DNA of 64,000 nt, taken from NCBI GenBank assembly GCA_021155905.1, contig JAJNBG010000001.1:1-64000 (forward strand). The letters run 5' to 3'. Below are positions 1 to 64,000 of this stretch, one piece after another (the first letter of the stretch is position 1; each line of letters opens with the position of its first letter). Under the pieces are notes generated by a model, which saw nothing but the letters and a program-made list of their open reading frames with translations, searched no databases and was not told the origin of the DNA. The DNA is from Bacteroidota bacterium. Its GTDB lineage: Bacteria > Bacteroidota > Bacteroidia > B-17B0 > Aurantibacillaceae. The translations under genes and the position numbers were made by a program.

Positions 1-70
1 GGGACTCGAACCCCCACCCTTGCGGACCAGATCCTAAGTCTGGCGCGGCTACCAATTACGCCACATGTGC
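1..70 (-). tRNA. tRNA-Leu (anticodon UAG), cut at the left window edge
   Basis: On the minus strand the sequence folds as a class II tRNA. The 5' end is at 70, the D arm carries TTGGTAG, and the anticodon stem CCAGA/TCTGG encloses the loop CTTAGGA with anticodon TAG (complement of 34-36), which reads the leucine codon CUA. A long variable arm precedes the T arm GGGTTCGAGTCC. The 3' acceptor strand and the last part of the T stem lie beyond position 1, so the gene is partial here. The long variable arm together with UAG makes leucine the only sensible identity. Confidence 0.93.
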
Positions 71-412
71 ATTAGGACTACAAATATAATTAAGTTTATT
101 AAATTACACAAGTTATAAATATTGCTGTTTTAGCTTAACTATAATTTCAGGGTACTTTTTAAGATTTATAATGTATGTTGAACTTTTCATACTTTTAATG
201 TGTTTCTCTTTCTGGCTTGTTTATAAGTCAACTCTGAAATATCGAGAAATAAAATCCAAGAGTTATCCTTCGCCGTGAAACAATTAGGAAAATGTTTTAA
301 TTTATGCTCTAATAATCGATCACTCAGATTTAAACACTACCGATGTAATATTTGTCTATGTTTTCTGAATACAGGATGTAAACATAAGCCATAAAAATCA
401 AAAATGTTGGAA
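71..412. other. Gene-free stretch between tRNA-Leu and its decayed copy
   Basis: About 340 bp of AT-rich sequence without a credible reading frame on either strand. It separates the intact tRNA-Leu from the degenerate 5' fragment at 413-451. No transposase remnant or clear inverted-repeat boundary was seen. Confidence 0.6.
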
Positions 413-451
413 GGCTACCATCCCGATAGCTATCGGGAACGCCACATGTGC
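413..451 (-). pseudogene. tRNA-Leu 5'-half remnant interrupted by an 18-bp palindrome
   Basis: Positions 440-451 (cgccacatgtgc) repeat the acceptor and D-stem start of the intact tRNA-Leu (59-70) exactly. Positions 413-420 (ggctacca) repeat the D-arm segment 47-54. Between them, where the intact tRNA has only four bases (55-58), the copy carries a 19-bp insertion holding the perfect palindrome TCCCGATAGCTATCGGGA (421-438). Similarity continues past the 5' end into the leader (452-468 against 71-86). Nothing of the anticodon arm or 3' half remains, so it cannot make a tRNA. Confidence 0.75.
421..438. repeat. Perfect 18-bp palindrome inside the tRNA remnant
   Basis: TCCCGATAG is followed directly by its reverse complement CTATCGGGA. 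It sits at the point where the remnant departs from the intact tRNA-Leu. A related string containing actatcggga occurs at about 59368-59376, which suggests a dispersed short palindromic repeat. That link is inference from one partial second copy. Confidence 0.6.
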
Positions 452-561
452 ATTTAGGACTGTAAATATACGAAATTTTATAAAAACGAGAAGAATTCGT
501 ACCAAAAAAACTCTAAAATCACTTATATTTTTTTAATTTGTACCCTATTAAATCTACAACT

Positions 562-1752
562 ATGTACGGAAAATTTCAGGAGCATTTACAGGCACAACTA
601 AACGAGATAGAACAAAACGGATTGTTCAAAAAAGAACGAGTGATTATTACTCCTCAGGGTGCCAGCGTGAAAGTAAGCGATGGCAAAGAGGTAATCATTT
701 TCTGTGCCAATAATTATTTAGGTTTATCGTCCCACCCCAAAGTGATTGAAGGCGCGAAAAAAGCCCTGGATACTCACGGCTACGGCATGTCTTCTGTGCG
801 TTTTATTTGTGGAACGCAGGATATTCATAAAACACTTGAAAAAAAGATCGCCGGTTTTTTAGGGCAGGAAGATACTATTCTGTACGCCGCTGCATTCGAT
901 GCCAATGGCGGAGTTTTTGAGCCATTGTTTGGAGAAGAAGATGCTATCATTTCTGATGAATTAAATCATGCGTCTATTATTGACGGCGTGCGCTTGTGTA
1001 AGGCACAGCGTTACCGTTATAAAAATTGTGACATGGCCGACCTGGAAGAACAATTGATAAAGGCACAGGCACAGCGTTACCGCATCATCGTAACAGATGG
1101 TGTATTCAGTATGGATGGTTTTGTGGCACCTTTGGATAAAATATGTGACCTGGCTGATAAATACAATGCGATGGTAATGGTGGATGAAAGCCACGCCTCC
1201 GGATTTATCGGAAAAACCGGACGCGGAACCGTTGAACTAAAAAATGTGATGGATCGCGTGGATATCATCACCGGTACTTTAGGAAAAGCCTTAGGTGGCG
1301 CCATGGGCGGATTCACCACGGGTAAAAAAGAAGTGATTGAAATATTAAGACAGCGTTCGCGTCCTTATTTGTTTTCAAACTCTTTAGCCCCAAGTATCGT
1401 TGGTGCCAGCATAGCGGTATTTGACATGCTCAGTGAAACCACCGAGTTAAGAGATACTTTAGAAAGTAACATTGCTTATTTTAAAACCGGCCTGCGTAAA
1501 ATTGGTTTGGAATTTAAAGAAGGGGATTCAGCGATTGTTCCGGTAATGTTATATGATGCCAAATTATCACAGGTGTTTGCCGACAAATTATTGCAGGAAG
1601 GCATTTATGTGATCGGTTTCTTTTTCCCGGTGGTTCCGAAAGGGCAGGCGCGTATTCGTGTGCAGCTTTCGGCAGCGCACACCAAAGCGCATTTGGATAA
1701 AGCTTTAGCTGCTTTTGAAAAAGTGGGCAAAGAGCTCGGCGTTATTAAGTAA
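562..1752 (+). CDS. kbl: Glycine C-acetyltransferase (2-amino-3-ketobutyrate CoA ligase)
   Basis: Pyridoxal-phosphate enzyme of the alpha-oxoamine synthase family. It interconverts glycine plus acetyl-CoA with 2-amino-3-ketobutyrate in threonine breakdown, and acts in the cytoplasm. Visible family features are NNYLGLSSHP near the N-terminus, GYGMSSVRFICGTQ, the DESHASGF motif that contacts the cofactor, and GTLGKALGG with the Schiff-base lysine at about residue 242. The length (396 aa) is usual. The frame is open upstream to a TTG at 538, but the family begins MYGKF, so the ATG at 562 is chosen. No threonine dehydrogenase gene lies nearby. A related acyltransferase of the same fold is possible, but the match to Kbl is strong. 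Confidence 0.92.
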   Translation: MYGKFQEHLQAQLNEIEQNGLFKKERVIITPQGASVKVSDGKEVIIFCANNYLGLSSHPKVIEGAKKALDTHGYGMSSVRFICGTQDIHKTLEKKIAGFLGQEDTILYAAAFDANGGVFEPLFGEEDAIISDELNHASIIDGVRLCKAQRYRYKNCDMADLEEQLIKAQAQRYRIIVTDGVFSMDGFVAPLDKICDLADKYNAMVMVDESHASGFIGKTGRGTVELKNVMDRVDIITGTLGKALGGAMGGFTTGKKEVIEILRQRSRPYLFSNSLAPSIVGASIAVFDMLSETTELRDTLESNIAYFKTGLRKIGLEFKEGDSAIVPVMLYDAKLSQVFADKLLQEGIYVIGFFFPVVPKGQARIRVQLSAAHTKAHLDKALAAFEKVGKELGVIK

Positions 1753-1778
1753 TTTATTTTTTGTTATTTAAATTATTT

Positions 1779-2042
1779 GGGTGTGCCCCCGCAAAAGAGA
1801 CGGCGGGGTCGGGCTGTCGCTTCAATCTTTTACGAATCACGCAAAAGGGGGTGATTCGTAAAAGGATTTCCGCTTGCATCCCTCACACGCAAAAAATTCT
1901 GTCTACAATTTACTTTCCTTTTTGAATTTCCCCGCGTGAGGGATTGAGGCTTTGCTTGAGCTCTTTTTATTTGTCCCGAAGGGCAAATAAAAAAGCGAGT
2001 GCCGAAAGCCCGACGGCGCCCGTTCTTTGCGCCGGCACGCCC
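1779..2042. repeat. 264-bp nested palindromic element
   Basis: The ends are inverted copies: gggtgtgcc at 1779-1787 and ggcacgccc at 2034-2042. Inside lie further matched arms: gtcgggct near 1808 with agcccgac near 2007; a perfect 14-bp stem cttttacgaatcac (1827-1840) / gtgattcgtaaaag (1851-1864); ccctcacacgc near 1878 against gcgtgaggg near 1935; and an A/T-rich stem around 1963-1998 closed by cccgaaggg. It fills the whole gap between kbl and the Smr gene and is more GC-rich at its ends than the neighbouring DNA. It carries no credible protein. It resembles a REP/MITE-like dispersed element or a structured RNA. The assignment is inference. Confidence 0.65.
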
Positions 2043-2053
2043 AAACAATAAAA

Positions 2054-3043
2054 CTAATGAATCAGGATTTCTGTAGCACCAAAACCATAGTTTTTATAGG
2101 ACGCATCATGGTATGAAATTCCATCGATGGATTTTAAAATGCCAATGATCTCCTGCTTGAGTTTTCCGTTACCAACTCCATGAATAGCAATCAATTTTTT
2201 AATGCCATTACTTAAGCAATGTTCCATTTCGCGCTCAAAACGCTCCAACTGGATGTTCAAGATCTGCGCATTGGTTAGTCCGCTATGAGAGTCAACCAGT
2301 TCCTCTATATGAAGATCGATCTCCCGGGTAAGGTCTTTAATTCGTTGTTTGGCGATTGATTTTTTTTGCGGCTGCTTAAATTCCTTGATGGATTTCAGAC
2401 GCGTCATATCTTCAGGTCTTAAAGTTTGTTCGATGATTTCTTTATCCAGAAAATTTTCTTTTAAAATGTAAGCGTACACTTTAAACTTAAACTCATTGTG
2501 TTCGATTAATGATGATTGAGAAATAATCTTTTCATTAATGTATAAAACCTCCGCTAAGGGAATCTGTGATTTGTAATGCATGTTTTTATAAAACAGGCAC
2601 TCAATCTTATGATAAACGTATTCCTGGAAAAAATTCTTCTTTACCTGCTTCAAAAAAACCTTCTGATAGGCGCCGAGCTCCCCATGCTTCAGGGTTTGAA
2701 AATATTCATTGTCTTTTACTGAATACGTAAAAGAAACATTGTAGGAAGATGAATTGAATAAATAAAATTTATAATCACTCGCCAGCATCGGCATATCGTG
2801 ATCCGGTTCAATGATAAAATAAATGGAATCCGATAATATCGTCTCCAGCTCCATTTCAATGTTTTCTACCTCCGGGTTTAATATCAATTCCGTATGAATG
2901 GGAACCAAATGCCTGCACAGATAAGGAATTTCAAAGCCGTCCTGAACCTCTACGAAAACCGTATCCTTGTCTTTGAACCTGGTGATGACGCCTTCCCCTA
3001 CTTCATTTAAAAACCGAACCTTATCTCCTATTCTTAACTTCAT
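2054..3043 (-). CDS. Smr-domain protein with N-terminal DUF2027-like region
   Basis: 330 aa. The N-terminus (KLRIGDKVRFLNEVGEGVIT) is a small beta-barrel-like module typical of the Bacteroidota DUF2027 family. A middle beta-rich region follows, then a basic linker at about 225-245. The C-terminus is a Smr (small MutS-related) domain with DLHIEELVD and the loop HGVGNGKLK. Smr domains nick or bind branched DNA or RNA; the substrate here is unknown. The frame extends 14 codons further upstream, but the second methionine at 3043 fits the family start and leaves a 2-bp gap to the comEC stop, so both are probably co-transcribed. Confidence 0.8.
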   Translation of the reverse strand: MKLRIGDKVRFLNEVGEGVITRFKDKDTVFVEVQDGFEIPYLCRHLVPIHTELILNPEVENIEMELETILSDSIYFIIEPDHDMPMLASDYKFYLFNSSSYNVSFTYSVKDNEYFQTLKHGELGAYQKVFLKQVKKNFFQEYVYHKIECLFYKNMHYKSQIPLAEVLYINEKIISQSSLIEHNEFKFKVYAYILKENFLDKEIIEQTLRPEDMTRLKSIKEFKQPQKKSIAKQRIKDLTREIDLHIEELVDSHSGLTNAQILNIQLERFEREMEHCLSNGIKKLIAIHGVGNGKLKQEIIGILKSIDGISYHDASYKNYGFGATEILIH

Positions 3044-3045
3044 CT

Positions 3046-5091
3046 CTATAAATTTAATTGTATTGCGCCTTTCTCCCTGATCCAATAAAACGGAAGACCC
3101 AGAATTTTACACTGCTTTTTTAATTTCTTTACAAAGTTATAACTGTTCGAGCAATCTGCAATGACAAGCGGTTTAGTTTTATAATTAGTTATGATTGGTA
3201 ATTCAGCATCGTTACTCACCAGAATGTAATTCGGATCAAATCCTGGTATATGACCCTGTAGTTTCTCCACTCTTAAAACATTGTTGATTGAGCTTTTAAG
3301 GGCGTTAGCTTTAACCGGAATTAAATTGATATCCGAAAAATTCAGCAAATAGGGTTTTATGAATCGTTGGAATTCTTTCCCGGTCAGTTGCGAAAAATCG
3401 CCATACACATTTCTTCCGCACCTTAGCGCAAAAGCAGATTTATGTTTAACGTGAAACGCTACGAACTCCTTTTGATGAAGTTCGCGGTAACGAAAAATAA
3501 CCGAGCCCGATAACCAAATGATGCACATAATTCCCAAGGCGATCACCTGACTGTGCCTCCGTTGCGCAAGGATCACTAAAAAAAGAACCAGAACCAGGGT
3601 GCAACACATCAGATCAAATCCCGAAAAAGAAATCGCATCGATAAACCCCAGCCCTGGTTGATCTGTCAGCCTTGCAAACCAAAGCATGAGTGAGGTAGCG
3701 GCATTGATGATGTATACAATTATTTGATTGACCAACACAATTTTATAAAACAACAAAATTAAAACAGAAGCCAGCATAATAAACATGCTGATGGGAATAA
3801 TCACCAGGTTTGATAGAGCAAACCAAACCGGGAATTGATGAAAGTAATAAAGTGAAACCGGCAAAGTAAACAAAGTAGCGGCGACAGAAATTAGAACACT
3901 GGTCCAAAACCATTGTGCAATTTTATTTTCAAAAACATATAGTCTGCTCAAAATTGGATAAAAATACGTTATGCCGAATACTGCTAAATAACTTAGTAAA
4001 AACCCTATATCCTTAACAAGGTTGGGGTTATATAACAACAATAAAAAAGCAGACAACAAGAGTGTGTTATAGGAGTTCCCTTGCTTATAAAAGGTTTTCC
4101 CCAACATCACCAGGCTCAACATCAAAACCGCCCGCAACACAGAGGCAGAAAAACCTGTCACCGCTACAAATCCTAACAACGAAAAAATAACGAATACACA
4201 TTTCCATTTTTTGTAACGGTCAGCTTTATCGAATATGGAAAATATAAAAACCAATATCCCGTATAATACGCCGGTGTGCATACCGGAAACAGATAAAACA
4301 TGAAGAGTCCCTGAATGAGAAAAGCTCTGCATAATGTCACTGTCTATTTCATCGTCGTAACCAATAAGTAATGCAGAGCAAATCGAAAAAGCCTCCTGTG
4401 AGAGTCCACTGGACCTCAACACTGAAACCAGGTGTGACTTAATCTTAACACCGAAACCACTCCAGGAAAAACAGTTTTCGGGTTGGGCAATAAAATGAAC
4501 CTGAGCGGGAGTGGCGTAAACTGTATGAAAAATATTGCGCTCTTCCAGAAAAGCTTTATAGTTAAATTCCTGAGGATTTTTTGGCTCAGCGACATAAGCA
4601 AATTTTGAATGAATTAACATGGCACTTCCCGGCAAAATTTCTTTCGGATTCTCCTTTTTGAGATACATCACCACGTTACCATCCGAATAATGCCACATAC
4701 CCTTGTTTTCGATGCTGGCTATCCGAAGCGAAATCTTCACAGCTTTCTCTGTAACAACGGGCAAGTCATCTACAATACCAATAAAGGACTGCCCGTCATG
4801 GCTTAAAAAGTGCGTATAATGGTTGGGGTTGTTTTTGGCGTTGTAAAGAAAACAGGATTCAAAGGCCAGGACAAACAAAAAAAAGTTGATGGAAAAAATG
4901 TAGAGACCCTTTTTTAAATAAAATGCCTGCTTATAAAAGTGTTGAAACAAAAAGGCCACCATAAACAAAACAAACGCGGCCAGGCACACAATGGATACCT
5001 TCTCAGATACACCAAAATTCAACGCGCAAATAATACCGAGAAGGTATGGTAATAAAATTTTTAAAAAGGGTGTGGCTTTAAAATTTATCAC
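3046..5091 (-). CDS. comEC: ComEC/Rec2-family DNA-uptake channel protein
   Basis: Polytopic inner-membrane protein of 681 aa. An N-terminal hydrophobic pair of helices leads into a DUF4131-like soluble segment (about 60-200). The competence core follows, with the family signature HVLSVSGMHTG near residue 265 and many transmembrane helices up to about 520. The remaining 150 residues are soluble but lack the HxHxDH motif of the metallo-beta-lactamase domain found in longer ComEC proteins. Such short forms are common in Bacteroidota. The start is GTG at 5091, with aagga 8 bp upstream. Role by family: moving single-stranded DNA across the inner membrane in transformation. No other competence gene is present. 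Confidence 0.85.
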   Translation of the reverse strand: MINFKATPFLKILLPYLLGIICALNFGVSEKVSIVCLAAFVLFMVAFLFQHFYKQAFYLKKGLYIFSINFFLFVLAFESCFLYNAKNNPNHYTHFLSHDGQSFIGIVDDLPVVTEKAVKISLRIASIENKGMWHYSDGNVVMYLKKENPKEILPGSAMLIHSKFAYVAEPKNPQEFNYKAFLEERNIFHTVYATPAQVHFIAQPENCFSWSGFGVKIKSHLVSVLRSSGLSQEAFSICSALLIGYDDEIDSDIMQSFSHSGTLHVLSVSGMHTGVLYGILVFIFSIFDKADRYKKWKCVFVIFSLLGFVAVTGFSASVLRAVLMLSLVMLGKTFYKQGNSYNTLLLSAFLLLLYNPNLVKDIGFLLSYLAVFGITYFYPILSRLYVFENKIAQWFWTSVLISVAATLFTLPVSLYYFHQFPVWFALSNLVIIPISMFIMLASVLILLFYKIVLVNQIIVYIINAATSLMLWFARLTDQPGLGFIDAISFSGFDLMCCTLVLVLFLVILAQRRHSQVIALGIMCIIWLSGSVIFRYRELHQKEFVAFHVKHKSAFALRCGRNVYGDFSQLTGKEFQRFIKPYLLNFSDINLIPVKANALKSSINNVLRVEKLQGHIPGFDPNYILVSNDAELPIITNYKTKPLVIADCSNSYNFVKKLKKQCKILGLPFYWIREKGAIQLNL

Positions 5092-5111
5092 TGCAGCAAT
5101 CCTTAAAGAAT

Positions 5112-8100
5112 TTAAACTTTTAATCCAACCAGTAAAATATCATCTGTTTGCTCAAAGTTCCCCTGCCATTCAGAAATTTCCCGGTTTAATTTTTCTTTAA
5201 GGTCCTTAAGGGGTAAATGATCATTTACTAACAGAAACTGTCGCAGACGGGTAGGATTATACTTTTTATTTCTATCGCCTCCAAACTGGTCTGTTATTCC
5301 GTCGGTAAACAAAACTAAAAGATCATCTTTTTTGACCGAAATTATTTTTGATGGGATTACACTATCGAAATCGGCATGTCCGCCAATATTTACATTTTCA
5401 GAAACAAGAGTAACTAATTCACTATTGGAAATAATATATAAGGGTCGGTTAGCATTTACGTATTCAATAGTCGCTTTCTCCTTATTATAACAAAGCAAAG
5501 AAATGTCCAATCCGTCATTGATCTGATCATGTGAATTTTGTCTCAACCGTATATTGATTTCATGCCTTAAAAATTCCAACATTTTAGCAGGGCTATTTTG
5601 CGAGATGCTTTCGTCAATCGATTCATTCAGGATACTACTGGTAATAAGAGACATAAAAGCACCTGGCACACCATGTCCCGTACAATCAACCACCGCGACG
5701 TAGATCAATCCATTCAGTTCTTTTATCCAGTAATAATCACCACTCACAATGTTACGCGGTTTATAATACACAAAATAGTCCTTAAAATAATTATTCAGCA
5801 TCTTAGGATCCGGCAAAATAGTGCTTTGTATGCGTTGGGCATATTTAATACTGTCTGTCAGGTCTTTATTAATATCCTGGATAAGCGTGTGCTGAAGTTC
5901 TATCTCTTTCTTTTTCCTTTCAATTTCGGAAGTACGGGCTTTCACCTGCAGTTCTAATTTAAGCTTCTCTCTCTTTAAACGTTTCTCCCGGCTAACAACA
6001 AAGAAATACAAGAAGGCAATAAAGCCGAGACCAATAATCACATAAAATAATTTGGTTTTCCAGAATGGCGGCGTTACACTAAAATGGTAAGTAAATTCCT
6101 TCGCACTTGAAAAATCGTTGCTCAGGGAAGCTTTCACCACTAAACTATAATCGCCTGATGGTAAATTTCGATAGGTGATTTCGTTTGAGCTGAATAACTG
6201 GATCCAATCCTTATCATAACCTACCAGCTTATAACTGTAATTCATTTGTTTTTGCTCGGCGATGTTATCGGTATTTAAAATAAACTGAATCGTATTGTGT
6301 GTGTAATCCAGTTGCAGATTCTTTGGCATCTTATACCAATTATAGTATCCCTCAAAATTTATGGAGGAATAATCCCCGGAAGCAAAAAGAGAAGAGTCCG
6401 TCCAGTCAATGGCTTTGTTCTCGATGAATATATTATTGATGAAAACATTAGCCTGCTGCTGGTCAATTGGATTTTCCGCATCCACCAGGTTCTGGTATTG
6501 TGTCAGGCCCTCAACGGAACCTATCCAAATCAATTTGCTGTGATCGAAAACCGCGGTATTGGGTTTATTATCGTAAGAGGCAAAACCCTGCCCTTTATTA
6601 TATGATTTTACTTCTTTGATCCGGTTCAGGTAACCATCGATCTTCAATTCGTTAATCCCGTTATTAGAAATAAACCAGGCAACATCATTATCAAATAAAA
6701 TAGTATTGATACAATTACTGCTGATGCCATCTTTGGTCGTAATTTTTTCAAAGGTATTGGATTGTCCGTTCTCAAAATATCTCACCTGTAATTTGTTCTT
6801 TAAAATAATGGCGCCCACATCAGAACTTCCCAGCCAGACATTTCCATTCCAGTCTTTAGCCATTGTTTGAATATTTTTAAAAATGGCATATTCATTATTG
6901 ACGTAACCTGTTTTTGGAGTTAGTTTCCATACTCCTTCATTGGAAGTGATCCAGATATTCTGCTGGTCATCTTCCATAAGACAGGACACATTAAAGTTTA
7001 ATAAATTGGTAACCGGAAATGTCGTAATGGAAAATGAAAAATCCTTGTTCAGTATAATCCGATCTATTTTTGAACTTCCCTGGTAACCAACCCATATTGC
7101 TCCATTAGCAGATTTATATAAATAAGAAACATAATTAGAGCTCAGATTATTTGTCTCGGAAATTGTCTTGCTGATCTGCAATTGCTTCTGAGTGTTCTCT
7201 TTTGAAATGATGCTGATTCCGCCTCCTACCGTTCCCAATAAAATATTGCCAAAGGAATCTTCAATAATGCTTTTAATAATGGATTCACTGATTCCCTGTT
7301 CCCAGAAACAGCGGGTGAATTTCTTATTTTTAAAGCGAAAAGCTCCGCCCCCATATGTTCCCGACCAGATGGAACTATCCGACGAACTAAACAAACTAAT
7401 CACCTTCTCTTCTTCTAATCCGGATTTCTGATCATAGCTTAAGGAGCTTTTATTATTAATCACAACCAACCCGTCATTCAGGGTACCTACCCACAAATTC
7501 TGGAACTTATCCTGTTTAAAGCATAATGGGTTGTTCCCAAAAAAGCCCTGCCCATTATTCAGCCACATGATATTCTTTGACAAATAATCATTCTCATTCG
7601 TATTTTTATCAATGGGTATTTTTAAAAAACCGAAGCCATCTGTTGCAAGGTAAATGTTGCCTTCGTCATCCTTTTCGATATTAATAAAACGATCGATGCT
7701 CTTAATGTCAGGAATAATCGAATCCAGTTTAAGGTAGTTTGCGTAAAAGCCCGAATTATTTATAAAATCAAATTTGATTTCAGCCAAGCCATTATTCCAG
7801 TCGCTCACCAGTAAATTTTTCTTTCTGTCAAATTCGATTGAATAAATGGATTCGCCTTTAAATAAATTGGAGGAATTAAAATTAACAATGCGAACCAGTT
7901 TATTTTTGATAGATGTGGAGGCTACCGAATTTTGGATCAGCACAAACCTGGGGATCTTTGTGGAAATGTTTTTCTCAATAAAGAACAATCCCTTTTTTAA
8001 GGTGGAGATCCATAAATTACCATCTTCATCAAATTCAGCATCTGTTGGATTTTGAGACGTAATGTTTGGTATAGGAACTGAATCTAAAACAAAAACCGGT

Positions 8101-8531
8101 TTATTGACATCCAATAAATAATATCCTCTGGAAGTAATGATGTGAAGTACGCCTTTATCATGAAGGATTTTCTTTACACTCCCATTAATTTTTTTGTATA
8201 AGGCCCTGCAATCAATTTTATTCCCGGTGTAGGAACAGAAACCTTTTTTTGTTCCTATAAACAAAATATCGTGTGAAAAGCGAAGGCTTACAATTTCATT
8301 GGATGGCAAGCCGTTGGTCGTAGTAAAATTTTCAAAATTTTTACCGTTAAATTTAGAAAGGCCATAATTGGTAGCCAGCCATAGGTTTCCATAATTGTCC
8401 TGCTCTATTTGCTTTACGGTTGACTGCCCTAAACCTTCTTTTACAGAAAATTTCTGAAGATTCATTTTTTGAGAATACCCGTAAAGAGTGCTCAACAAAA
8501 ATGCAAGTATAAGGTATCGGTTTGTTTTCAC
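5112..8531 (-). CDS. Two-component-propeller sensor with SpoIIE/PP2C phosphatase output
   Basis: 1139 aa. A signal peptide (about 1-20) precedes two periplasmic propellers made of repeats like EDxxGNxWxGTxGGG (about 25-720), a Y_Y_Y domain (about 745-815), one transmembrane helix (about 825-845) and a coiled coil. The cytoplasmic SpoIIE-type PP2C serine phosphatase (about 920-1139) keeps its metal aspartates in SGDYYW, VVDCTGHGVPGA, FTDGITDQFGG and TDDILL. In Bacteroidota the propeller/Y_Y_Y sensor usually ends in a histidine kinase; here the output is a phosphatase, probably of a phosphorylated anti-sigma antagonist. GTG start. It lies 20 bp upstream of comEC on the same strand, perhaps in one transcript. 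Ligand unknown. Confidence 0.88.
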   Translation of the reverse strand: MKTNRYLILAFLLSTLYGYSQKMNLQKFSVKEGLGQSTVKQIEQDNYGNLWLATNYGLSKFNGKNFENFTTTNGLPSNEIVSLRFSHDILFIGTKKGFCSYTGNKIDCRALYKKINGSVKKILHDKGVLHIITSRGYYLLDVNKPVFVLDSVPIPNITSQNPTDAEFDEDGNLWISTLKKGLFFIEKNISTKIPRFVLIQNSVASTSIKNKLVRIVNFNSSNLFKGESIYSIEFDRKKNLLVSDWNNGLAEIKFDFINNSGFYANYLKLDSIIPDIKSIDRFINIEKDDEGNIYLATDGFGFLKIPIDKNTNENDYLSKNIMWLNNGQGFFGNNPLCFKQDKFQNLWVGTLNDGLVVINNKSSLSYDQKSGLEEEKVISLFSSSDSSIWSGTYGGGAFRFKNKKFTRCFWEQGISESIIKSIIEDSFGNILLGTVGGGISIISKENTQKQLQISKTISETNNLSSNYVSYLYKSANGAIWVGYQGSSKIDRIILNKDFSFSITTFPVTNLLNFNVSCLMEDDQQNIWITSNEGVWKLTPKTGYVNNEYAIFKNIQTMAKDWNGNVWLGSSDVGAIILKNKLQVRYFENGQSNTFEKITTKDGISSNCINTILFDNDVAWFISNNGINELKIDGYLNRIKEVKSYNKGQGFASYDNKPNTAVFDHSKLIWIGSVEGLTQYQNLVDAENPIDQQQANVFINNIFIENKAIDWTDSSLFASGDYSSINFEGYYNWYKMPKNLQLDYTHNTIQFILNTDNIAEQKQMNYSYKLVGYDKDWIQLFSSNEITYRNLPSGDYSLVVKASLSNDFSSAKEFTYHFSVTPPFWKTKLFYVIIGLGFIAFLYFFVVSREKRLKREKLKLELQVKARTSEIERKKKEIELQHTLIQDINKDLTDSIKYAQRIQSTILPDPKMLNNYFKDYFVYYKPRNIVSGDYYWIKELNGLIYVAVVDCTGHGVPGAFMSLITSSILNESIDESISQNSPAKMLEFLRHEINIRLRQNSHDQINDGLDISLLCYNKEKATIEYVNANRPLYIISNSELVTLVSENVNIGGHADFDSVIPSKIISVKKDDLLVLFTDGITDQFGGDRNKKYNPTRLRQFLLVNDHLPLKDLKEKLNREISEWQGNFEQTDDILLVGLKV

Positions 8532-8587
8532 ACGTATTTATGCTATACAAGTTTAACTAAAAATATACTGAAAACACATAGATTTAT

Positions 8588-10324
8588 TTAAAATAATGCG
8601 GTTAAGCCTGCATGTATTTTACCACTTCTTAAATCAAAACCGGTATTAAACTGTTTGCCAATGGCATAGCTAAGGTTGAAAATACCTGCCTTGGTCTCAA
8701 AATTTATTCCGGCGCCTACACTCATTGGATTGTCTTTCGTATATCCGGCAACATTTCCGTTCTCATACAAAGCGCCTTCCCCGAACACAAATAAATTGGA
8801 ATTCTGTTCAAACAAAAACCGGTATTCCAGTGTAGGAATAACATAAGTAGACGCGTAAATACTTTCTTCATCAAAGCCACGTAAGGTTCTTAATCCTCCA
8901 ATACGGAATAATTCATTTTTATAAATAGTATTTCCAAACACACTGCCAAACTGGGCCGAAAGTTTGAGTACGTGATTCTTCACCGGATTCAAATAACCAA
9001 CCATTGCTCCTTCTACCTGGTATTGTGACGATTTTAAGGCAATTGTAGAATACGCCACATCATTGATCTTAGGGTTTTTACGGATCTGCCGGTTACCAAC
9101 AGAGCCCTGCGCGTTAAAACCTATCCCTTTTCTGGGATTAAAGCGGTAATCCAGGTTTTCTAAAAAAAATCCCAAACCATACGCTTTTGTAATCACATCG
9201 GCGTACTCAGGCAATACCGTAATATTTTCCAGGCCGGCCGTTGATAATAAATTTGCATTTCGCTGCTTGTAAAACACTTTGATGTAATTAAGTCCGCTAA
9301 AATAATAGTTCAATCCAAGGCCATTGTTGACATCCAGAAAGGTGCTGTCTTTTTTATAAATTTTGATATTATAATCCGCGCCTACAGGTAATCCACCAAT
9401 GTACGGGTATATCACAGAAGCTCTCAGGTCCTGCGTTTGTGTCTGCAAACGTCGCCAGTTAATGTCGAACGTTTCACCGCTTTTTAAAATATTGTTGACT
9501 AACCTGATTTTCAAGTCCCCTGTAAAAACCGTTTTTCCTTTGTCGTTTGGCAAAATTCCAACAATACCGTCAAACTGGGACGCATTCTTTTTTTCCAGGA
9601 ATAAAAATAATTTATTTTGTTTGTCTGTCAACTGAATAACAGGTGGTTTTTTTTCAGTTAAAAAAGGCAATTGTCTGATTTTTTTAGAAGCCCCCCTGAA
9701 CACCTCAGCGTTATAAGGCATTCCATTTTTGATTCCTAAATAACGCAGTAAAAACTTCTGACTCACTTTTCCGGATCCTTCGGTTACCACGCTATCCAGT
9801 TTGATAAAAAGATTCTTATCGATCCTAAGCTTTGCCCTGACATTGTTTGCATTAAATTCAAGGCTGTCTAACCTGGCAGACACAAAAGGATAGCCGTTAT
9901 TCTCGTAATACACGATGACCTTTTCCATAAACTTTGACAGTTCATTAAATCGAAAAGCACGGTTAGAAAAAAAGCGCTCGTTATACCCAATTTTACTAAT
10001 AACGCCCTGGTCCTTTTTTGAATATCTTAAATCCACCCATTTATACTTTTCACCGGCAGAAACATAGGCTTTATAATTCAAAGAATCTGGCACGATGCTG
10101 TCAATGTTTGCCGTGATGTAGCCTTCGTTGATCAGGGACACATAAATTTTGTTGATCTCGTTAAAGATAAACTCTTTGCTGTTGAACTGTTTTTTATAAG
10201 TCAGCCGCTTAAAAACACTTTGACTGTCCGTATTGACAACCTGCAATTTATAAACCAACTGTGCCTTAAAAGTGGTTACTGCAAACAATACTAAACCTAG
10301 GAAATATGTAAATTTATGTTTCAA
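8588..10324 (-). CDS. Omp85-superfamily outer-membrane protein (BamA/TamA-like)
   Basis: 578 aa. A signal peptide ending near KAQ is followed by POTRA-like modules (about 25-250; for example VIVYYENNGYPFVSARL) and a C-terminal beta-barrel with the surface-antigen signature GGLRTLRGFDEESIYAS, ending in a terminal phenylalanine. It is shorter than BamA (about 800 aa) and fits the smaller TamA-like or ShlB-like members. Expected role: insertion or secretion of outer-membrane proteins; substrate unknown. The start codon is TTG at 10324; no ATG gives a better signal peptide. It is transcribed away from lemA. Confidence 0.85.
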   Translation of the reverse strand: MKHKFTYFLGLVLFAVTTFKAQLVYKLQVVNTDSQSVFKRLTYKKQFNSKEFIFNEINKIYVSLINEGYITANIDSIVPDSLNYKAYVSAGEKYKWVDLRYSKKDQGVISKIGYNERFFSNRAFRFNELSKFMEKVIVYYENNGYPFVSARLDSLEFNANNVRAKLRIDKNLFIKLDSVVTEGSGKVSQKFLLRYLGIKNGMPYNAEVFRGASKKIRQLPFLTEKKPPVIQLTDKQNKLFLFLEKKNASQFDGIVGILPNDKGKTVFTGDLKIRLVNNILKSGETFDINWRRLQTQTQDLRASVIYPYIGGLPVGADYNIKIYKKDSTFLDVNNGLGLNYYFSGLNYIKVFYKQRNANLLSTAGLENITVLPEYADVITKAYGLGFFLENLDYRFNPRKGIGFNAQGSVGNRQIRKNPKINDVAYSTIALKSSQYQVEGAMVGYLNPVKNHVLKLSAQFGSVFGNTIYKNELFRIGGLRTLRGFDEESIYASTYVIPTLEYRFLFEQNSNLFVFGEGALYENGNVAGYTKDNPMSVGAGINFETKAGIFNLSYAIGKQFNTGFDLRSGKIHAGLTALF

Positions 10325-10473
10325 GTGTATTAGCTTCTAAGGTAATTATTTTTACCTTCACATTAAATTTTAATCCTATTAAAACAAACAGTTAAAACGT
10401 ATGAACCAATCTTTTATTACAATAAGTTAAGGATTGCAACATACTACCATTAAAAAAACAATAAACTAAAATT

Positions 10474-11064
10474 ATGAAACGTATTATTATTATAGTGGCT
10501 CTTGGAGCGGTTGCTTTATTTGCTTTAAGTTATGGTTGCAACAAGCGCAACAGCTTTGTTGATTTAAATGAAACAGTTATTTCTCAATGGCACCAGGTGG
10601 AAAGTCAATACCAACGCCGACTGGATCTGATTCCTAATATCGTGAAAACCGTGGAAGCTGAAGCTAACTTTGAAAAATCAACGTTAACTGCCGTGGTGGA
10701 AGCCCGTGCAAAAGCTACACAGGTTACCATCGACCCAAGCAATATGACACCTGAGAAAATGAATCAGTTCAAACAGGTGCAGGGCGAACTGTCTTCTGCC
10801 ATCTCCAGGTTATTAGTGGTTTCTGAAAATTACCCGAACTTAAAATCAAGCCAGGCGTTCAGCGAATTGCGTGTGGAACTGGAAGGCTGTGAAAACCGGA
10901 TTGCTGTGGAACGTATGAAATACAATGACGCCGTAAGACAATTTAACGCCAGCATCAAAAAAATTCCGGGAAGCTTATTTGCCTGGGGATACAAAGATGC
11001 TGACTATTTTGAAGCAGAAGCCGGCGCAGAAAAAGCGCCAAAGGTTGACATGAACATTAAATAG
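10474..11064 (+). CDS. lemA: LemA family protein
   Basis: 196 aa with an N-terminal hydrophobic anchor (about 3-22) and a helical body carrying the family motif WHQVESQYQRRLDLIPNIVKTV. LemA proteins are membrane-anchored helical proteins of unclear biochemical role, very often paired with TPM-domain proteins. That is the case here: the next gene starts 2 bp after this stop. The ATG follows an AT-rich leader without a clear ribosome binding site. Confidence 0.93.
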   Translation: MKRIIIIVALGAVALFALSYGCNKRNSFVDLNETVISQWHQVESQYQRRLDLIPNIVKTVEAEANFEKSTLTAVVEARAKATQVTIDPSNMTPEKMNQFKQVQGELSSAISRLLVVSENYPNLKSSQAFSELRVELEGCENRIAVERMKYNDAVRQFNASIKKIPGSLFAWGYKDADYFEAEAGAEKAPKVDMNIK

Positions 11065-11066
11065 GC

Positions 11067-11501
11067 ATGTTGTTTAAAAAGAAATTATTGTCTTCCGAAG
11101 ATGAAGAGCGCTTAATCAAAGCGATTCATGATGCCGAAAATAAAACTTCGGGTGAGATTCGCGTGCACATTGAAGCAACCTGCAAGGGTGATGCATTGGA
11201 GGCCTGTAAAAAGCTCTTTGCAGATTTAAAAATGGATCAAACCAAAGACAGGAACGGTATTTTGTTTTTCCTGGCAATAGAATCCAGGGCGTTTGCTGTT
11301 TGGGGTGATGAAGGCATTCATAAAAAAGTAACAGATGAATTCTGGGAACTTATCACTGAATGCGCCATCAGCTATTTTAAACATCATGATTTAATTGGCG
11401 GCCTTGAAAAATCCGTTGAAATGTGTGGCGAAAAGCTGCAGCTTTATTTTCCTTTGGAACATGATGATAAGGATGAACTCTCAAACGAAATTTCTTATTA
11501 A
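11067..11501 (+). CDS. Cytoplasmic TPM-domain protein
   Basis: 144 aa without a signal peptide. A TPM (TPM_phosphatase, DUF477) fold spans about 10-130: SGEIRVHIEATCKGDALEA, then the core DRNGILFFLAIESRAFAVWGD. TPM domains bind divalent metal in studied members; a phosphatase activity has been shown only for plant TLP18.3. It is the middle gene of a lemA-TPM-TPM operon, with 2 bp to lemA and no gap to the following TTG start. Confidence 0.85.
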   Translation: MLFKKKLLSSEDEERLIKAIHDAENKTSGEIRVHIEATCKGDALEACKKLFADLKMDQTKDRNGILFFLAIESRAFAVWGDEGIHKKVTDEFWELITECAISYFKHHDLIGGLEKSVEMCGEKLQLYFPLEHDDKDELSNEISY

Positions 11502-12281
11502 TTGAAAAAATTATCCCTGATACTTGCTCTTTGTATCTGCTTTTTTGCGATACCATCCTTTTCACAGGTCCCGGAAAGGCCAAGTCCGGAAAGGCTGTAC
11601 AATAATCTTTCGAAAGAGTTTCCGAATTTTCTGTCATCGCAGGAAGCCCAGCAACTGGAACAGCAACTCCAGGATTTTAGCCTTGAAACTTCCAACCAGA
11701 TTTGCATTGTGATTGTTGACGATCTCAACGGCATGGATCAGTCTTCTTTTGCGGTTGAAATTCTGAATAAATGGGGCGTTGGACAGAAAGGAAAAAACAA
11801 CGGAATTGTGATCCTGGTAAAACCTACCGGCAAATCAGGTGAGCGAAATCTGTTCATCTCGGTTGGGTACGGATTGGAGGGAGCTATTACCGACCTTCAA
11901 ACCAAGCATATCCGGGAAAACGAGATTGTTCCCTATTTTAAAGAGCAACGTTTTTACGAAGGACTGGAAGCCGGTTGCCAGGCACTGATGCTGGCCGCAA
12001 AAGGAGAATATAACGAGAAAACGCAGCCGAAAGGATCGGGCCTTGAAAATTTTGTAAGGGGCCATCCCATCCTGTTTTTAATCTGCATTGTGCTTTTCGT
12101 ACTGATCTTTATTAAAGGCGGTGGTGGCAGAGGCGGTGGCGGAAGAGGCATGACGTATTTCGGAGGCGGCTCTGCCTTTGGTGGATTTGGCGGGTTCGGA
12201 GGTGGTGGCGGTGGCGGGTCTTCTTTTGGAGGATTTGGAGGTGGTTCTGGAGGCGGAGGTGGTTCCGGTGGTAACTGGTAA
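11502..12281 (+). CDS. Exported TPM-domain membrane protein with glycine-rich tail
   Basis: 259 aa. A signal peptide (about 1-22) precedes a TPM domain (about 30-175) with KGKNNGIVILVKP and a conserved GYGLEGAITD block. One transmembrane helix follows (about 188-203, LFLICIVLFVLIF), then a roughly 55-residue low-complexity tail of glycine with a few Ser/Phe/Arg (about 205-259). This order matches the YgcG-like family that accompanies LemA. It begins with TTG directly after the stop of the preceding gene, which suggests translational coupling. Confidence 0.88.
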   Translation: MKKLSLILALCICFFAIPSFSQVPERPSPERLYNNLSKEFPNFLSSQEAQQLEQQLQDFSLETSNQICIVIVDDLNGMDQSSFAVEILNKWGVGQKGKNNGIVILVKPTGKSGERNLFISVGYGLEGAITDLQTKHIRENEIVPYFKEQRFYEGLEAGCQALMLAAKGEYNEKTQPKGSGLENFVRGHPILFLICIVLFVLIFIKGGGGRGGGGRGMTYFGGGSAFGGFGGFGGGGGGGSSFGGFGGGSGGGGGSGGNW

Positions 12282-12319
12282 TTAAAATTGTATATTTATA
12301 TTTCACAATATATTAAGCC

Positions 12320-13414
12320 ATGAAGAAATTTTTATTTTTTTTATTTTGCCTCCATATCTTTCATTTAAAAAGCCAGATTTCCATCACTTCCACCAATATG
12401 CCGGTGAGCGGTGATACCTGCAGGTACAGTAATGCCAGCCTCACCAGTATTGGTGATTATACAGCTACCGGCGCTTCCTGGGTCTGGGATTTCAGTACTT
12501 TGGATTCAACCGGACAGGATATCCGGAAATTTGTTCCTTCTTCTGTAACTCCTTATGCGTTTTATTTTGCAGGTAAGTATGGTGAAAAAACTCTGGACGA
12601 GGTGCCCATCCCTTCTATTCCCGGATTTACACTAACGATGAAAAACATCTACTCTTTTTATAAAAAGAACGGAACGGCCTCTTTTAACGCGGAGGGAGTG
12701 GGAGTTACCATCTCCAACATTCCTATCGGGGCGTCGCCGGTAGCAGGTAACGATGATGAGCTCTATGTGTTTCCGCTCAATTACATGAATCGCGATTCTA
12801 CAACCTTCAGTTTTTCCACTCCTACGGCAACTATTATTCCTTTTGCCTATAAAAAACACGGTTACCGCATAACTGAAGTAGATGGGTACGGAACCATTAA
12901 AACCCCATACGGAACTGATACCTGTATAAGGGTTGTGACCACCCAATACGCCATCGATTCTTTGATTGTTAATGCGGCACCTGCTCCTTTCAACAGGTTA
13001 GGATTTCCTAATTATGTGCGCAGTTACCAGTGGCTAACGAGAAACGAAAAAATCCCTTATTTAGAAATTTCAGGCAATATGATATTTGGTGCATTTATAC
13101 CAACGCAGGCGAGATACCGCGATATAAAAAGAAATTTTGTTGGCATTAAAGAAGAAGCGCTTAGCCTGGCATTATCGGTTTTCCCTAATCCGTCCACTCA
13201 TGACCTAACAGTAATTACACCAAAGTATGAGGGTTCCATTAAAGCCGAGCTAACGGATATGCATGGCAAGCTGGTGTTTGAAAAAACACTGGACAATAAC
13301 TCATTGATCGCAAATCAGCACCATTTAGATGTGTCTTCTTTATCGAAAGGCCTGTATATTTTAAACCTCTCGAATGTATCCGGCAAACAATCCTTAAAAA
13401 TTTCGATACAATAG
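12320..13414 (+). CDS. Secreted protein with T9SS sorting domain
   Basis: 364 aa. A signal peptide (about 1-19) precedes a beta-rich body with no recognised catalytic motif (for example GASWVWDFSTLDS). The C-terminal type A T9SS sorting domain (about 285-364) has VFPNPSTHDLTV, DMHGKLV and LSKGLYILNL. The sorting domain directs export through the outer membrane and cleavage or anchoring at the surface. The function of the body is unknown. It lies 38 bp after the TPM operon. Confidence 0.85.
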   Translation: MKKFLFFLFCLHIFHLKSQISITSTNMPVSGDTCRYSNASLTSIGDYTATGASWVWDFSTLDSTGQDIRKFVPSSVTPYAFYFAGKYGEKTLDEVPIPSIPGFTLTMKNIYSFYKKNGTASFNAEGVGVTISNIPIGASPVAGNDDELYVFPLNYMNRDSTTFSFSTPTATIIPFAYKKHGYRITEVDGYGTIKTPYGTDTCIRVVTTQYAIDSLIVNAAPAPFNRLGFPNYVRSYQWLTRNEKIPYLEISGNMIFGAFIPTQARYRDIKRNFVGIKEEALSLALSVFPNPSTHDLTVITPKYEGSIKAELTDMHGKLVFEKTLDNNSLIANQHHLDVSSLSKGLYILNLSNVSGKQSLKISIQ

Positions 13415-13470
13415 TTTTGTTTCATCAATAAATCAATTATTTTTACCACAAAAAATTAAACCCATTATTT

Positions 13471-13818
13471 ATGAGTTCTCATCACGACCACGACAATCAT
13501 CCACAGGAAGCAAAACCAGTTGCGTTTCGTACACCCTTAATATTAGCCTTAGTAACAGTGTTAGCCATTTTGTTGGCGGTAAGCACCTGCGACAAAAAAC
13601 ACGGCTGTTGTGAAGGCGAAAAATGTGAAGAGGCTTGTGATGCAAAGCACGAAGCTCATGGCGAACATGGCGCAACACCTGCAGTAAATACAGCGGTTGA
13701 GGGGCACGAACATGACGTAGTGACGGAAGAAGCAGCAGTGGTTGCGGATTCGTTAATGAAAGCTGATACTACTCAGAGTGCTGCTCCTGCAAAAGTGGAA
13801 GAACACGGACATCACTAA
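13471..13818 (+). CDS. Small His/Cys-rich single-pass membrane protein
   Basis: 115 aa, no family recognised. The N-terminus is His/Asp-rich (SSHHDHDNH). One transmembrane helix lies at about 24-42 (LILALVTVLAILLAV). A cysteine-rich stretch follows (STCDKKHGCCEGEKCEEAC, five cysteines in 19 residues), then an acidic, His-rich tail ending EEHGHH. The composition suggests divalent-metal binding outside the cytoplasm, which is inference from composition only. A strong terminator follows at 13839-13869. Confidence 0.7.
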   Translation: MSSHHDHDNHPQEAKPVAFRTPLILALVTVLAILLAVSTCDKKHGCCEGEKCEEACDAKHEAHGEHGATPAVNTAVEGHEHDVVTEEAAVVADSLMKADTTQSAAPAKVEEHGHH

Positions 13819-13838
13819 AATTTATATAAATTCATTAT

Positions 13839-13869
13839 AAAAAAACCCTGCTCATGGCAGGGTTTTTTG
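13839..13869 (+). terminator. Rho-independent terminator after the His/Cys-rich gene
   Basis: The stem AAACCCTGC / GCAGGGTTT with a short loop is followed by a T run (ggttttttg). Confidence 0.85.
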
Positions 13870-13880
13870 TTTTTCAAAAA

Positions 13881-13936
13881 TGTGCTAAAAACTGCTTTAA
13901 CGGTAATGTTGAATTTGTTGAAATGATTTATTTTTG
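13881..13936 (+). promoter_or_regulatory. Shared promoter block, copy 1
   Basis: The 19-bp core aaaaactgctttaacggta lies at 13887-13905. The -7 box TATTTTTG lies at 13929-13936, exactly 24 bp (core end to box start). The same core at the same distance from a TAnnTTTG box occurs at 14795-14850 and 15770-15825. The start codon of the downstream lipoprotein gene is 21 bp after the box. The core covers roughly -50 to -32 relative to the expected transcription start. Confidence 0.75.
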
Positions 13937-13956
13937 TTCAGAGAGAAACCCTAGTC

Positions 13957-14298
13957 ATGGCCACTGTAAAAATTAAAAAATCAGTTTATTTTCTATTTCT
14001 CTGCATTCTTTTATCCGCATGTCAAAAGAATGTATCATCAACTGGTACGGTATATTCAAAACACAATTATCCCGTACCTAATGTTACCGTAGTTCTTAGC
14101 GAGTATACATCGGGAAAAGATGCTTCTTTAGCTTATAAAACTACACAAACAGACAATAATGGAAGATTTATGTTTAATTATTCAACTGCAAAAAACAGAT
14201 ATTTTAGTCTTGACGTTTTGTGTGATAGTGGTTGGTCTCATAAACAGCCTTTAGATAGAGAGCAGTTGAAACACATTGATCTGCATTTGCATAAATAA
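13957..14298 (+). CDS. Small lipoprotein with carboxypeptidase-regulatory-like fold
   Basis: 113 aa. The signal peptide carries lipobox LLSAC with the acylated cysteine near residue 22. The rest looks like one beta-sandwich of the carboxypeptidase-regulatory kind: GTVYSKHNYPVPNVTVVLSE, then TDNNGRFMFNYS. Such domains are structural or binding modules, often at the cell surface. No enzyme motif is seen. It is driven by copy 1 of the shared promoter block. The next gene encodes a similar small lipoprotein. Confidence 0.72.
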   Translation: MATVKIKKSVYFLFLCILLSACQKNVSSTGTVYSKHNYPVPNVTVVLSEYTSGKDASLAYKTTQTDNNGRFMFNYSTAKNRYFSLDVLCDSGWSHKQPLDREQLKHIDLHLHK

Positions 14299-14366
14299 AC
14301 GAAGATTGATGAGAATTAATTAGAAATACTGTTCCGCAAACCGAAACAAAAATGAATCAGCTATAT

Positions 14367-14374
14367 TAAATTTG
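14367..14374 (+). promoter_or_regulatory. Bacteroidota -7 box TAAATTTG
   Basis: A match to TAnnTTTG 29 bp before the start of the lipoprotein gene at 14403. The 19-bp shared core is not present upstream; only a weak resemblance (aaatactgtt at 14324-14333) is visible. Confidence 0.45.
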
Positions 14375-14402
14375 TCACTATTACATTCGTTAAGACATTA
14401 CA

Positions 14403-14741
14403 ATGAGAACAAAAATTCTTTTACTTATACTGGCTTTCGCTATGTTAGGATGTCTAAAAATCAGAAATATTACTGTTAAGGTCCTAGATGTTGATACCAA
14501 CAATCCTGTAAGCGGTATTCAAATTATAATAACAGACATCCAGCGTCATAGTAGCGGAAACGCAGAAACTGTGCTTTACACCGATGACAATGGAGTTGCA
14601 ACAGTTCAATTACTACTTCCAAAAAAGGACCTAATCAAAATCCAGCTAAATGGCAAAAACGGATACGCCATATTAGGCAAAGGAATATATTATTATAACT
14701 ACCAACGAAGAATTAATGTTTTTGCTGGTGCCAAGAAATAA
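14403..14741 (+). CDS. Small lipoprotein with Ig-like/carboxypeptidase-regulatory fold
   Basis: 112 aa. Lipobox MLGC puts the lipidated cysteine near residue 17. The mature part resembles a beta-sandwich: VKVLDVDTNNPVSGIQIIIT followed by YTDDNGVATVQLLLP, as in carboxypeptidase-regulatory or bacterial Ig-like modules. It resembles the preceding lipoprotein in size and layout but shares little sequence. Function unknown. Confidence 0.7.
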   Translation: MRTKILLLILAFAMLGCLKIRNITVKVLDVDTNNPVSGIQIIITDIQRHSSGNAETVLYTDDNGVATVQLLLPKKDLIKIQLNGKNGYAILGKGIYYYNYQRRINVFAGAKK

Positions 14742-14794
14742 CCTAAAATGGGAACTTTTTTGTTTTCGTAATATTATTTTACTAAATAGACATT

Positions 14795-14850
14795 TGTGCT
14801 AAAAACTGCTTTAACGGTAGGGTAGAATTTATGGTTTTGAATTATTTTTG
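14795..14850 (+). promoter_or_regulatory. Shared promoter block, copy 2
   Basis: Core aaaaactgctttaacggta at 14801-14819; -7 box TATTTTTG at 14843-14850, again 24 bp. The 25 bp that begin with tgtgct are identical to copy 1, and ggtagggtaga after the core is shared with copy 3. The next start codon is at 14941, so this copy leaves a longer leader (about 90 bp) than the other two. Confidence 0.72.
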
Positions 14851-14940
14851 CCTACTGCTATAATGGAAGTATATAAATGAAAATATTTTGAGTTCTAAGT
14901 TATATCTTTACCTTTAAATAGAATAAAAAGCATTTTTGCT

Positions 14941-15672
14941 ATGAAAAAAATAGCCTCTTTCATTATTCTCCTAGGTTTGTTTATCTCATGCGTGCGGGAT
15001 AAAAAATCAACAGAGCCCAAAACGGATTATGGAGTATATACTCCGCCCATCGCTTTGGGTGAATACTGCTGTTTTAAGAAAAATAGTTATTGGGTTTATG
15101 AGGACAGCTTAAGCGGTAAAATAGATTGTACTTACGTGACAAGCGCTCAGGTGACCACTTATAACGTAAGCGCAAATTCTGGGAAAGACTATACCGGCAC
15201 CTTCCATTACTATAACATGTATACTAAGGATGGTATTGGCGATATTCGACAGTATGAAGTGCATGACGAAGATGCTGCACAAGGGGCCAAATGCTGTGGT
15301 GGACGTTATTATTGTGAAATTCACTGGAATAGGCCTCCGGGTCCGGTGGATAGCATGGGTGGTTCTACTCCAGGTATTTATTTTGGATCTTATACCTATA
15401 TGTTTAATAATTTTAATGATGGGACTACCGGCGGTAGCGGTCATGGAGAACAGTGTTGGTCAAAAGGGCAATTGAATAATATTACTATTAATAATATTTT
15501 ATATTCGAACAGTGTTGTTTTTGAAAATTTTGTAAATATCGCCGACCAAAATTGGGTCGTTCATCCATATAGGTTTAAAAATTATATCGTTAAAAATGTC
15601 GGTGTGGTAAAGCGAATTGATATAGACAGTAACCGTACCTGGTTGTTAAAGCGCTATAGTGTTAGCCAGTAA
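14941..15672 (+). CDS. Lipoprotein of unknown function
   Basis: 243 aa. Signal peptide with lipobox LFISC (cysteine near residue 17). The mature part begins with a charged linker and continues with a beta-rich body containing CCFKKNSYWVYEDSLSG, an opening seen in many Bacteroidota lipoproteins of unknown role. A Cys pair (KCCGG) and a glycine-rich loop (TTGGSGHGEQC) occur in the middle. No catalytic motif was found. It is preceded by copy 2 of the shared promoter block. Confidence 0.72.
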   Translation: MKKIASFIILLGLFISCVRDKKSTEPKTDYGVYTPPIALGEYCCFKKNSYWVYEDSLSGKIDCTYVTSAQVTTYNVSANSGKDYTGTFHYYNMYTKDGIGDIRQYEVHDEDAAQGAKCCGGRYYCEIHWNRPPGPVDSMGGSTPGIYFGSYTYMFNNFNDGTTGGSGHGEQCWSKGQLNNITINNILYSNSVVFENFVNIADQNWVVHPYRFKNYIVKNVGVVKRIDIDSNRTWLLKRYSVSQ

Positions 15673-15769
15673 TTTTCTTTTATATAATATCTCCAACTAT
15701 GTGAAGCCGTTAAGAGTTAACTTAATAGTGAGAATTTGCTTGATAAACTATTTTTTGAAAAATGGGAAA

Positions 15770-15825
15770 TGTGTAAAAAACTGCTTTAACGGTAGGGTAG
15801 ATTTTGTCTATATCATTTAAATTTG
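15770..15825 (+). promoter_or_regulatory. Shared promoter block, copy 3
   Basis: Core aaaaactgctttaacggta at 15776-15794; -7 box TAAATTTG at 15818-15825, again 24 bp. The start codon of the 1521-residue secreted protein is 17 bp after the box. The -7 sequence differs from copies 1 and 2 at two n positions, while the spacing is kept. Confidence 0.75.
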
Positions 15826-15841
15826 AAATTTAATTTATATT

Positions 15842-18800
15842 ATGCCGAAAAACTACTTTAATTTATGTGTACTTGCTATATCGCTTTTCACACATTCTGA
15901 AACAACGTTCGCTCAAGGATCCAACGATGAGCAATTACAGCAAAAATATTGGGTATACAAACAACGGTTTCTGAAAAATTTCATAGCTTATTCCCCCTCA
16001 AGTGTTCCGGTAAAAGGTTCTGGCTTACCCATCAATAATATAAACACCTTTACTAAAGGCGGGGCTGATTATGATCCAGCTAAAGCCGCGGATTATTACG
16101 ATGGGATTAGAAAAGGAATGATTAAACAAGGAGATGAACCAGAGCAAGTAGGAATGTACCTAAGCATTTTATCTCTGGAATACCGAATGTTGAAAAACGA
16201 AGGGAAAAGCACAAAAGCTACATTAAATGAAATCTATTATTTAATACAAGCATTAAATCGTATGGATGATAGGTGTGAGTCATTTTTAGCAAACCAATCG
16301 TCTGGGCTAAATAGAAATGGGTTTCTCATGCGTAGTGATGGAGATCAGGAGTTAGTCCAGTTTTTTAATAATGAATACATTAGTACTGATGATGCTAGGG
16401 ATAACATCAGAGGCATAGAAAATGACTATCATAATGTTAGTGGTGATGCAGATGTTGATTCTTCAAAGCGTGAATTTAATACAATGAGTAAAGATCATGT
16501 CATGGACATTTTTAAAGGCTTTCAGTTTGTCAAAAAATTTGTTGATAATGAACTCGTTCAGCCAACAGTTGGGGACGTTCCCATTTATGTTCACAATGAA
16601 ATTATAGCTATTACTGACAGGATTATGAACCACATTAATAAATTACACCCAATTGCTCATGAGGATTTTACTGATATTGTGATTACAGAGAAAGGATTGT
16701 GCTCAGATGGTGATATTGATCTCAAAATGAACTACGTCATATGGAACCCCGTACATAATAAACTTGTTCCCAGGGGGAATAACTTTAATATCTGGGCGTA
16801 TCCAATCGCATTAATGGCAAAAAAAATTACTGGTTTTCCCTACAACAATACCCCCTTGAAAATTACACTTGATGTTTCGTCGTGTTCTACCTGGCAATAT
16901 CAATTTCTAAATAAATCATTGAGTATCGCAGCGCCAATTGATGATGTACCCCACGCGTGGATTGCAGTAGGAAGTCATATTAATGCGACGTTTAATTCTG
17001 CCCAGAGTTTGATAAATGAACTAGGTAATGTTGATATATCTGTAAATATCCCAAAATTAGCAGGAATTCCAGTTGCACCCATAAATTCAATTCATATAAA
17101 ACCTGATGTTGATAAAATGACCGCTACTTTTGGTGACGTGGTTCAACTTTGTTTATCCTTAGCAACAATGAGCGACACCTGGCCCCAATCTAAAATTGTT
17201 GCGGCAGGCGACGACCGGTTTTTATACAATTACGATTTAATGTATGCGCTTATTAATAACGCAAGCGCTATCCATGATAAATCATTTTTTGAAAATATTT
17301 TGCTGACCGCTCCTTGCCAGGGAAATTATAACTATAACTATCCTGACAATGACCCGGTAACCGGGGCGCCAACCTGGGACCCAATATGGTGGCACAATAA
17401 CCGATGGGTTCATCCAACCGATGCAAACTTTACTTATGGAGAACCATCTAGTGAAGTAAATGAACAGGGAGAATTGAATGGCCTGGATTACATGTTTCTA
17501 TATACAATGTACCGTTACTATTTTTCCGGTTCGATACCAGGGAAGTTTGCGAATGACAACTCATGCCCATGTAGTTTACAACCCAAGATTGAAGCAAACA
17601 CTTTTGCGCCCGCGCATCAAATTTTAGACAACAACGTGACCTTTAGCAGAAAATTTAGCGGCTACAAAAACATAGGCATTTATTTAAAAGAATATATAAA
17701 TACGGATTTATATATACAAAACAGTAAAACGCTCATCAATACTACAAACTTAATTGTTTGTAACAATAGCCTTGTTAAAATTAGTGGAAATGGCTCATTT
17801 ATCAATCCTAATACTTCTTTAGCCGGTGATTCTGTAAAGGTAATAGTAAATACCGGGTCATCTGTTCTGGTAGATAATTTAGGAACACTCGATATTGGAA
17901 ATAATACCAAAATGATCATTCATAAAGACGCTCATCTGACAGCAACAAACAGTAATTCAAAAATAATCATCCGACCCGGAGGAAAACTTATTATTGAACC
18001 CGGTGCGTTTCTGGAATTAAATAACGGAGCCAAATTAATTGTTGAAGATGGAGGACAAGTTATTATCCAAACTAAAATTGCATCCGGAGGGGCCACGAGT
18101 GAGAATGGCGTGCTGACATACAACCAGGGTGCTGAAATTCAACTAAAAGGGGATAACGCTGTTTTAGAATTAAATGGAAGGTTGCACATCGGCAACAACG
18201 CTACTTTCGGGATAACTTATCCAGGAAGTAACAGCGGATATATTAAATTCAACCGGGGCGCAGGTGTTTGGTGGAATAACTGGGCGCCCAACAATGCGCA
18301 TATAACCTGTGGTACAAACGCTAAAATTAACTTACAAGGCAAGAGTAAGACGGATAAATTAATCGATATTAACCAGGATAATGTGGCAATTCCGAAAAAT
18401 TTAGCGCAATTAATGATCACTAAGTGCCAGGTTGATTTTAATACACTTTATGCGAGATTGGAAACAGACCGACCATCCATTATAACAAATGCTACGTTTG
18501 CTACAGCTAGCAGCAACATTGGCGGGGGCAGAGGTTTGTTGGTGTTTGGGCAACCAACCTGTATTATCTCTAATTGTGATTTTAAGGATTTAGGAACCAG
18601 TATTATGGGTGCATTGTTCTATACCGGCAAAAAATTAACAGGTGTTAAAAACTGCAATTTTTACAATATCGGTGGTATACTAACATACGGTGGCGGAGTT
18701 TCCATTTCCAATAACTATTTTGAAAAAACGGGTATTGGTGCACTTGATGCGACTGCAAATAGTTTGCTTTATAAAAACACGATGATTAGTTTTCCAAGTA

Positions 18801-20407
18801 TTTACGGGACTGGTGCCGCAACGTCCTTGCGTGGATCAAATATCGAATTTGAAGTCAGGGAAAACACAATTAATGGTTATGACTATGGATTAGCTTGTGC
18901 CAATACCAATTTAAAAGCCCGTTGTAATGATTTACAGAATAATAAGATAGGCTTACTGGCTGGTGAAAACAGTAAAATTAATATGAGCAGTGATTTGGGT
19001 GGCGGATATAATAACGCGAACAATTGTGAAAAATTTGCGTGGTTTATTGAGACTCATACTTTTGAAGCAAATAACGGCTTCAATAATTTTAAAATTACAA
19101 ATTCAGTTCCGTGCACATGGATTCCGCAATCAGGTCATGGACCAAATATTACTCCTGGTTACTGGACTTGTCCCACTATTACCGAAGGTAGTCTTATAAA
19201 TTTTACCGCTCAAAACCCAATAGATGGTATGCATTGGCTTTTTGCTGAAAATAATTTTTGGCGCCCGTTAATATCGTCAACTGACGCAGTTGAAGACCGA
19301 CAAAACAAAATAAGAAAAATTGATCTAACGGATCCATACTATCCAGTTATAGATTCTGCATCTTTAATCACCCTAAATGTTTTAACCTCTCCGGGTCCTA
19401 TCATTTGTCCCGCTGTTGGTGCCGGATGTGTAGGCCCTGCTTGTAGGACGAATAATGCGATTCATCCCCTGGATGATAATAGTAATTCTTCTATCATTAC
19501 AACAGCGTCTTTCTATAACAAAAAACTGCAAAAAGCCTTACAGTTCTCACTATCCAAAATGGATGCCATGCAGAACCCGACTAAAGTAAATGAGGTAACC
19601 GATTTGTTTACCGAAATTTTAAAGTTTAATTACGCGGCGCCTGTAAGGAACTCGGTTGATAAATATTTATTAGAACTCGCTTATCAAAAATTATTTATCT
19701 GCGTTGCTCAATTAGCAGAAATGCATAGAGACTCGGCTGCTACTTTCAACCCAATGCCGGCGTCTCTGCAAACGAGATTTAATGATTTACACACCATTTG
19801 TGCGTTAAGGGCAGGCAGAAAAGACATAACGGAAAAAGACTACAAAGAAATCAGTGATTTAATTTTATTAGATAAAGCAATGCTCTATCGCATTACCGAT
19901 AACCATCAAAGCGCCTTATCTGTAGTCAATTCAGTTATTGCCAATAATCCAAAAACTTCTCATTTAAAAATGTATGAAAACTTTCAGTGTTTGTGGAGCA
20001 CAGAATTAGATGCTATTATGGGAAATATTTCAGTAGATAAAGCGCTTGAACAACTAAAAGTTTGTAGTGATACATATCTCAGTTTACCTAAACAAACACT
20101 TGCAGATGCAAGAAAAGCAATTTCAAAACAGGAAAGCGATGTTGTATATGCAAGCAATTATGCAATCGCCGTATTTCCAAATCCAACAAACGGAACTTTA
20201 TCGGTTGCATATAGTTTAACTGAATTTAAATCTATCAAACTGGAAATATTTGATACTCAGGGGAAGATGATGGGCGTCTATAATTTAAATCCGGAAGAAC
20301 AAACAGTCAATATTGACGATTTGAATTTAGAGAACGGCGTTTATTTTTATAGCATCAAAGGGAACGGAAAAACCTTATTGTCTAAAAAATTGGTAGTTGT
20401 AAAGTAA
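15842..20407 (+). CDS. Very large secreted protein with beta-helix region and T9SS sorting domain
   Basis: 1521 aa. A signal peptide (about 1-25) precedes a largely helical N-terminal region and a Trp/Asn-rich segment (about 480-560). A right-handed parallel beta-helix-like stretch follows (about 620-1080), with short repeats such as GGKLIIEPGAFLELNNGAKLI. A helical TPR-like region (about 1240-1430) leads to a type A T9SS sorting domain (about 1445-1521) with VFPNPTNGTLSV and LENGVYFYSIKG. No catalytic residues are recognisable; adhesion or polysaccharide contact is possible by analogy with beta-helix proteins. It is driven by copy 3 of the shared promoter block and ends at a terminator. Confidence 0.85.
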   Translation: MPKNYFNLCVLAISLFTHSETTFAQGSNDEQLQQKYWVYKQRFLKNFIAYSPSSVPVKGSGLPINNINTFTKGGADYDPAKAADYYDGIRKGMIKQGDEPEQVGMYLSILSLEYRMLKNEGKSTKATLNEIYYLIQALNRMDDRCESFLANQSSGLNRNGFLMRSDGDQELVQFFNNEYISTDDARDNIRGIENDYHNVSGDADVDSSKREFNTMSKDHVMDIFKGFQFVKKFVDNELVQPTVGDVPIYVHNEIIAITDRIMNHINKLHPIAHEDFTDIVITEKGLCSDGDIDLKMNYVIWNPVHNKLVPRGNNFNIWAYPIALMAKKITGFPYNNTPLKITLDVSSCSTWQYQFLNKSLSIAAPIDDVPHAWIAVGSHINATFNSAQSLINELGNVDISVNIPKLAGIPVAPINSIHIKPDVDKMTATFGDVVQLCLSLATMSDTWPQSKIVAAGDDRFLYNYDLMYALINNASAIHDKSFFENILLTAPCQGNYNYNYPDNDPVTGAPTWDPIWWHNNRWVHPTDANFTYGEPSSEVNEQGELNGLDYMFLYTMYRYYFSGSIPGKFANDNSCPCSLQPKIEANTFAPAHQILDNNVTFSRKFSGYKNIGIYLKEYINTDLYIQNSKTLINTTNLIVCNNSLVKISGNGSFINPNTSLAGDSVKVIVNTGSSVLVDNLGTLDIGNNTKMIIHKDAHLTATNSNSKIIIRPGGKLIIEPGAFLELNNGAKLIVEDGGQVIIQTKIASGGATSENGVLTYNQGAEIQLKGDNAVLELNGRLHIGNNATFGITYPGSNSGYIKFNRGAGVWWNNWAPNNAHITCGTNAKINLQGKSKTDKLIDINQDNVAIPKNLAQLMITKCQVDFNTLYARLETDRPSIITNATFATASSNIGGGRGLLVFGQPTCIISNCDFKDLGTSIMGALFYTGKKLTGVKNCNFYNIGGILTYGGGVSISNNYFEKTGIGALDATANSLLYKNTMISFPSIYGTGAATSLRGSNIEFEVRENTINGYDYGLACANTNLKARCNDLQNNKIGLLAGENSKINMSSDLGGGYNNANNCEKFAWFIETHTFEANNGFNNFKITNSVPCTWIPQSGHGPNITPGYWTCPTITEGSLINFTAQNPIDGMHWLFAENNFWRPLISSTDAVEDRQNKIRKIDLTDPYYPVIDSASLITLNVLTSPGPIICPAVGAGCVGPACRTNNAIHPLDDNSNSSIITTASFYNKKLQKALQFSLSKMDAMQNPTKVNEVTDLFTEILKFNYAAPVRNSVDKYLLELAYQKLFICVAQLAEMHRDSAATFNPMPASLQTRFNDLHTICALRAGRKDITEKDYKEISDLILLDKAMLYRITDNHQSALSVVNSVIANNPKTSHLKMYENFQCLWSTELDAIMGNISVDKALEQLKVCSDTYLSLPKQTLADARKAISKQESDVVYASNYAIAVFPNPTNGTLSVAYSLTEFKSIKLEIFDTQGKMMGVYNLNPEEQTVNIDDLNLENGVYFYSIKGNGKTLLSKKLVVVK

Positions 20408-20423
20408 TTATAATAATGAAAGA

Positions 20424-20453
20424 AGCCCTCATAAATGACTATGAGGGTTTTTT
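20424..20453 (+). terminator. Rho-independent terminator
   Basis: The stem CCCTCATA (20426-20433) / TATGAGGG (20440-20447) is followed by six T. Confidence 0.85.
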
Positions 20454-20541
20454 GCTTTAAATACACAACAATACGCCACCTATTTCTTTTGCGGGTTCGA
20501 CACTATTTTTGTAATATTACACACTTTAAAAAATTATAAAA

Positions 20542-21720
20542 ATGGCTACAGATAACTTTCAGGCACACGATTATTATTTAATGGATGAATTGTTGAGCGA
20601 TGAACATAAATTAATTCGTGATACAGCCCGTGCATGGGTAAAAAAAGAAGTAACTCCCATCGTGGAAGAAGCTTGCCAGACTACCACTTTTCCAAAACAA
20701 TGGATCAAAGGATTGGCTGAGATTGGCGCTTTTGGCCCTTATATCCCTGCAGAATACGGTGGTCCGGGTTTAGACCAGATTTCATATGGTTTGATCATGC
20801 AGGAGTTAGAGCGTGGTGATAGCGGATTACGCTCAACGGCTTCAGTTCAGAGTTCATTGGTAATGTACCCGATCTATGCTTATGGAAGTGAAGAACAAAA
20901 GAAAAAATATTTACCAAAATTAGCGGCAGGAGATCTTATGGGATGTTTTGGTTTAACAGAGCCGGATCATGGAAGTAACCCAAATGGTATGCTGACTAAT
21001 TTTAAAGATAAAGGCGACCACTATTTATTGAATGGTGCTAAAATGTGGATCAGTAATTCGCCGTTCGCGGATATTGCCATTGTATGGGCAAAAGACGAAT
21101 CAGGAGAAATCAGAGGTTTAATTGTGGAAAGAGGGGATCCGGGTTTCACAACGCCTGAAACACATGGTAAATGGAGTTTACGTGCCAGCGCTACCGGTGA
21201 GTTAGTGTTTGATAACGTAAAAGTTCCGAAAGAAAATTTATTACCGAACGTGAAAGGTTTAAAAGGGCCGTTAGGCTGTTTAAACTCTGCCCGTTTTGGA
21301 ATCGCCTGGGGTGTGATTGGTGCAGCGATGGATTGTTATGACAGCGCTTTGCGTTACAGTAAAGAACGTATCCAGTTCGGTAAACCAATTGGTGCTTTCC
21401 AGTTAACACAAAAGAAACTGGCCGAAATGATTACCGAAATCACCAAGGCTCAGTTATTAACGTGGAGATTAGGTGTTTTAAAAAATGAGAACCGTGCCAC
21501 TCCTGCTCAAATCAGTATGGCAAAGCGTAACAACGTGAACATGGCTTTACAGATAGCCCGTGAGGCACGCCAGATACATGGCGGAATGGGAATCACCGGT
21601 GAATACCCGATTATGCGCCATATGATGAATTTAGAATCAGTCATCACTTATGAAGGAACGCATGACATTCACCTGTTAATTACAGGTATGGATGTGACGG
21701 GCTTCAACGCTTTTTCCTAA
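20542..21720 (+). CDS. Acyl-CoA dehydrogenase, glutaryl-CoA dehydrogenase-like
   Basis: 392 aa FAD enzyme with the usual three domains. The helical N-domain contains AEYGGPGLDQISYG. The middle beta-domain contains GCFGLTEPDHGSNP and the flavin-binding MWISNS. The C-domain contains RIQFGKPIGAFQLTQKKLA and IHGGMGITGEYP. The catalytic base is the Glu of ITYEGTHDIHLL. The pattern TASVQSSLVMYPIYAYGSEE and the YEGTHD context are closest to glutaryl-CoA dehydrogenases (lysine/tryptophan breakdown), but substrate choice is not certain from sequence alone. It is monocistronic, between two terminators. A TATTTTTG box lies at about 20503-20510. Confidence 0.85.
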   Translation: MATDNFQAHDYYLMDELLSDEHKLIRDTARAWVKKEVTPIVEEACQTTTFPKQWIKGLAEIGAFGPYIPAEYGGPGLDQISYGLIMQELERGDSGLRSTASVQSSLVMYPIYAYGSEEQKKKYLPKLAAGDLMGCFGLTEPDHGSNPNGMLTNFKDKGDHYLLNGAKMWISNSPFADIAIVWAKDESGEIRGLIVERGDPGFTTPETHGKWSLRASATGELVFDNVKVPKENLLPNVKGLKGPLGCLNSARFGIAWGVIGAAMDCYDSALRYSKERIQFGKPIGAFQLTQKKLAEMITEITKAQLLTWRLGVLKNENRATPAQISMAKRNNVNMALQIAREARQIHGGMGITGEYPIMRHMMNLESVITYEGTHDIHLLITGMDVTGFNAFS

Positions 21721-21735
21721 AACAAGCATTTATGT

Positions 21736-21780
21736 AAAACACCCCCATTGATATACAACATCAATGGGGGTGTTTTATTT
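21736..21780 (+). terminator. Strong Rho-independent terminator
   Basis: A perfect 17-bp stem AAAACACCCCCATTGAT (21736-21752) pairs with 21760-21776 across a 7-base loop, and the downstream side is T-rich. Confidence 0.88.
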
Positions 21781-21812
21781 AGTTTTATTTAAATTATAAA
21801 ACTAAATATGCC

Positions 21813-23042
21813 ATGAGAAAAATTCTACTCCTTACCTTAATAATTTCTTTAAATGTATTCTCACAATCACCCACCTTTTCTTTTCCGAAACATTTAAAAC
21901 ACTCTTCTATTGAAAATACTAAAACTCAGAACGCCTCCACTACCAGCGGTTTAAGAGACAGTTCTTACTCCTGGAATTGGGACAATGCCGGTCTTTCGTG
22001 GGGCTCCCCAACGAGAGCGATTTTTGGGTACAATACTGCCAATAAAGAAAATAGTTGCGAAAATTCTACCTGGAATGGCTCCCTATGGGATAACAATAGT
22101 CGTGTCATTAATTACCTGTTTGACGGGAGTTATAATTATCTAAGCGGAGAAAACCAGAATTGGAATGGAAGTTCCTGGATGAACTCTTATAAAACCGTAA
22201 ATACTTATGATGCGTCCAACAACCAGGTAAGTTCCACACGTCAAAACTGGAATACAGGAAATCTCTCCTGGAAAGATTATTATAGAACCGTCAATACGTT
22301 TGATGCATCCAACAATATACTAACCACAACGACCGAAACATGGAATGCCGGAGCATCTACCTGGGATAATTTTTACAAATCTACAGCTACTTATAACGGG
22401 AATAATGAGTATACAAGTTCCCTGGATCAGATCTGGAATACATCCGCCAACTCGTGGAAAAATTATAGTCAAAGTATTAATTTTGTTTACTCCGGGGGCG
22501 ACCTTCTCAGTTATGAATATGAAATGTGGAATACTGCATCACTCACTTTTGAACCATCCACAAAATCCACCACAACTTACGACGGGAATCATCATTCATT
22601 AAGCTATTTATATCAATCCTGGTCCAATTCATCCAATTCTTGGGTGGATGGGAGTAAAACAACATATACCTATGATTCCAATGGTAAGCAAATTACCTTA
22701 TTACGTCAAAGCTGGAATGCGACAGCAAGCACATGGGTAAACGCTTATCGTCAATACGATTATTACGCCTCATCTGTAACAGTTGGAATGAATGAACTAA
22801 CATCGCAAAAAAAGGTGATTGCCTACCCTAATCCTTTTGCCAACGAACTGATTATTGAAAGTATATCCGGAGACGTAAGTAGCAACTATGTACTATCGGA
22901 CGACCTTGGACGCATTGTCTTTCAGGGAACAACAAGTGATGACAAAACGATTCTTAACACTTCTGCTTTAGAAAAAGGATTTTATACCTTAACTCTTATA
23001 AATGATAAAGGCACTACCAAGTCTCAGAAATTGATCAGGTAA
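21813..23042 (+). CDS. Secreted Trp-repeat protein with T9SS sorting domain
   Basis: 409 aa. A signal peptide (about 1-18) is followed by about eight tandem repeats of roughly 31 residues (about 55-325). The pattern is WN-x5-W-x6-K/R-x4-Y-D/N-x2-N-x8-Q/E: for example WNTGNLSWKDYYRTVNTFD, WNAGASTWDNFYKSTATYN and WNATASTWVNAYRQ. A T9SS sorting domain closes the protein (about 330-409), with AYPNPFANELII and LEKGFYTLTL. The repeats recall YD/RHS-like beta-hairpin repeats but no named family is certain. Probable surface or secreted adhesive protein; function inferred only from architecture. Confidence 0.83.
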   Translation: MRKILLLTLIISLNVFSQSPTFSFPKHLKHSSIENTKTQNASTTSGLRDSSYSWNWDNAGLSWGSPTRAIFGYNTANKENSCENSTWNGSLWDNNSRVINYLFDGSYNYLSGENQNWNGSSWMNSYKTVNTYDASNNQVSSTRQNWNTGNLSWKDYYRTVNTFDASNNILTTTTETWNAGASTWDNFYKSTATYNGNNEYTSSLDQIWNTSANSWKNYSQSINFVYSGGDLLSYEYEMWNTASLTFEPSTKSTTTYDGNHHSLSYLYQSWSNSSNSWVDGSKTTYTYDSNGKQITLLRQSWNATASTWVNAYRQYDYYASSVTVGMNELTSQKKVIAYPNPFANELIIESISGDVSSNYVLSDDLGRIVFQGTTSDDKTILNTSALEKGFYTLTLINDKGTTKSQKLIR

Positions 23043-23064
23043 TCTTTCCCTTATTTTTCAATAA

Positions 23065-23096
23065 TAAAAAACCTCACAACTAGTGAGGTTTTTTTA
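23065..23096. terminator. Bidirectional terminator between convergent genes
   Basis: AAAAACCTCAC (23067-23077) / GTGAGGTTTTT (23083-23093), with A and T runs on both sides. It can end both the Trp-repeat gene (plus strand) and the kinase operon (minus strand, last gene stopping at 23150). Confidence 0.82.
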
Positions 23097-23149
23097 TTTT
23101 GTTCTATACTTTCAGACATTTCACATTAAAATGTTTTTATGCAAATTCT

Positions 23150-25510
23150 CTAAACTTCCAGTTTTTTAAGTTCCAGTTCCAGCAAGCCCTTTGCCTGCAT
23201 AAACATAGCCTCGATTTTAGAAAAGTTAGATGAAATAACATCTATTGATCCATTGTTCTGAGCCATGGTCTCAATCTCTCTTAACAAGCGAGCGGCCTCG
23301 TTCATTCCTAAGGTCAAAAATAAACCTTTCATGCTATGAGAAGTCACCTTGATTTTTCCATAATTCTTTTCGTTAATATCAGATTTCAATTGTTCTAAAA
23401 GCGGAGGCGTGTCGTGCAAACAGGTAGAAATCATGTCAATTAAAAAGTCCACGTCTCCACTTGCATGTTCTTTTATATAAGTTAGGTCATATAACTGTTC
23501 TGACTGCGTGATCTCTCCATAAATCTGAGTGGTTTCTTTTAGATCAGTTTTATTTACAAGCTGGAGAATGGTGTTTAACAGGACCCCGGAATCAAATGGC
23601 TTGGAAATGTATGCGTTCATGCCCAGGCCCAAACACTTCCTGGCTTCTTCATTGGAAGCGTGAGCTGTCAACGCAATAATAGGAATATTTTTTTTACGCT
23701 CGTCCTGTAGGCCTCTGATGATTGTGGATGCGGTATATCCATCCATTTCCGGCATCTGGATATCCATCAGCACGACGTCATAGTTGTTCTTCTCTAATAA
23801 TGTAATGGCTTCTTTTCCATTTGCGGCAATATCCATTTCGTAACCCCATTTATGAATTATTTTCTTTACCAGTTTTTGATTTAAAGGAGTGTCTTCCGCG
23901 ACCAAAATATTAATTTTTCTGCCCGGTGTTACTTTACCGTTTGCCATAGCCGTTCCGGTTTGTAGGGTATTGTCGGACACTGCCTCCTCGTTTGTTGCCT
24001 TTGTAAACGGTATATAAAACGTAAACGCAGAGCCTTTCCCTAATTCGCTTTCTACCGAAATTTTTCCACCCTGTAAGGTTAAGAGCTGCTGAACAATTGT
24101 TAAACCCAGTCCAGTTCCTCCGTACTTACGTGTTGTATCCGGAGACGCCTGTGTGAATCGTTCAAAAATAAGTCCCAGTTTATCTTTAGGAATGCCAATG
24201 CCTGTGTCTTTAATTGTAAACTCGCATAAAACAAGGCCCGCATTTACACTGATTAATTTACTGCTGATCGTAACTGTTCCTTTTTCAGTAAATTTGACAG
24301 CATTACCAACAAGATTTAATAAAATCTGGTTAAACCTGGCTGCATCGCCAATGACAGTATCGGGGATGTTTTCGTCGTGATTTAAAACCAGCTCAATGTG
24401 TTTTTCTTTGGCATTAAACTCAATCAGTTCCTTAACAGAACTCAGTGCCTGCCGGACATTTAAAGCATCAAGATTAAAATCAAATTTACCGGCTTCAATT
24501 TTAGATAAGTCCAAAATATCATTAATGATGACCAGCAGATTTTTACCAGCAAAATCAATAGATTCCACATATTCTTTCTGTTCCTCATCAAGCGTTGTGT
24601 CCTTTAATAACTTCTGAAAACCAAGAATGGCATTTAAAGGCGTTCGGATCTCATGGCTCATTGTTGCCAAAAACTGTTCCTTTGCTTTTGTAGACTGTTC
24701 TACTAAAACATTGGCTTCCACGAGCTTTTCGTTTTTCTGTGTCAGCTCGGCTGTTCTCTCTTCCACTCTCTTTTCCAATTGGCTATTCGTTTCTGATAAG
24801 ACCTGTTCGTGCTTTTCAATTTTTTCCAGCATATTGTTGAAAGCCTTCGAGAGTTTTCCAATTTCATCCGTTCCGTTATACTTAGACCGGACACTGTAAT
24901 TCATTTTTTGTATGACATCTCCCATTAAACCTGCCAAATTAATGATTGGATTAGAGATGTATTTTTGTAAAATTGCCGCCACAAAAAAGGCAATAAAAAA
25001 ACCAAAAAGAACAACTAACCCTACTATTTTTACCTTGCTATAAAATTGGCCCTTGATCTCTGTTAATTCTGTCTTTAAACAAAGGGTTCCTAACCACTCT
25101 TTATCTTTTGTAATTTGAAAATAAATAAAAAGATCATCTGATGTGAATTCTGATTCCGTAGTCTTACCGGAAGTTCTTGTAAATTCAAATTCATTTTCCC
25201 CTTGCCTTACATAATTACCGATCAGGCGCCAGGTACTATCTACTATGCAGGCATGAGTGATGTCTGTTTCTGCTTTTAAACCCATTAAAATAGAGTTTGC
25301 GGCTTCCGAATCATTAAACAACAAAGGAGCTTCAGAGTTCAGAGCAATAACCTCCGCAATGACTAACATGTTTTTGACTTTGTTTTTGCGCAAAGACACG
25401 TAATCGAAATATAAATAGGTAGAGACACAAATAACAATAGCCACCAAAAAAGTGATCATCTGCAGAACAATCAGCTTCCAATTTATTGATATATTGCTTA
25501 AAAACTTCAT
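23150..25510 (-). CDS. Hybrid histidine kinase with CHASE8-like sensor, receiver and Hpt
   Basis: 786 aa. Transmembrane helix at about 12-32, a CHASE8-like periplasmic sensor (about 33-160), a second helix (about 162-183), HAMP (about 185-235) and a coiled coil. HisKA follows with phospho-acceptor His286 in MSHEIRTPL. HATPase (about 390-505) has GIGIPKDKLG and GGTGLGLTI. A receiver carries Asp583 in LMDIQMPEMDG, and a C-terminal Hpt carries His725 in SHSMKG. All phosphorelay residues are present. The downstream response regulator is not in the window. Last gene of the minus-strand operon, 1 bp after the YfiR-like gene. CHASE8 sensors are known partners of YfiR, which fits that neighbour. Confidence 0.9.
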   Translation of the reverse strand: MKFLSNISINWKLIVLQMITFLVAIVICVSTYLYFDYVSLRKNKVKNMLVIAEVIALNSEAPLLFNDSEAANSILMGLKAETDITHACIVDSTWRLIGNYVRQGENEFEFTRTSGKTTESEFTSDDLFIYFQITKDKEWLGTLCLKTELTEIKGQFYSKVKIVGLVVLFGFFIAFFVAAILQKYISNPIINLAGLMGDVIQKMNYSVRSKYNGTDEIGKLSKAFNNMLEKIEKHEQVLSETNSQLEKRVEERTAELTQKNEKLVEANVLVEQSTKAKEQFLATMSHEIRTPLNAILGFQKLLKDTTLDEEQKEYVESIDFAGKNLLVIINDILDLSKIEAGKFDFNLDALNVRQALSSVKELIEFNAKEKHIELVLNHDENIPDTVIGDAARFNQILLNLVGNAVKFTEKGTVTISSKLISVNAGLVLCEFTIKDTGIGIPKDKLGLIFERFTQASPDTTRKYGGTGLGLTIVQQLLTLQGGKISVESELGKGSAFTFYIPFTKATNEEAVSDNTLQTGTAMANGKVTPGRKINILVAEDTPLNQKLVKKIIHKWGYEMDIAANGKEAITLLEKNNYDVVLMDIQMPEMDGYTASTIIRGLQDERKKNIPIIALTAHASNEEARKCLGLGMNAYISKPFDSGVLLNTILQLVNKTDLKETTQIYGEITQSEQLYDLTYIKEHASGDVDFLIDMISTCLHDTPPLLEQLKSDINEKNYGKIKVTSHSMKGLFLTLGMNEAARLLREIETMAQNNGSIDVISSNFSKIEAMFMQAKGLLELELKKLEV

Positions 25511-25511
25511 G

Positions 25512-26054
25512 TTAGTTTTGAATAGCTGTTGCGAGCTTTAATAACTGTGAACTGGCTTTAAGATTCGATCTGTTCAGAGACTGGATACTTATCTCAAATT
25601 TGATCCGGTTCTCAATAACTAAAAAATTTATGGCTGAACCCTGGTCTAAAAACCCCTTTCTTTCGGAAATAATCAATACGTTTTTGGTTGTTAGCTCCGA
25701 AATAAAATTTTGAAAATCTGCAGTACTAACTGTTTCCGGTACAAATAAAATCTGGCATCTACAGCCTGATGGGGTTTTTGCCCCACATTTAACAATTTCA
25801 ATTTTTTTATTATTGATAGTCTTGTTTGCTGCAAGCTCTGATAAGTGCTGCTGAATGGGCGAATCCCCAATAACTCCAATGACAAACGTTGAGGTATTAG
25901 CTTCTGATTTTTCCCACTCCACAAACTTTGTAAAATTGAATATAAAGGCGGCTTTCGCGATATACTCGCCTACCTGCGTTTTCTGCCTAATGAAAAACGA
26001 ACACAGTACGATCACCGTTAGTGAAAGAAATATGTATTCTCTTTTTTTTAGCAT
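25512..26054 (-). CDS. YfiR-family periplasmic protein (DUF4154)
   Basis: 180 aa with an N-terminal hydrophobic signal or anchor (about 7-23). Family features are YIAKAAFIFNFTKFVEW, VIGVIGDSPI, the cysteine segment CRCQILFV, and the closing NRIKFEISIQSLNRSNLKASSQLLKLA. In Pseudomonas, YfiR is a periplasmic repressor that holds the CHASE8 sensor of the diguanylate cyclase YfiN. Here the gene directly precedes a CHASE8-type hybrid kinase (1 bp gap), so the likely partner is that kinase. It is not a lipoprotein: no lipobox cysteine. Confidence 0.88.
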   Translation of the reverse strand: MLKKREYIFLSLTVIVLCSFFIRQKTQVGEYIAKAAFIFNFTKFVEWEKSEANTSTFVIGVIGDSPIQQHLSELAANKTINNKKIEIVKCGAKTPSGCRCQILFVPETVSTADFQNFISELTTKNVLIISERKGFLDQGSAINFLVIENRIKFEISIQSLNRSNLKASSQLLKLATAIQN

Positions 26055-26152
26055 CTCTATCTCTAATTTCTCTTCTTTTAATCAGTCAACTTTATTTTTA
26101 ATTGCAAGGCACGAAACTCATGAACAGGGCTTACTAAATTAATCATTAAAGT

Positions 26153-26905
26153 TTATTGGAACGTTATTCTTTCTTCCAGTTTTGGCTCTATTACTGACTT
26201 AATTATTACATATTCTTTAAGGATACTTGCCATGTCTTCTCCTGTATATTCCTTCAAACTATTGGATATTTTCCTTAACGTTGTGTAGCCGTCGTTTCCT
26301 TCCGCTGTAAAATCCGGAACTGCGACTTTATATAAAGTCAGATTATCGTATTCTACATTATTAATCTTTATTGAAACGACCCGGCTTCCCTGAGTCATAA
26401 TTTCGGTTTCATCAATATTCAAAACCTGGGCGGCTTGCGTTGTATCCACAACTATTTTTACCTCTTTGGATAATTGCATGAAGTTGCCTTTTGCCAGGGG
26501 ATATTTTGCCACCGACCGTTCTAAAATTTCTTTTAATTGCTTACCCGTTACCGTTACGATCACATAAGTACCTCCAAAAGGTAACATTTCATCAGCCATT
26601 CCGGCTGTAAAATCACCGGCCTTATAGATGCCATCGGTTCGGGTGGAACTGCTGAAACGAATACTCCCGCTGTTTACCAAGGCAAGATTAACGGCCTTGT
26701 TTTTAGCTTCATAATCATTTCTTATTGCATCAGCAATCATGTTTCCAATTAAGGATTCACGTTTTCTTACAACCAATTCGTTTGCATCCAAATCAACAAC
26801 CAGTTGTCCTATCACACTGGTTTTTGGTTCCCGGTTTTTTGGTTTGCATGAATTAAAAAAATCCGACAATACAAAAATTAAGACGCCTACGAGTATTGTT
26901 CTCAT
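26153..26905 (-). CDS. Lipoprotein consisting of a 5'-nucleotidase C-terminal domain, copy B
   Basis: 250 aa. The signal peptide ends at a probable lipid-attachment cysteine near residue 20 (FFNSC). The whole mature protein is a 5'-nucleotidase C-terminal (substrate-binding) domain: GNMIADAIRNDY, NSGSIR, DEMLPFGGTYVIVTVTGKQLKE and EGNDGYTTL. In CD73/UshA-type enzymes these motifs hold the nucleoside base between two aromatic rings (Phe of PFG, Tyr/Phe of GDGY/F) and the phosphate by arginine. The metallophosphatase domain that does catalysis is absent. So it should bind, not cleave, unless another protein supplies the catalytic half. Tandem paralogue of the next upstream gene. Confidence 0.85.
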   Translation of the reverse strand: MRTILVGVLIFVLSDFFNSCKPKNREPKTSVIGQLVVDLDANELVVRKRESLIGNMIADAIRNDYEAKNKAVNLALVNSGSIRFSSSTRTDGIYKAGDFTAGMADEMLPFGGTYVIVTVTGKQLKEILERSVAKYPLAKGNFMQLSKEVKIVVDTTQAAQVLNIDETEIMTQGSRVVSIKINNVEYDNLTLYKVAVPDFTAEGNDGYTTLRKISNSLKEYTGEDMASILKEYVIIKSVIEPKLEERITFQ

Positions 26906-26954
26906 TCTAAAAATTTATTATTCTTATCGGCTTTATAAATATTTAATTACAAAA

Positions 26955-27707
26955 TTACTGAAACACTATTCGTCCTTCCAATTTAGGACTGATGGGTGTT
27001 TTGGTTATTACGTATTCCTTTAGCGCATTTGCCTGATCCTCGCCAATGTATTCTTTCAACTCATTTGGAATAGTTTTAAATGTTACATAGCCATCGTTCC
27101 CTTCCGCTATAAAATTCGATGTGCCTACCCTGTACTCTTTAAGTGAATCAATAGAAATGCTGTTATACTTAATGGAAACTATTCTGTTTCCGGGGGACAC
27201 TATACTGGCATTATTAATGTCTAAAACCTGTGGGGGTTGGGTTGTATCAATAACAATTTGCAGTTCTTTAGAAACCTGAAGAAATGCTCCCTGGGTTAAA
27301 GGATATTGTGCCAAAGACCTTTCAAACACTTCTTTTAACTGTTTGCCCGTCATTCTTACAATTGCAAGAGTGTTTCCAAATGGCAGCATTTCATCTACCA
27401 TTTCGGCGGTAAAATCACCCGCGCCATAAATTCCATTTGGACGCTTCGTTTCACTAAACCTCATGCCTCCACCGTTGGAAATAACAAAATCAACCGGTTT
27501 GCCTTTGTTTTCCAGGTCATCTTTAAATGCATCGATAATCATGTTCCCCATCACGGCTTCCTTTTTCCGTACAACTGCTCTATTGGCATCTAAATCAACC
27601 GATAACGTTCCCAAAACATTAGCCTGAGGTGAACGATCTCTCTTTCTGCAAGAGCCGGTGAAAAGCAGCGCGCCAAAAATCAAAACAACTATATAATATC
27701 CTTTCAT
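26955..27707 (-). CDS. Lipoprotein consisting of a 5'-nucleotidase C-terminal domain, copy A
   Basis: 250 aa, the same length as its downstream paralogue. Lipobox FTGSC (cysteine near residue 20) followed by a basic stretch. The single domain carries GNMIIDAFKDDL, ISNGGGMRFS, DEMLPFGNTLAIVRMTGKQLKE and EGNDGYVTF, the binding-pocket motifs of 5'-nucleotidase C-terminal domains. There is no DxH/GNH(D/E) metallophosphatase motif in this protein or elsewhere in the operon. Its start codon abuts the stop of the TonB-dependent receptor, so the two are surely co-transcribed. Confidence 0.86.
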   Translation of the reverse strand: MKGYYIVVLIFGALLFTGSCRKRDRSPQANVLGTLSVDLDANRAVVRKKEAVMGNMIIDAFKDDLENKGKPVDFVISNGGGMRFSETKRPNGIYGAGDFTAEMVDEMLPFGNTLAIVRMTGKQLKEVFERSLAQYPLTQGAFLQVSKELQIVIDTTQPPQVLDINNASIVSPGNRIVSIKYNSISIDSLKEYRVGTSNFIAEGNDGYVTFKTIPNELKEYIGEDQANALKEYVITKTPISPKLEGRIVFQ

Positions 27708-29831
27708 TTATAGCTTATATTTTAAAAGAAGCATTACTGTTGTTCCCGGTTGTAACATACCTTTTGTTCCATAAGCATTAATGTTTGTAGACTCGTCCGG
27801 AGCGCTGTATTTTGCTCCAACATTATTTAACTGGACTTTGGCTGATATTTTTTGGGTAAACGCATAACCTACATTAAAATTTCCCTGCACATAAAAAGGA
27901 ATATCGGCGAAATGGTCCTGTTCCAAATAAAATCTGTTATTGTTGAAGGCCTCGTTTCCGTAATTGGCTCCGGCAAACAAACTAAGTTTCTTTATCTTAA
28001 GTTCTACCCCGGCATTCAATCTCAATGTTGGGATATTGGTCATGTTTTTAAAATAATCTGGCTGCTTCTCGAAAAAAGCAACATCAGATTTTTTTACTTT
28101 CTCTTTATTCCATTCGAATGTGCTTAAATATTGAGAGTAGTTAATAAAGAAATTCATTTTATTCGGTAACAGACTCACTACTAATTCTGCTTCGTTTCCA
28201 AACGTTTTGATGTTACCTATATTTTCATATACTCCAATGCTTCCGCCTCCATGCGGGTCATAAATCCTGATTAAATTTTTATGTTCTACATAAAAGACAT
28301 TATAATTTAATACGATTTTATTATACGTAATTTTTGTTCCCAGTTCAAATGTGCTGATTTTTTCAGGAGTCAGATTTACGTTTCCTTTTACACCATATTC
28401 GTTACCAATTGTAGTATTGTCATACAGCTCCTGGAACGTTGGTGCCCTGAACGCTTTGCCATACAAGCCTTTAAAGAGCAAGTGGGAAGAAACCTTATAG
28501 TTTACACCAATTCTCGGATTAAATGATGAGCCAAAATCGCTATAATCATCGTGGCGAAGGCCCGCAGTAATATTAAATTCTTTTATTTTATAATTACCCT
28601 GCAAAAAATAGGCAACGATATAACGCCGTTTACCATCCTGTGTAAATTCAATATTATCATAGTTAGCAAAAGATTCTTTATACACATCACCAACTATTTT
28701 ATAATTTCTGGTCAAGCTATAATTCGACATAGATAGGTCTTCAAATACGGTTCCGGTTAATAGATCAAAATGCTCGTTAGCTTTTATATAGATATCCATT
28801 TCGGCACCATAAGTTTTTCCCAGGTAGCTTTCCTTAGAATATTTTCCGTTTTCAAAAATATTTCCGGAAGTATTGGAAACATAATGATTTGGCGTTTCCT
28901 GAGTTAAAAAATCACGGTAATTTACATTACTATAGATCTTTGGGGTCACAATAACATTATCACTTATTTTAAAATCGTAATGTAAAGAACTTGACATTTG
29001 GTTAGTAAGTAACTTTGATCCGGGTGCTGCAATAAAAACGGGTCCTATATATGTGCCTTGTTGCCTTGCAATATCAAAAATTTGAAAATGAAAATCTCCG
29101 ACCTTAAGATTGCTGTTTAAATAGACATCTCTGTTCCAGCGGTTTGTTTTATAATTTGCATCTGCATGAGTAAGACTCCAGGATTGAGCCTCTACCTTAT
29201 CAGAAACTATTTCTGCATTAGCTCCATCCGTTGTTAAACCTCCCACCGAAACGTTAAATTGCGTTTTGTCTTTTTCCAGAAAATAATTTGCGTTTAATTT
29301 TAATGTATTATAATTTCCGCCCAAAACAGAAATTGAAGTTTCTTTTATTGTGAAAATATTAATGACTCCCGCAATCGCGTTATTTCCGTAGAGCGCAGAA
29401 CCGGGACCCCTGATCACTTCTATTCTTTCAATAAAATCCACAGATAAATCAAGCAATGCCCTTCCATCATAAAAATCATTTACCTGCTGGCCATTAATTA
29501 GGACTAAAACTTCTCCCTCCTTGTTAGCGCCTCTGATGGAAATGTGATAAAACCCATCCGCCCCCATACTTGTTTCAATGCCGGGTATGTATTTAAACAC
29601 ATCTATAAGCGTTATTGCTCCCAATGTTGCTATTTGACTGTGAGAAATTGTGGTCATTATAGCAGGTGCCTCGCTTTGTCGTTCCAGCTTTCGCGAAGCG
29701 CTATAGACATCAATATCCAATAATTGCTCTAAGGTTAATTCACCGATATTAGGCAATGTTCCTGCCGTATCTGTCTGAGAAGACAAAAGCGAGGTTAAAA
29801 AAACAAAAACAGACAAATATAGTTTTTTCAT
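27708..29831 (-). CDS. TonB-dependent outer-membrane receptor
   Basis: 707 aa. A signal peptide (about 1-19) precedes a short N-terminal segment LTLEQLLDIDVYSASRK, typical of receptors found with YfiR. The plug domain (about 55-165) has VLVLINGQQVND, IERIEVIRGPGSALYGNNAIAGVINI. A 22-strand-type barrel follows, with FRAPTFQELYDN and a C-terminal hydrophobic strand. No CarboxypepD_reg N-terminal extension is present, so it is not a SusC type. First gene of the operon with the nucleotidase-C lipoproteins, YfiR and the kinase. The ligand is unknown; a nucleotide or nucleoside is suggested only by the lipoproteins. Confidence 0.9.
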   Translation of the reverse strand: MKKLYLSVFVFLTSLLSSQTDTAGTLPNIGELTLEQLLDIDVYSASRKLERQSEAPAIMTTISHSQIATLGAITLIDVFKYIPGIETSMGADGFYHISIRGANKEGEVLVLINGQQVNDFYDGRALLDLSVDFIERIEVIRGPGSALYGNNAIAGVINIFTIKETSISVLGGNYNTLKLNANYFLEKDKTQFNVSVGGLTTDGANAEIVSDKVEAQSWSLTHADANYKTNRWNRDVYLNSNLKVGDFHFQIFDIARQQGTYIGPVFIAAPGSKLLTNQMSSSLHYDFKISDNVIVTPKIYSNVNYRDFLTQETPNHYVSNTSGNIFENGKYSKESYLGKTYGAEMDIYIKANEHFDLLTGTVFEDLSMSNYSLTRNYKIVGDVYKESFANYDNIEFTQDGKRRYIVAYFLQGNYKIKEFNITAGLRHDDYSDFGSSFNPRIGVNYKVSSHLLFKGLYGKAFRAPTFQELYDNTTIGNEYGVKGNVNLTPEKISTFELGTKITYNKIVLNYNVFYVEHKNLIRIYDPHGGGSIGVYENIGNIKTFGNEAELVVSLLPNKMNFFINYSQYLSTFEWNKEKVKKSDVAFFEKQPDYFKNMTNIPTLRLNAGVELKIKKLSLFAGANYGNEAFNNNRFYLEQDHFADIPFYVQGNFNVGYAFTQKISAKVQLNNVGAKYSAPDESTNINAYGTKGMLQPGTTVMLLLKYKL

Positions 29832-29959
29832 GCACTAACGATGGGATTGTTTCGACCAGCAGTATAAAGATAAAAAATAAAACGAATAACGCAACTGTAT
29901 TCTTTAGTGTCTGGCTTGTAAGTTTTTGATGTAAGTTTTGATATTAAATTGATTAAAAA

Positions 29960-29990
29960 ACAAAAGCCCCGATAAAATTTATCGGGGCTC
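29960..29990 (-). terminator. Terminator of the minus-strand lipoprotein gene
   Basis: AGCCCCGATAAA (29965-29976) / TTTATCGGGGCT (29978-29989). Read on the minus strand, the stem is followed by ttttgtttttt. It lies just after the stop at 30011. Confidence 0.8.
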
Positions 29991-30010
29991 ATGTTTAATA
30001 ATTTAATTTC

Positions 30011-30976
30011 CTATAAGTATCCAATGACTTTAGTGCCGGTGTTTGGGCCACTTGTCCAATCGAGCTTCCATCCGTAAGCACATTGGTTAGAACCTACAGT
30101 AACAGGGGTACCTGAAGAATTAACACCAAATAAACAATCTAATGTCAGACCTTTTGAAGGAACTTTAATGATTAATTGCCCTGAAACGGGAGCCCATGAT
30201 CCGCAGGTTGTGTTCCATACTATAGGTGTACTTACCTGACTTGTAAACGGATCTCCATCGCGCGTCGTACCATAATTCTCTAAATTACTGATACCATTGG
30301 AACTGCCAATGCCCTGGCCCGTGCAGGTTAATACGTAAGCACTACTTAAGGTATAGGTGAATTGACGGTGAATATTATAACTCGCGGTTCCCGCTCCGTT
30401 AAAGTTCACACTTAAATTAGTTCCTGTTACAGAGCTTGATAAATTTGGTTGTGTAAATGTATACAGTTCCCACCAGGTACCACCACTGACATTGGTAAGA
30501 TTCTGAACCCCATTTAATTCAATGAACGCCGCATCTGAAGCGCGGGTTACCCTATATGCCAGGTACTCAACTTTCAGAACACATCCAGCCATTTTCCATC
30601 TTTGTCCGGATGCATAATTAAGGATCGTTAAGCGTATTGAACCGCTACGTTTTCTATTATTTAAAACCGTAACGCCATCGTAGTTCAGCTTAATCGTTCC
30701 CATGCAGGCCCCGTTTGTATCAACCGATAATCCTGCAATTGTATTTGTCTGAGCGGCAGAAGTTCCTTTCCCATGCATTAATGGATAGTCAGCAATTGTC
30801 TTGTTAACATCGTCAATGGAGGCATCGTTCTCGCTGATAGCCTGGCGAGAATCGGAAGAGGCTTGTCCTGATTCGTCTTTCTTTACTTCTTCTTCTTTTT
30901 TCTTACACCCCGAAAGGGTAAACAAAACCATAACTGACATCACAGCTATTTTGAATATTGACTTTTTTGTCATCAT
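30011..30976 (-). CDS. Lipoprotein of unknown function
   Basis: 321 aa. Signal peptide with lipobox LSGC (near residue 24), followed at once by a charged KKKEEEVKKDE segment. This resembles the lipoprotein export signals that send Bacteroidota lipoproteins to the cell surface (inference). A Ser/Asp-rich linker leads to a beta-rich body with several Trp and Cys (for example GQRWKMAGCVLKVEY and TTCGSWAPVSGQLIIKV). No enzyme motif is seen. Monocistronic between the sensory operon and acs, with its own terminator. Confidence 0.75.
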   Translation of the reverse strand: MMTKKSIFKIAVMSVMVLFTLSGCKKKEEEVKKDESGQASSDSRQAISENDASIDDVNKTIADYPLMHGKGTSAAQTNTIAGLSVDTNGACMGTIKLNYDGVTVLNNRKRSGSIRLTILNYASGQRWKMAGCVLKVEYLAYRVTRASDAAFIELNGVQNLTNVSGGTWWELYTFTQPNLSSSVTGTNLSVNFNGAGTASYNIHRQFTYTLSSAYVLTCTGQGIGSSNGISNLENYGTTRDGDPFTSQVSTPIVWNTTCGSWAPVSGQLIIKVPSKGLTLDCLFGVNSSGTPVTVGSNQCAYGWKLDWTSGPNTGTKVIGYL

Positions 30977-31069
30977 TTTTTAAAAATTTAAATTAATTTA
31001 TTATAAGCTAATTTAACACATTTTTGCAATAACCATGCCCTTTATATGATAATTCACGTTTTACAAGCA

Positions 31070-32965
31070 TTATAGTTTTCCCTTCAGTATTTCATCCACT
31101 ACAGCTGGGTCCAATAACGTGGAGGTATCTCCCAGGTTACTAATATCACCCTCAGCTACTTTTCTTAAGATGCGTCGCATGATTTTCCCGCTCCGTGTCT
31201 TAGGCAAGCCGCTTACAATTTGTATTTTATCAGGTTTAGCAATAGGACCAATAATTTTATTGACTTCTGCAATGATCTCCTTTTTTAAAATCTCGTGGTT
31301 TTTGGTGGTTGATGGAACAATCACATAGGCATAAATTCCCTGTCCTTTAATATCATGCGGATAGCCTACCACGGCACTCTCCACTACATCAATATGGGTG
31401 TTGATGGCACTTTCTACCTCAGCAGTTCCAATGCGGTGCCCGGAAATGTTCATGACGTCATCCACACGGCCTGTTATCCTGTAAAAACCGTTCTCATCCC
31501 TCCGGCATCCATCACCTGTAAAATACAAGCCCGGATACGTTTCAAAATAAGCTTGTTTGCAGCGTGCGTGATCTCCATAAGTGGTACGAATCATAGAAGG
31601 CCACGGAAACTTAATGCATAAATTCCCTTCTACATTATTTCCTGTAATTTCATTACCCTTCTCATCTACCAACATCGGCTGGATACCCGGCAACGGCAAA
31701 GTGGCGAAGCTTGGTTTCGTTGGGGTAACACCCGCCAAGGCTGAAATCATGATCCCGCCGGTTTCCGTTTGCCACCAGGTATCCACGATGGGACATTTTT
31801 CCTTCCCGATGTTTTTATGATACCACTGCCAGGCTTCTTCGTTAATTGGCTCACCAACACTTCCTAACACTTTCAATGAACCCAGGCTATATGGTTTTAC
31901 GAAATCCAGGCCCATTGCCTCCAATGCACGGATAGCTGTGGGGGCCGTGTAAAAATGGGTCACCTTGTATTTGTCAACTACCTTCCAAAAACGACCGGCA
32001 TCCGGAAAAGTCGGAACGCCTTCAAATAAAACGGAGCTTGCCCCTGCTAATAAAGGGCCATAAGCAATATAGGAGTGGCCCGTGATCCATCCCACATCCG
32101 CTGTACACCAAAAGAGATCCTTCGAATCTTTTTCTGAATTCATTTGAAATACATTCTGAAAAGAATAACAGGTATATACCATGTATCCTCCACAGGTATG
32201 GACCACGCCTTTTGGTTTTCCGGTAGATCCGGAAGTATAGAGAATAAATAAAACATCCTCACTGTCCATTAACTCGGGTTCACAAATATCCGAAGCGCCC
32301 GGAACAACATCCTGCCAGATCACATCCCTACTGTTAACTTCTATGTGTGTTTGAGTATGTTTATACACCAGTACTTTCTCAACTCCCGGACATTCTCTCA
32401 GCGCTTCATCAACCACGGATTTAATAGGAATATCTTTCACCCCGCGATAAGCTCCATCCGTTGTTAATACGATTTTGCAGTCGCTGTCCTGTATACGTCC
32501 TGCCAAAGCCGAAGAAGAAAATCCGGCAAACACAACTGAGTGAACGGCTCCTATTCGCGCGCAGGCTAACATCGCAAAAACCGATTCGGGAATCATAGGC
32601 ATGTAAATGCAAACGCGGTCGCCTTTTTTAACACCGAGTGATTTTAATGTATTGGCTACTTTACAAACCTCATCGTGTAAATTCTGATAGCTGATGATTC
32701 GTTGATTTCCATCGATGGCATTCGGCTCCCATATAAAAGCAGTTTTATCCGCTTTTTCGGGAAGGTGCCGGTCGATGGCATTTTCTGTGATGTTGAATTT
32801 TCCGTTGATAAACCATTTTACATTGGGCTCATCAAAATTCCATTCCAGCGTTTTATCCCATTTCTTTTTCCACGAAAATTGTTCTGCCACGTCGTCCCAG
32901 AATTTTTCCGGGTTTGTGATGGATTTGTTATACTCTTCTCTATATTGATCAAATGATGCTATCAT
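31070..32965 (-). CDS. acs: Acetyl-CoA synthetase (AMP-forming)
   Basis: 631 aa, the usual length. Activates acetate to acetyl-AMP and then acetyl-CoA in the cytoplasm. Visible motifs are the nucleotide loop ILYTSGSTGKPKGVVHT, the acyl-site DTWWQTETGG, YFTGDGCRRDENGFYRITGR, and the C-terminal KTRSGKIMRRILRK with the lysine that is acetylated to control the enzyme in other bacteria. The ATG at 32965 precedes the family N-terminus. Divergent from hemA across 174 bp without other features. Confidence 0.96.
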   Translation of the reverse strand: MIASFDQYREEYNKSITNPEKFWDDVAEQFSWKKKWDKTLEWNFDEPNVKWFINGKFNITENAIDRHLPEKADKTAFIWEPNAIDGNQRIISYQNLHDEVCKVANTLKSLGVKKGDRVCIYMPMIPESVFAMLACARIGAVHSVVFAGFSSSALAGRIQDSDCKIVLTTDGAYRGVKDIPIKSVVDEALRECPGVEKVLVYKHTQTHIEVNSRDVIWQDVVPGASDICEPELMDSEDVLFILYTSGSTGKPKGVVHTCGGYMVYTCYSFQNVFQMNSEKDSKDLFWCTADVGWITGHSYIAYGPLLAGASSVLFEGVPTFPDAGRFWKVVDKYKVTHFYTAPTAIRALEAMGLDFVKPYSLGSLKVLGSVGEPINEEAWQWYHKNIGKEKCPIVDTWWQTETGGIMISALAGVTPTKPSFATLPLPGIQPMLVDEKGNEITGNNVEGNLCIKFPWPSMIRTTYGDHARCKQAYFETYPGLYFTGDGCRRDENGFYRITGRVDDVMNISGHRIGTAEVESAINTHIDVVESAVVGYPHDIKGQGIYAYVIVPSTTKNHEILKKEIIAEVNKIIGPIAKPDKIQIVSGLPKTRSGKIMRRILRKVAEGDISNLGDTSTLLDPAVVDEILKGKL

Positions 32966-33139
32966 GCTTTAGATTTTTTAAAAATGAACTATTAAAACTA
33001 TACGCGCTTTTACGAAAAAACCATTACGTAAAAATAGCAAACAAAACAGAATGGGGTTATTTAGAATCAGTTTAAATAGGCTTTAATGACACTACGATGA
33101 CACATCAAAGGCCTGTTTTTACGAACTTTACGACGCAGA

Positions 33140-34369
33140 ATGAACTCTTTCAAAATAATTTCCCTGACCCATAAATTAGCTCCCCTGGAGCTTATCGGAA
33201 AATTGCATCTGGATGAAAACCACCAACAGGATTATTTAGGTGGATTAAAGATCCGAATGGATTTAAAAGAGTTAATGTTTCTGAGTACCTGCAATCGTGT
33301 TGAGTTTATTGTTAACACGGATCGCGAAATTTCAACCGTGTTTTTATCTGATCTATTTTACTCTGTTAACTCGAGGTTGACCGAGAATGATCTGACTCAA
33401 CTAATTGAAAAAACTATCACTTATGAAGGTGACGCAGCCCTGACCCATTTGTTCGAAGTGTCTGCATCATTGGATTCACTTGTTGTTGGTGAAAGAGAAA
33501 TTATTACGCAGGTGCGTAAAGCATACGAGTTTTGTAACCTGCTTGGTTTAACCGGTGATACCATTCGCCTGGCGATTAAACAAACTATAGAAACCGCGAA
33601 GCAGGTTTACACAGATACAGATATTGCGAAAAACCCTGTTTCCATTGTCTCGCTGGCATACCGCCAGTTAAGAAGTTTAGGAATAAAAAACAACGCACGC
33701 ATTGTGTTTATCGGAGCCGGGGAAACCAACTCCAATATGGCCAAATATTTAAAAAAACATCAGTATGCCAATTTTACGGTGTTTAATCGCACGTTGGCAA
33801 ACTCAGAAAAATTAGCCAAAGACCTGAACGGCAAGGCCAGAGATTTGTCGCGTATTGAAGATTTTAACGAAGGCTTCGATGTGTTAATTACATGCACTGC
33901 TTCGCAGGATGCTGTAGTTACTGAAAAAATTTATCAATCTCTTTTAGCGGGTGAAACTCAAAAAAAGGTAATCATTGATCTTGCTTTGCCATCCGACGTA
34001 GATAAAGCAGTTATTGAGTCGAATGATATTTTTTATATTGATATTGAATCCTTAAAAAAACAGGCGGCTGATAATTTATTGAAACGTGAAAGCGAAATCG
34101 AAGCCTGCAAAACAATTATTTTTCAAAAGGTGGAAGAGTTTAAACAACTGTTCCAGGAGCGCAAAATAGAATTGGCCTTTGGAGAAATTCCTAAACAGAT
34201 TAAATATATTAAAGAAACCGCTTTAAACGAGGTGTTTGCAAAGGAAATGAATTCTCTGGATCCACAGGGAAAAGAAGTTCTGGATAAAGTATTAAGTTAT
34301 ATGGAAAAAAAATATAATGCGTTAGCTATTAAAACGGCCAAAAAAGTTTTTTTAGAAGAAGACCTTTAA
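33140..34369 (+). CDS. hemA: Glutamyl-tRNA reductase
   Basis: 409 aa. NADPH-dependent reduction of glutamyl-tRNA to glutamate-1-semialdehyde, the first committed step of C5 tetrapyrrole synthesis. The N-terminal catalytic domain has the nucleophile Cys in LSTCNRVEF and the block VVGEREIITQVRKAYEF. The NADPH domain has VFIGAGETNSNMAKYL. A C-terminal helical dimerisation domain follows. First gene of a heme cluster with hemCD and hemB; hemL is not in the window. Confidence 0.94.
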   Translation: MNSFKIISLTHKLAPLELIGKLHLDENHQQDYLGGLKIRMDLKELMFLSTCNRVEFIVNTDREISTVFLSDLFYSVNSRLTENDLTQLIEKTITYEGDAALTHLFEVSASLDSLVVGEREIITQVRKAYEFCNLLGLTGDTIRLAIKQTIETAKQVYTDTDIAKNPVSIVSLAYRQLRSLGIKNNARIVFIGAGETNSNMAKYLKKHQYANFTVFNRTLANSEKLAKDLNGKARDLSRIEDFNEGFDVLITCTASQDAVVTEKIYQSLLAGETQKKVIIDLALPSDVDKAVIESNDIFYIDIESLKKQAADNLLKRESEIEACKTIIFQKVEEFKQLFQERKIELAFGEIPKQIKYIKETALNEVFAKEMNSLDPQGKEVLDKVLSYMEKKYNALAIKTAKKVFLEEDL

Positions 34370-34387
34370 ACATCCAAAATATCACAC

Positions 34388-34528
34388 ATGAAAAATTTTA
34401 TTTTCCTGCTTTTAGCAATTTTTATTTTAGATTCTTGTGCCAGCAACAAGCCTAACTGCGGATCTAAAAGGCAACACAAATCCAGAAATGCAAAAATGCG
34501 CAGAATGGCTCCAAGCATGAGTCATTAA
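34388..34528 (+). CDS. 46-residue lipoprotein-like peptide in the heme cluster
   Basis: A short ORF: ATG at 34388, TAA at 34526-34528. The product starts with a hydrophobic signal (KNFIFLLLAIFILDSCAS) with a lipobox-like LDSC and a cysteine at residue 17. The rest is very basic, rich in Lys/Arg/Ser (KRQHKSRNAKMRRM). It starts 18 bp after the hemA stop and is oriented with the cluster. Signal-peptide architecture and position support a real gene; function unknown. Confidence 0.62.
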   Translation: MKNFIFLLLAIFILDSCASNKPNCGSKRQHKSRNAKMRRMAPSMSH

Positions 34529-34617
34529 GGCCAGGTTTAATTTTAAGATGGGATAATCTGTAACATCTCATATTCAAAAAATAACTTATCTTGTAGCCTC
34601 TAATTTTACTATTTATT

Positions 34618-36195
34618 ATGATCATTATTGGTACACGCGGGAGCGATCTGGCACTTTGGCAAGCTAATTTCACAAAAGACCTTTTAGAAAAACAAGGTCA
34701 CGAAGTTGAGATAAAAATCATCGAAACCAAAGGGGACACTTCGCAGCAATGGAACACAAGTTTTGACAAATTAGAAGGCAAAGGTTTTTTTACCAAAGAA
34801 CTGGAAGAAGCCTTGTTAGCAAAAACCATTGACGTTGCGGTACACTCTCATAAAGACTTACCTACTGAAAACCCGGATGGCTTAATTATCGCCGGTGTGT
34901 CTTCCCGGGAAAACCCGGCTGATTGGTTAATCATGCGCGAAGAAGCGGAAGACGATAAGCAAAAATTTAATTTAAAAAAAGGCGCTAAAGTCGGAACCTC
35001 TTCGGCCCGGAGAAAATCGCAACTACTGGCATTCAGACCTGACGTGGAAATAGCTGACCTCAGAGGAAATGTACCGACACGGATCAATAAATTAAAAGAA
35101 GGCCAATACGATGCCATTATATTAGCGGCTGCAGGTTTAGAACGTTTAGAGTTGGACTTATCTGATTTTACGGTAGAACAATTGGAACCAACTGAATTTA
35201 TTCCGGCACCGGCACAGGGCGTTTTAGCATGGCAAATCAGGGAAGATGATTATAAGCTGACTGACGTGTTTGATGCGGTGTGCGATTACGATGTCATGAT
35301 CAATATTAACATTGAACGTCGCATATTAAATTTATTGGATGGCGGTTGCCAATTACCTTTAGGCGTGTTTTGTGATACTGAATTAAACGACCAGGACCGC
35401 AAATTATTTAAAGTGTCTGTATCTTGTGCCGATGCCTGGGACAAACAACCTAAGCACTTGTACTACGAAACCACCAATACCGAAGATCTTCCTGAAAAAA
35501 TTGTTGAACATCTTCAGCGTATTTCACCAAAATCAATTTTTATTTCGCGAGAGGCGCACGAAAGCAATAACCTTAACCGATGGTTAAGCGACTTAGGGTT
35601 TAAAGTAGAATGCAAAAGCCTCATTGATCTGAAAAAACTAACGATCAAGGAATTGCCTAAAAGCGATTGGTTATTTTTTAGCAGCAAACATGCTGTGGAA
35701 TTTTTCTTTATGCAAAAACCGGACATTGGAACCACCAAGATTGGTTGCATTGGAAAATCCACTTCACAAGCCATTCGTGAATTGGGCCTGCGCGCAGATT
35801 TTATTGGCCAAAGCACGGACACTAAATTGGTAGGCAAACAATTTTCTGCACGCGTTGGTTTAGGAAAAGTCGTATTTCCTGTCGCCAGGGAAAGTATGAG
35901 AACCATACAGTGGCAATTCCCGAAACAACAAAATGTGATCGATTTACCGATTTACGCAGCACTGAAAGTCCCTCACGAAGTTGCTGAGTCGACCGACATC
36001 CTGGTATTTACCAGCCCCAGTAATGCCGAATCGTATTTAGAAAAAAATAAAATTCACCCGCATCAAAAAATAATCGCCATGGGGGAGGCCACTGAAAAAT
36101 CATTATTAAAAGCAAAAGTGAACGAGACGCAAATAACAAAGCCTTATTCGTTTGATGATATGGGTTTATACAGGGCCATTTTACACACGCTTTAA
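34618..36195 (+). CDS. hemC: Hydroxymethylbilane synthase fused to uroporphyrinogen-III synthase
   Basis: 525 aa against about 310 for HemC alone. Residues 1-300 are porphobilinogen deaminase: GTRGSDLALWQANF, VHSHKDLPTE, GTSSARRKSQLL, LRGNVPTRINKL, and the dipyrromethane-cofactor Cys244 in LDGGCQLPLG. Residues about 305-525 are a uroporphyrinogen-III synthase-type HemD half, with two Rossmann-like lobes (IFISREAHESNNLN at the start; ILVFTSPSNAESYL and IIAMGEATEKSLL near the end). The fusion would hand unstable hydroxymethylbilane straight to ring closure. Such fusions occur in other Bacteroidota and in Leptospira. Downstream partner: hemB. Confidence 0.9.
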   Translation: MIIIGTRGSDLALWQANFTKDLLEKQGHEVEIKIIETKGDTSQQWNTSFDKLEGKGFFTKELEEALLAKTIDVAVHSHKDLPTENPDGLIIAGVSSRENPADWLIMREEAEDDKQKFNLKKGAKVGTSSARRKSQLLAFRPDVEIADLRGNVPTRINKLKEGQYDAIILAAAGLERLELDLSDFTVEQLEPTEFIPAPAQGVLAWQIREDDYKLTDVFDAVCDYDVMININIERRILNLLDGGCQLPLGVFCDTELNDQDRKLFKVSVSCADAWDKQPKHLYYETTNTEDLPEKIVEHLQRISPKSIFISREAHESNNLNRWLSDLGFKVECKSLIDLKKLTIKELPKSDWLFFSSKHAVEFFFMQKPDIGTTKIGCIGKSTSQAIRELGLRADFIGQSTDTKLVGKQFSARVGLGKVVFPVARESMRTIQWQFPKQQNVIDLPIYAALKVPHEVAESTDILVFTSPSNAESYLEKNKIHPHQKIIAMGEATEKSLLKAKVNETQITKPYSFDDMGLYRAILHTL

Positions 36196-36208
36196 AAGTA
36201 AAATATAA

Positions 36209-36892
36209 ATGACACCTTTTCAAAATCCAACCATTTACCTTGGCGGTTTAAGAATAGATGAACCGATTACCACCCTCACTGATTTTTTGTTTATTGGTGT
36301 GTGTTTTTATGCTTTCCTAAAAACAAAACACTTATCGGCTTATAAGGGAATTAATTTGTATCGCTGGTTCTTTCTATTAACCGGTTTCTCCTCTTTAGTA
36401 GCCGCCTTAATTGGCCATGCGTTTTTATATTACTTCGGTTGGGAAGCAAAAATTTATGGTTGGGTAACAGGCATCATCAGCATTTCATTTGCCCAATTCG
36501 CAGCGTTGCACCACACACGATCAAGTATTAGTCCTTTTGCGTTTAAAGCATTTATGGTGGCCAATTACATTGAGATTATCACCGTTTCAATTCTATTGTT
36601 CGTTGTGTATTCATTTGCCATCGTAGAAATACACTCAGCTTATTCCCTGGTGATTAATGTGACGATTCTTGAATGCATACACTATAAAAAAACAAAATCG
36701 GCGGTTAGTAAAAACATGATTATTGGTGTTGGCATTGCTGTATTGGCAGTTATGTGTCATATATTTAAAATTGCGTTTTCGGTTTGGTTCAACCACCTGG
36801 ATCTGAGTCATATCTTTATGGCGCTGAGTATGTATATGATGTACAAAGCTATCAGCGCGTACCAACCTGAAAAATATAACACCTTAAACTAA
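36209..36892 (+). CDS. Seven-helix membrane protein inside the heme cluster
   Basis: 227 aa with about seven hydrophobic helices and short loops, one with TLTDFLFIGVCFYAF and one with LTGFSSLVAALIGHAFLYYF. A conserved-looking His (IGHAFL) and late His residues (CHIFKI, LSHIFMALSM) lie in or beside helices, which could bind metal or heme, but this is speculation. No named family is assigned with confidence. It sits 13 bp after hemCD and 4 bp before hemB, so it is co-transcribed with tetrapyrrole synthesis. Confidence 0.72.
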   Translation: MTPFQNPTIYLGGLRIDEPITTLTDFLFIGVCFYAFLKTKHLSAYKGINLYRWFFLLTGFSSLVAALIGHAFLYYFGWEAKIYGWVTGIISISFAQFAALHHTRSSISPFAFKAFMVANYIEIITVSILLFVVYSFAIVEIHSAYSLVINVTILECIHYKKTKSAVSKNMIIGVGIAVLAVMCHIFKIAFSVWFNHLDLSHIFMALSMYMMYKAISAYQPEKYNTLN

Positions 36893-36896
36893 AATC

Positions 36897-37871
36897 ATGA
36901 TCACACATCGTCCACGCAGAAACCGCAAATCGGAAGTCATCCGGAATTTAATCCAGGAAAATCACGTAAGCGTAAATGATTTTATTTTTCCGTTATTCTT
37001 AATCGATGGAAGGAATAAAAAGTCAGAGGTAAAATCCATGCCGGGAATTTTTCGTTTGAGTCCGGACTTAATGCTTAAAGAAATTGAGAGCTGCATGAAA
37101 TTAGGCATCATGACCTTTGATGTGTTTCCAAGCCTGACTGATAAATTCAAAGATAAAAGAGCTACCGAAAGCACCAATAAAAACGGCCTGTATTTAAAAA
37201 CACTGACTTTGATTAAAAAGAAATTTCCGGAAGCCTGCATCATGACCGACGTGGCCATGGATCCATACAGCAGCGACGGACACGACGGCTTAGTGAAAAA
37301 CGGCGAAATAGTAAATGATGAAACATTGGAGATACTCGCAAAAATGGCAGTAGCACAGGCCGAGTGTGGAATTGATATCATTGGGCCAAGCGACATGATG
37401 GATGGGCGCGTAGGTTACATACGCGATTCCTTAGATGACGCTGGATTTAGCAATGTGTCGATCATGAGCTATACAGCTAAATATGCCAGTGCTTTTTACG
37501 GTCCATTCAGAGATGCATTGGACAGTGCGCCGAAATTTGGTGATAAAAAAACGTACCAGATGAATCCTGCCAATAGTAAAGAAGCCCTGATTGAAGCGCA
37601 GCTGGATTTGGAAGAAGGTGCCGATTTTTTAATGGTGAAGCCTGCTTTATCTTACCTGGATATTATTAAGGACCTCAGTACAAATTTTGATTTGCCTATT
37701 GCTGCCTATAATGTAAGCGGTGAATATGCCATGGTGAAAGCAGCCGCAGCCAAAGGCTGGATCGACGGAGACAAGGTGCGGGATGAAATTTTATTAAGTA
37801 TGAAACGTGCCGGGGCATCAGTGATCCTGACCTATTTTGCTAAGGAATGGGCGTTAAAGCATAAAAAATAA
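36897..37871 (+). CDS. hemB: Delta-aminolevulinic acid dehydratase (porphobilinogen synthase)
   Basis: 324 aa TIM-barrel enzyme that condenses two 5-aminolevulinates to porphobilinogen. The Schiff-base lysines are Lys195 (SYTAKYASAFYGPFRD) and Lys248 (FLMVKPALSYLDI). The metal-site region reads MTDVAMDPYSSDGHDG, without the three cysteines of zinc-type enzymes, so this is a magnesium/potassium-type HemB by family rules. Last gene of the hemA-hemCD-hemB run. Confidence 0.95.
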   Translation: MITHRPRRNRKSEVIRNLIQENHVSVNDFIFPLFLIDGRNKKSEVKSMPGIFRLSPDLMLKEIESCMKLGIMTFDVFPSLTDKFKDKRATESTNKNGLYLKTLTLIKKKFPEACIMTDVAMDPYSSDGHDGLVKNGEIVNDETLEILAKMAVAQAECGIDIIGPSDMMDGRVGYIRDSLDDAGFSNVSIMSYTAKYASAFYGPFRDALDSAPKFGDKKTYQMNPANSKEALIEAQLDLEEGADFLMVKPALSYLDIIKDLSTNFDLPIAAYNVSGEYAMVKAAAAKGWIDGDKVRDEILLSMKRAGASVILTYFAKEWALKHKK

Positions 37872-37906
37872 AAAATTAGTAATAGTTTTTATCTTAGTAT
37901 TTAAAT

Positions 37907-38674
37907 ATGCCAAGGATACAAAAATACATATGTGTGGTTTTTTATGCTGCGTTAACTTCCTGCGCAACACACTCTTTATATGTTCCCACGATCGTCAACA
38001 CGCCTAACTTTGATAGTACAAACAGATACCAGATAAATGGGGCTTTAGGATTTGGTCATGCAGAACTGCAGGCTGCTGTTAGCCCATTAAGATCTTTTGG
38101 GGTCATACACAACATCTACTATTCGGGTAGAGGGAGAAACGTAGATTTAGCTCTGGGTTATTATAAAAACGATTTTCTTTTCAGAGGTTTTGGTTTTGAC
38201 ATTTTTGCCGGTTACGGCATTGGTGAAAGACAATATTGGGAGAAAACCAAACATTTGAGCGACAAGACCTATATGACATTCGATATTGATAATTCATTTC
38301 AAAAATATTATTCTCAAGCAGGCTTTTATAAAAGCATTAAAAGGCATCAGCTATCTTTCACTTTCAGGGCAAGCTATATTGATTACAAATGGTTCAATTA
38401 CACTGTTGAATATTCTACGATTAATAACACATCGGCAGCTTTTAATGCGAGCGATATAGTTAAAGATGACGGATTAACAGTGTCGTGTTTTGATTACATG
38501 CTAACTTATAAATATAGATTTTTTGGGATTGGCTTTTTTATTCAACCCGGGATATATATAAATAATGGGCCAAGCGATGAAACGAAAGACCTGCATTTTA
38601 GCAACCCAAAACAGTTTGTTTTAAATGCTGGCGTCAATGTCTATCTCGGGAAAAACAAAAAAACTAAGGCTTAA
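37907..38674 (+). CDS. Probable outer-membrane beta-barrel lipoprotein
   Basis: 255 aa. Signal peptide with LTSC (cysteine near residue 19). The body is made of alternating beta-strand segments with aromatic girdles (FGHAELQAAVSPL, VDLALGYYKNDFLFRGFGFDIFAGYGIGE) and ends in a strand VLNAGVNVYLGKNKK. This suggests an 8-10-stranded barrel of the kind many Bacteroidota annotate as hypothetical. Its 3' end overlaps the convergent HAD gene by 11 bp. Function unknown. Confidence 0.68.
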   Translation: MPRIQKYICVVFYAALTSCATHSLYVPTIVNTPNFDSTNRYQINGALGFGHAELQAAVSPLRSFGVIHNIYYSGRGRNVDLALGYYKNDFLFRGFGFDIFAGYGIGERQYWEKTKHLSDKTYMTFDIDNSFQKYYSQAGFYKSIKRHQLSFTFRASYIDYKWFNYTVEYSTINNTSAAFNASDIVKDDGLTVSCFDYMLTYKYRFFGIGFFIQPGIYINNGPSDETKDLHFSNPKQFVLNAGVNVYLGKNKKTKA

Positions 38675-39368
38675 CTTCCACCACCATTCCTTCCTGTGTG
38701 GTATAATAAACCGGAGTAGTTGCTTTTCGCAGCACTAAATAAGAAGTATAAATGTCCGAAAAATTTTTCCGTTCGGTTACTACCGTTTCGTAGTTCCCGT
38801 TTAAACCAATCATCAGTTCACAGGCTTCACGCACCGCTCCATCACCACTGGTAGCGCCGGTCACATAATCTGCCAGGTGATGTTTTAAAACATATTCGTT
38901 AAACAAGGGATTCGATTTACGCGGGATAAATATTCTTAAACCACATTCTTCTGCTAAACCAAGATCCAATACATCATCAAACACATACGCAATCTGATTC
39001 AATTGTATGTTATGCATGGAACACAAATGATTAGCGGCATCTATTTTATTAGCGAATTTGGAGTAAGAAGAATGAAAGCGCTCTCTCTCCACAAAGGTAA
39101 AGGCAGAACGGTTTTTTTCGCCTGAAATTATTGCGGTTGTAGGTATCTCTTTGTGTTGCAGGTAATATGAAAACCTCAGCAAATTAGTTCCCATGCTATC
39201 AATTTCACTAAAGCGACTGTTAAGCTCAAAATCTTTTCCGGCATCTGTAAACACGCCATCCCAATCAAAAACAAAGCCTTTGATGTTTTTCATTTTTTCA
39301 ATGAGAGACGCTTCGGGTAAAATAAAATCCCCGCCCACTTGCGTAAATACCTGTGTAAGATGTGACAT
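38664..39368 (-). CDS. HAD phosphatase, KdsC-like
   Basis: 234 aa. HAD motif I is FDWDGVFTD, with nucleophile Asp35 and acid/base Asp37. Motif II is the Ser of TAIISGEKN. Motif III/IV is YVFDDVLDLGLAEECG. The lack of a large cap and the order of motifs place it with the KdsC (3-deoxy-octulosonate 8-phosphate phosphatase) type. Unlike classic KdsC (about 170-180 aa), it carries about 28 extra N-terminal and 40 extra C-terminal residues, so the substrate may differ. Downstream of a transaldolase-CBS gene, but a terminator lies between them. Confidence 0.75.
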   Translation of the reverse strand: MSHLTQVFTQVGGDFILPEASLIEKMKNIKGFVFDWDGVFTDAGKDFELNSRFSEIDSMGTNLLRFSYYLQHKEIPTTAIISGEKNRSAFTFVERERFHSSYSKFANKIDAANHLCSMHNIQLNQIAYVFDDVLDLGLAEECGLRIFIPRKSNPLFNEYVLKHHLADYVTGATSGDGAVREACELMIGLNGNYETVVTERKNFSDIYTSYLVLRKATTPVYYTTQEGMVVEVKP

Positions 39369-39400
39369 ATTGAAATCCTGTTTTCTAAAAGTAAATTTAT

Positions 39401-39431
39401 AAAAAAAGCTTTACCTGTTCAGATAAAGCTT
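39401..39431 (-). terminator. Terminator after the transaldolase-CBS gene
   Basis: AAGCTTTA (39406-39413) / TAAAGCTT (39424-39431). Read on the minus strand, the hairpin runs into a T tract (complement of 39401-39407). It separates transcription of the transaldolase-like gene from the HAD gene. Confidence 0.72.
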
Positions 39432-39453
39432 CTTATGTAGTTTTGTTTCTTGA

Positions 39454-40464
39454 TTACCCTTTCATATCCTGGATGTCAAGCATACCAACCGGTTTACCAG
39501 CTTCCGTGACAACGATTGTATCAACGTTTGTTTTTTTGAATAAAGCGCTCGCGTCGTTTAATAAAACACCACCATCAATGGTGATTGGTTCACGGTATTC
39601 CAGATCAGATAAATTCTTTGTTAAAATATCGCGTCCTTTTTCCCCGATTAATTTTCTTAAACTGCCGTCCGTGAAAACGCCTTTTATGCTACCATCTGCT
39701 TTAGTCACAGTAACTGCACCATAACCAAATTCTGTCATTTTAATGATCGCGTCTGTAATCGAAGTACTTTCCAATACTGTTGGATTAGTTCCTTTGATCG
39801 CTTCCTTCACTTTTACCATCATTAAACGTGTATCCTGAATAAACTGATCAGTACCTAAGGTGGTGAAGTTGTTTTCAGTTAATTGTTTGATGATTTTTAG
39901 TGGGACCGTAATAGTGTGAACCCCTAAATTAATGGCATTACGCACATGCTCTGCGTTACGTACAGATGAGAACATAATTTTTGTATCGTATTCATACAGA
40001 TCAACCGCATTTACACATTGCTCAACTAAAGCCAACGCATCATGCCCCTGATCCTGTAAGCGACCTACTAAAGGACAAACGTATGTTGCACCAGCCTGCA
40101 TAGCCATATAAGCCTGCTGTAAAGTATACACTAAGTGAACATTTACCAAATACCCTTTATCGCGTAACATTTTACAGGCGCGCACACCTTCCAATGAAAC
40201 CGGGATTTTAAATACTGTTTTTTTCGGGTCCAATCCTAAAGCCAATTGACGTTCTGCTTCTGCAAGAACTTCTTCCGCCGAATTCCCCAAAGCTTCAATC
40301 TGAAGCACTGGAACTATTTTGCTTAATTTTACAATTGTACCATCAATATCTGTAATCCCTTCTTTCTGCATGAAAGTAGGCGTTGTTGTAAGACCGTTTA
40401 AAAATCCTAATTTAAAACCTTCTTCAATTTCTTTAAGGTTCGCTGAATCTAAGTATAATTCCAT
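39454..40464 (-). CDS. Transaldolase/fructose-6-phosphate aldolase-like enzyme fused to a CBS pair
   Basis: 336 aa. Residues 1-215 are a small-type transaldolase (TalC/FSA): MELYLDSANLKEIEE, Schiff-base Lys86 in VFKIPVSLEG, CPLVGRLQDQGHD and GVHTITVPLKIIKQL. Residues about 225-336 are two CBS motifs: ITDAIIKMTEFGYGAVTVT..GSIKGVFTDGSLRKLIGE, then LFKKTNVDTIVVTEAGKPVGMLDIQD. The CBS pair is very like that of arabinose-5-phosphate isomerases (KdsD/KpsF), where it binds nucleotide-like ligands. CBS fusion to a transaldolase is unusual. Small transaldolases are normally about 215 aa. Substrate uncertain: F6P aldolase, transaldolase or a specialised sugar-phosphate aldolase. Confidence 0.85.
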   Translation of the reverse strand: MELYLDSANLKEIEEGFKLGFLNGLTTTPTFMQKEGITDIDGTIVKLSKIVPVLQIEALGNSAEEVLAEAERQLALGLDPKKTVFKIPVSLEGVRACKMLRDKGYLVNVHLVYTLQQAYMAMQAGATYVCPLVGRLQDQGHDALALVEQCVNAVDLYEYDTKIMFSSVRNAEHVRNAINLGVHTITVPLKIIKQLTENNFTTLGTDQFIQDTRLMMVKVKEAIKGTNPTVLESTSITDAIIKMTEFGYGAVTVTKADGSIKGVFTDGSLRKLIGEKGRDILTKNLSDLEYREPITIDGGVLLNDASALFKKTNVDTIVVTEAGKPVGMLDIQDMKG

Positions 40465-40572
40465 GTTTTGTTTTTTGTTAATGCTTCAAATATAGGTTTT
40501 TAAACTCTAAATTTTTCAATTTTAATTTTGGGTTATTCCCCTGTTTTCAACACCGGGGTTAAGGCAAAGTTC

Positions 40573-41766
40573 TTAGGCTTCTATGGCACGAACACCCGGT
40601 AGACTGCCCTGTTCAATATATTCCAACAGAGCACCGCCGCCTGTACTCACATAACTTACCTCCTCAGCCAAATTATATTTGTTGATGGCCGCTACACTGT
40701 CTCCGCCACCGATCAATGAAAATGCTCCTTTTTTTGTGGCATCCGCAATGGCTAATGCCACTTGTTTAGTGCCGTTTTCAAAGCTGCTCATTTCAAAAAC
40801 GCCCATAGGGCCATTCCATAAAATGGTTTTTGAATTCTTAATCACTTCGCTGTACGTCTTAACGGTTCCGGTGCTAATATCCAATCCCATCCAACCATCC
40901 GGAATGCTCCGAATATCACTTTCTTTCGTATTAGCATCATTAGCAAAATTATCTGCTATGATCGCATCAGTCGGGATATATAAATTAACGCCTTTTGCTT
41001 TTGCTTTCTCTAACAACTCTTTGGCTAATTCCAGCTTGTCATCTTCACATAATGATTTCCCAATGGTACCACCCATTGCTTTAACAAATGTGAAAGCCAT
41101 GCCTCCGCCAATTAAAATATTATTAGCCTTACCCATTAATTGCTCAATGATCAAAATCTTATCGCCTACTTTTGCTCCACCAACAATGGCTGTGAATGGT
41201 TTTTCGGCACCGTTGATTACCTTGTCTATACTTGCCACCTCACCTGCCATCACATAGCCAAAACATTTTGCTTCCGGTTTAAAAAACTGCGCGATCACGG
41301 CCGTGGAAGCATGGGCGCGGTGAGCGGTTCCAAAGGCATCGTTTACATAAATATCTCCGTGCTTACTTAATTTTTCTGCAAAACCCATATCGCCTTTCTC
41401 TTCTTCTTTATAAAAGCGAAGGTTTTCGAGTAACAAAACCTGCCCGGGCTTTAAAGCGGAAGATTTTGCATAAGCATCATCACCGATACAGTCTTCAGTA
41501 AAAACCACCTCTGCTCCGGTCAGTTTATTAACTGTATTTACAATATGTTTTAAAGAATACTTATTGGTAGGGCCGTCTTTTGGTCTGCCTAAATGCGACA
41601 TTAATATAACACTTCCGCCTTTTTCCAGGATTTTTTTGATGGTTGGGGCGGCTGCTCTGATACGAGTATCGTCGGTTACTTCAAACGCATCATTCAAAGG
41701 AACATTAAAATCTACACGGATCAATGCTCTTTTGGCTGCAAAGTTTAAATTATCTATCGTTTTCAT
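40573..41766 (-). CDS. pgk: Phosphoglycerate kinase
   Basis: 397 aa glycolytic kinase that transfers phosphate between 1,3-bisphosphoglycerate and ADP. The N-terminal substrate domain has [19 protein letters not shown] and [15 protein letters not shown]. The C-terminal nucleotide domain has [34 protein letters not shown] and the final [11 protein letters not shown]. The length and both domains are complete. Monocistronic on the minus strand, 108 bp before the transaldolase-CBS gene. Confidence 0.96.
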
Positions 41767-41829
41767 TTATATGTTTTTAGCGCACAAATTTAATGTAATT
41801 ACCAAAACAATAAATCATTATCTTTAATT

Positions 41830-42558
41830 ATGTTTTACAGGTGTTTAATCATTATAAGCATTTTCATTGGTAGCCAGTTGAAAGCAGTTACCATTAGAAC
41901 AGTGGCGCCGGGTAACTGGGAAGATAATTTTGTCTGGAGCAATAACCAGGTTCCGGCCAGCCCTGATTCCATTATCGTTAGGCATTATCTCGTATTAAAT
42001 CAGAACTTAACCATCAATTCGCCAACGGTATTATTCGTTGATTCATTAGGGACTATTTGCGGAGAATATTTGGTGGAAACGGTGTGTGGGGCGTCACTCA
42101 TCAATTATGGCCATCTTTATTTAAATCAAATAAAAACAAGAGCCGGTTTCAACTATCACGTGATAGAGTGTAAAAATTTTATCAATATCAGCGGGTGCCC
42201 CCCAGGTGGCAGCGGTTATTTTAACTCTGTACCACCAAACGGAACCGTGAGTGTGTGGCCGCCGGTTTTATGTAAAACGCAGGATACTAATTGGGAAATC
42301 GGCACTATCGGTGTCGCAGAATTTGAAAACAGCTTTTTGAAGATTTATCCCAATCCTATCAAAAATGAAACATTAACCATTGTTACCTATAACGCTACTG
42401 AGCTAAAAATAACCAACCTGATTGGAAATGACCTTCTGAATAAACGTTTCGAAAATCAAACAGAAATGCAATTGAATTTTCTACCGAACGGTATCTATTT
42501 TTTAGAGCTGATTATTGGTAACCAAAAACTGATCAAAAAAATAATCAAATCCGATTAA
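41830..42558 (+). CDS. Small secreted protein with T9SS sorting domain
   Basis: 242 aa. Signal peptide (about 1-18); a short beta-solenoid-like body with GNWEDNFVWSNNQVP and ILVRHYLVLNQNLTI-like strands, the GxWxxxxxW opening seen in many T9SS proteins; four cysteines. A C-terminal sorting domain (about 170-242) has IYPNPIKNETL and LPNGIYFLELI. Divergent from pgk across 63 bp. Function of the body unknown. Confidence 0.82.
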   Translation: MFYRCLIIISIFIGSQLKAVTIRTVAPGNWEDNFVWSNNQVPASPDSIIVRHYLVLNQNLTINSPTVLFVDSLGTICGEYLVETVCGASLINYGHLYLNQIKTRAGFNYHVIECKNFINISGCPPGGSGYFNSVPPNGTVSVWPPVLCKTQDTNWEIGTIGVAEFENSFLKIYPNPIKNETLTIVTYNATELKITNLIGNDLLNKRFENQTEMQLNFLPNGIYFLELIIGNQKLIKKIIKSD

Positions 42559-42561
42559 TCT

Positions 42562-43020
42562 CTATTTCCTGGGAACGTCCTTAAACCGTCCGGTGAGTGA
42601 AGTAATTCCTCCGCCACCACCATTGCTCACAAAGTTTCCGGAAATTTTGTTATTGGCATTATCCGAGATAGTAATACATCCTCCTGATGCCATATATGTG
42701 AAGCTTGTTTCGGAATATGATAACGTATTTACTGAGGATGTCAATGTATATGTACCGGGTACCTGGGACGAAGTTTTGATATTAACCCTGGTTGCAATTC
42801 CGTGATAATAAGAGGTAATGGTTCTGAACGAACTATTGAAAAATGCGGAATCCGCATGAATATCAGAACCGCCGTTTTTTGAATAGGTAAACCCAACAGG
42901 CTCAGTAGTTATTCCTCCCACCGGGCAGGAGCTACAGGATTGCTCCGGTTCCTTTTTACAGGAAACGAAAGCAATAACAGTAAGTGTGATAACACTCAAC
43001 CAACTTTTCCCGATCCTCAT
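42562..43020 (-). CDS. Small lipoprotein of unknown function
   Basis: 152 aa. Lipobox FVSC at about residue 21, followed by KKEPEQ and a Cys pair (SCSSC). The remainder is a beta-sandwich-like domain rich in Ser/Thr (GTYTLTSSVNTLSYSE, SGGCITISDNANNKISGNF), reminiscent of small Bacteroidota lipoprotein families with a calycin-like fold. Convergent with the T9SS gene (3 bp apart) and 1 bp from the SPOR gene upstream, so the last two are probably one operon. Confidence 0.72.
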   Translation of the reverse strand: MRIGKSWLSVITLTVIAFVSCKKEPEQSCSSCPVGGITTEPVGFTYSKNGGSDIHADSAFFNSSFRTITSYYHGIATRVNIKTSSQVPGTYTLTSSVNTLSYSETSFTYMASGGCITISDNANNKISGNFVSNGGGGGITSLTGRFKDVPRK

Positions 43021-43021
43021 A

Positions 43022-43423
43022 TTAATTAAATTTAGTTGGCCTTACTTTGCTTTTCACAATAAAAGCATAGGGATAGTCTTCCTTTATTTTCTTCAATAAC
43101 TCGTAAGCTTCGAGCTTTGTTTTAAAATCCCCCACATTGACTACAAAATTAGGTTGCTGATATTCTTCGTAGGTAGGGATATCATAATATTTGGAAGAAA
43201 ATTTTGATTGCACTTCCCTCGCTTTGGTTTTATCAGCACTAAAATGAATCTTCACGCGGTAACCATCACTTTCTCCGCTCGTACGTCTGTGGTATTCCGC
43301 TTTTTTTTCCTGCAGGGCCCTTACCTTCAAAGATGTTTGGATAGACGTGCTGTTTGGATTTTCCTGGGAAATTAATCGCAGGGATAATGCTAAAAAAAGT
43401 ATTGAAAATAATGTGTATTTCAC
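43022..43423 (-). CDS. SPOR-domain exported protein
   Basis: 133 aa. A signal peptide (about 1-20, ending LISQ) precedes a SPOR-like domain (about 52-128) with GYRVKIHFSADKTKAREVQSKF, then PNFVVNVGDFKTKLEAYELLKKIKED. SPOR domains bind denuded peptidoglycan glycan strands at sites of division in other bacteria. GTG start; no ATG fits. It is followed 1 bp later by a small lipoprotein gene. Confidence 0.82.
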   Translation of the reverse strand: MKYTLFSILFLALSLRLISQENPNSTSIQTSLKVRALQEKKAEYHRRTSGESDGYRVKIHFSADKTKAREVQSKFSSKYYDIPTYEEYQQPNFVVNVGDFKTKLEAYELLKKIKEDYPYAFIVKSKVRPTKFN

Positions 43424-43488
43424 GGTTTAAAAGTAACTAAAATACATTAAAATCCTTAAATTAGCCCTGTTTTTTAACGAAAAATAAA

Positions 43489-46209
43489 ATGGACAAATTT
43501 TCCTATGTTGGTACCAGCGATGTAAACGCTATTGAAAGTTTATTTTTACAATATAACCAGGATCCGGATTCGGTTGATGCTTCATGGCGCGACTTCTTTA
43601 AGGGTTTTGAGTTTGCCCGCACTTCATACGATTCAGAGGGCGGAGCAATTCCTGAAAATGTAACCAAAGAATTTAAGGTGATTAGTTTAATAAACGGGTA
43701 CCGTCAACGCGGGCATTTATTTACAAAAACCAACCCTGTTCGTCAGCGCCGTAATTATGAACCTACCCTCGCCCTTGATAATTTCGGTTTATCTGATAAA
43801 GATCTTGAAACCGTTTTCCAGGCGGGCAGCGAAATTGGAATTGGCGCTGCAAAATTAAAAGATATCATTGCTCATCTGGAGCAAACCTACTGCCAGAGCA
43901 TCGGCGTAGAATATTTATACATGCGCGAACCAAAAGTATTGAAATGGTTGCAGGAACGCATGGAAAAAAACAAAAACACACCTGCGTTTTCAACTAACGA
44001 GAAAAAAACAATTCTTAAAAAGTTAACCCAGGCCGTTGTTTTTGAAAGTTACTTACATACAAAATTTGTTGGTCAAAAGCGTTTCTCTTTGGAGGGAGGC
44101 GAAGCTGTCATTCCTGCTATTAACGCATTGATGGAGCATGGCGCCAATTTAGGGATTGAAGATTATGTGATTGGTATGGCACACCGTGGCCGTTTAAATG
44201 TACTGACCAACATCATGAACAAAACCTACAAGGATGTGTTCACGGAATTTGAAGGCAGGCCAAGCGAAGACTCTTTATTTGATGGCGACGTGAAATACCA
44301 TATGGGTTATTCTTCTGACCAGCTAAGTGATGATGGCAAAAATGTTCACATCAGTTTAACGCCAAATCCTTCTCATTTAGAAACCTCGGCTGCTGTTGTT
44401 CAGGGCATTATCCGTTCAAAAATTGACAGCCGCCATGGCGGAAATAATTCCAAAGCCTGTGCTATCAGCCTTCATGGTGATGGCGCGATTGCGGGCCAGG
44501 GATTGGTTTATGAATTAGTGCAAATGAGCCAGCTTGATGGTTACAAAACTGGTGGAACTGTTCATTTTGTAATCAATAACCAAATAGGGTTTACCACTAA
44601 CTTTTTAGATGCCCGTTCATCAACTTATTGTACAGATGTTGCGAAAGTTGTATTAAGTCCCGTGTTCCACGTGAACGGAGACGACGTTGAAGCCTTATGT
44701 TTCATTTCAAAACTGGCCATGGAGTTTCGCCAGACCTTTCACCGTGACGTGTTTATTGATGTATTATGTTATCGTAAATACGGACATAACGAAGGAGATG
44801 AGCCACGCTTCACTCAACCGTTATTGTATAAAGCAATTGCCGCTCACGCCAATCCAAAAGACATTTATGTTGAAAAATTAAAGGCGGAAAATGCTGCGTT
44901 GGCAGATGAAGCTAAAGATTTGGAAACTGCATTTAAAGCGGAGCTGGACTCCAACCTGGACGAAGCCAAAAAAACAGAAAAGGCCAAGATTACGTCCTTC
45001 CTGGAAGGAAACTGGAAAGGAGTGAAAATGGCTACGGACAAAGATTTTGATGAATCTCCGAAAACAGCTATTGATGAAAAGTTGTTCTTAGAGATTGCTA
45101 AAAAGTCTGCGGAATTACCAAAAGACAAAAAATTCTTTAATAAGATCCAGAAATTATTTGATGACCGTAAAGCGATGATTGCCAATGATAATTACGATTG
45201 GGCCATGGGAGAATTGTTGGCTTATGGATCTTTAATGAAAGAAGGTTTTCCGGTGCGTTTTAGTGGCCAGGATGTAGAACGCGGAACGTTCTCTCATCGT
45301 CACGCTATCGTTAAACTGGAAGATAGTGAAGAAGAATACATGCCATTAAATAACATAGATGCCAAAGTAAAATTTGAGATCTTTAACTCGTTACTGAGCG
45401 AATATGGTGTTTTGGGTTTTGAATATGGTTACGCATTTGCCGCGCCTAACACGTTGACCATCTGGGAAGCTCAGTTTGGAGACTTTTTTAACGGGGCGCA
45501 AATTATTGTGGATCAATATTTAACTTCAGCCGAATACAAATGGCGCCGTATGAATGGCCTGGTGATGTTATTGCCACACGGTTATGAAGGACAAGGCCCA
45601 GAGCACTCCAGTGCCCGTATGGAACGCTTCTTACAAGCCTGCGCTGAAAACAATATGCAGATTGTAAACACCACTACCCCTGCACAACAATTTCACGTAT
45701 TGCGTCGCCAGTTGAAACGGGATTTCCGTAAACCATTGGTATGTTTTACTCCTAAAAAACTATTGCGCTACCCAAGCTGTGTGAGTAAGTTAACCGACTT
45801 TACAAAAGCGAATTTCCAGGAAGTACTGGATGACACGATTGACTCAAAAAATATCACTCGCGTTGCTTTCTGCTCCGGTAAGATTTATTATGACCTGGTT
45901 GAGCGCAGAGAAAAAGAAGGAGTAAACGATATTGCTTTTGTTCGACTGGAGCAACTATATCCGTTCCCGAAAAAACAAGTGGATGCTATTTTGAAAAAAT
46001 ACAGCAAAGCAACGGATTATCTGTTTATCCAGGAGGAGCCCGAAAATATGGGGCCTTGGCGTTTTGTAGACAAGAACTTACGCTCATTAAATTTAAAATA
46101 CTTCGGCAGAAATGAAGCTGCAAGTCCCGCAACAGGATTTGCCAAGCGTCATGCCGCAGAAAATGAAGAGATCATGTCGAAAATCTTTTCTAAAGTATTA
46201 GTGAAATAA
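43489..46209 (+). CDS. sucA: 2-oxoglutarate dehydrogenase E1 component
   Basis: 906 aa, thiamine-diphosphate-dependent decarboxylase of the TCA-cycle 2-oxoglutarate complex. The N-terminus (SYVGTSDVNAIESLFLQYNQ) is the E2-docking segment. Core motifs are GMAHRGRLNVLTNIM, SLHGDGAIAGQGLVYE, the cofactor-binding FVINNQIGFTT and CYRKYGHNEGDEP. The transketolase-like C-terminal half has WEAQFGDFFNGAQ and the histidine-rich LPHGYEGQGPEHSSAR. First gene of a sucA-sucB operon (35 bp gap). Confidence 0.97.
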   Translation: MDKFSYVGTSDVNAIESLFLQYNQDPDSVDASWRDFFKGFEFARTSYDSEGGAIPENVTKEFKVISLINGYRQRGHLFTKTNPVRQRRNYEPTLALDNFGLSDKDLETVFQAGSEIGIGAAKLKDIIAHLEQTYCQSIGVEYLYMREPKVLKWLQERMEKNKNTPAFSTNEKKTILKKLTQAVVFESYLHTKFVGQKRFSLEGGEAVIPAINALMEHGANLGIEDYVIGMAHRGRLNVLTNIMNKTYKDVFTEFEGRPSEDSLFDGDVKYHMGYSSDQLSDDGKNVHISLTPNPSHLETSAAVVQGIIRSKIDSRHGGNNSKACAISLHGDGAIAGQGLVYELVQMSQLDGYKTGGTVHFVINNQIGFTTNFLDARSSTYCTDVAKVVLSPVFHVNGDDVEALCFISKLAMEFRQTFHRDVFIDVLCYRKYGHNEGDEPRFTQPLLYKAIAAHANPKDIYVEKLKAENAALADEAKDLETAFKAELDSNLDEAKKTEKAKITSFLEGNWKGVKMATDKDFDESPKTAIDEKLFLEIAKKSAELPKDKKFFNKIQKLFDDRKAMIANDNYDWAMGELLAYGSLMKEGFPVRFSGQDVERGTFSHRHAIVKLEDSEEEYMPLNNIDAKVKFEIFNSLLSEYGVLGFEYGYAFAAPNTLTIWEAQFGDFFNGAQIIVDQYLTSAEYKWRRMNGLVMLLPHGYEGQGPEHSSARMERFLQACAENNMQIVNTTTPAQQFHVLRRQLKRDFRKPLVCFTPKKLLRYPSCVSKLTDFTKANFQEVLDDTIDSKNITRVAFCSGKIYYDLVERREKEGVNDIAFVRLEQLYPFPKKQVDAILKKYSKATDYLFIQEEPENMGPWRFVDKNLRSLNLKYFGRNEAASPATGFAKRHAAENEEIMSKIFSKVLVK

Positions 46210-46244
46210 TTATTCAAAAAATTTATAACCAATAAAATATTTTT

Positions 46245-47519
46245 ATGGCAATTGTAGAATTAAAAGTACCAAGCCCGGGAGAATCCATCACTGAAGTAGT
46301 TATTGCCCGTTGGGTAAAAAACACCGGCGACGTGGTTGAAAAAGATGAAGTGTTAGCAGAGATCGACTCAGATAAAGCAACCTTAACATTGAATGCAGAA
46401 GAGGCCGGGAAGATAGAAGTATTAGCGGCAGAAGGCGATACGGTTAAAGTTGGGCAGGTTGTTGTAAAAATTGATACATCAGTAAAGCCTGAGGCTAATA
46501 CTAAAACGGAAGCACCAAAGGCAGAAGCAAAAGCAGAAGCTAAAAAAGACACTTCGACAAGCTCAGTGGCCGAAAAAACCTCCGCTACTACAAATAGTGA
46601 TAAGTCAACTTATGCAACCGGTACACCAAGTGTTGCCGCTGCGAAAATGATGGCTGAAAACAATATTAAAACCGGGCAAATGAATGGCACCGGTAAAGAC
46701 GGTCGTATCACCAAACAGGATGTGTTAGCCGCTTTATCAAATGGTTTACCAACTGCACAAAAAGTATTAAGTAATAGCTGGCAGGGTGGGCGCGATAAAG
46801 ACAGGGCTAAAATGACTTCTTTACGTAAAACGGTTGCCAAGCGTTTGGTAGCAGTTAAAAACGAAACGGCGATGTTAACCACTTTCAATGAAGTGGACAT
46901 GAGCGAGATCTATGCCATTCGCGCTAAGTACAAAGATAAATTCAAAGAAGTATATGGTACCAATGTTGGTTTCATGAGTTTCTTTACAAAGGCAGTTACC
47001 GAAGCGTTATTTCACTATCCGGCAGTAAACGGAATGATCGACGGCGAAGAACTGGTTTACAATAAATATTGTGATATTGGTATCGCGGTAAGCGCGCCAA
47101 AAGGATTAATGGTTCCGGTGTTGCGTAACGCAGAATTAATGAGCATTGCCGACATTGAAAAGGGAATCAAGGATTTAGCGGTAAAAGCCCGTGACGGAAA
47201 GTTAACCATTGCTGACATGGAAGGTGGTACATTTACCATTACCAACGGCGGTGTGTTTGGTTCAATGATGAGCACACCAATCATCAACCCTCCACAAAGC
47301 GCTATTTTAGGAATGCACAACGTTGTTGAACGCCCAATGGCTGTTAACGGACAAGTGGTTATTCGCCCTATGATGTACATTGCTTTAAGTTATGATCACC
47401 GTATCATTGACGGAAGAGAAAGCGTTGGTTTCTTAGTAAAAGTGAAAGAGATGTTGGAGAATCCAAGCCGTATATTATTTGGTGGTAAATTACCGGAAGA
47501 AGTATTGTTAGGATTATAA
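46245..47519 (+). CDS. sucB: Dihydrolipoyllysine succinyltransferase (E2 of 2-oxoglutarate dehydrogenase)
   Basis: 424 aa. A lipoyl domain (about 1-78) has lipoyl-Lys44 in [11 protein letters not shown] Lys/Ala/Glu-rich linker follows. The E1/E3-binding domain (about 122-162) has [14 protein letters not shown] and [12 protein letters not shown]. The catalytic acyltransferase domain (about 185-424) has the active-site His in [12 protein letters not shown]. It passes succinyl groups from E1 to CoA. It ends 18 bp before a terminator; lpd (E3) is not in this window. Confidence 0.96.
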
Positions 47520-47536
47520 TATTTAAAGACATAAAA

Positions 47537-47576
47537 CAAAAAACCCCATCGTTAAATTAACGATGGGGTTTTATTT
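47537..47576 (+). terminator. Terminator of the sucAB operon
   Basis: AAACCCCATCGTTAA (47541-47555) pairs with 47557-47571 and is followed by a T-rich tract. Confidence 0.88.
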
Positions 47577-47649
47577 TGCAAACGATTTGGTCATTTTGTT
47601 ATATCGATAGATTTTATACTCTATATTTAATACTTATTAAGAATAGTTA

Positions 47650-49854
47650 ATGAAAATCCGATTCCTTCTTTCTTTTTTGCCGCTGCTTCTTTTGAGTCCT
47701 TTGTTCGCACAGGATAAAACCATGGACTCGCTTTTGACGACTCTAAAAGCCTCGCAGAAAGACACGAATTGGATTAAAACAATGAATCTTTTAAGTGAGC
47801 ACGCAGCATGGTATCTCAACGACTACGATACCGCCCTCTACTATGCCAATAATGCCAAAGCGTATTCTGAAAAATTAGATTTTAAAAAAGGTTTATTGCG
47901 TGCTCATAACAACATCGCTATAAGCTACCACGGATTGGATAATTTACCAGAAGCGCTAAAAAACTATCAGGTTGCACTCAACATTAGTAAAAATCTAGGA
48001 AATAAGAAAAAGATTGCCGGAGCGTACCTGAACATAGGGCTTATGTATTACGAACAAGCCAATTATATCGAATCCTTAAAAAACAACTTCGTATCCTTGA
48101 AAATATATGAGGAAATTGACAATAAAAAAGGAATCGCTCAAGCCAGCAACAATATTGGATCAATTTATCGTTTACTGGGTCACTTTTCGGAAGCTTTAAA
48201 GTATCAATTGGCTGCTCTCAAAATAAGAGAAAAACTTGGAGACATATCAGGAATTGCAGAATCTTACTCTAACATTGGTATCGTATATTCAGAATATGGG
48301 AACTCAACCGAAGCCCTGAAAAACTATTTCGCTTCTCTTAAAATACATTCAGAGCTAGGTGATAGAGAAAGAATCGCAGACATATACAACAATATTGCGG
48401 CTGAATATAATGCATTAAGTGATTCTATCGGGATTAGTAAAATAAAACGTGATTCTTTACTTAACCAAGCGATCAGACATTTTTTTCTGTCACTTAAAAT
48501 ATATGAAGATATAGGTCATAAAGGAGGAATGGCAATGGCTTATAATAATATAGGGGGAATAAAAATAAAGCTTAATCAGCCAAAAGAAGGCAGACAGTTT
48601 TTTGAAAAAGGCTTGTTGTTAAGCCGTGAATTAGGAAATATAGACGACATTAAAGACAGCTTCAAGGGGCTTTCCGCTGCCGACACGCTATTAGGCAACT
48701 ATAAAAGCGCTTTTCACAATTATAAAAAATATATTGCTTTCAGGGATAGTATATTTAATGAAGAAAACACTAAAAAAAGTGTGCGGTTTGAAATGCAATA
48801 TAACTTTGCTAAAAAATCAGCCGCCGATAGTGTAAAAGTAGCTGAGGAAAAAAAGATTGTCGCCGTACAATTGAAGCAGGAAAAAACACAGCGATTTGCC
48901 TTGTATGGTGGTCTGATTTTAGTAGTAGTTTTCGCGGCGTTTATGTTCAGCCGCTTCCGTGTAACCCAACGACAAAAAAATATTATCGAATTAAAGGAAA
49001 AAGAAACCCAACAACAAAACGAAATTATCACAATTCAAAAAAATTTAGTCGAAGAAAAACATAAAGAAATTACTGATAGCATCAATTATGCCGAGCGTAT
49101 CCAGAGGAGTTTTTTGGCTAGTGAGAATTTATTAAACCAACATTTGAAAGATTATTTCGTTTTCTTTAAACCAAAAGATGTTGTGAGTGGAGATTTTTAT
49201 TGGGCCGATACTTTAAGTCAAAATAAATTTGTTATGGCAACAGCAGACAGCACTGGTCACGGAGTGCCCGGAGCCATTATGAGTTTATTAAATGTGACAA
49301 GTTTAGAAAAAGCTATTGAACATTACACAAACCCTGCAGAAATTTTAAACCACACCAGACAAACCATTATTAACCGTTTAAAAAAAGACGGCACCATTGA
49401 TGGTGGAAAAGATGGGATGGACTGTAGTTTACTTGTATTTGACTTTGAAAACAACCTCCTCCAAATTGCTTCTGCACATAACCCCGTGTGGGTTTTGCGC
49501 CCTACCACAAACTTTAACAAATATGCCCGCAAGGCTGGAGACGTTGAAATCACAGAAATAAAACCAGATAAAATGCCTGTTGGTAAGCATGATAGAGATA
49601 ATGACCCTTTTACGCTACATACTGTTAATTTACAAAAAGGAGACATTATTTATACACTTACGGATGGTTTTCCTGATCAATTTGGAGGAGAAAAAGGAAA
49701 GAAATTCATGAGCAAAAATCTGAGAGAACTCTTAGTAAATAACTCTCATTTACCAATGTTAGAGCAGAAGCAATTGTTAGAGTCAACATTTAAAAACTGG
49801 ATAGGCGACCTGGAACAAATAGATGATGTTTGTGTAGTTGGAATCAGAATATAA
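47650..49854 (+). CDS. TPR sensor with SpoIIE/PP2C phosphatase output
   Basis: 734 aa. A signal peptide (about 1-21) precedes about eight TPR units (about 60-390; for example AHNNIAISYHGLDNLPEALKNY and ASNNIGSIYRLLGHFSEALKY). One transmembrane helix (about 417-437), a coiled coil (about 440-480) and a SpoIIE-type phosphatase (about 500-734) follow. The metal aspartates are kept in SGDFYW, TADSTGHGVPGA, LTDGFPDQFGG and IDDVCVVG. The C-terminal domain closely resembles that of the propeller protein at 5112-8531. Likely a periplasmic sensor controlling a phosphorylated cytoplasmic antagonist protein. Confidence 0.88.
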   Translation: MKIRFLLSFLPLLLLSPLFAQDKTMDSLLTTLKASQKDTNWIKTMNLLSEHAAWYLNDYDTALYYANNAKAYSEKLDFKKGLLRAHNNIAISYHGLDNLPEALKNYQVALNISKNLGNKKKIAGAYLNIGLMYYEQANYIESLKNNFVSLKIYEEIDNKKGIAQASNNIGSIYRLLGHFSEALKYQLAALKIREKLGDISGIAESYSNIGIVYSEYGNSTEALKNYFASLKIHSELGDRERIADIYNNIAAEYNALSDSIGISKIKRDSLLNQAIRHFFLSLKIYEDIGHKGGMAMAYNNIGGIKIKLNQPKEGRQFFEKGLLLSRELGNIDDIKDSFKGLSAADTLLGNYKSAFHNYKKYIAFRDSIFNEENTKKSVRFEMQYNFAKKSAADSVKVAEEKKIVAVQLKQEKTQRFALYGGLILVVVFAAFMFSRFRVTQRQKNIIELKEKETQQQNEIITIQKNLVEEKHKEITDSINYAERIQRSFLASENLLNQHLKDYFVFFKPKDVVSGDFYWADTLSQNKFVMATADSTGHGVPGAIMSLLNVTSLEKAIEHYTNPAEILNHTRQTIINRLKKDGTIDGGKDGMDCSLLVFDFENNLLQIASAHNPVWVLRPTTNFNKYARKAGDVEITEIKPDKMPVGKHDRDNDPFTLHTVNLQKGDIIYTLTDGFPDQFGGEKGKKFMSKNLRELLVNNSHLPMLEQKQLLESTFKNWIGDLEQIDDVCVVGIRI

Positions 49855-49876
49855 TTAATAAAAATATCTGTCTTAT

Positions 49877-51091
49877 ATGGGCTCCCGTTATACACTACGA
49901 TCAATCATACTTCTATTCTTTTCCATAACTCTATTCTCTCAAACTAAGAAACTCGACACAGTATTTTGCGATTGCGCCAAAGCAAAAGCCCTTACTGTCA
50001 ATAGCAAAACTGTTTATGGAAAAACAATCAGTCCGCCCGGCTTTGGTGATATTAAAGAAATCAGCCATTCCAAACAAAATACACCCTACGCCTTCGAAAA
50101 AGAACATCATAGCTCCTGGCACAAATTAATTATCAACGCAACCGGTGAAATGACATTTATCATTACACCCGGCAAAAAGGATGACGATTATGATTTCATG
50201 TTATTTAAATCCGGAAAAAACGATTTTTGCGATAGTCTGCAAAAACACAAACTTAATCCTATAAGAGCTTGCATCAGTAGAGATAAAGAAGAATTGAATG
50301 GTAAAACCGGCCTTAACCTGAAATCAAAAAATGATTTTGCCAAACATGGTGTTGGTTCTGCTTACTGCAAATCGGTCCCTGTTAAAAAAGGAGAGATTTA
50401 TTATTTAGTCTTAGATAATGTTTATGACAAAGGCGACGGATACACACTGGACTTAGAAATCTCGCAAGCCGTTTCATTCGCGGGAACTGTTACTAATGAA
50501 AGCAATAACCCGGTTAAAGCGGAGATCGCTTTAACCAACCAAAAAGGCGATACTCTTTTAATTGAAAGCACAAAGGATGACGGTACTTACAATTTTGTTG
50601 TTCCTCTTACAAAGAATCAATCTTATAATCTAAATTTTTATAATGACAGTACTTTTAGCTTTACCAAAACTTTTTCCTTAGCCGATACAATTCAGTTAAG
50701 GGCTTTAAAAACCGTTTTGCCAAAACTAAAAAAAGGCAGTAAGTATTCCGTTGGCACTATTAATTTTATTGGCGGATCAGTCCAATACCTGTCACAGGCA
50801 ATCCCTTCTATGAATAATCTGGCAAAGCTCCTCAAAAAAAATAAAAGCCTTAAAATAAAAATCATAGGGCATTCGAATGGGAGAGATATGCTGGACGAAA
50901 AAGGAGTACTGGCTTTTACCAGGGGAAGAGCTAACACAATCAAAAATTACCTCGCCATTCAGGGGATCGATGAAAAGCGAATGGAAATCGATGGTAAGGG
51001 AGATCACGAAATGCTGTTTAAACTTCCAAAAGCAACAGCGGAACAACAGGAACAAAACAGGAGAGTGGAAATACTTGTTTTGGAATACTAA
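49877..51091 (+). CDS. OmpA-family peptidoglycan-associated protein with Ig-like module
   Basis: 404 aa. Signal peptide (about 1-21), a cysteine-rich start (CDCAKAKAL), a beta-sandwich resembling a pre-peptidase or PKD-like module (about 60-205), a carboxypeptidase-regulatory-like domain (about 207-285) and a C-terminal OmpA domain (about 295-404). The OmpA domain has IKIIGHSNGRD and FTRGRANTIKNYL, ending NRRVEILVL. OmpA domains tie the outer membrane to peptidoglycan. It starts 22 bp after the SpoIIE gene and is probably co-transcribed with it. Its 3' end overlaps the convergent heme-binding gene by 4 bp. Confidence 0.85.
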   Translation: MGSRYTLRSIILLFFSITLFSQTKKLDTVFCDCAKAKALTVNSKTVYGKTISPPGFGDIKEISHSKQNTPYAFEKEHHSSWHKLIINATGEMTFIITPGKKDDDYDFMLFKSGKNDFCDSLQKHKLNPIRACISRDKEELNGKTGLNLKSKNDFAKHGVGSAYCKSVPVKKGEIYYLVLDNVYDKGDGYTLDLEISQAVSFAGTVTNESNNPVKAEIALTNQKGDTLLIESTKDDGTYNFVVPLTKNQSYNLNFYNDSTFSFTKTFSLADTIQLRALKTVLPKLKKGSKYSVGTINFIGGSVQYLSQAIPSMNNLAKLLKKNKSLKIKIIGHSNGRDMLDEKGVLAFTRGRANTIKNYLAIQGIDEKRMEIDGKGDHEMLFKLPKATAEQQEQNRRVEILVLEY

Positions 51092-51570
51092 GGTTTCCCC
51101 TCAGGGACCACGATTGCACTTCTGGTGGCTTTAAAAAATTCAACTAACTGTAGTTTCTGTGCGTCCGTGAGTTTAGCTTCTTTATGCATCCAGGTATAAG
51201 AAGCCATTGGCATTTCATCTTCTTCCACCATTTCAATGCACTCTTCCAGTTTGTGGTCTTTGCGTTTTTCAGAGTAGGTGCCCCAGATGGAAAAATTCAA
51301 ATGATGGCTTCCTTCATCAATATGATTCTGCATCCACCAGGAAATAGGCGCAAGATTCGAATACCATGGATAGGTCGGTTGATTGGAGTGACAATCATAA
51401 CAGGCTGTTTTCAGAATATGAGAAACCTCTGCATTAGCAGATGTAATAGTCACAAAATCTTTGGCAGGATCAAGCGGCTCTGATGTTTTATCAAACCGCA
51501 CGGATTGTATTAATAAAAGAAGAAATATCAAAAATATGGTGATGTTTTTCAGCGTCAATCGTTTTTTCAT
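51088..51570 (-). CDS. Membrane-anchored heme-binding domain protein
   Basis: 160 aa. An N-terminal hydrophobic anchor (about 10-24) is followed by a c-type heme motif C57-x2-C60-H61 (ACYDCHSNQPTYPWYSNLAP) and the block APISWWMQNHIDEGSHHLNFSIW. This order matches the haem_bd family found in Bacteroidota. Probable periplasmic monoheme electron carrier or sensor; partner unknown. The rest (EEDEMPMASYTWMH) contains Met/His residues that could supply the second axial ligand. Confidence 0.85.
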   Translation of the reverse strand: MKKRLTLKNITIFLIFLLLLIQSVRFDKTSEPLDPAKDFVTITSANAEVSHILKTACYDCHSNQPTYPWYSNLAPISWWMQNHIDEGSHHLNFSIWGTYSEKRKDHKLEECIEMVEEDEMPMASYTWMHKEAKLTDAQKLQLVEFFKATRSAIVVPEGKP

Positions 51571-51668
51571 TAATCTTAATTTTAGGAAATAATAACAGTG
51601 TGTAAATATGCTTTAAATTTTGAAATCATACCTTTATTCCTGCAATTTAATTAGCTAAATTTGTTCTC

Positions 51669-52682
51669 ATGAATAAGATCCTTTTAACTCCCCTATTTTT
51701 ACTTAGTATGATGTCAGGTTTTTCACAAACCAAAGAACCGATCACGGTTGCTTTTTATAATTGTGAAAATTTTTTCGATACCAAAAATGACCCGAATAAG
51801 ATGGATGATGAGTTCCTTCCTGAATCTCCAATGAAATGGGATGATACCCGTTTCATGAACAAGCTTAACAAAGTAGCCCAGGTATTAGACTCAACTGTTT
51901 CCGGACCCGGTTTGCCGGCTTTGGTTGGTTTAGTGGAGATTGAAAATAAAGAAGTTTTAGAAGAGTTGGTGTCAAAATCACAATTCAAAGAAAAATCTTA
52001 TGGCGTACTTTCTACAGATAGTCCTGATGAACGCAGTATTGACTGCGGTTTATTGTATGATAAAACAGTTTTTACTCTGGTTGATTTCAAAGAATTGAAT
52101 GCGACTAATCCTTCGTTGGGAGATTACAAAACACGCAATGTTTTATTTGCGACTCTGAAAGCTACTAATGGCGATGTCTTTTATGTGTTTGTAAATCACT
52201 GGCCAAGTCGCAGGTCCGGCGAAACAGAATCTGAACCACGCCGTATTTTTGCTGCCGAGCAAGTGCGAAATAAAATTAATGAAATTCAAAAAAAAGATGC
52301 TAAAGCAAAAATAATTGTCATGGGTGATTTTAATGACCACCCTACTGATAAAAGCATTTTAAATACCTTAAAAGCCAGCGACAAACCAAAAGAGAAAGGC
52401 GACTTGTACAATGCTTACCAAACTCTTGATGCAGCTAAACAAGGGACTCACTATTATGATAAAGAATGGCGTGTACTGGATCAGATTATTGTTTCACAAG
52501 GTTTTATTAATGCAAAAAAAGGATACAGGTTTGATCCTAAAAATGCTCACATTTTAAAGAAAGATTTTGTTCTCTTTAAAAACAACAAAACCGGGGAAGA
52601 AAAACCAAACCGTACTTATAGTGGTGAAAAATACTTTAATGGGTACAGCGACCATCTTTCCATTTACATTACGCTGAATTAG
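51669..52682 (+). CDS. Secreted endonuclease/exonuclease/phosphatase-family protein
   Basis: 337 aa. A signal peptide (about 1-20) precedes a complete EEP fold with metal/catalytic motifs: FYNCENFFDTKNDP, LVGLVEIENKEVLE, FVNHWPSRRSGE, VMGDFNDHPTD and a terminal GYSDHLSIYI. EEP proteins cut DNA, RNA, phosphoinositides or other phosphodiesters. An exported version points to a periplasmic or extracellular substrate such as DNA, but that is inference. Its stop overlaps the convergent small gene by 14 bp. Confidence 0.86.
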   Translation: MNKILLTPLFLLSMMSGFSQTKEPITVAFYNCENFFDTKNDPNKMDDEFLPESPMKWDDTRFMNKLNKVAQVLDSTVSGPGLPALVGLVEIENKEVLEELVSKSQFKEKSYGVLSTDSPDERSIDCGLLYDKTVFTLVDFKELNATNPSLGDYKTRNVLFATLKATNGDVFYVFVNHWPSRRSGETESEPRRIFAAEQVRNKINEIQKKDAKAKIIVMGDFNDHPTDKSILNTLKASDKPKEKGDLYNAYQTLDAAKQGTHYYDKEWRVLDQIIVSQGFINAKKGYRFDPKNAHILKKDFVLFKNNKTGEEKPNRTYSGEKYFNGYSDHLSIYITLN

Positions 52683-53094
52683 CCCGATGTAACTTGTCTA
52701 CTTCCTGGAAACACCAGTCTTCAGCTTCTTCCATTGAACTGCATACCTTAAAAGGAAATACCGGTTTATTAATTTTAAAATAAAAACTGGCGAGCAATTT
52801 GTGAGCCAGCGACCTCACAATAACAGCATTGCATACTTTCGGAAAAGAAAATTCTTCCTTTTTCGCGTAGTCTCTCCCGTCGCTTGTTACCACCACCGAA
52901 CCGTCTTCTGCAAAATAAATAAAAGGATATCTTTCTCCTTCTACCATCTCATTATATTTCTCGAATACCTGTTTAAAAACCTCAGAATTAATCTCCGCTT
53001 TTTTCTTAAACATCACCCGCATAATACCGTCGCTGCACATTGAAATTTCAACGCTCTCAAGCTCCGTTTTTTTTGTAACAATATAGTTTGACAT
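52669..53094 (-). CDS. SpoIIAA/STAS-like small protein, tandem copy B
   Basis: 141 aa, cytoplasmic. It starts SNYIVTKKTELESVEISMC like its neighbour. The central GERYPFIYFAED and the closing AIVRSLAHKLLASFYFKINKPVFPFKVCSSMEEAEDW match a Bacteroidota family of STAS-like proteins (DUF7793-type), in which KxPFKVF..EEEALxWL is typical. STAS folds act as phospho-switch partners in anti-sigma systems. A Ser suitable for phosphorylation is not obvious. Paralogue of the next gene upstream, 10 bp apart. Confidence 0.7.
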   Translation of the reverse strand: MSNYIVTKKTELESVEISMCSDGIMRVMFKKKAEINSEVFKQVFEKYNEMVEGERYPFIYFAEDGSVVVTSDGRDYAKKEEFSFPKVCNAVIVRSLAHKLLASFYFKINKPVFPFKVCSSMEEAEDWCFQEVDKLHRANSA

Positions 53095-53104
53095 TTAAAT
53101 TATT

Positions 53105-53512
53105 TTAAACTTGCGCTTTTAATTGCTGAAAACACCATTTTTCTGCCTCTTCCATGGTGCGGAAAATTTTTGACGGATATTGTAAATTTTTCTTTAAATA
53201 AAAATTACCCAACAAGCGATGGGCCAATGATTTAACGATTGCTGCATTGCACGTCTTTGGCACATCAAGTTCATGCTCTCTTGAATATTTCGTGCCTTCA
53301 TTTGTAAAAACCACTGAACTATCCTCCATATAATAAATATAGGGGTACTTCTTCCCTTGAGTCATTTCATTCAGCTTGTCATACATCTCTTGTAGTATCG
53401 TAGGAATTATTTCAGAATTTTTCCTAAACATCACCCTCACAATGCCGTCATTGCACATTGATAATTCAACTGCCGCCAGCGTTGTTTTTTTAGTAACAAT
53501 ATAGTTTGACAT
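53105..53512 (-). CDS. SpoIIAA/STAS-like small protein, tandem copy A
   Basis: 135 aa. Shares the SNYIVTKKT start, IVRVMFRKNSEI, GKKYPYIYYMED, CNAAIVKSLAHRLLGNFYLKKN and the final FRTMEEAEKWCFQQL with the downstream paralogue. About 20 bp around the two start codons are identical, so the duplication looks fairly recent. Probable STAS-like regulatory protein (DUF7793-type). Genes of this kind often stand alone in Bacteroidota, so the tandem pair is of note. Confidence 0.7.
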   Translation of the reverse strand: MSNYIVTKKTTLAAVELSMCNDGIVRVMFRKNSEIIPTILQEMYDKLNEMTQGKKYPYIYYMEDSSVVFTNEGTKYSREHELDVPKTCNAAIVKSLAHRLLGNFYLKKNLQYPSKIFRTMEEAEKWCFQQLKAQV

Positions 53513-53564
53513 TTAAAAAAAAAGTATATTAGTCCAAAACAAATATAACAAGTTAATCGAAAAA

Positions 53565-54854
53565 ATGAAATATTCCGCCATAAAAAAAGACTTATTCGTC
53601 GATAACAGAAAGGATTTTATTAAGCATTTAAAACCAAATTCTGTGGCCTTATTTGTCAGTAATGATATTTTACCTACCAACGCAGACGGTTCTTTTGGTT
53701 TTGTGCAAAACAGCGACCTGTTGCATTTAAGCGGGATTGATCAGGAAGATACCATTTTAATGATTTTCCCGGATGTAAGAGATGGTAAGCATAAGGAAGT
53801 TTTGTTCATTAAAGAAACCAGCGATTTAATTGCTGTTTGGGAAGGTGCAAAACTGACGAAAGAACAGGCTAAAGAAGCTAGCGGAATTGAGAACATTTAC
53901 TGGCATCATGAATTTGATAAAATTTTTAAAGGCTTTGTGTTTCAGGCAGAAAACATTTATCTGAATAGTAACGAGCATACGCGTCGTTACATTGATATGG
54001 AAACCGCTGAAATGCGTTTCAACAAAAAAATTAAAGAACAATTTCCGTTACATACGATTCAGCGTTCGGCACCAATCATGCATCGCATTCGTGCCATTAA
54101 ACACCCGCTGGAAATTGAACAAATACAGCAAGCCTGTAATATTACCGAGAAGGGGTTTCGCCGCCTGTTAGGTTTCGTGAAACCGGGGGTGATGGAATAC
54201 GAAATTGAAGCGGAATTGATTCATGAATTTGTTCGAAACCGAAGTCGTGGATTTGCATATGGACCAATCATTGCCAGTGGAGCAAATGCCTGCGTGCTAC
54301 ATTATGTGGAAAACAACCTGGCCTGTAAAGACGGTGATGTGATTCTATTAGATGTAGCCGCTGAATATGCGAATTACGCCAGCGATATGACCAGGGCAAT
54401 CCCGGTAAATGGTAAATACACCAAGCGCCAGAAAGAGGTTTATAATGCTGTATTGCGTGTGATGAAAGCTGCTACGAAAATGTTGATGGTTGGTAATACG
54501 TTTGAAAAATACAACAAAGCGGTGGGAGATTTAATGACGGAAGAATTGTTGCAGCTAGGCTTGCTTAAATCCGATGAAATCAAAAATCAAAATCCTGCCT
54601 GGCCGGCCTATAAAAAATATTTCATGCATGGCACCTCTCACTTTTTAGGTTTAGATGTGCATGATGTTGGTTTTTTCCACGAGCCCATGCAGGCCGGTAT
54701 GGTATTTACCTGCGAGCCCGGAATTTATATTCCTGAGGAAGGTTTAGGTATTCGTTTGGAGAATAATATTTTAATTACGCCTAACGGGAACGACGATTTA
54801 ATGAAAAACATCCCATTAGAAGCTGAGGAAATTGAAGAATTGATGAACAAATAA
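53565..54854 (+). CDS. pepP: Xaa-Pro aminopeptidase (aminopeptidase P family)
   Basis: 429 aa. N-terminal creatinase-like domain (about 1-165), then the pita-bread metallopeptidase domain. The di-metal ligands are visible in LDVAAEYANYASDMTRAIP (Asp, Asp), HGTSHFLGLDVHDVG (His), FTCEPGIYI (Glu) and GIRLENNILIT (Glu). It removes N-terminal residues before proline. Length and motif spacing match PepP. Divergent from the STAS-like pair (52 bp between starts). Confidence 0.93.
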   Translation: MKYSAIKKDLFVDNRKDFIKHLKPNSVALFVSNDILPTNADGSFGFVQNSDLLHLSGIDQEDTILMIFPDVRDGKHKEVLFIKETSDLIAVWEGAKLTKEQAKEASGIENIYWHHEFDKIFKGFVFQAENIYLNSNEHTRRYIDMETAEMRFNKKIKEQFPLHTIQRSAPIMHRIRAIKHPLEIEQIQQACNITEKGFRRLLGFVKPGVMEYEIEAELIHEFVRNRSRGFAYGPIIASGANACVLHYVENNLACKDGDVILLDVAAEYANYASDMTRAIPVNGKYTKRQKEVYNAVLRVMKAATKMLMVGNTFEKYNKAVGDLMTEELLQLGLLKSDEIKNQNPAWPAYKKYFMHGTSHFLGLDVHDVGFFHEPMQAGMVFTCEPGIYIPEEGLGIRLENNILITPNGNDDLMKNIPLEAEEIEELMNK

Positions 54855-54969
54855 TCGGTTTTTCTATCCAAACACCTAATAATTAACTAAAAATCAAACA
54901 ATTAAGGTAATTTTTCATACAAATGAAGGTTACCTTTACCTCTCTTGGGTATTAATATAAACAGACTTT

Positions 54970-55527
54970 ATGTCGAAAGTAGCGTACACAGACCTTGAAT
55001 TTATTGAAGGGCTCAGGCATAACAACGATGCGGTGTTGCGCGCTTTATACAAAAAGTACTATAACCTCGTTCTTAAATATGTTGTAAACAATAGTGGTAA
55101 CAGCGAAGTCGCTGCCGACATTTACCAGGAAACGATCATTGTTCTCTATGAGAATGTTCAAAAACCTGCATTTGTGTTGAACTGCCAGCTTCAAACCTTT
55201 ATTTTTTCAATTGCAAAACGGCTTTGGCTAAAGCAATTAAGGGGTAACGGGCATTTATCCCGTTTCAAAGAGGATGAAGAAAATGAAGTGGTGGATGTGA
55301 GCGATGAAATTACAGATCACCTGAAGAAAGAATCAGACATTGAAAAAATGAATGCCTGCATGGAAAATTTAGGAGAGCCCTGTAAAACACTATTAAAAGA
55401 CTTTTATGTTTATAAGCTAAGCATGGATGAGATCTCCGAGAAATTCGGGTATACTAATTCAGATAATGCCAAAACACAGAAGTATAAATGTTTGCAACGA
55501 TTGAAACGGTATTTTTTTGAAAACTAG
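54970..55527 (+). CDS. ECF-type RNA polymerase sigma factor
   Basis: 185 aa with sigma region 2 (about 15-85: LYKKYYNLVLKYVVNN, ADIYQETIIVLYENV, FIFSIAKRLWLKQLRG) and region 4 (about 125-180: CKTLLKDFYVYKLSMDEISEKFGYTNSDNAKTQ). The linker is acidic. The following gene encodes a membrane protein with an anti-sigma-like N-terminus, 21 bp downstream, so this is likely a sigma/anti-sigma operon. Upstream (about 54924-54940) lies the near-palindrome aaggttaccttt, a possible autoregulatory site. Confidence 0.9.
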   Translation: MSKVAYTDLEFIEGLRHNNDAVLRALYKKYYNLVLKYVVNNSGNSEVAADIYQETIIVLYENVQKPAFVLNCQLQTFIFSIAKRLWLKQLRGNGHLSRFKEDEENEVVDVSDEITDHLKKESDIEKMNACMENLGEPCKTLLKDFYVYKLSMDEISEKFGYTNSDNAKTQKYKCLQRLKRYFFEN

Positions 55528-55548
55528 AATATAGAAGGGAAACAAGAG

Positions 55549-56640
55549 ATGAGAGCAACAGATTTATTTGACAATTACATTTTTGGAACGCTTAGCGCTG
55601 AAGAAAAAAACGATTTTGAAACACGCTTAAAAACGGATGCTGAATTCGCAACCGCGTTTGAGAAACATAAAACTTTAATTGAAGGTATTAACCAGCACGA
55701 GCAAAGTGTTCATTTGAAGCAAATCTTATCTACTATTCATAAACAGGAATTTGGAAAAGATGCCAAGATCGTTAACCTCAAAGAAGACACCTTCATTAAA
55801 AAGCATGGTAAAACATTTGCTGTAGCGGCTTCTGTGGCTGTTATAGCAGTTATTGGAACGGTTACCCTATTAAGCACAGGTGGTTATTTATTAAAACAAC
55901 AGAGCAATGCCATCACAGATTTAAAACGTGATGTGACTGAATTAAAATATTCCCAGGATGCCATCATCGAAGGTATCACCGGCGCCACCAATAAGCGTAT
56001 TAAAAATTATGCCCCGGCTAACATTGAAGGAACAGGCTTTGCATTAAACAATAGAGGTTATTTTATCACGAGCTTTCACATGGTGAAAAATGCAGACTCT
56101 GTATTTGTAACCAACAATGTGTTAGACAGGGCTTCCGCTAAATTAGTTGCCAGTGAACCTGCTTTAGATATTGCTATTTATAAAATAGACAATATTGAGG
56201 CTATTAAAAACCTTGCATTTCCTTTTTCTTTCAAAGAGAGTGGGTCTGAAATCGGTGATAAAATCTTTACCCTTGGATATCCCCGCAGGGACGCAGTTTA
56301 TGGAGAAGGCGCATTGAGTTCTATGACAGGATTTAATAATGACACAACCATGTACCAGATTTCTATTCCGGTAAACCCGGGTAACAGTGGCGGCCCGTTA
56401 ATGGACGAACAGGGAAATATTATTGGTGTTATTCGTGGGAAACAGAGCTCTGCAGAAGCAACCGGCTTTGCGATCAAATCAAATTTTATCAAACAAACTA
56501 TTGATCGTTTAGAAAATGATTCGTTGAAAAAAGAATTAAGCCTCGTAACTAAAAAATCTAATTTAAAAGGCCTGAAACGCAGCGAACAGATTAAAAAGAT
56601 ACAACCATTTGTTTTTAACGTGATGGTTTATAAAAAATAA
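55549..56640 (+). CDS. Anti-sigma-like membrane protein fused to a trypsin-like serine protease
   Basis: 363 aa. Residues 1-85 are a cytoplasmic helical region opening RATDLFDNYIFGTLSAEEKNDFETRL, the layout of Bacteroidota anti-sigma factors. One transmembrane helix lies at about 90-115 and a short coiled coil at about 117-140. The periplasmic HtrA/trypsin-like protease domain (about 145-320) has an intact triad: His177 (TSFHMV), Asp207 (ALDIAI) and Ser280 (VNPGNSGGPL). No PDZ domain follows. Immediately downstream of an ECF sigma gene. By arrangement it is a candidate anti-sigma factor with a built-in periplasmic protease. Confidence 0.85.
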   Translation: MRATDLFDNYIFGTLSAEEKNDFETRLKTDAEFATAFEKHKTLIEGINQHEQSVHLKQILSTIHKQEFGKDAKIVNLKEDTFIKKHGKTFAVAASVAVIAVIGTVTLLSTGGYLLKQQSNAITDLKRDVTELKYSQDAIIEGITGATNKRIKNYAPANIEGTGFALNNRGYFITSFHMVKNADSVFVTNNVLDRASAKLVASEPALDIAIYKIDNIEAIKNLAFPFSFKESGSEIGDKIFTLGYPRRDAVYGEGALSSMTGFNNDTTMYQISIPVNPGNSGGPLMDEQGNIIGVIRGKQSSAEATGFAIKSNFIKQTIDRLENDSLKKELSLVTKKSNLKGLKRSEQIKKIQPFVFNVMVYKK

Positions 56641-56655
56641 TACGGCTAATAAAAG

Positions 56656-56691
56656 TAAACGCTGTCAGACAAAATCTGACAGCGTTTTTTA
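56656..56691 (+). terminator. Terminator of the sigma/protease operon
   Basis: AAACGCTGTCAGA (56657-56669) / TCTGACAGCGTTT (56675-56687), then a T run. It lies between the protease gene and the convergent plug-protein gene. Confidence 0.87.
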
Positions 56692-56704
56692 TTTTCCAGA
56701 ATAT

Positions 56705-57550
56705 TTAACCTTTGTTCGATTTACTTTCCTCTTCCAGTCGCAGCTCTTCCTCAATCTCTTTTTTACGTCGCTTTTCCACTTGCAAGGCTTCTTTTTCTCT
56801 GCGAACACGTTCTTTGTTCTCTAAAATATAGTTTTCCCGCATTCTTTTATTTTGTATGCCGCTAAAATAATCCTTAGTGGTGATGACGATCACACCACTG
56901 GTGTTGTCACCATATTGAGCAGGAATACCTCCCGTAATAATTGCCAAATTCTCAATTGACAAAGCGGGCACCCCAGATATGCCGGGCGATTTAACACCAT
57001 CCACAATAAATCCTGTAGCATCTCCTCTGCCTCCCCTCACGTGAAAATCACCATTAGCATCCCGTGTTGCTTCAGAAGTTATGTTAAGAACGGCGCCACC
57101 AATATCACTCTTATCCAGGGCCATGTGCATGAGATCTTCTCCGCTGATTTCTTTAATGTCCATAAACGTTTTGTCGATGGCTTCTTTCCTGTAAGCTACG
57201 ATGTCAATTCCAATCAGAGTATTGCTTGAAACGGAAACATCTAAATACGTTGTCTTTTCAGAGCTTACCCTCACATTCGTCACTTTTTTGGTTTGGGTTT
57301 CCTGACTTGAAATCAGCACATCGTAATTCCCGGCATTTAACGGTTTATAAGTATAAAGCCCATCTGTATCGGTTGAAGCTCCGCCAACCAGGGACCCGCC
57401 CTGTAATATCTTAATAACTGCACCGACTACCGGTTCGTGATCGCCATTCAATATTTGTCCTTTGAGTGCACCCATGGATCCCTGAGCGCTAACGCTTTGG
57501 CTTCCTATTAACAACAGGCAGGTAATTGCAATTTGTTTTAATTTTTTCAT
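56705..57550 (-). CDS. Barrel-less TonB plug protein with carboxypeptidase-regulatory domain
   Basis: 281 aa. Signal peptide (about 1-22, ending VSA), a CarboxypepD_reg domain (about 28-110: GALKGQILNGDHEPVVGAVI, ending with a YDVLISS strand), then a TonB-receptor plug domain (about 130-232) with DFHVRGGRGDATGFIVDGVK, LAIITGGIPAQYGDNTSGVIVI. The protein stops after the plug with a highly charged Lys/Glu tail (about 235-281) and has no outer-membrane barrel (receptors are usually 700-1100 aa). The stop is clean and a terminator lies beyond it, so it does not look like a simple frameshift. Divergent from an ECF sigma gene. Confidence 0.82.
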   Translation of the reverse strand: MKKLKQIAITCLLLIGSQSVSAQGSMGALKGQILNGDHEPVVGAVIKILQGGSLVGGASTDTDGLYTYKPLNAGNYDVLISSQETQTKKVTNVRVSSEKTTYLDVSVSSNTLIGIDIVAYRKEAIDKTFMDIKEISGEDLMHMALDKSDIGGAVLNITSEATRDANGDFHVRGGRGDATGFIVDGVKSPGISGVPALSIENLAIITGGIPAQYGDNTSGVIVITTKDYFSGIQNKRMRENYILENKERVRREKEALQVEKRRKKEIEEELRLEEESKSNKG

Positions 57551-57625
57551 GATCTTTATTTTTAGTGATTAAACTTGATTTATTCAGAATGCATTCTTTA
57601 ACTTTAAGACGTGAAGCCATATCCT

Positions 57626-57662
57626 TTCCATAAATTTTCACAGAAAAATGTTTTTTATGGAA
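57626..57662. repeat. Inverted repeat between plug gene and ECF sigma gene
   Basis: TTCCATAAA (57626-57634) and TTTATGGAA (57654-57662), separated by 19 bp, lie in the 142-bp divergent region. It could be an operator or a hairpin; no T run follows. Confidence 0.4.
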
Positions 57663-57692
57663 TATATAGATCCAGGCGTCTGATAATTAGAT

Positions 57693-58283
57693 ATGTGGCT
57701 TTTTAAGAAAAAAGAATATTCGAGTGACGAACAATTGCTAAAAGCATATAAACAGACCGGCAACAAAGAATTATTTGCGGATCTGTTTAAAAAACATGTG
57801 TCTGTCGTTTATGGAACGTGTTTGTTTTACTTGCAGGACAAGGCAGAAGCACAGGACGCAACAATGGTGCTATTTGAAAAACTAATGATAGAAATCAATA
57901 AAAGCGAGATCAGTAATTTTAAAGGCTGGTTGAGTTTTGTGGTAAGAAACCATTGTATTTCTTTGATCAGAAAAAATAAAGTACAGACCAGGAATATAAA
58001 GTCCTATTATGAATTTGAATACGAAAATCCAAACGCTCAAACTGAAGAAAAAATCAACTCTATAGACGATGAGCAGATGCTTGAAAATATGAAACAATGC
58101 TTGCCGAAACTCAAAGAGCATCAGCGCATTTGTGTAGAGTTGTTTTACCTGAAAGACAAAAGCTACCAGGAGATTGCCAATGAAACTGTGTTTACGCTCA
58201 ATGAAATAAAAAGCCATATTCAAAACGGTAAACGAAACCTTAAATTATTATTAGAAGAACAAATCCGGTTAACACAAAAATAA
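57693..58283 (+). CDS. ECF-type RNA polymerase sigma factor
   Basis: 196 aa. Region 2 (about 25-95) has LFKKHVSVVYGTCLFYLQDKAEAQDAT and FKGWLSFVVRNHCISLIRKNK. Region 4 (about 125-185) has LPKLKEHQRICVELFYLKDKSYQEIANETVFTLNEIKSHIQNGKRNLK. Overlaps the next gene by 1 bp (TAATG), a strong sign of translational coupling with a cognate membrane partner. Divergent from the plug-only protein. Confidence 0.92.
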   Translation: MWLFKKKEYSSDEQLLKAYKQTGNKELFADLFKKHVSVVYGTCLFYLQDKAEAQDATMVLFEKLMIEINKSEISNFKGWLSFVVRNHCISLIRKNKVQTRNIKSYYEFEYENPNAQTEEKINSIDDEQMLENMKQCLPKLKEHQRICVELFYLKDKSYQEIANETVFTLNEIKSHIQNGKRNLKLLLEEQIRLTQK

Positions 58284-59338
58284 TGCTTCATCCCAACGAT
58301 ATATCTAACTACAAAACCTCAACTAAAGATCTGAAACAGTCGATAGAAAAGATCATGCAGGAAACCGAGCTTGATTATTTATCTTCCGTTTCCTTTGAGC
58401 AATTTGAAGTTTCTGATGCCGAGATTGATCACCTGAATATTTTAATTGACGCAAAAACAAACCATGGGCGGGGGGCTTCCGGAAACGCCATCTTTATCGC
58501 CCTGCTCTGTGGTTTATTAATCGGCATTTCAGTATTCTTCGTCCTGTTTCAAAAAAGCAGGAACCATCCCTCTGTCTACCAATCTCTGGAAGAAGAAAAA
58601 GTCGCATTGGCACTGCAGAACAAGATTTCGCCTCACGATACCCTGTTTCCTGTTTTGACAGCAAAACCTGTTGAACACTATCGAACCATTGTTAACACCG
58701 GTTCCGGGGAACAGACTTCTGAAGAAGAACCTTTAGAGATGTTGCCAAGCAAACCGTTGACCCTAACAAATGAAAAAGAAACGGAAGAGGAAATTGTTTT
58801 TAAGTTTACTCCGAATGCTCCTGTGATCTTTATTCATAATTTAAAAGTTACCAATTACCGTATGTATTATTTTAAATACAACGAATCCATTGATCTGTCC
58901 ATCAACATGGGTTTGTCGGCTCAATATGGAAGCAATGCAGATATAGAGAGACAACAATTGAACAGGTCCAATTCCTACTTTGCACATAAGATCATACAAA
59001 AAGCCATGAGTCTGTTTAACTCAAAAAATACCATTAACTGTATTGAAGAATTAACTTTACTCTATGATTTTAATCCCAATGATGCCAACGCGCAATTTTA
59101 CCTGGGGATGTGTTACTATCAACTCGGAAAATATAACCTTGCGAACCGTTACTTTCAAAAAAATCTGGATAACGTAAATAATATATTCCACCAGGAATCT
59201 GAGTTTTACCAGGCTTTATGTTTAACCAATATGAAACAAAACGATGAAGCCATAAAACAATTACAACGTATTGTCAATAATAAAGGTTTTTATAACCAAA
59301 GAGCTCAGGAGATTCTCAACCAGCAAACTAAGAATTAA
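58283..59338 (+). CDS. Membrane TPR protein, probable anti-sigma factor
   Basis: 351 aa. A cytoplasmic N-terminus (about 1-65) has DISNYKTSTKDLKQSIEKIM. One transmembrane helix lies at about 71-92 (IFIALLCGLLIGISVFFVLF). An acidic linker follows, then a periplasmic part with TPR-like repeats (about 240-345: NAQFYLGMCYYQLGKYNLANRYF). No zinc-binding anti-sigma motif. The coupling to the sigma gene and the topology suggest an anti-sigma or signal-transmitting partner; this is inference. Confidence 0.75.
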   Translation: MLHPNDISNYKTSTKDLKQSIEKIMQETELDYLSSVSFEQFEVSDAEIDHLNILIDAKTNHGRGASGNAIFIALLCGLLIGISVFFVLFQKSRNHPSVYQSLEEEKVALALQNKISPHDTLFPVLTAKPVEHYRTIVNTGSGEQTSEEEPLEMLPSKPLTLTNEKETEEEIVFKFTPNAPVIFIHNLKVTNYRMYYFKYNESIDLSINMGLSAQYGSNADIERQQLNRSNSYFAHKIIQKAMSLFNSKNTINCIEELTLLYDFNPNDANAQFYLGMCYYQLGKYNLANRYFQKNLDNVNNIFHQESEFYQALCLTNMKQNDEAIKQLQRIVNNKGFYNQRAQEILNQQTKN

Positions 59339-59346
59339 GTCTAAAG

Positions 59347-59386
59347 AGACCCTGAATCTCCAGATAACTATCGGGACAAGGGTGAC
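59347..59386. repeat. Possible degenerate short palindromic repeat
   Basis: gaccctgaatc near 59348 and caagggtgac near 59377 form imperfect arms around ataactatcggga, which shares TATCGGGA with the palindrome at 421-438. Low confidence; only two partial copies are visible. Confidence 0.3.
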
Positions 59387-59416
59387 AAAAACAATTATTA
59401 TCTTTGCTTTATAACA

Positions 59417-59800
59417 ATGGAAAAAGGCATACGATTAGATAGCTACCTCTGGGCGATACGCATGTATAAGTCGCGTTCCCTGGCTGCTGATGCGATTAAG
59501 GGAAATAAGGTAAAGTTAAACGATGAATTAGTAAAAGCGGCACATCTCGTCAAAATCGGCGAACGTTATACTTTATCTTTTCCGCAAGGCGTTAAAAAAA
59601 TCATTGAAGTAACAGGGCTGATTGACAAACGTCAGAGCTATGAGATTGCCAAAGAAAATTACATCGATCACTCACCACCAATTGAAAAATTAGAGCGCAT
59701 GCCTTCGGTATTTTTTATGCCCAATATGCAACGCGATAGAGGTGCCGGCCGCCCTACCAAGAAAGATAAGAGAGACATGGATAATTTCAGGAAAGATTAA
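59417..59800 (+). CDS. hslR: S4-domain RNA-binding protein (Hsp15-like)
   Basis: 127 aa. The N-terminal S4 domain (about 4-60) has RLDSYLWAIRMYKSRSLAADAI and KLNDELVKAAHLVKIGERYTL. A basic C-terminal tail (RDRGAGRPTKKDKRDMDNF) is typical of HslR/Hsp15, which binds 50S ribosomal subunits carrying stalled nascent chains in E. coli. Symbol by similarity. Confidence 0.85.
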   Translation: MEKGIRLDSYLWAIRMYKSRSLAADAIKGNKVKLNDELVKAAHLVKIGERYTLSFPQGVKKIIEVTGLIDKRQSYEIAKENYIDHSPPIEKLERMPSVFFMPNMQRDRGAGRPTKKDKRDMDNFRKD

Positions 59801-59805
59801 TTTTC

Positions 59806-61236
59806 TTACTGAATGTAACTCAGCTTCAACATATTCGTACGCCCTTTTTCTTTCATTGGCATACTCGCTAAATTGATTACCAAATCATCCGCTCTCACAA
59901 AACCACCTTCTTTAATGTAATCTTTTAAGTCAGCGATGGTTTGATCCGTACTTTCGTACTTATCGTAATAAAAACCTCTCACGCCCCAAACCAGACTCAA
60001 CGCGTTTAATAAAGATTGGTTATCCGTGAATATATACACGTTGGCCTTAGGACGATGACTGCTTAATTTGAAGGCAGTATATCCGCTATGCGTCATAGAA
60101 ATAATGGCTGATACTCCTGCTTGTTTTGCCATGACACTAGCGTTATAACAAATGCTGTCCGTGATATATGTTACCGTTTTCAATTCCGGTTCGTGCTCTT
60201 TGTAATAAATACGGTCATCACTTTCAATCTGTGTGATGATGCGTCGCATGTACTCAATTACTTTCACCGGGTAACGTCCAACTGATGTTTCAGCACTTAG
60301 CATTACCGCATCAGCACCGTCCAATACAGCATTCGCTACGTCATTCACCTCAGCACGTGTTGGCGTGTAGGCCGTGATCATACTCTCCATCATTTGAGTG
60401 GCTATAATCACAGGCTTCGAGGCGGCAATACATTTGTTCACAATCATCTTCTGTAATAATGGAACCTGTTCCATGGGCATCTCTACGCCTAAATCTCCAC
60501 GTGCCACCATTACCCCATCGGTTACCTCGATGATCTTATCGATTTCTTTAATAGCTTCCGGCTTTTCAATTTTAGCAATAACACGTGCGTTTTTTTTCTT
60601 CGAACGAATAATGTCTTTTAATTCAACGATGTCTGTCACACTTCTTACAAAAGATAAACCGATCCATTCAAAATTGTTCTCCAATGCAAAGTCCAGATCC
60701 CGCAAATCTTTCAGGGTTAAACACGGCAGAGAGATTTTTGTATTAGGAAGGTTCACTCCTTTTTTGGAAGATAAAATACCGCCTGCAATTATCGTTGCGC
60801 GCACTTCATCTTTACGATTAGTTTCAATCACTTTCAACGTAATCTTTCCATCATCAATTAAAACCAATTCTCCGGCCGCTACATCCTGCGGAAACTGCGG
60901 ATAGGTAATAAATATCTTTTCTGCTGTTCCTTCGCATTCTTTAGTGGTAATAATGATTTCATTACCATTGATTAAATCCACCGCATTGTCTTTTACTTTC
61001 CCGATTCTCAATTTCGGACCCTGTAAGTCTCCCAGGATACCCACGTGACGATTTAACTTTTTATTCAGTATTCTGATGTTGTCAATAACGTGCTTGATAG
61101 GTTCGTAGTCGCCATGAGAAAAATTGATCCGGCAGATATCCAAACCGGCGTTAAATAACTCTTCGAGCACCGCTATGTTTTCGGTTGACGGGCCCATTGT
61201 GGCAACTATTTTTGTTTTATTGTAATTGAAATTCAT
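59806..61236 (-). CDS. pyk: Pyruvate kinase
   Basis: 476 aa from the ATG at 61236; the frame is open to 61284, but the family starts MNFNYNKTKIVATMGPS. Converts phosphoenolpyruvate and ADP to pyruvate and ATP. Motifs: RINFSHGDYE, GDLQGPKLRIG, MVARGDLGVEMP, ATQMMESMI and the domain-A Lys in RVIAKIEKPEAIKEID. The C-terminal domain keeps TDSICYNASVMAKQ and ISMTHSGYTAFKLSSHRP. Convergent with hslR (5 bp between stops). Confidence 0.96.
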   Translation of the reverse strand: MNFNYNKTKIVATMGPSTENIAVLEELFNAGLDICRINFSHGDYEPIKHVIDNIRILNKKLNRHVGILGDLQGPKLRIGKVKDNAVDLINGNEIIITTKECEGTAEKIFITYPQFPQDVAAGELVLIDDGKITLKVIETNRKDEVRATIIAGGILSSKKGVNLPNTKISLPCLTLKDLRDLDFALENNFEWIGLSFVRSVTDIVELKDIIRSKKKNARVIAKIEKPEAIKEIDKIIEVTDGVMVARGDLGVEMPMEQVPLLQKMIVNKCIAASKPVIIATQMMESMITAYTPTRAEVNDVANAVLDGADAVMLSAETSVGRYPVKVIEYMRRIITQIESDDRIYYKEHEPELKTVTYITDSICYNASVMAKQAGVSAIISMTHSGYTAFKLSSHRPKANVYIFTDNQSLLNALSLVWGVRGFYYDKYESTDQTIADLKDYIKEGGFVRADDLVINLASMPMKEKGRTNMLKLSYIQ

Positions 61237-61334
61237 ACAGTTAAATTGGTACACGAATGTAATAATTTCAAAACAAAAAAGCATTATTAAATCATTACCA
61301 ATTTTAGTACCTTAGCGGACTTTTAATACCGATT

Positions 61335-62006
61335 ATGCCTAACAAACTTGAAAAATTCGCAGAATTAAATACCTTCTCCAACACCTTCTCTTTCCATCAT
61401 TTTGACATTCCGGAGGGATTTGCAAAGAAAGGAAAATGGCACTCAGAGGTTTTTAAAAACGAAAACCCTATTGTAGTGGAGTTAGGTTGCGGGCGGGGAG
61501 AATATACCATAGGGCTTTCAGAAAATAATACCTCTAAAAATTTTATTGGTGTTGATGTGAAGGGAAACCGGATATGGACAGGTGCCAAATACGCTACAGA
61601 CCATAAAATGGATCATGTTGCATTCCTTAGAACGCGTATCGATTTCATCGATTACTGCTTTGGTGAAAATGAAGTATCTGAAATCTGGATAACCTTTCCT
61701 GATCCTCAGCCACAGAAGAACAGGGCAAGAAAACGTTTAACGAATCCTGACTTCTTTTTGAACCGTTACAAAAAAATACTGAAGCCGGGCGGATTGGTTC
61801 ATTTGAAAACAGACAGTACCTTTTTCTATGAATACACCATGGAGGTTATAAAAGAAAACAACCTTCCTTTGATATTTGCAACAGATGATTTATATAATAA
61901 CTGCCCTGAAGGCAGAGAAGAACTGACGGGTATTAAGACCTATTATGAAACCCTGTTCACGGGCAAGGGGGAGCGCATTAAATATTGTTGTTTTAAATTA
62001 TACTAA
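61335..62006 (+). CDS. trmB: tRNA (guanine-N7-)-methyltransferase
   Basis: 223 aa SAM-dependent enzyme that methylates G46 of tRNA. The SAM loop is VVELGCGRGEYTIGL, followed by NFIGVDVKGNRIWTGAK and the family signature ITFPDPQPQKNRARKRLTNPDFF. The C-terminal HLKTDSTFFYEYTMEV is conserved. Complete length for TrmB. Divergent from pyk. Confidence 0.94.
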   Translation: MPNKLEKFAELNTFSNTFSFHHFDIPEGFAKKGKWHSEVFKNENPIVVELGCGRGEYTIGLSENNTSKNFIGVDVKGNRIWTGAKYATDHKMDHVAFLRTRIDFIDYCFGENEVSEIWITFPDPQPQKNRARKRLTNPDFFLNRYKKILKPGGLVHLKTDSTFFYEYTMEVIKENNLPLIFATDDLYNNCPEGREELTGIKTYYETLFTGKGERIKYCCFKLY

Positions 62007-62101
62007 AACACGAAGCATTTATATAAAATTCCTGGCGCTCCGGAAAAATATTAAACAATTTTTAACCGTCAATTCTGAAATAAAAAACCTAAACTTGTCA
62101 C

Positions 62102-62929
62102 ATGCTATCACTCTTTATAAACTGGAACCCAAGTCCTGAAATTTTTACGATCCCGGGTATTGATTGGCCCGTGCGTTGGTATGGATTATCCTGGGCACTT
62201 GCTTTTATCGGTTGTCATTTTTTTATGAACCGTATTTTTAAAGCGGAAGGGCGCACAGAAAAGCAACTGGACACTTTGACTTTATACATCGTAGTAGCGA
62301 CTGTTTTAGGTGCGCGCATTGGCCATTGTTTGTTTTATGATTTCCCATATTATTCAACTCATCCTTTGGATATTTTAAAAGTGTACGAAGGCGGACTCGC
62401 CAGCCATGGTGGCGGGATCGGTATCCTCATTGGTATGTGGCTATATTGCCGCAAAATGAAAGAAAGCTGGTTATGGCTTTTTGACCGTTTAATTGTTGTT
62501 GTACCATTTGCTTCATTTATGATTCGTTTCGGAAATTTAATGAATTCAGAAATTGTTGGCCGGCCAACAGATGTTCCCTGGGCATTTATTTTCCACCAGA
62601 TAGATGAACTACCGAGACATCCTACTCAATTATACGAGGCTATCTTTTATGTATTCCTTTTTCTTCTATTTTACTGGCTCTGGAAAAACAAACGCAGTGA
62701 TTTCGGCAAAGGGTTCATGTTCGGACTATTTTGTGTGTTGATGTTTAGTTTCCGTTTTTTAATGGAGTTCCTGAAAGAAAATCAGGAGTCTTTCGAAAAC
62801 GCCTTACCGATCAATATGGGCCAGATTTTAAGTATACCTTTTATATTGGCAGGCGCCTACATGATATACCGTTCCAAAAACGAAACCACTCACATCACTC
62901 CAGCCAACACTGTTCAAAACACTAACTAA
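62102..62929 (+). CDS. lgt: Prolipoprotein diacylglyceryl transferase
   Basis: 275 aa inner-membrane enzyme that adds diacylglycerol to the lipobox cysteine of prelipoproteins. Seven helices; family motifs ARIGHCLFYDFPYY, GGLASHGGGIGILIG, the signature RFGNLMNSEIVGRPTD and RHPTQLYEAIFY. The catalytic His of SHGGGIG is present. It serves the many lipoproteins encoded in this window. 2 bp before the DUF1569 gene. Confidence 0.94.
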   Translation: MLSLFINWNPSPEIFTIPGIDWPVRWYGLSWALAFIGCHFFMNRIFKAEGRTEKQLDTLTLYIVVATVLGARIGHCLFYDFPYYSTHPLDILKVYEGGLASHGGGIGILIGMWLYCRKMKESWLWLFDRLIVVVPFASFMIRFGNLMNSEIVGRPTDVPWAFIFHQIDELPRHPTQLYEAIFYVFLFLLFYWLWKNKRSDFGKGFMFGLFCVLMFSFRFLMEFLKENQESFENALPINMGQILSIPFILAGAYMIYRSKNETTHITPANTVQNTN

Positions 62930-62931
62930 TT

Positions 62932-63390
62932 ATGCCTTTACCAAGTGTATTCGATTCTAAAACAACAGAAGAAACATTCCATCGTTTAGAGAAATTAAAT
63001 TATATGTCAAAACCTTTGTGGGGTAAAATGAGCGCGGCGCAAATGCTGGCACATTTAAATGTGACCTATGATTTGGCTTATGGCAAAATTCAATCTAATC
63101 CAAGCTTCTTTACCAAACTTATGCTAAAGTTGTTTGTAAAAGGTATTGTTACCAACGAGAAGCCTTATACAAAAAACTCCCGCACCGGTCCTGATTTTAT
63201 TATCACTGACGACAGGGATTTTGAAAAAGAAAAATCTTTATTTATTGATTACGTGAAGAAAACCGAATCTCTGGGTGTTCAACATTTTGAAGGGAAAGAA
63301 AGTTCTTCCTTTGGCGTGATGACGTCCAAAGAATGGAGTACTCAGTTTTACAAACACATCGATCACCATTTCAGACAATTTGGAGTGTAA
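62932..63390 (+). CDS. DUF1569/DinB-like protein
   Basis: 152 aa with the DUF1569 pattern: PLWGKMSAAQMLAHLNVTYDLA, a central GPDFIITDDRDFEKEKSLF, and the C-terminal HFEGKESSSFGVMTSKEWSTQFYKHIDHHFRQFGV. The conserved His residues at the start, and HxxHH-like spacing at the end, suggest the DinB/YfiT four-helix metal-binding fold. Biochemical role unknown. Probably co-transcribed with lgt. Confidence 0.82.
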   Translation: MPLPSVFDSKTTEETFHRLEKLNYMSKPLWGKMSAAQMLAHLNVTYDLAYGKIQSNPSFFTKLMLKLFVKGIVTNEKPYTKNSRTGPDFIITDDRDFEKEKSLFIDYVKKTESLGVQHFEGKESSSFGVMTSKEWSTQFYKHIDHHFRQFGV

Positions 63391-63395
63391 GCTGA

Positions 63396-64000
63396 TTACT
63401 TTAATGTAATTTCTGTTCTTCGATTAAACTGTTTCTTACTCTGCGGCAAACTTTGTATCGGCCGGGAACTGCCATGCCACTCTATAATAACATCTTCGCT
63501 CTTAATTTTGCTGGAGGCGATAATCAAATATTTTTTCAGACTTTCGGCGCGTTGCTTTGATAACATGACGTTTTTTGCCTCATCGCCGGATCTGTCTGCA
63601 TGTCCAAGAATGGTAATTTTCTGATGAGCATTTGTTTCAAACTGTTTGATCAGTTCTTCCAGAGCCACGATAGTTTCAAAGCTTAATTCTACCTGATAAG
63701 GTTTATAAAATATTGCAGCGCAATTGCAGGTTTTTATGTACTCCTGGTAAAATGCTTCAGAATCTTTAAGATTGTTATACTGACGATCGGTAAGCTTGTT
63801 TGAACGATTTACAACGTCTTTTTCAGAATCGATGGTCAGGCTTGGAGTAGAGCTTTGGGACGTTTTGCTGTTTGTCGCATAACACTTCAGATCATTGATA
63901 ATAGTTAAAAGCTTAATAATTGAATCGTTTTGGCGCGCCATTTCAAATTTCAACTCGTCAATTTGTTTCTGGTAACTGTTTGTTCCATTACCGATATTAT
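63396..64000 (-). CDS. OmpA-family protein, 5' part beyond the right edge
   Basis: The frame is open from 63396 to the window end, so the gene starts outside; the TTG at 63953 is only an internal codon. The visible 201 residues begin as a coiled coil (GTNSYQKQIDELKFEMARQN), then a linker, then a C-terminal OmpA domain with ITILGHADRSGDEAKNVMLSKQRAESLKKYLI and the closing NRRTEITLK. OmpA domains bind peptidoglycan. The N-terminal domain cannot be seen. Convergent with the DUF1569 gene (5 bp). Confidence 0.85.
   Translation of the reverse strand, partial: NIGNGTNSYQKQIDELKFEMARQNDSIIKLLTIINDLKCYATNSKTSQSSTPSLTIDSEKDVVNRSNKLTDRQYNNLKDSEAFYQEYIKTCNCAAIFYKPYQVELSFETIVALEELIKQFETNAHQKITILGHADRSGDEAKNVMLSKQRAESLKKYLIIASSKIKSEDVIIEWHGSSRPIQSLPQSKKQFNRRTEITLK

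Follow-up and report, generated by a model that had tools for sequence, protein, structure and literature searches.

A nucleotidase-derived lipoprotein encoded between a TonB-dependent receptor and a YfiR-CHASE8 kinase in uncultured Bacteroidota: a possible sensor of nucleotide-like molecules

The window analysed comprised the 64,000 nucleotides at positions 1 to 64,000 of contig JAJNBG010000001.1 (Bacteroidota bacterium, GenBank assembly GCA_021155905.1). Within it, five open reading frames lie in a row on the minus strand. In the direction of transcription these encode a TonB-dependent receptor (27708..29831; 707 aa, with Plug at residues 52-156 and beta-barrel at 222-671 in Pfam), two predicted lipoproteins that each comprise the 5'-nucleotidase C-terminal (substrate-binding) domain alone (NucC1, 26955..27707, 250 aa, with the candidate lipidated residue Cys20; NucC2, 26153..26905, 250 aa), a YfiR-like periplasmic protein (25512..26054; 180 aa) and a hybrid histidine kinase (23150..25510; 786 aa, CHASE8-HAMP-HisKA-HATPase_c-receiver-Hpt). 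The intergenic gaps from receptor to kinase are 0, 49, 98 and 1 bp. The shared strand, the spacing and the gene names had all been given in a preliminary description; the open reading frame list agreed with the first two, and Pfam matches above cut-off bore out the names, including the receiver and Hpt domains of the CHASE8 kinase.

Terminator-like hairpins were found on both sides of the five genes. One (29964..29990, minus strand; 12 pairs, 6 G-C, T-rich tail) lies 3' of the gene upstream of the operon. The other (23066..23094; 12 pairs, 4 G-C) lies 3' of the kinase gene and was reported on the plus strand; its minus strand also reads into a T-run. Hairpins bounding the receptor and kinase genes are compatible with a single transcription unit, from which the five genes would be co-transcribed; the terminator scan of the region returned 8 such sites against 4.4 expected by chance. 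Sites in the promoter scan were no commoner than chance (25 against 22.9). Elsewhere in the window, a protein whose C terminus carries a type IX secretion signal is encoded at 21813-23042 (plus strand), convergent with the kinase gene, and a small RNA of the Flavo-1 family was matched at 1803-1895 (minus strand; 51 bits, gathering threshold 42). A tRNA match at 1-70 (minus strand; 36 bits) is cut off by the window start, and no tRNA was called within the window by ARAGORN.

NucC1 and NucC2 matched the 5_nucleotid_C family at 111.0 and 102.5 bits respectively (Pfam curated cut-off 23.6). The two proteins are 55% identical and were therefore treated as a tandem duplicate; the NucC tree leaves the date of the duplication unplaced. 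No SusD-type domain was matched in either lipoprotein, and no OmpA_C-type domain was matched in these or the other operon proteins (Pfam). An N-terminal hydrophobic stretch is followed by a cysteine kept in all nine NucC copies collected, as expected for a lipoprotein; the residues ahead of the cysteine are unlike the textbook lipobox consensus, those of NucC2 departing furthest from it. The surface-export signal of Bacteroidetes lipoproteins has been described as C-X-K-(D/E)2 after the lipidated cysteine (PMC5080379). The exact signal is present in two of the nine copies (L051 and L052) and missing from seven, among them the window pair (C-RKRD and C-KPKN) and the L032 copy (C-RKKP); the rule was derived from other Bacteroidetes and may not apply to these hosts. 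Since the window copies are without the signal, it appears somewhat more likely that they capture ligand from the periplasm, where YfiB acts in Pseudomonas, than from the cell surface, and a receptor acting as ligand importer would make sense beside a periplasm-facing NucC. The signal in L051 and L052 speaks against this reading. The NucC frame of L048 (10099-10743, plus strand) stops early and its tail leaves the family after about residue 183, which may mean that the gene is disrupted or that the assembly is faulty here.

Searches were also made for a catalytic partner. No Metallophos domain was found in NucC1 or NucC2 (Pfam), nor at E 0.001 on any of the eight operon contigs, two of which are short (12.8 and 3.2 kb). 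Across the eight genomes there were 19 nucleotidase C-domain matches, nine of them operon NucCs. Seven of the ten non-operon C-domains adjoin a Metallophos gene and two share a frame with a Metallophos domain; the tenth (G023:C43:99795-100232) lies in a 583-aa frame without a Metallophos match at E 0.001. Because a C-domain gene stands beside a metallophosphatase gene in seven of the eight genomes, split domains are usual in these bacteria. The operon NucC is unusual, judged by its gene neighbourhood, in that the substrate-holding domain is retained without an adjacent cutting domain. In genome G924 (86% complete) the sole C-domain match is that of the operon, and a 308-aa metallophosphatase frame (G924:C95:10396-11043), similar in size to the split enzymes of the other genomes, has no C-domain beside it. 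The genome being incomplete, the missing C-domain partner may simply lie in a gap; the arrangement would also suit an enzyme working in trans with NucC.

The substrate pocket was compared with that of CD73. According to PMC8677862, Phe417 and Phe500 of CD73 stack the base of AMP, Asn390 and Asp506 hold the ribose, and Arg354 and Arg395 hold the phosphate; riboflavin and caffeine occupy the same aromatic clamp in CD73 crystals. By HMMER alignment these residues correspond, in the same order, to F110, F199, N78, D205, R47 and R83 of NucC1, and all six are identical in both window NucCs. R47, N78, R83 and D205 do not vary in the eight full-length copies, a count from which the short L048 row was excluded. 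Position 199 holds Phe in five of these copies and Tyr in three, and position 110 holds Phe in all but L047, which has Leu. Four of the six pocket sites are therefore invariant against 44 of 220 positions overall (p = 0.016), a modest enrichment. The shortened L048 protein has Ile for the pocket Asn and lacks the C-terminal part; its last letters are out of register in the pocket alignment tables. As for the nucleotidases encoded elsewhere in the window genome, Tyr replaces both the first Arg and the second stacking Phe in the split one, and the fused one keeps two of the six pocket residues. The kept residues point to a preserved pocket and are not proof of a sensor, as working nucleotidases share the same residues. 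The earlier guess at a nucleotide or nucleoside ligand thus gains real support from the contact residues kept in both lipoproteins, with binding itself predicted from residue identity.

Sequence comparison gave E 8.4e-20 for NucC against the Thermus 5'-nucleotidase and about 1e-18 against CD73. An AlphaFold model of NucC, built with nine sequences, was of middling quality, with a mean pLDDT of 73.5; residues 201-210, which contain D205, averaged 53. In the best 50 of its 172 structural matches the model matched 5'-nucleotidases, with TM-scores by query of 0.56 to 0.67; one of these, titled only 'TB19 complex', is a CD73 entry.

The receptor matched Plug at 78.0 bits and the TonB barrel at 132.4 bits, both above the curated cut-offs. 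Neither an STN signalling domain nor a FecR-type protein was matched among the five operon proteins (Pfam). Profile comparison with the PDB placed CirA, PhuR and BtuB best, mainly over the plug region (profile positions 44-208). The substrates of these three receptors are larger than nucleotides. Models of heme, B12 and siderophore receptors matched far below their cut-offs, and the receptor was therefore assigned no ligand. Receptor and nucC are adjacent in all eight loci, at a spacing of -4 to 11 bp in seven. As read off the drawn tree, all eight receptors linked to NucC group in a single clade (support 100/100) against 11 others; L051_4 and L052_7 in that tree are unrelated upstream receptors. 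At L032 a second, distantly related TonB receptor (10143-12383, minus strand; 746 aa) lies between NucC and YfiR, in the place occupied by NucC2 in the window.

The YfiR-like protein matched the YfiR/HmsC-like family DUF4154 (PF13689) at 131.6 bits (cut-off 24.9), and matched the PDB YfiR at E 0.0018 over query residues 39-176. The kinase matched CHASE8 (PF17152) at 51.1 bits (cut-off 27) and Hpt at 31.4 bits (cut-off 24.6); HAMP only just passed (25.2 against 25), and HisKA, HATPase_c and Response_reg were above cut-off. We take H286 of HisKA, D583 of the receiver and H725 of Hpt to be the phosphorylated residues, from their motifs. In P. aeruginosa, YfiR F162 and the AAVVF motif of YfiN have been named as binding surfaces (PMC3375315, Malone and colleagues). 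F162 aligns with F153 of the window protein, an equation made through PDB chain numbering, and this Phe is kept in all eight NucC-linked YfiRs. CHASE8 is likewise above cut-off in all eight NucC-linked proteins. The counterpart of AAVVF reads APLLF in the window and STLQF in L048, looser than AAVVF; its final F is kept in all 11 aligned proteins, a set that includes three from loci lacking NucC, the motif having been chosen by eye in an alignment without YfiN. Kinase outputs vary. Receiver and Hpt are above cut-off in the window, L032, L051, L052 and L054 kinases; the L048 kinase has a receiver and no Hpt called, the L047 kinase has five PAS stretches and no receiver, and no output domain is seen in L056 before the contig ends.

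The YfiR tree gave a weaker result. A branch with support 75/88 (76% of bootstraps) separates the eight NucC-linked YfiRs from 18 others; in the drawn tree, with a midpoint root and weak forks, seven of the eight share a fork that leaves out L047. From the receptor clade and this branch, joint inheritance of receptor, NucC, YfiR and sensor seems likely. A second YfiR of the window genome (L045, G000:C57, 6812-10072) has a TPR-like protein and a HAMP-SpoIIE phosphatase as neighbours and no CHASE8 kinase; it does not belong to the NucC system. Three genes of the sizes seen at L045, where the domains were checked, recur in L033, L034, L039, L040, L041, L043 and L044.

The order receptor-NucC-YfiR-CHASE8 was found in all eight genomes with a NucC profile match (E 1e-20 or 1e-25), the window genome included, in four genera and three families of Bacteroidota. 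Gaps across the eight loci are -4 to 98 bp, apart from a 270-bp gap in L047. The L056 contig, 3.2 kb long, breaks off within the receptor gene at one end and, at the other, just past the region of the last gene that encodes CHASE8 and HAMP. The preliminary description had named conservation of its five-gene order as a check and would have been undone by an order found only here. Four genes in this order recur in seven other genomes, so the arrangement exceeds chance; the second NucC copy is present only in the window, as a local duplication, and the conserved unit contains one NucC lipoprotein. Ten proteins flanking the NucC operons were scanned and none was an evident nucleotide-scavenging gene. 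At L048 a folD-type gene and a gene with an AIR-synthase domain, both biosynthetic and absent from the other flanks scanned, adjoin the operon.

The related loci were collected in several ways. A YfiR search of 60 relatives led to L032, from the same family and another genus, with 60% (receptor), 54% (NucC), 59% (YfiR) and 60% (kinase) identity to the window proteins; neighbourhoods were read for 20 of the 68 YfiR matches, picked mostly by score. A three-row NucC profile at E 1e-20 matched, among 395 genomes of the class, the window genome, G251 and G164, and at E 1e-25 matched two of 87 family genomes (the window genome and G023); no match was obtained in 19 genomes of the same genus. With a five-row profile the window genome alone was matched among 395 genomes of the phylum, and the window genome and G023 among 87 of the order. 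A nine-row profile matched three of 36 genomes of the G251 family (L047, L051 and L052) and three of 240 of the G164 family (L048, L054 and L056). These counts allow for misses, as at most 6 candidates were scored per genome in the class and phylum searches and 11 in one nine-row search. A pattern scan of genome contigs with NucC2 alone gave no match. A search by receptor alignment, of limited recall as it used two short peptide patterns, gave eight loci, all from metagenome-assembled records and seven with NucC, YfiR and a CHASE8 protein; the eighth, the weakly matching L057 (29% over 108 residues), has neither NucC nor YfiR. Three of the handles are duplicates: L050 stands for the record of L032, L053 for that of L047 and L055 for that of L048. 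The NucC operon is rare and patchy in distribution.

The gene before YfiR varies among related loci. NucC directly precedes YfiR in seven of the eight NucC operons, the exception being L032. At L027, L028 and L030, receptor, YfiR and kinase occur without NucC and the TonB receptor lies directly before YfiR; at L029 only a 172-aa receptor fragment occupies that place. At L031 (5460-12157, plus strand) a sigma-54 response regulator, a PD40-OmpA protein, YfiR and a kinase lie in a row, a YfiB-like version with a candidate target regulator adjoining. The PD40-OmpA protein directly before YfiR and kinase indicates that the gene in this place can encode an input protein of the outer membrane; because PD40-OmpA, TonB receptor or NucC precedes YfiR at these loci, NucC is proposed in YfiB's place, with a ligand pocket as an addition.

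YfiB of Pseudomonas, a lipoprotein of the outer membrane, frees the membrane protein YfiN by sequestering YfiR (PMC4887326). We propose, tentatively and at a little under even confidence, that the NucC operon encodes an outside-in system of the YfiBNR type, in which a decapitated 5'-nucleotidase replaces YfiB as the input to YfiR and a kinase provides the output. The proposal was built on gene order, domain content, the conserved pocket, the lack of a catalytic partner in the operon and the conserved interface residues; from these we infer ligand binding and identity, the NucC-YfiR contact, the orientation of NucC, the sign of the effect and the output target. The TonB-dependent receptor would bring the ligand to or across the outer membrane, where NucC, as an outer-membrane lipoprotein, would bind it. 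The ligand would most likely be a nucleoside monophosphate, or a similar molecule with a base and a phosphate, which NucC could not cleave without a catalytic metallophosphatase domain. Whether NucC is loaded or empty would decide its hold on YfiR, as YfiB does in Pseudomonas. Free YfiR would bind the CHASE8 sensor and set kinase activity, and the signal would pass from H286 through D583 to H725, and finally to a response regulator whose gene lies elsewhere. The relay from lipoprotein through YfiR to kinase is that of the preliminary description, and agrees, by analogy, with the YfiBNR literature and the kept interface residues. That this former nucleotidase serves as an outer-membrane sensor of extracellular, TonB-imported nucleotides, signalling through YfiR to the phosphorelay as an input unrelated to YfiB, is held with slightly more reserve again. 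The Leu in place of a base-stacking Phe in L047 counts against the proposal, as does L032, where a TonB receptor and not NucC adjoins YfiR.

NucC might instead be a SusD-like surface lipoprotein that captures nucleotides or similar ligands and passes them to the receptor, a part of transport and not of signalling, with YfiR and the kinase separately regulating uptake or other genes. The adjacency of receptor and nucC in every locus, with close spacing in seven of the eight, and the exact export signal (PMC5080379) of the L051 and L052 copies argue for such a role; it appears unlikely to us, as the other seven copies, both window ones included, are without the exact signal and no SusD-type domain was matched, with the reservation that the export rule comes from other Bacteroidetes. 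Under the proposed circuit the ligand could also be another stacked-ring phosphate, such as a cofactor with a nucleotide part, imported by the TonB receptor. Riboflavin and caffeine bind the aromatic clamp of CD73 (PMC8677862). The receptor profile is closest in the PDB to the large-substrate receptors; those matches cover mainly the plug region and name no ligand, and both phosphate Arg residues and the ribose Asn and Asp are kept, making the full nucleoside monophosphate set, so that a cofactor ligand is distinctly improbable.

Marginally less probable than a cofactor ligand is that NucC is the substrate half of a split 5'-nucleotidase whose metallophosphatase is encoded elsewhere, the whole being a scavenging unit under kinase control. 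A C-domain gene with a metallophosphatase gene next to it is present in seven of the eight genomes, which makes a split enzyme a familiar arrangement in these hosts, and the solitary 308-aa frame of the incomplete G924 genome could supply a partner; nine of the ten non-operon C-domains are already partnered, seven by an adjacent gene and two in the same frame, and the operon contigs, two of them short, gave no Metallophos match. There is very little likelihood that NucC binds no ligand and serves only to anchor YfiR at the outer membrane, or is carried along as a passenger. The shortened L048 frame and the stacking residue missing from L047 would suit such a protein; the presence of NucC in all eight loci and the four polar pocket residues invariant in the eight full-length copies speak against it. 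The sensor proposal is preferred on this balance.

Some uncultured Bacteroidota thus carry the nucleotide-holding half of a nucleotidase beside a receptor and a YfiR-linked kinase, which suggests a sensor of nucleotide-like molecules. Were the proposal correct, the substrate-holding domain of an enzyme would have been reused as a receptor, and a TonB receptor would feed into a two-component system by a path that bypasses FecR. GMP has reportedly been found to act on YfiBNR; this was not used as evidence. The input to YfiR is described in PMC4887326 as an unidentified cell stress, and an input protein with a recognisable ligand pocket would make what YfiR systems detect directly testable.

Parts of this arrangement are already recognised, namely TonB receptor-YfiR-kinase neighbourhoods (NCBIfam) and, as described in PMC3375315, kinase outputs of YfiR. 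No report of a 5'-nucleotidase C-domain with YfiR was found among open-licence PMC papers, and the NucC input to a YfiR-CHASE8 core appears new. Like the C-domain protein of the split 5'-nucleotidases of Bacteroidota (as at L046), NucC stands alone at about 250 aa, whereas the split form lies beside a metallophosphatase gene (seven loci) and the operon NucC does so in none of the eight genomes. With CD73 and UshA-type 5'-nucleotidases it shares the C-terminal domain, by sequence and by model, and the AMP pocket; it differs in having no catalytic metallophosphatase domain, in its predicted lipid anchor and in its setting in a putative signalling operon. Unlike a SusC/SusD pair, the operon has no SusD domain and its window NucCs are without C-X-K-(D/E)2, and unlike FecR/TonB-transducer surface signalling it has neither an STN domain nor a FecR-type protein.

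Three of the four gene types are those of the TOL_0244 receptor, TOL_0243 YfiR and YfiR-associated kinase neighbourhood (NCBIfam NF053590, NF053591 and NF053592). The window YfiR just passes its NCBIfam model (125.2 against 125 bits), and the other two miss their cut-offs, the receptor with 122.2 of the required 645 bits and the kinase with 162.4 of 194; the nucleotidase lipoprotein is an addition that the NCBIfam family names do not mention. YfiR-YfiN cores have been described as modular in input and output, with histidine kinases able to replace GGDEF, and YfiB as absent from almost all divergent YfiR-YfiN systems (PMC3375315). The NucC operon resembles YfiBNR of Pseudomonas aeruginosa and its relatives in placing YfiR beside a CHASE8 membrane sensor, with the key interface positions kept, and in having an outer-membrane lipoprotein as the likely input to YfiR. 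It differs in that the lipoprotein is a nucleotidase C-domain and not an OmpA/Pal-like YfiB, that a TonB receptor lies within the operon, and that the output is a histidine kinase with receiver and Hpt in place of a GGDEF diguanylate cyclase.
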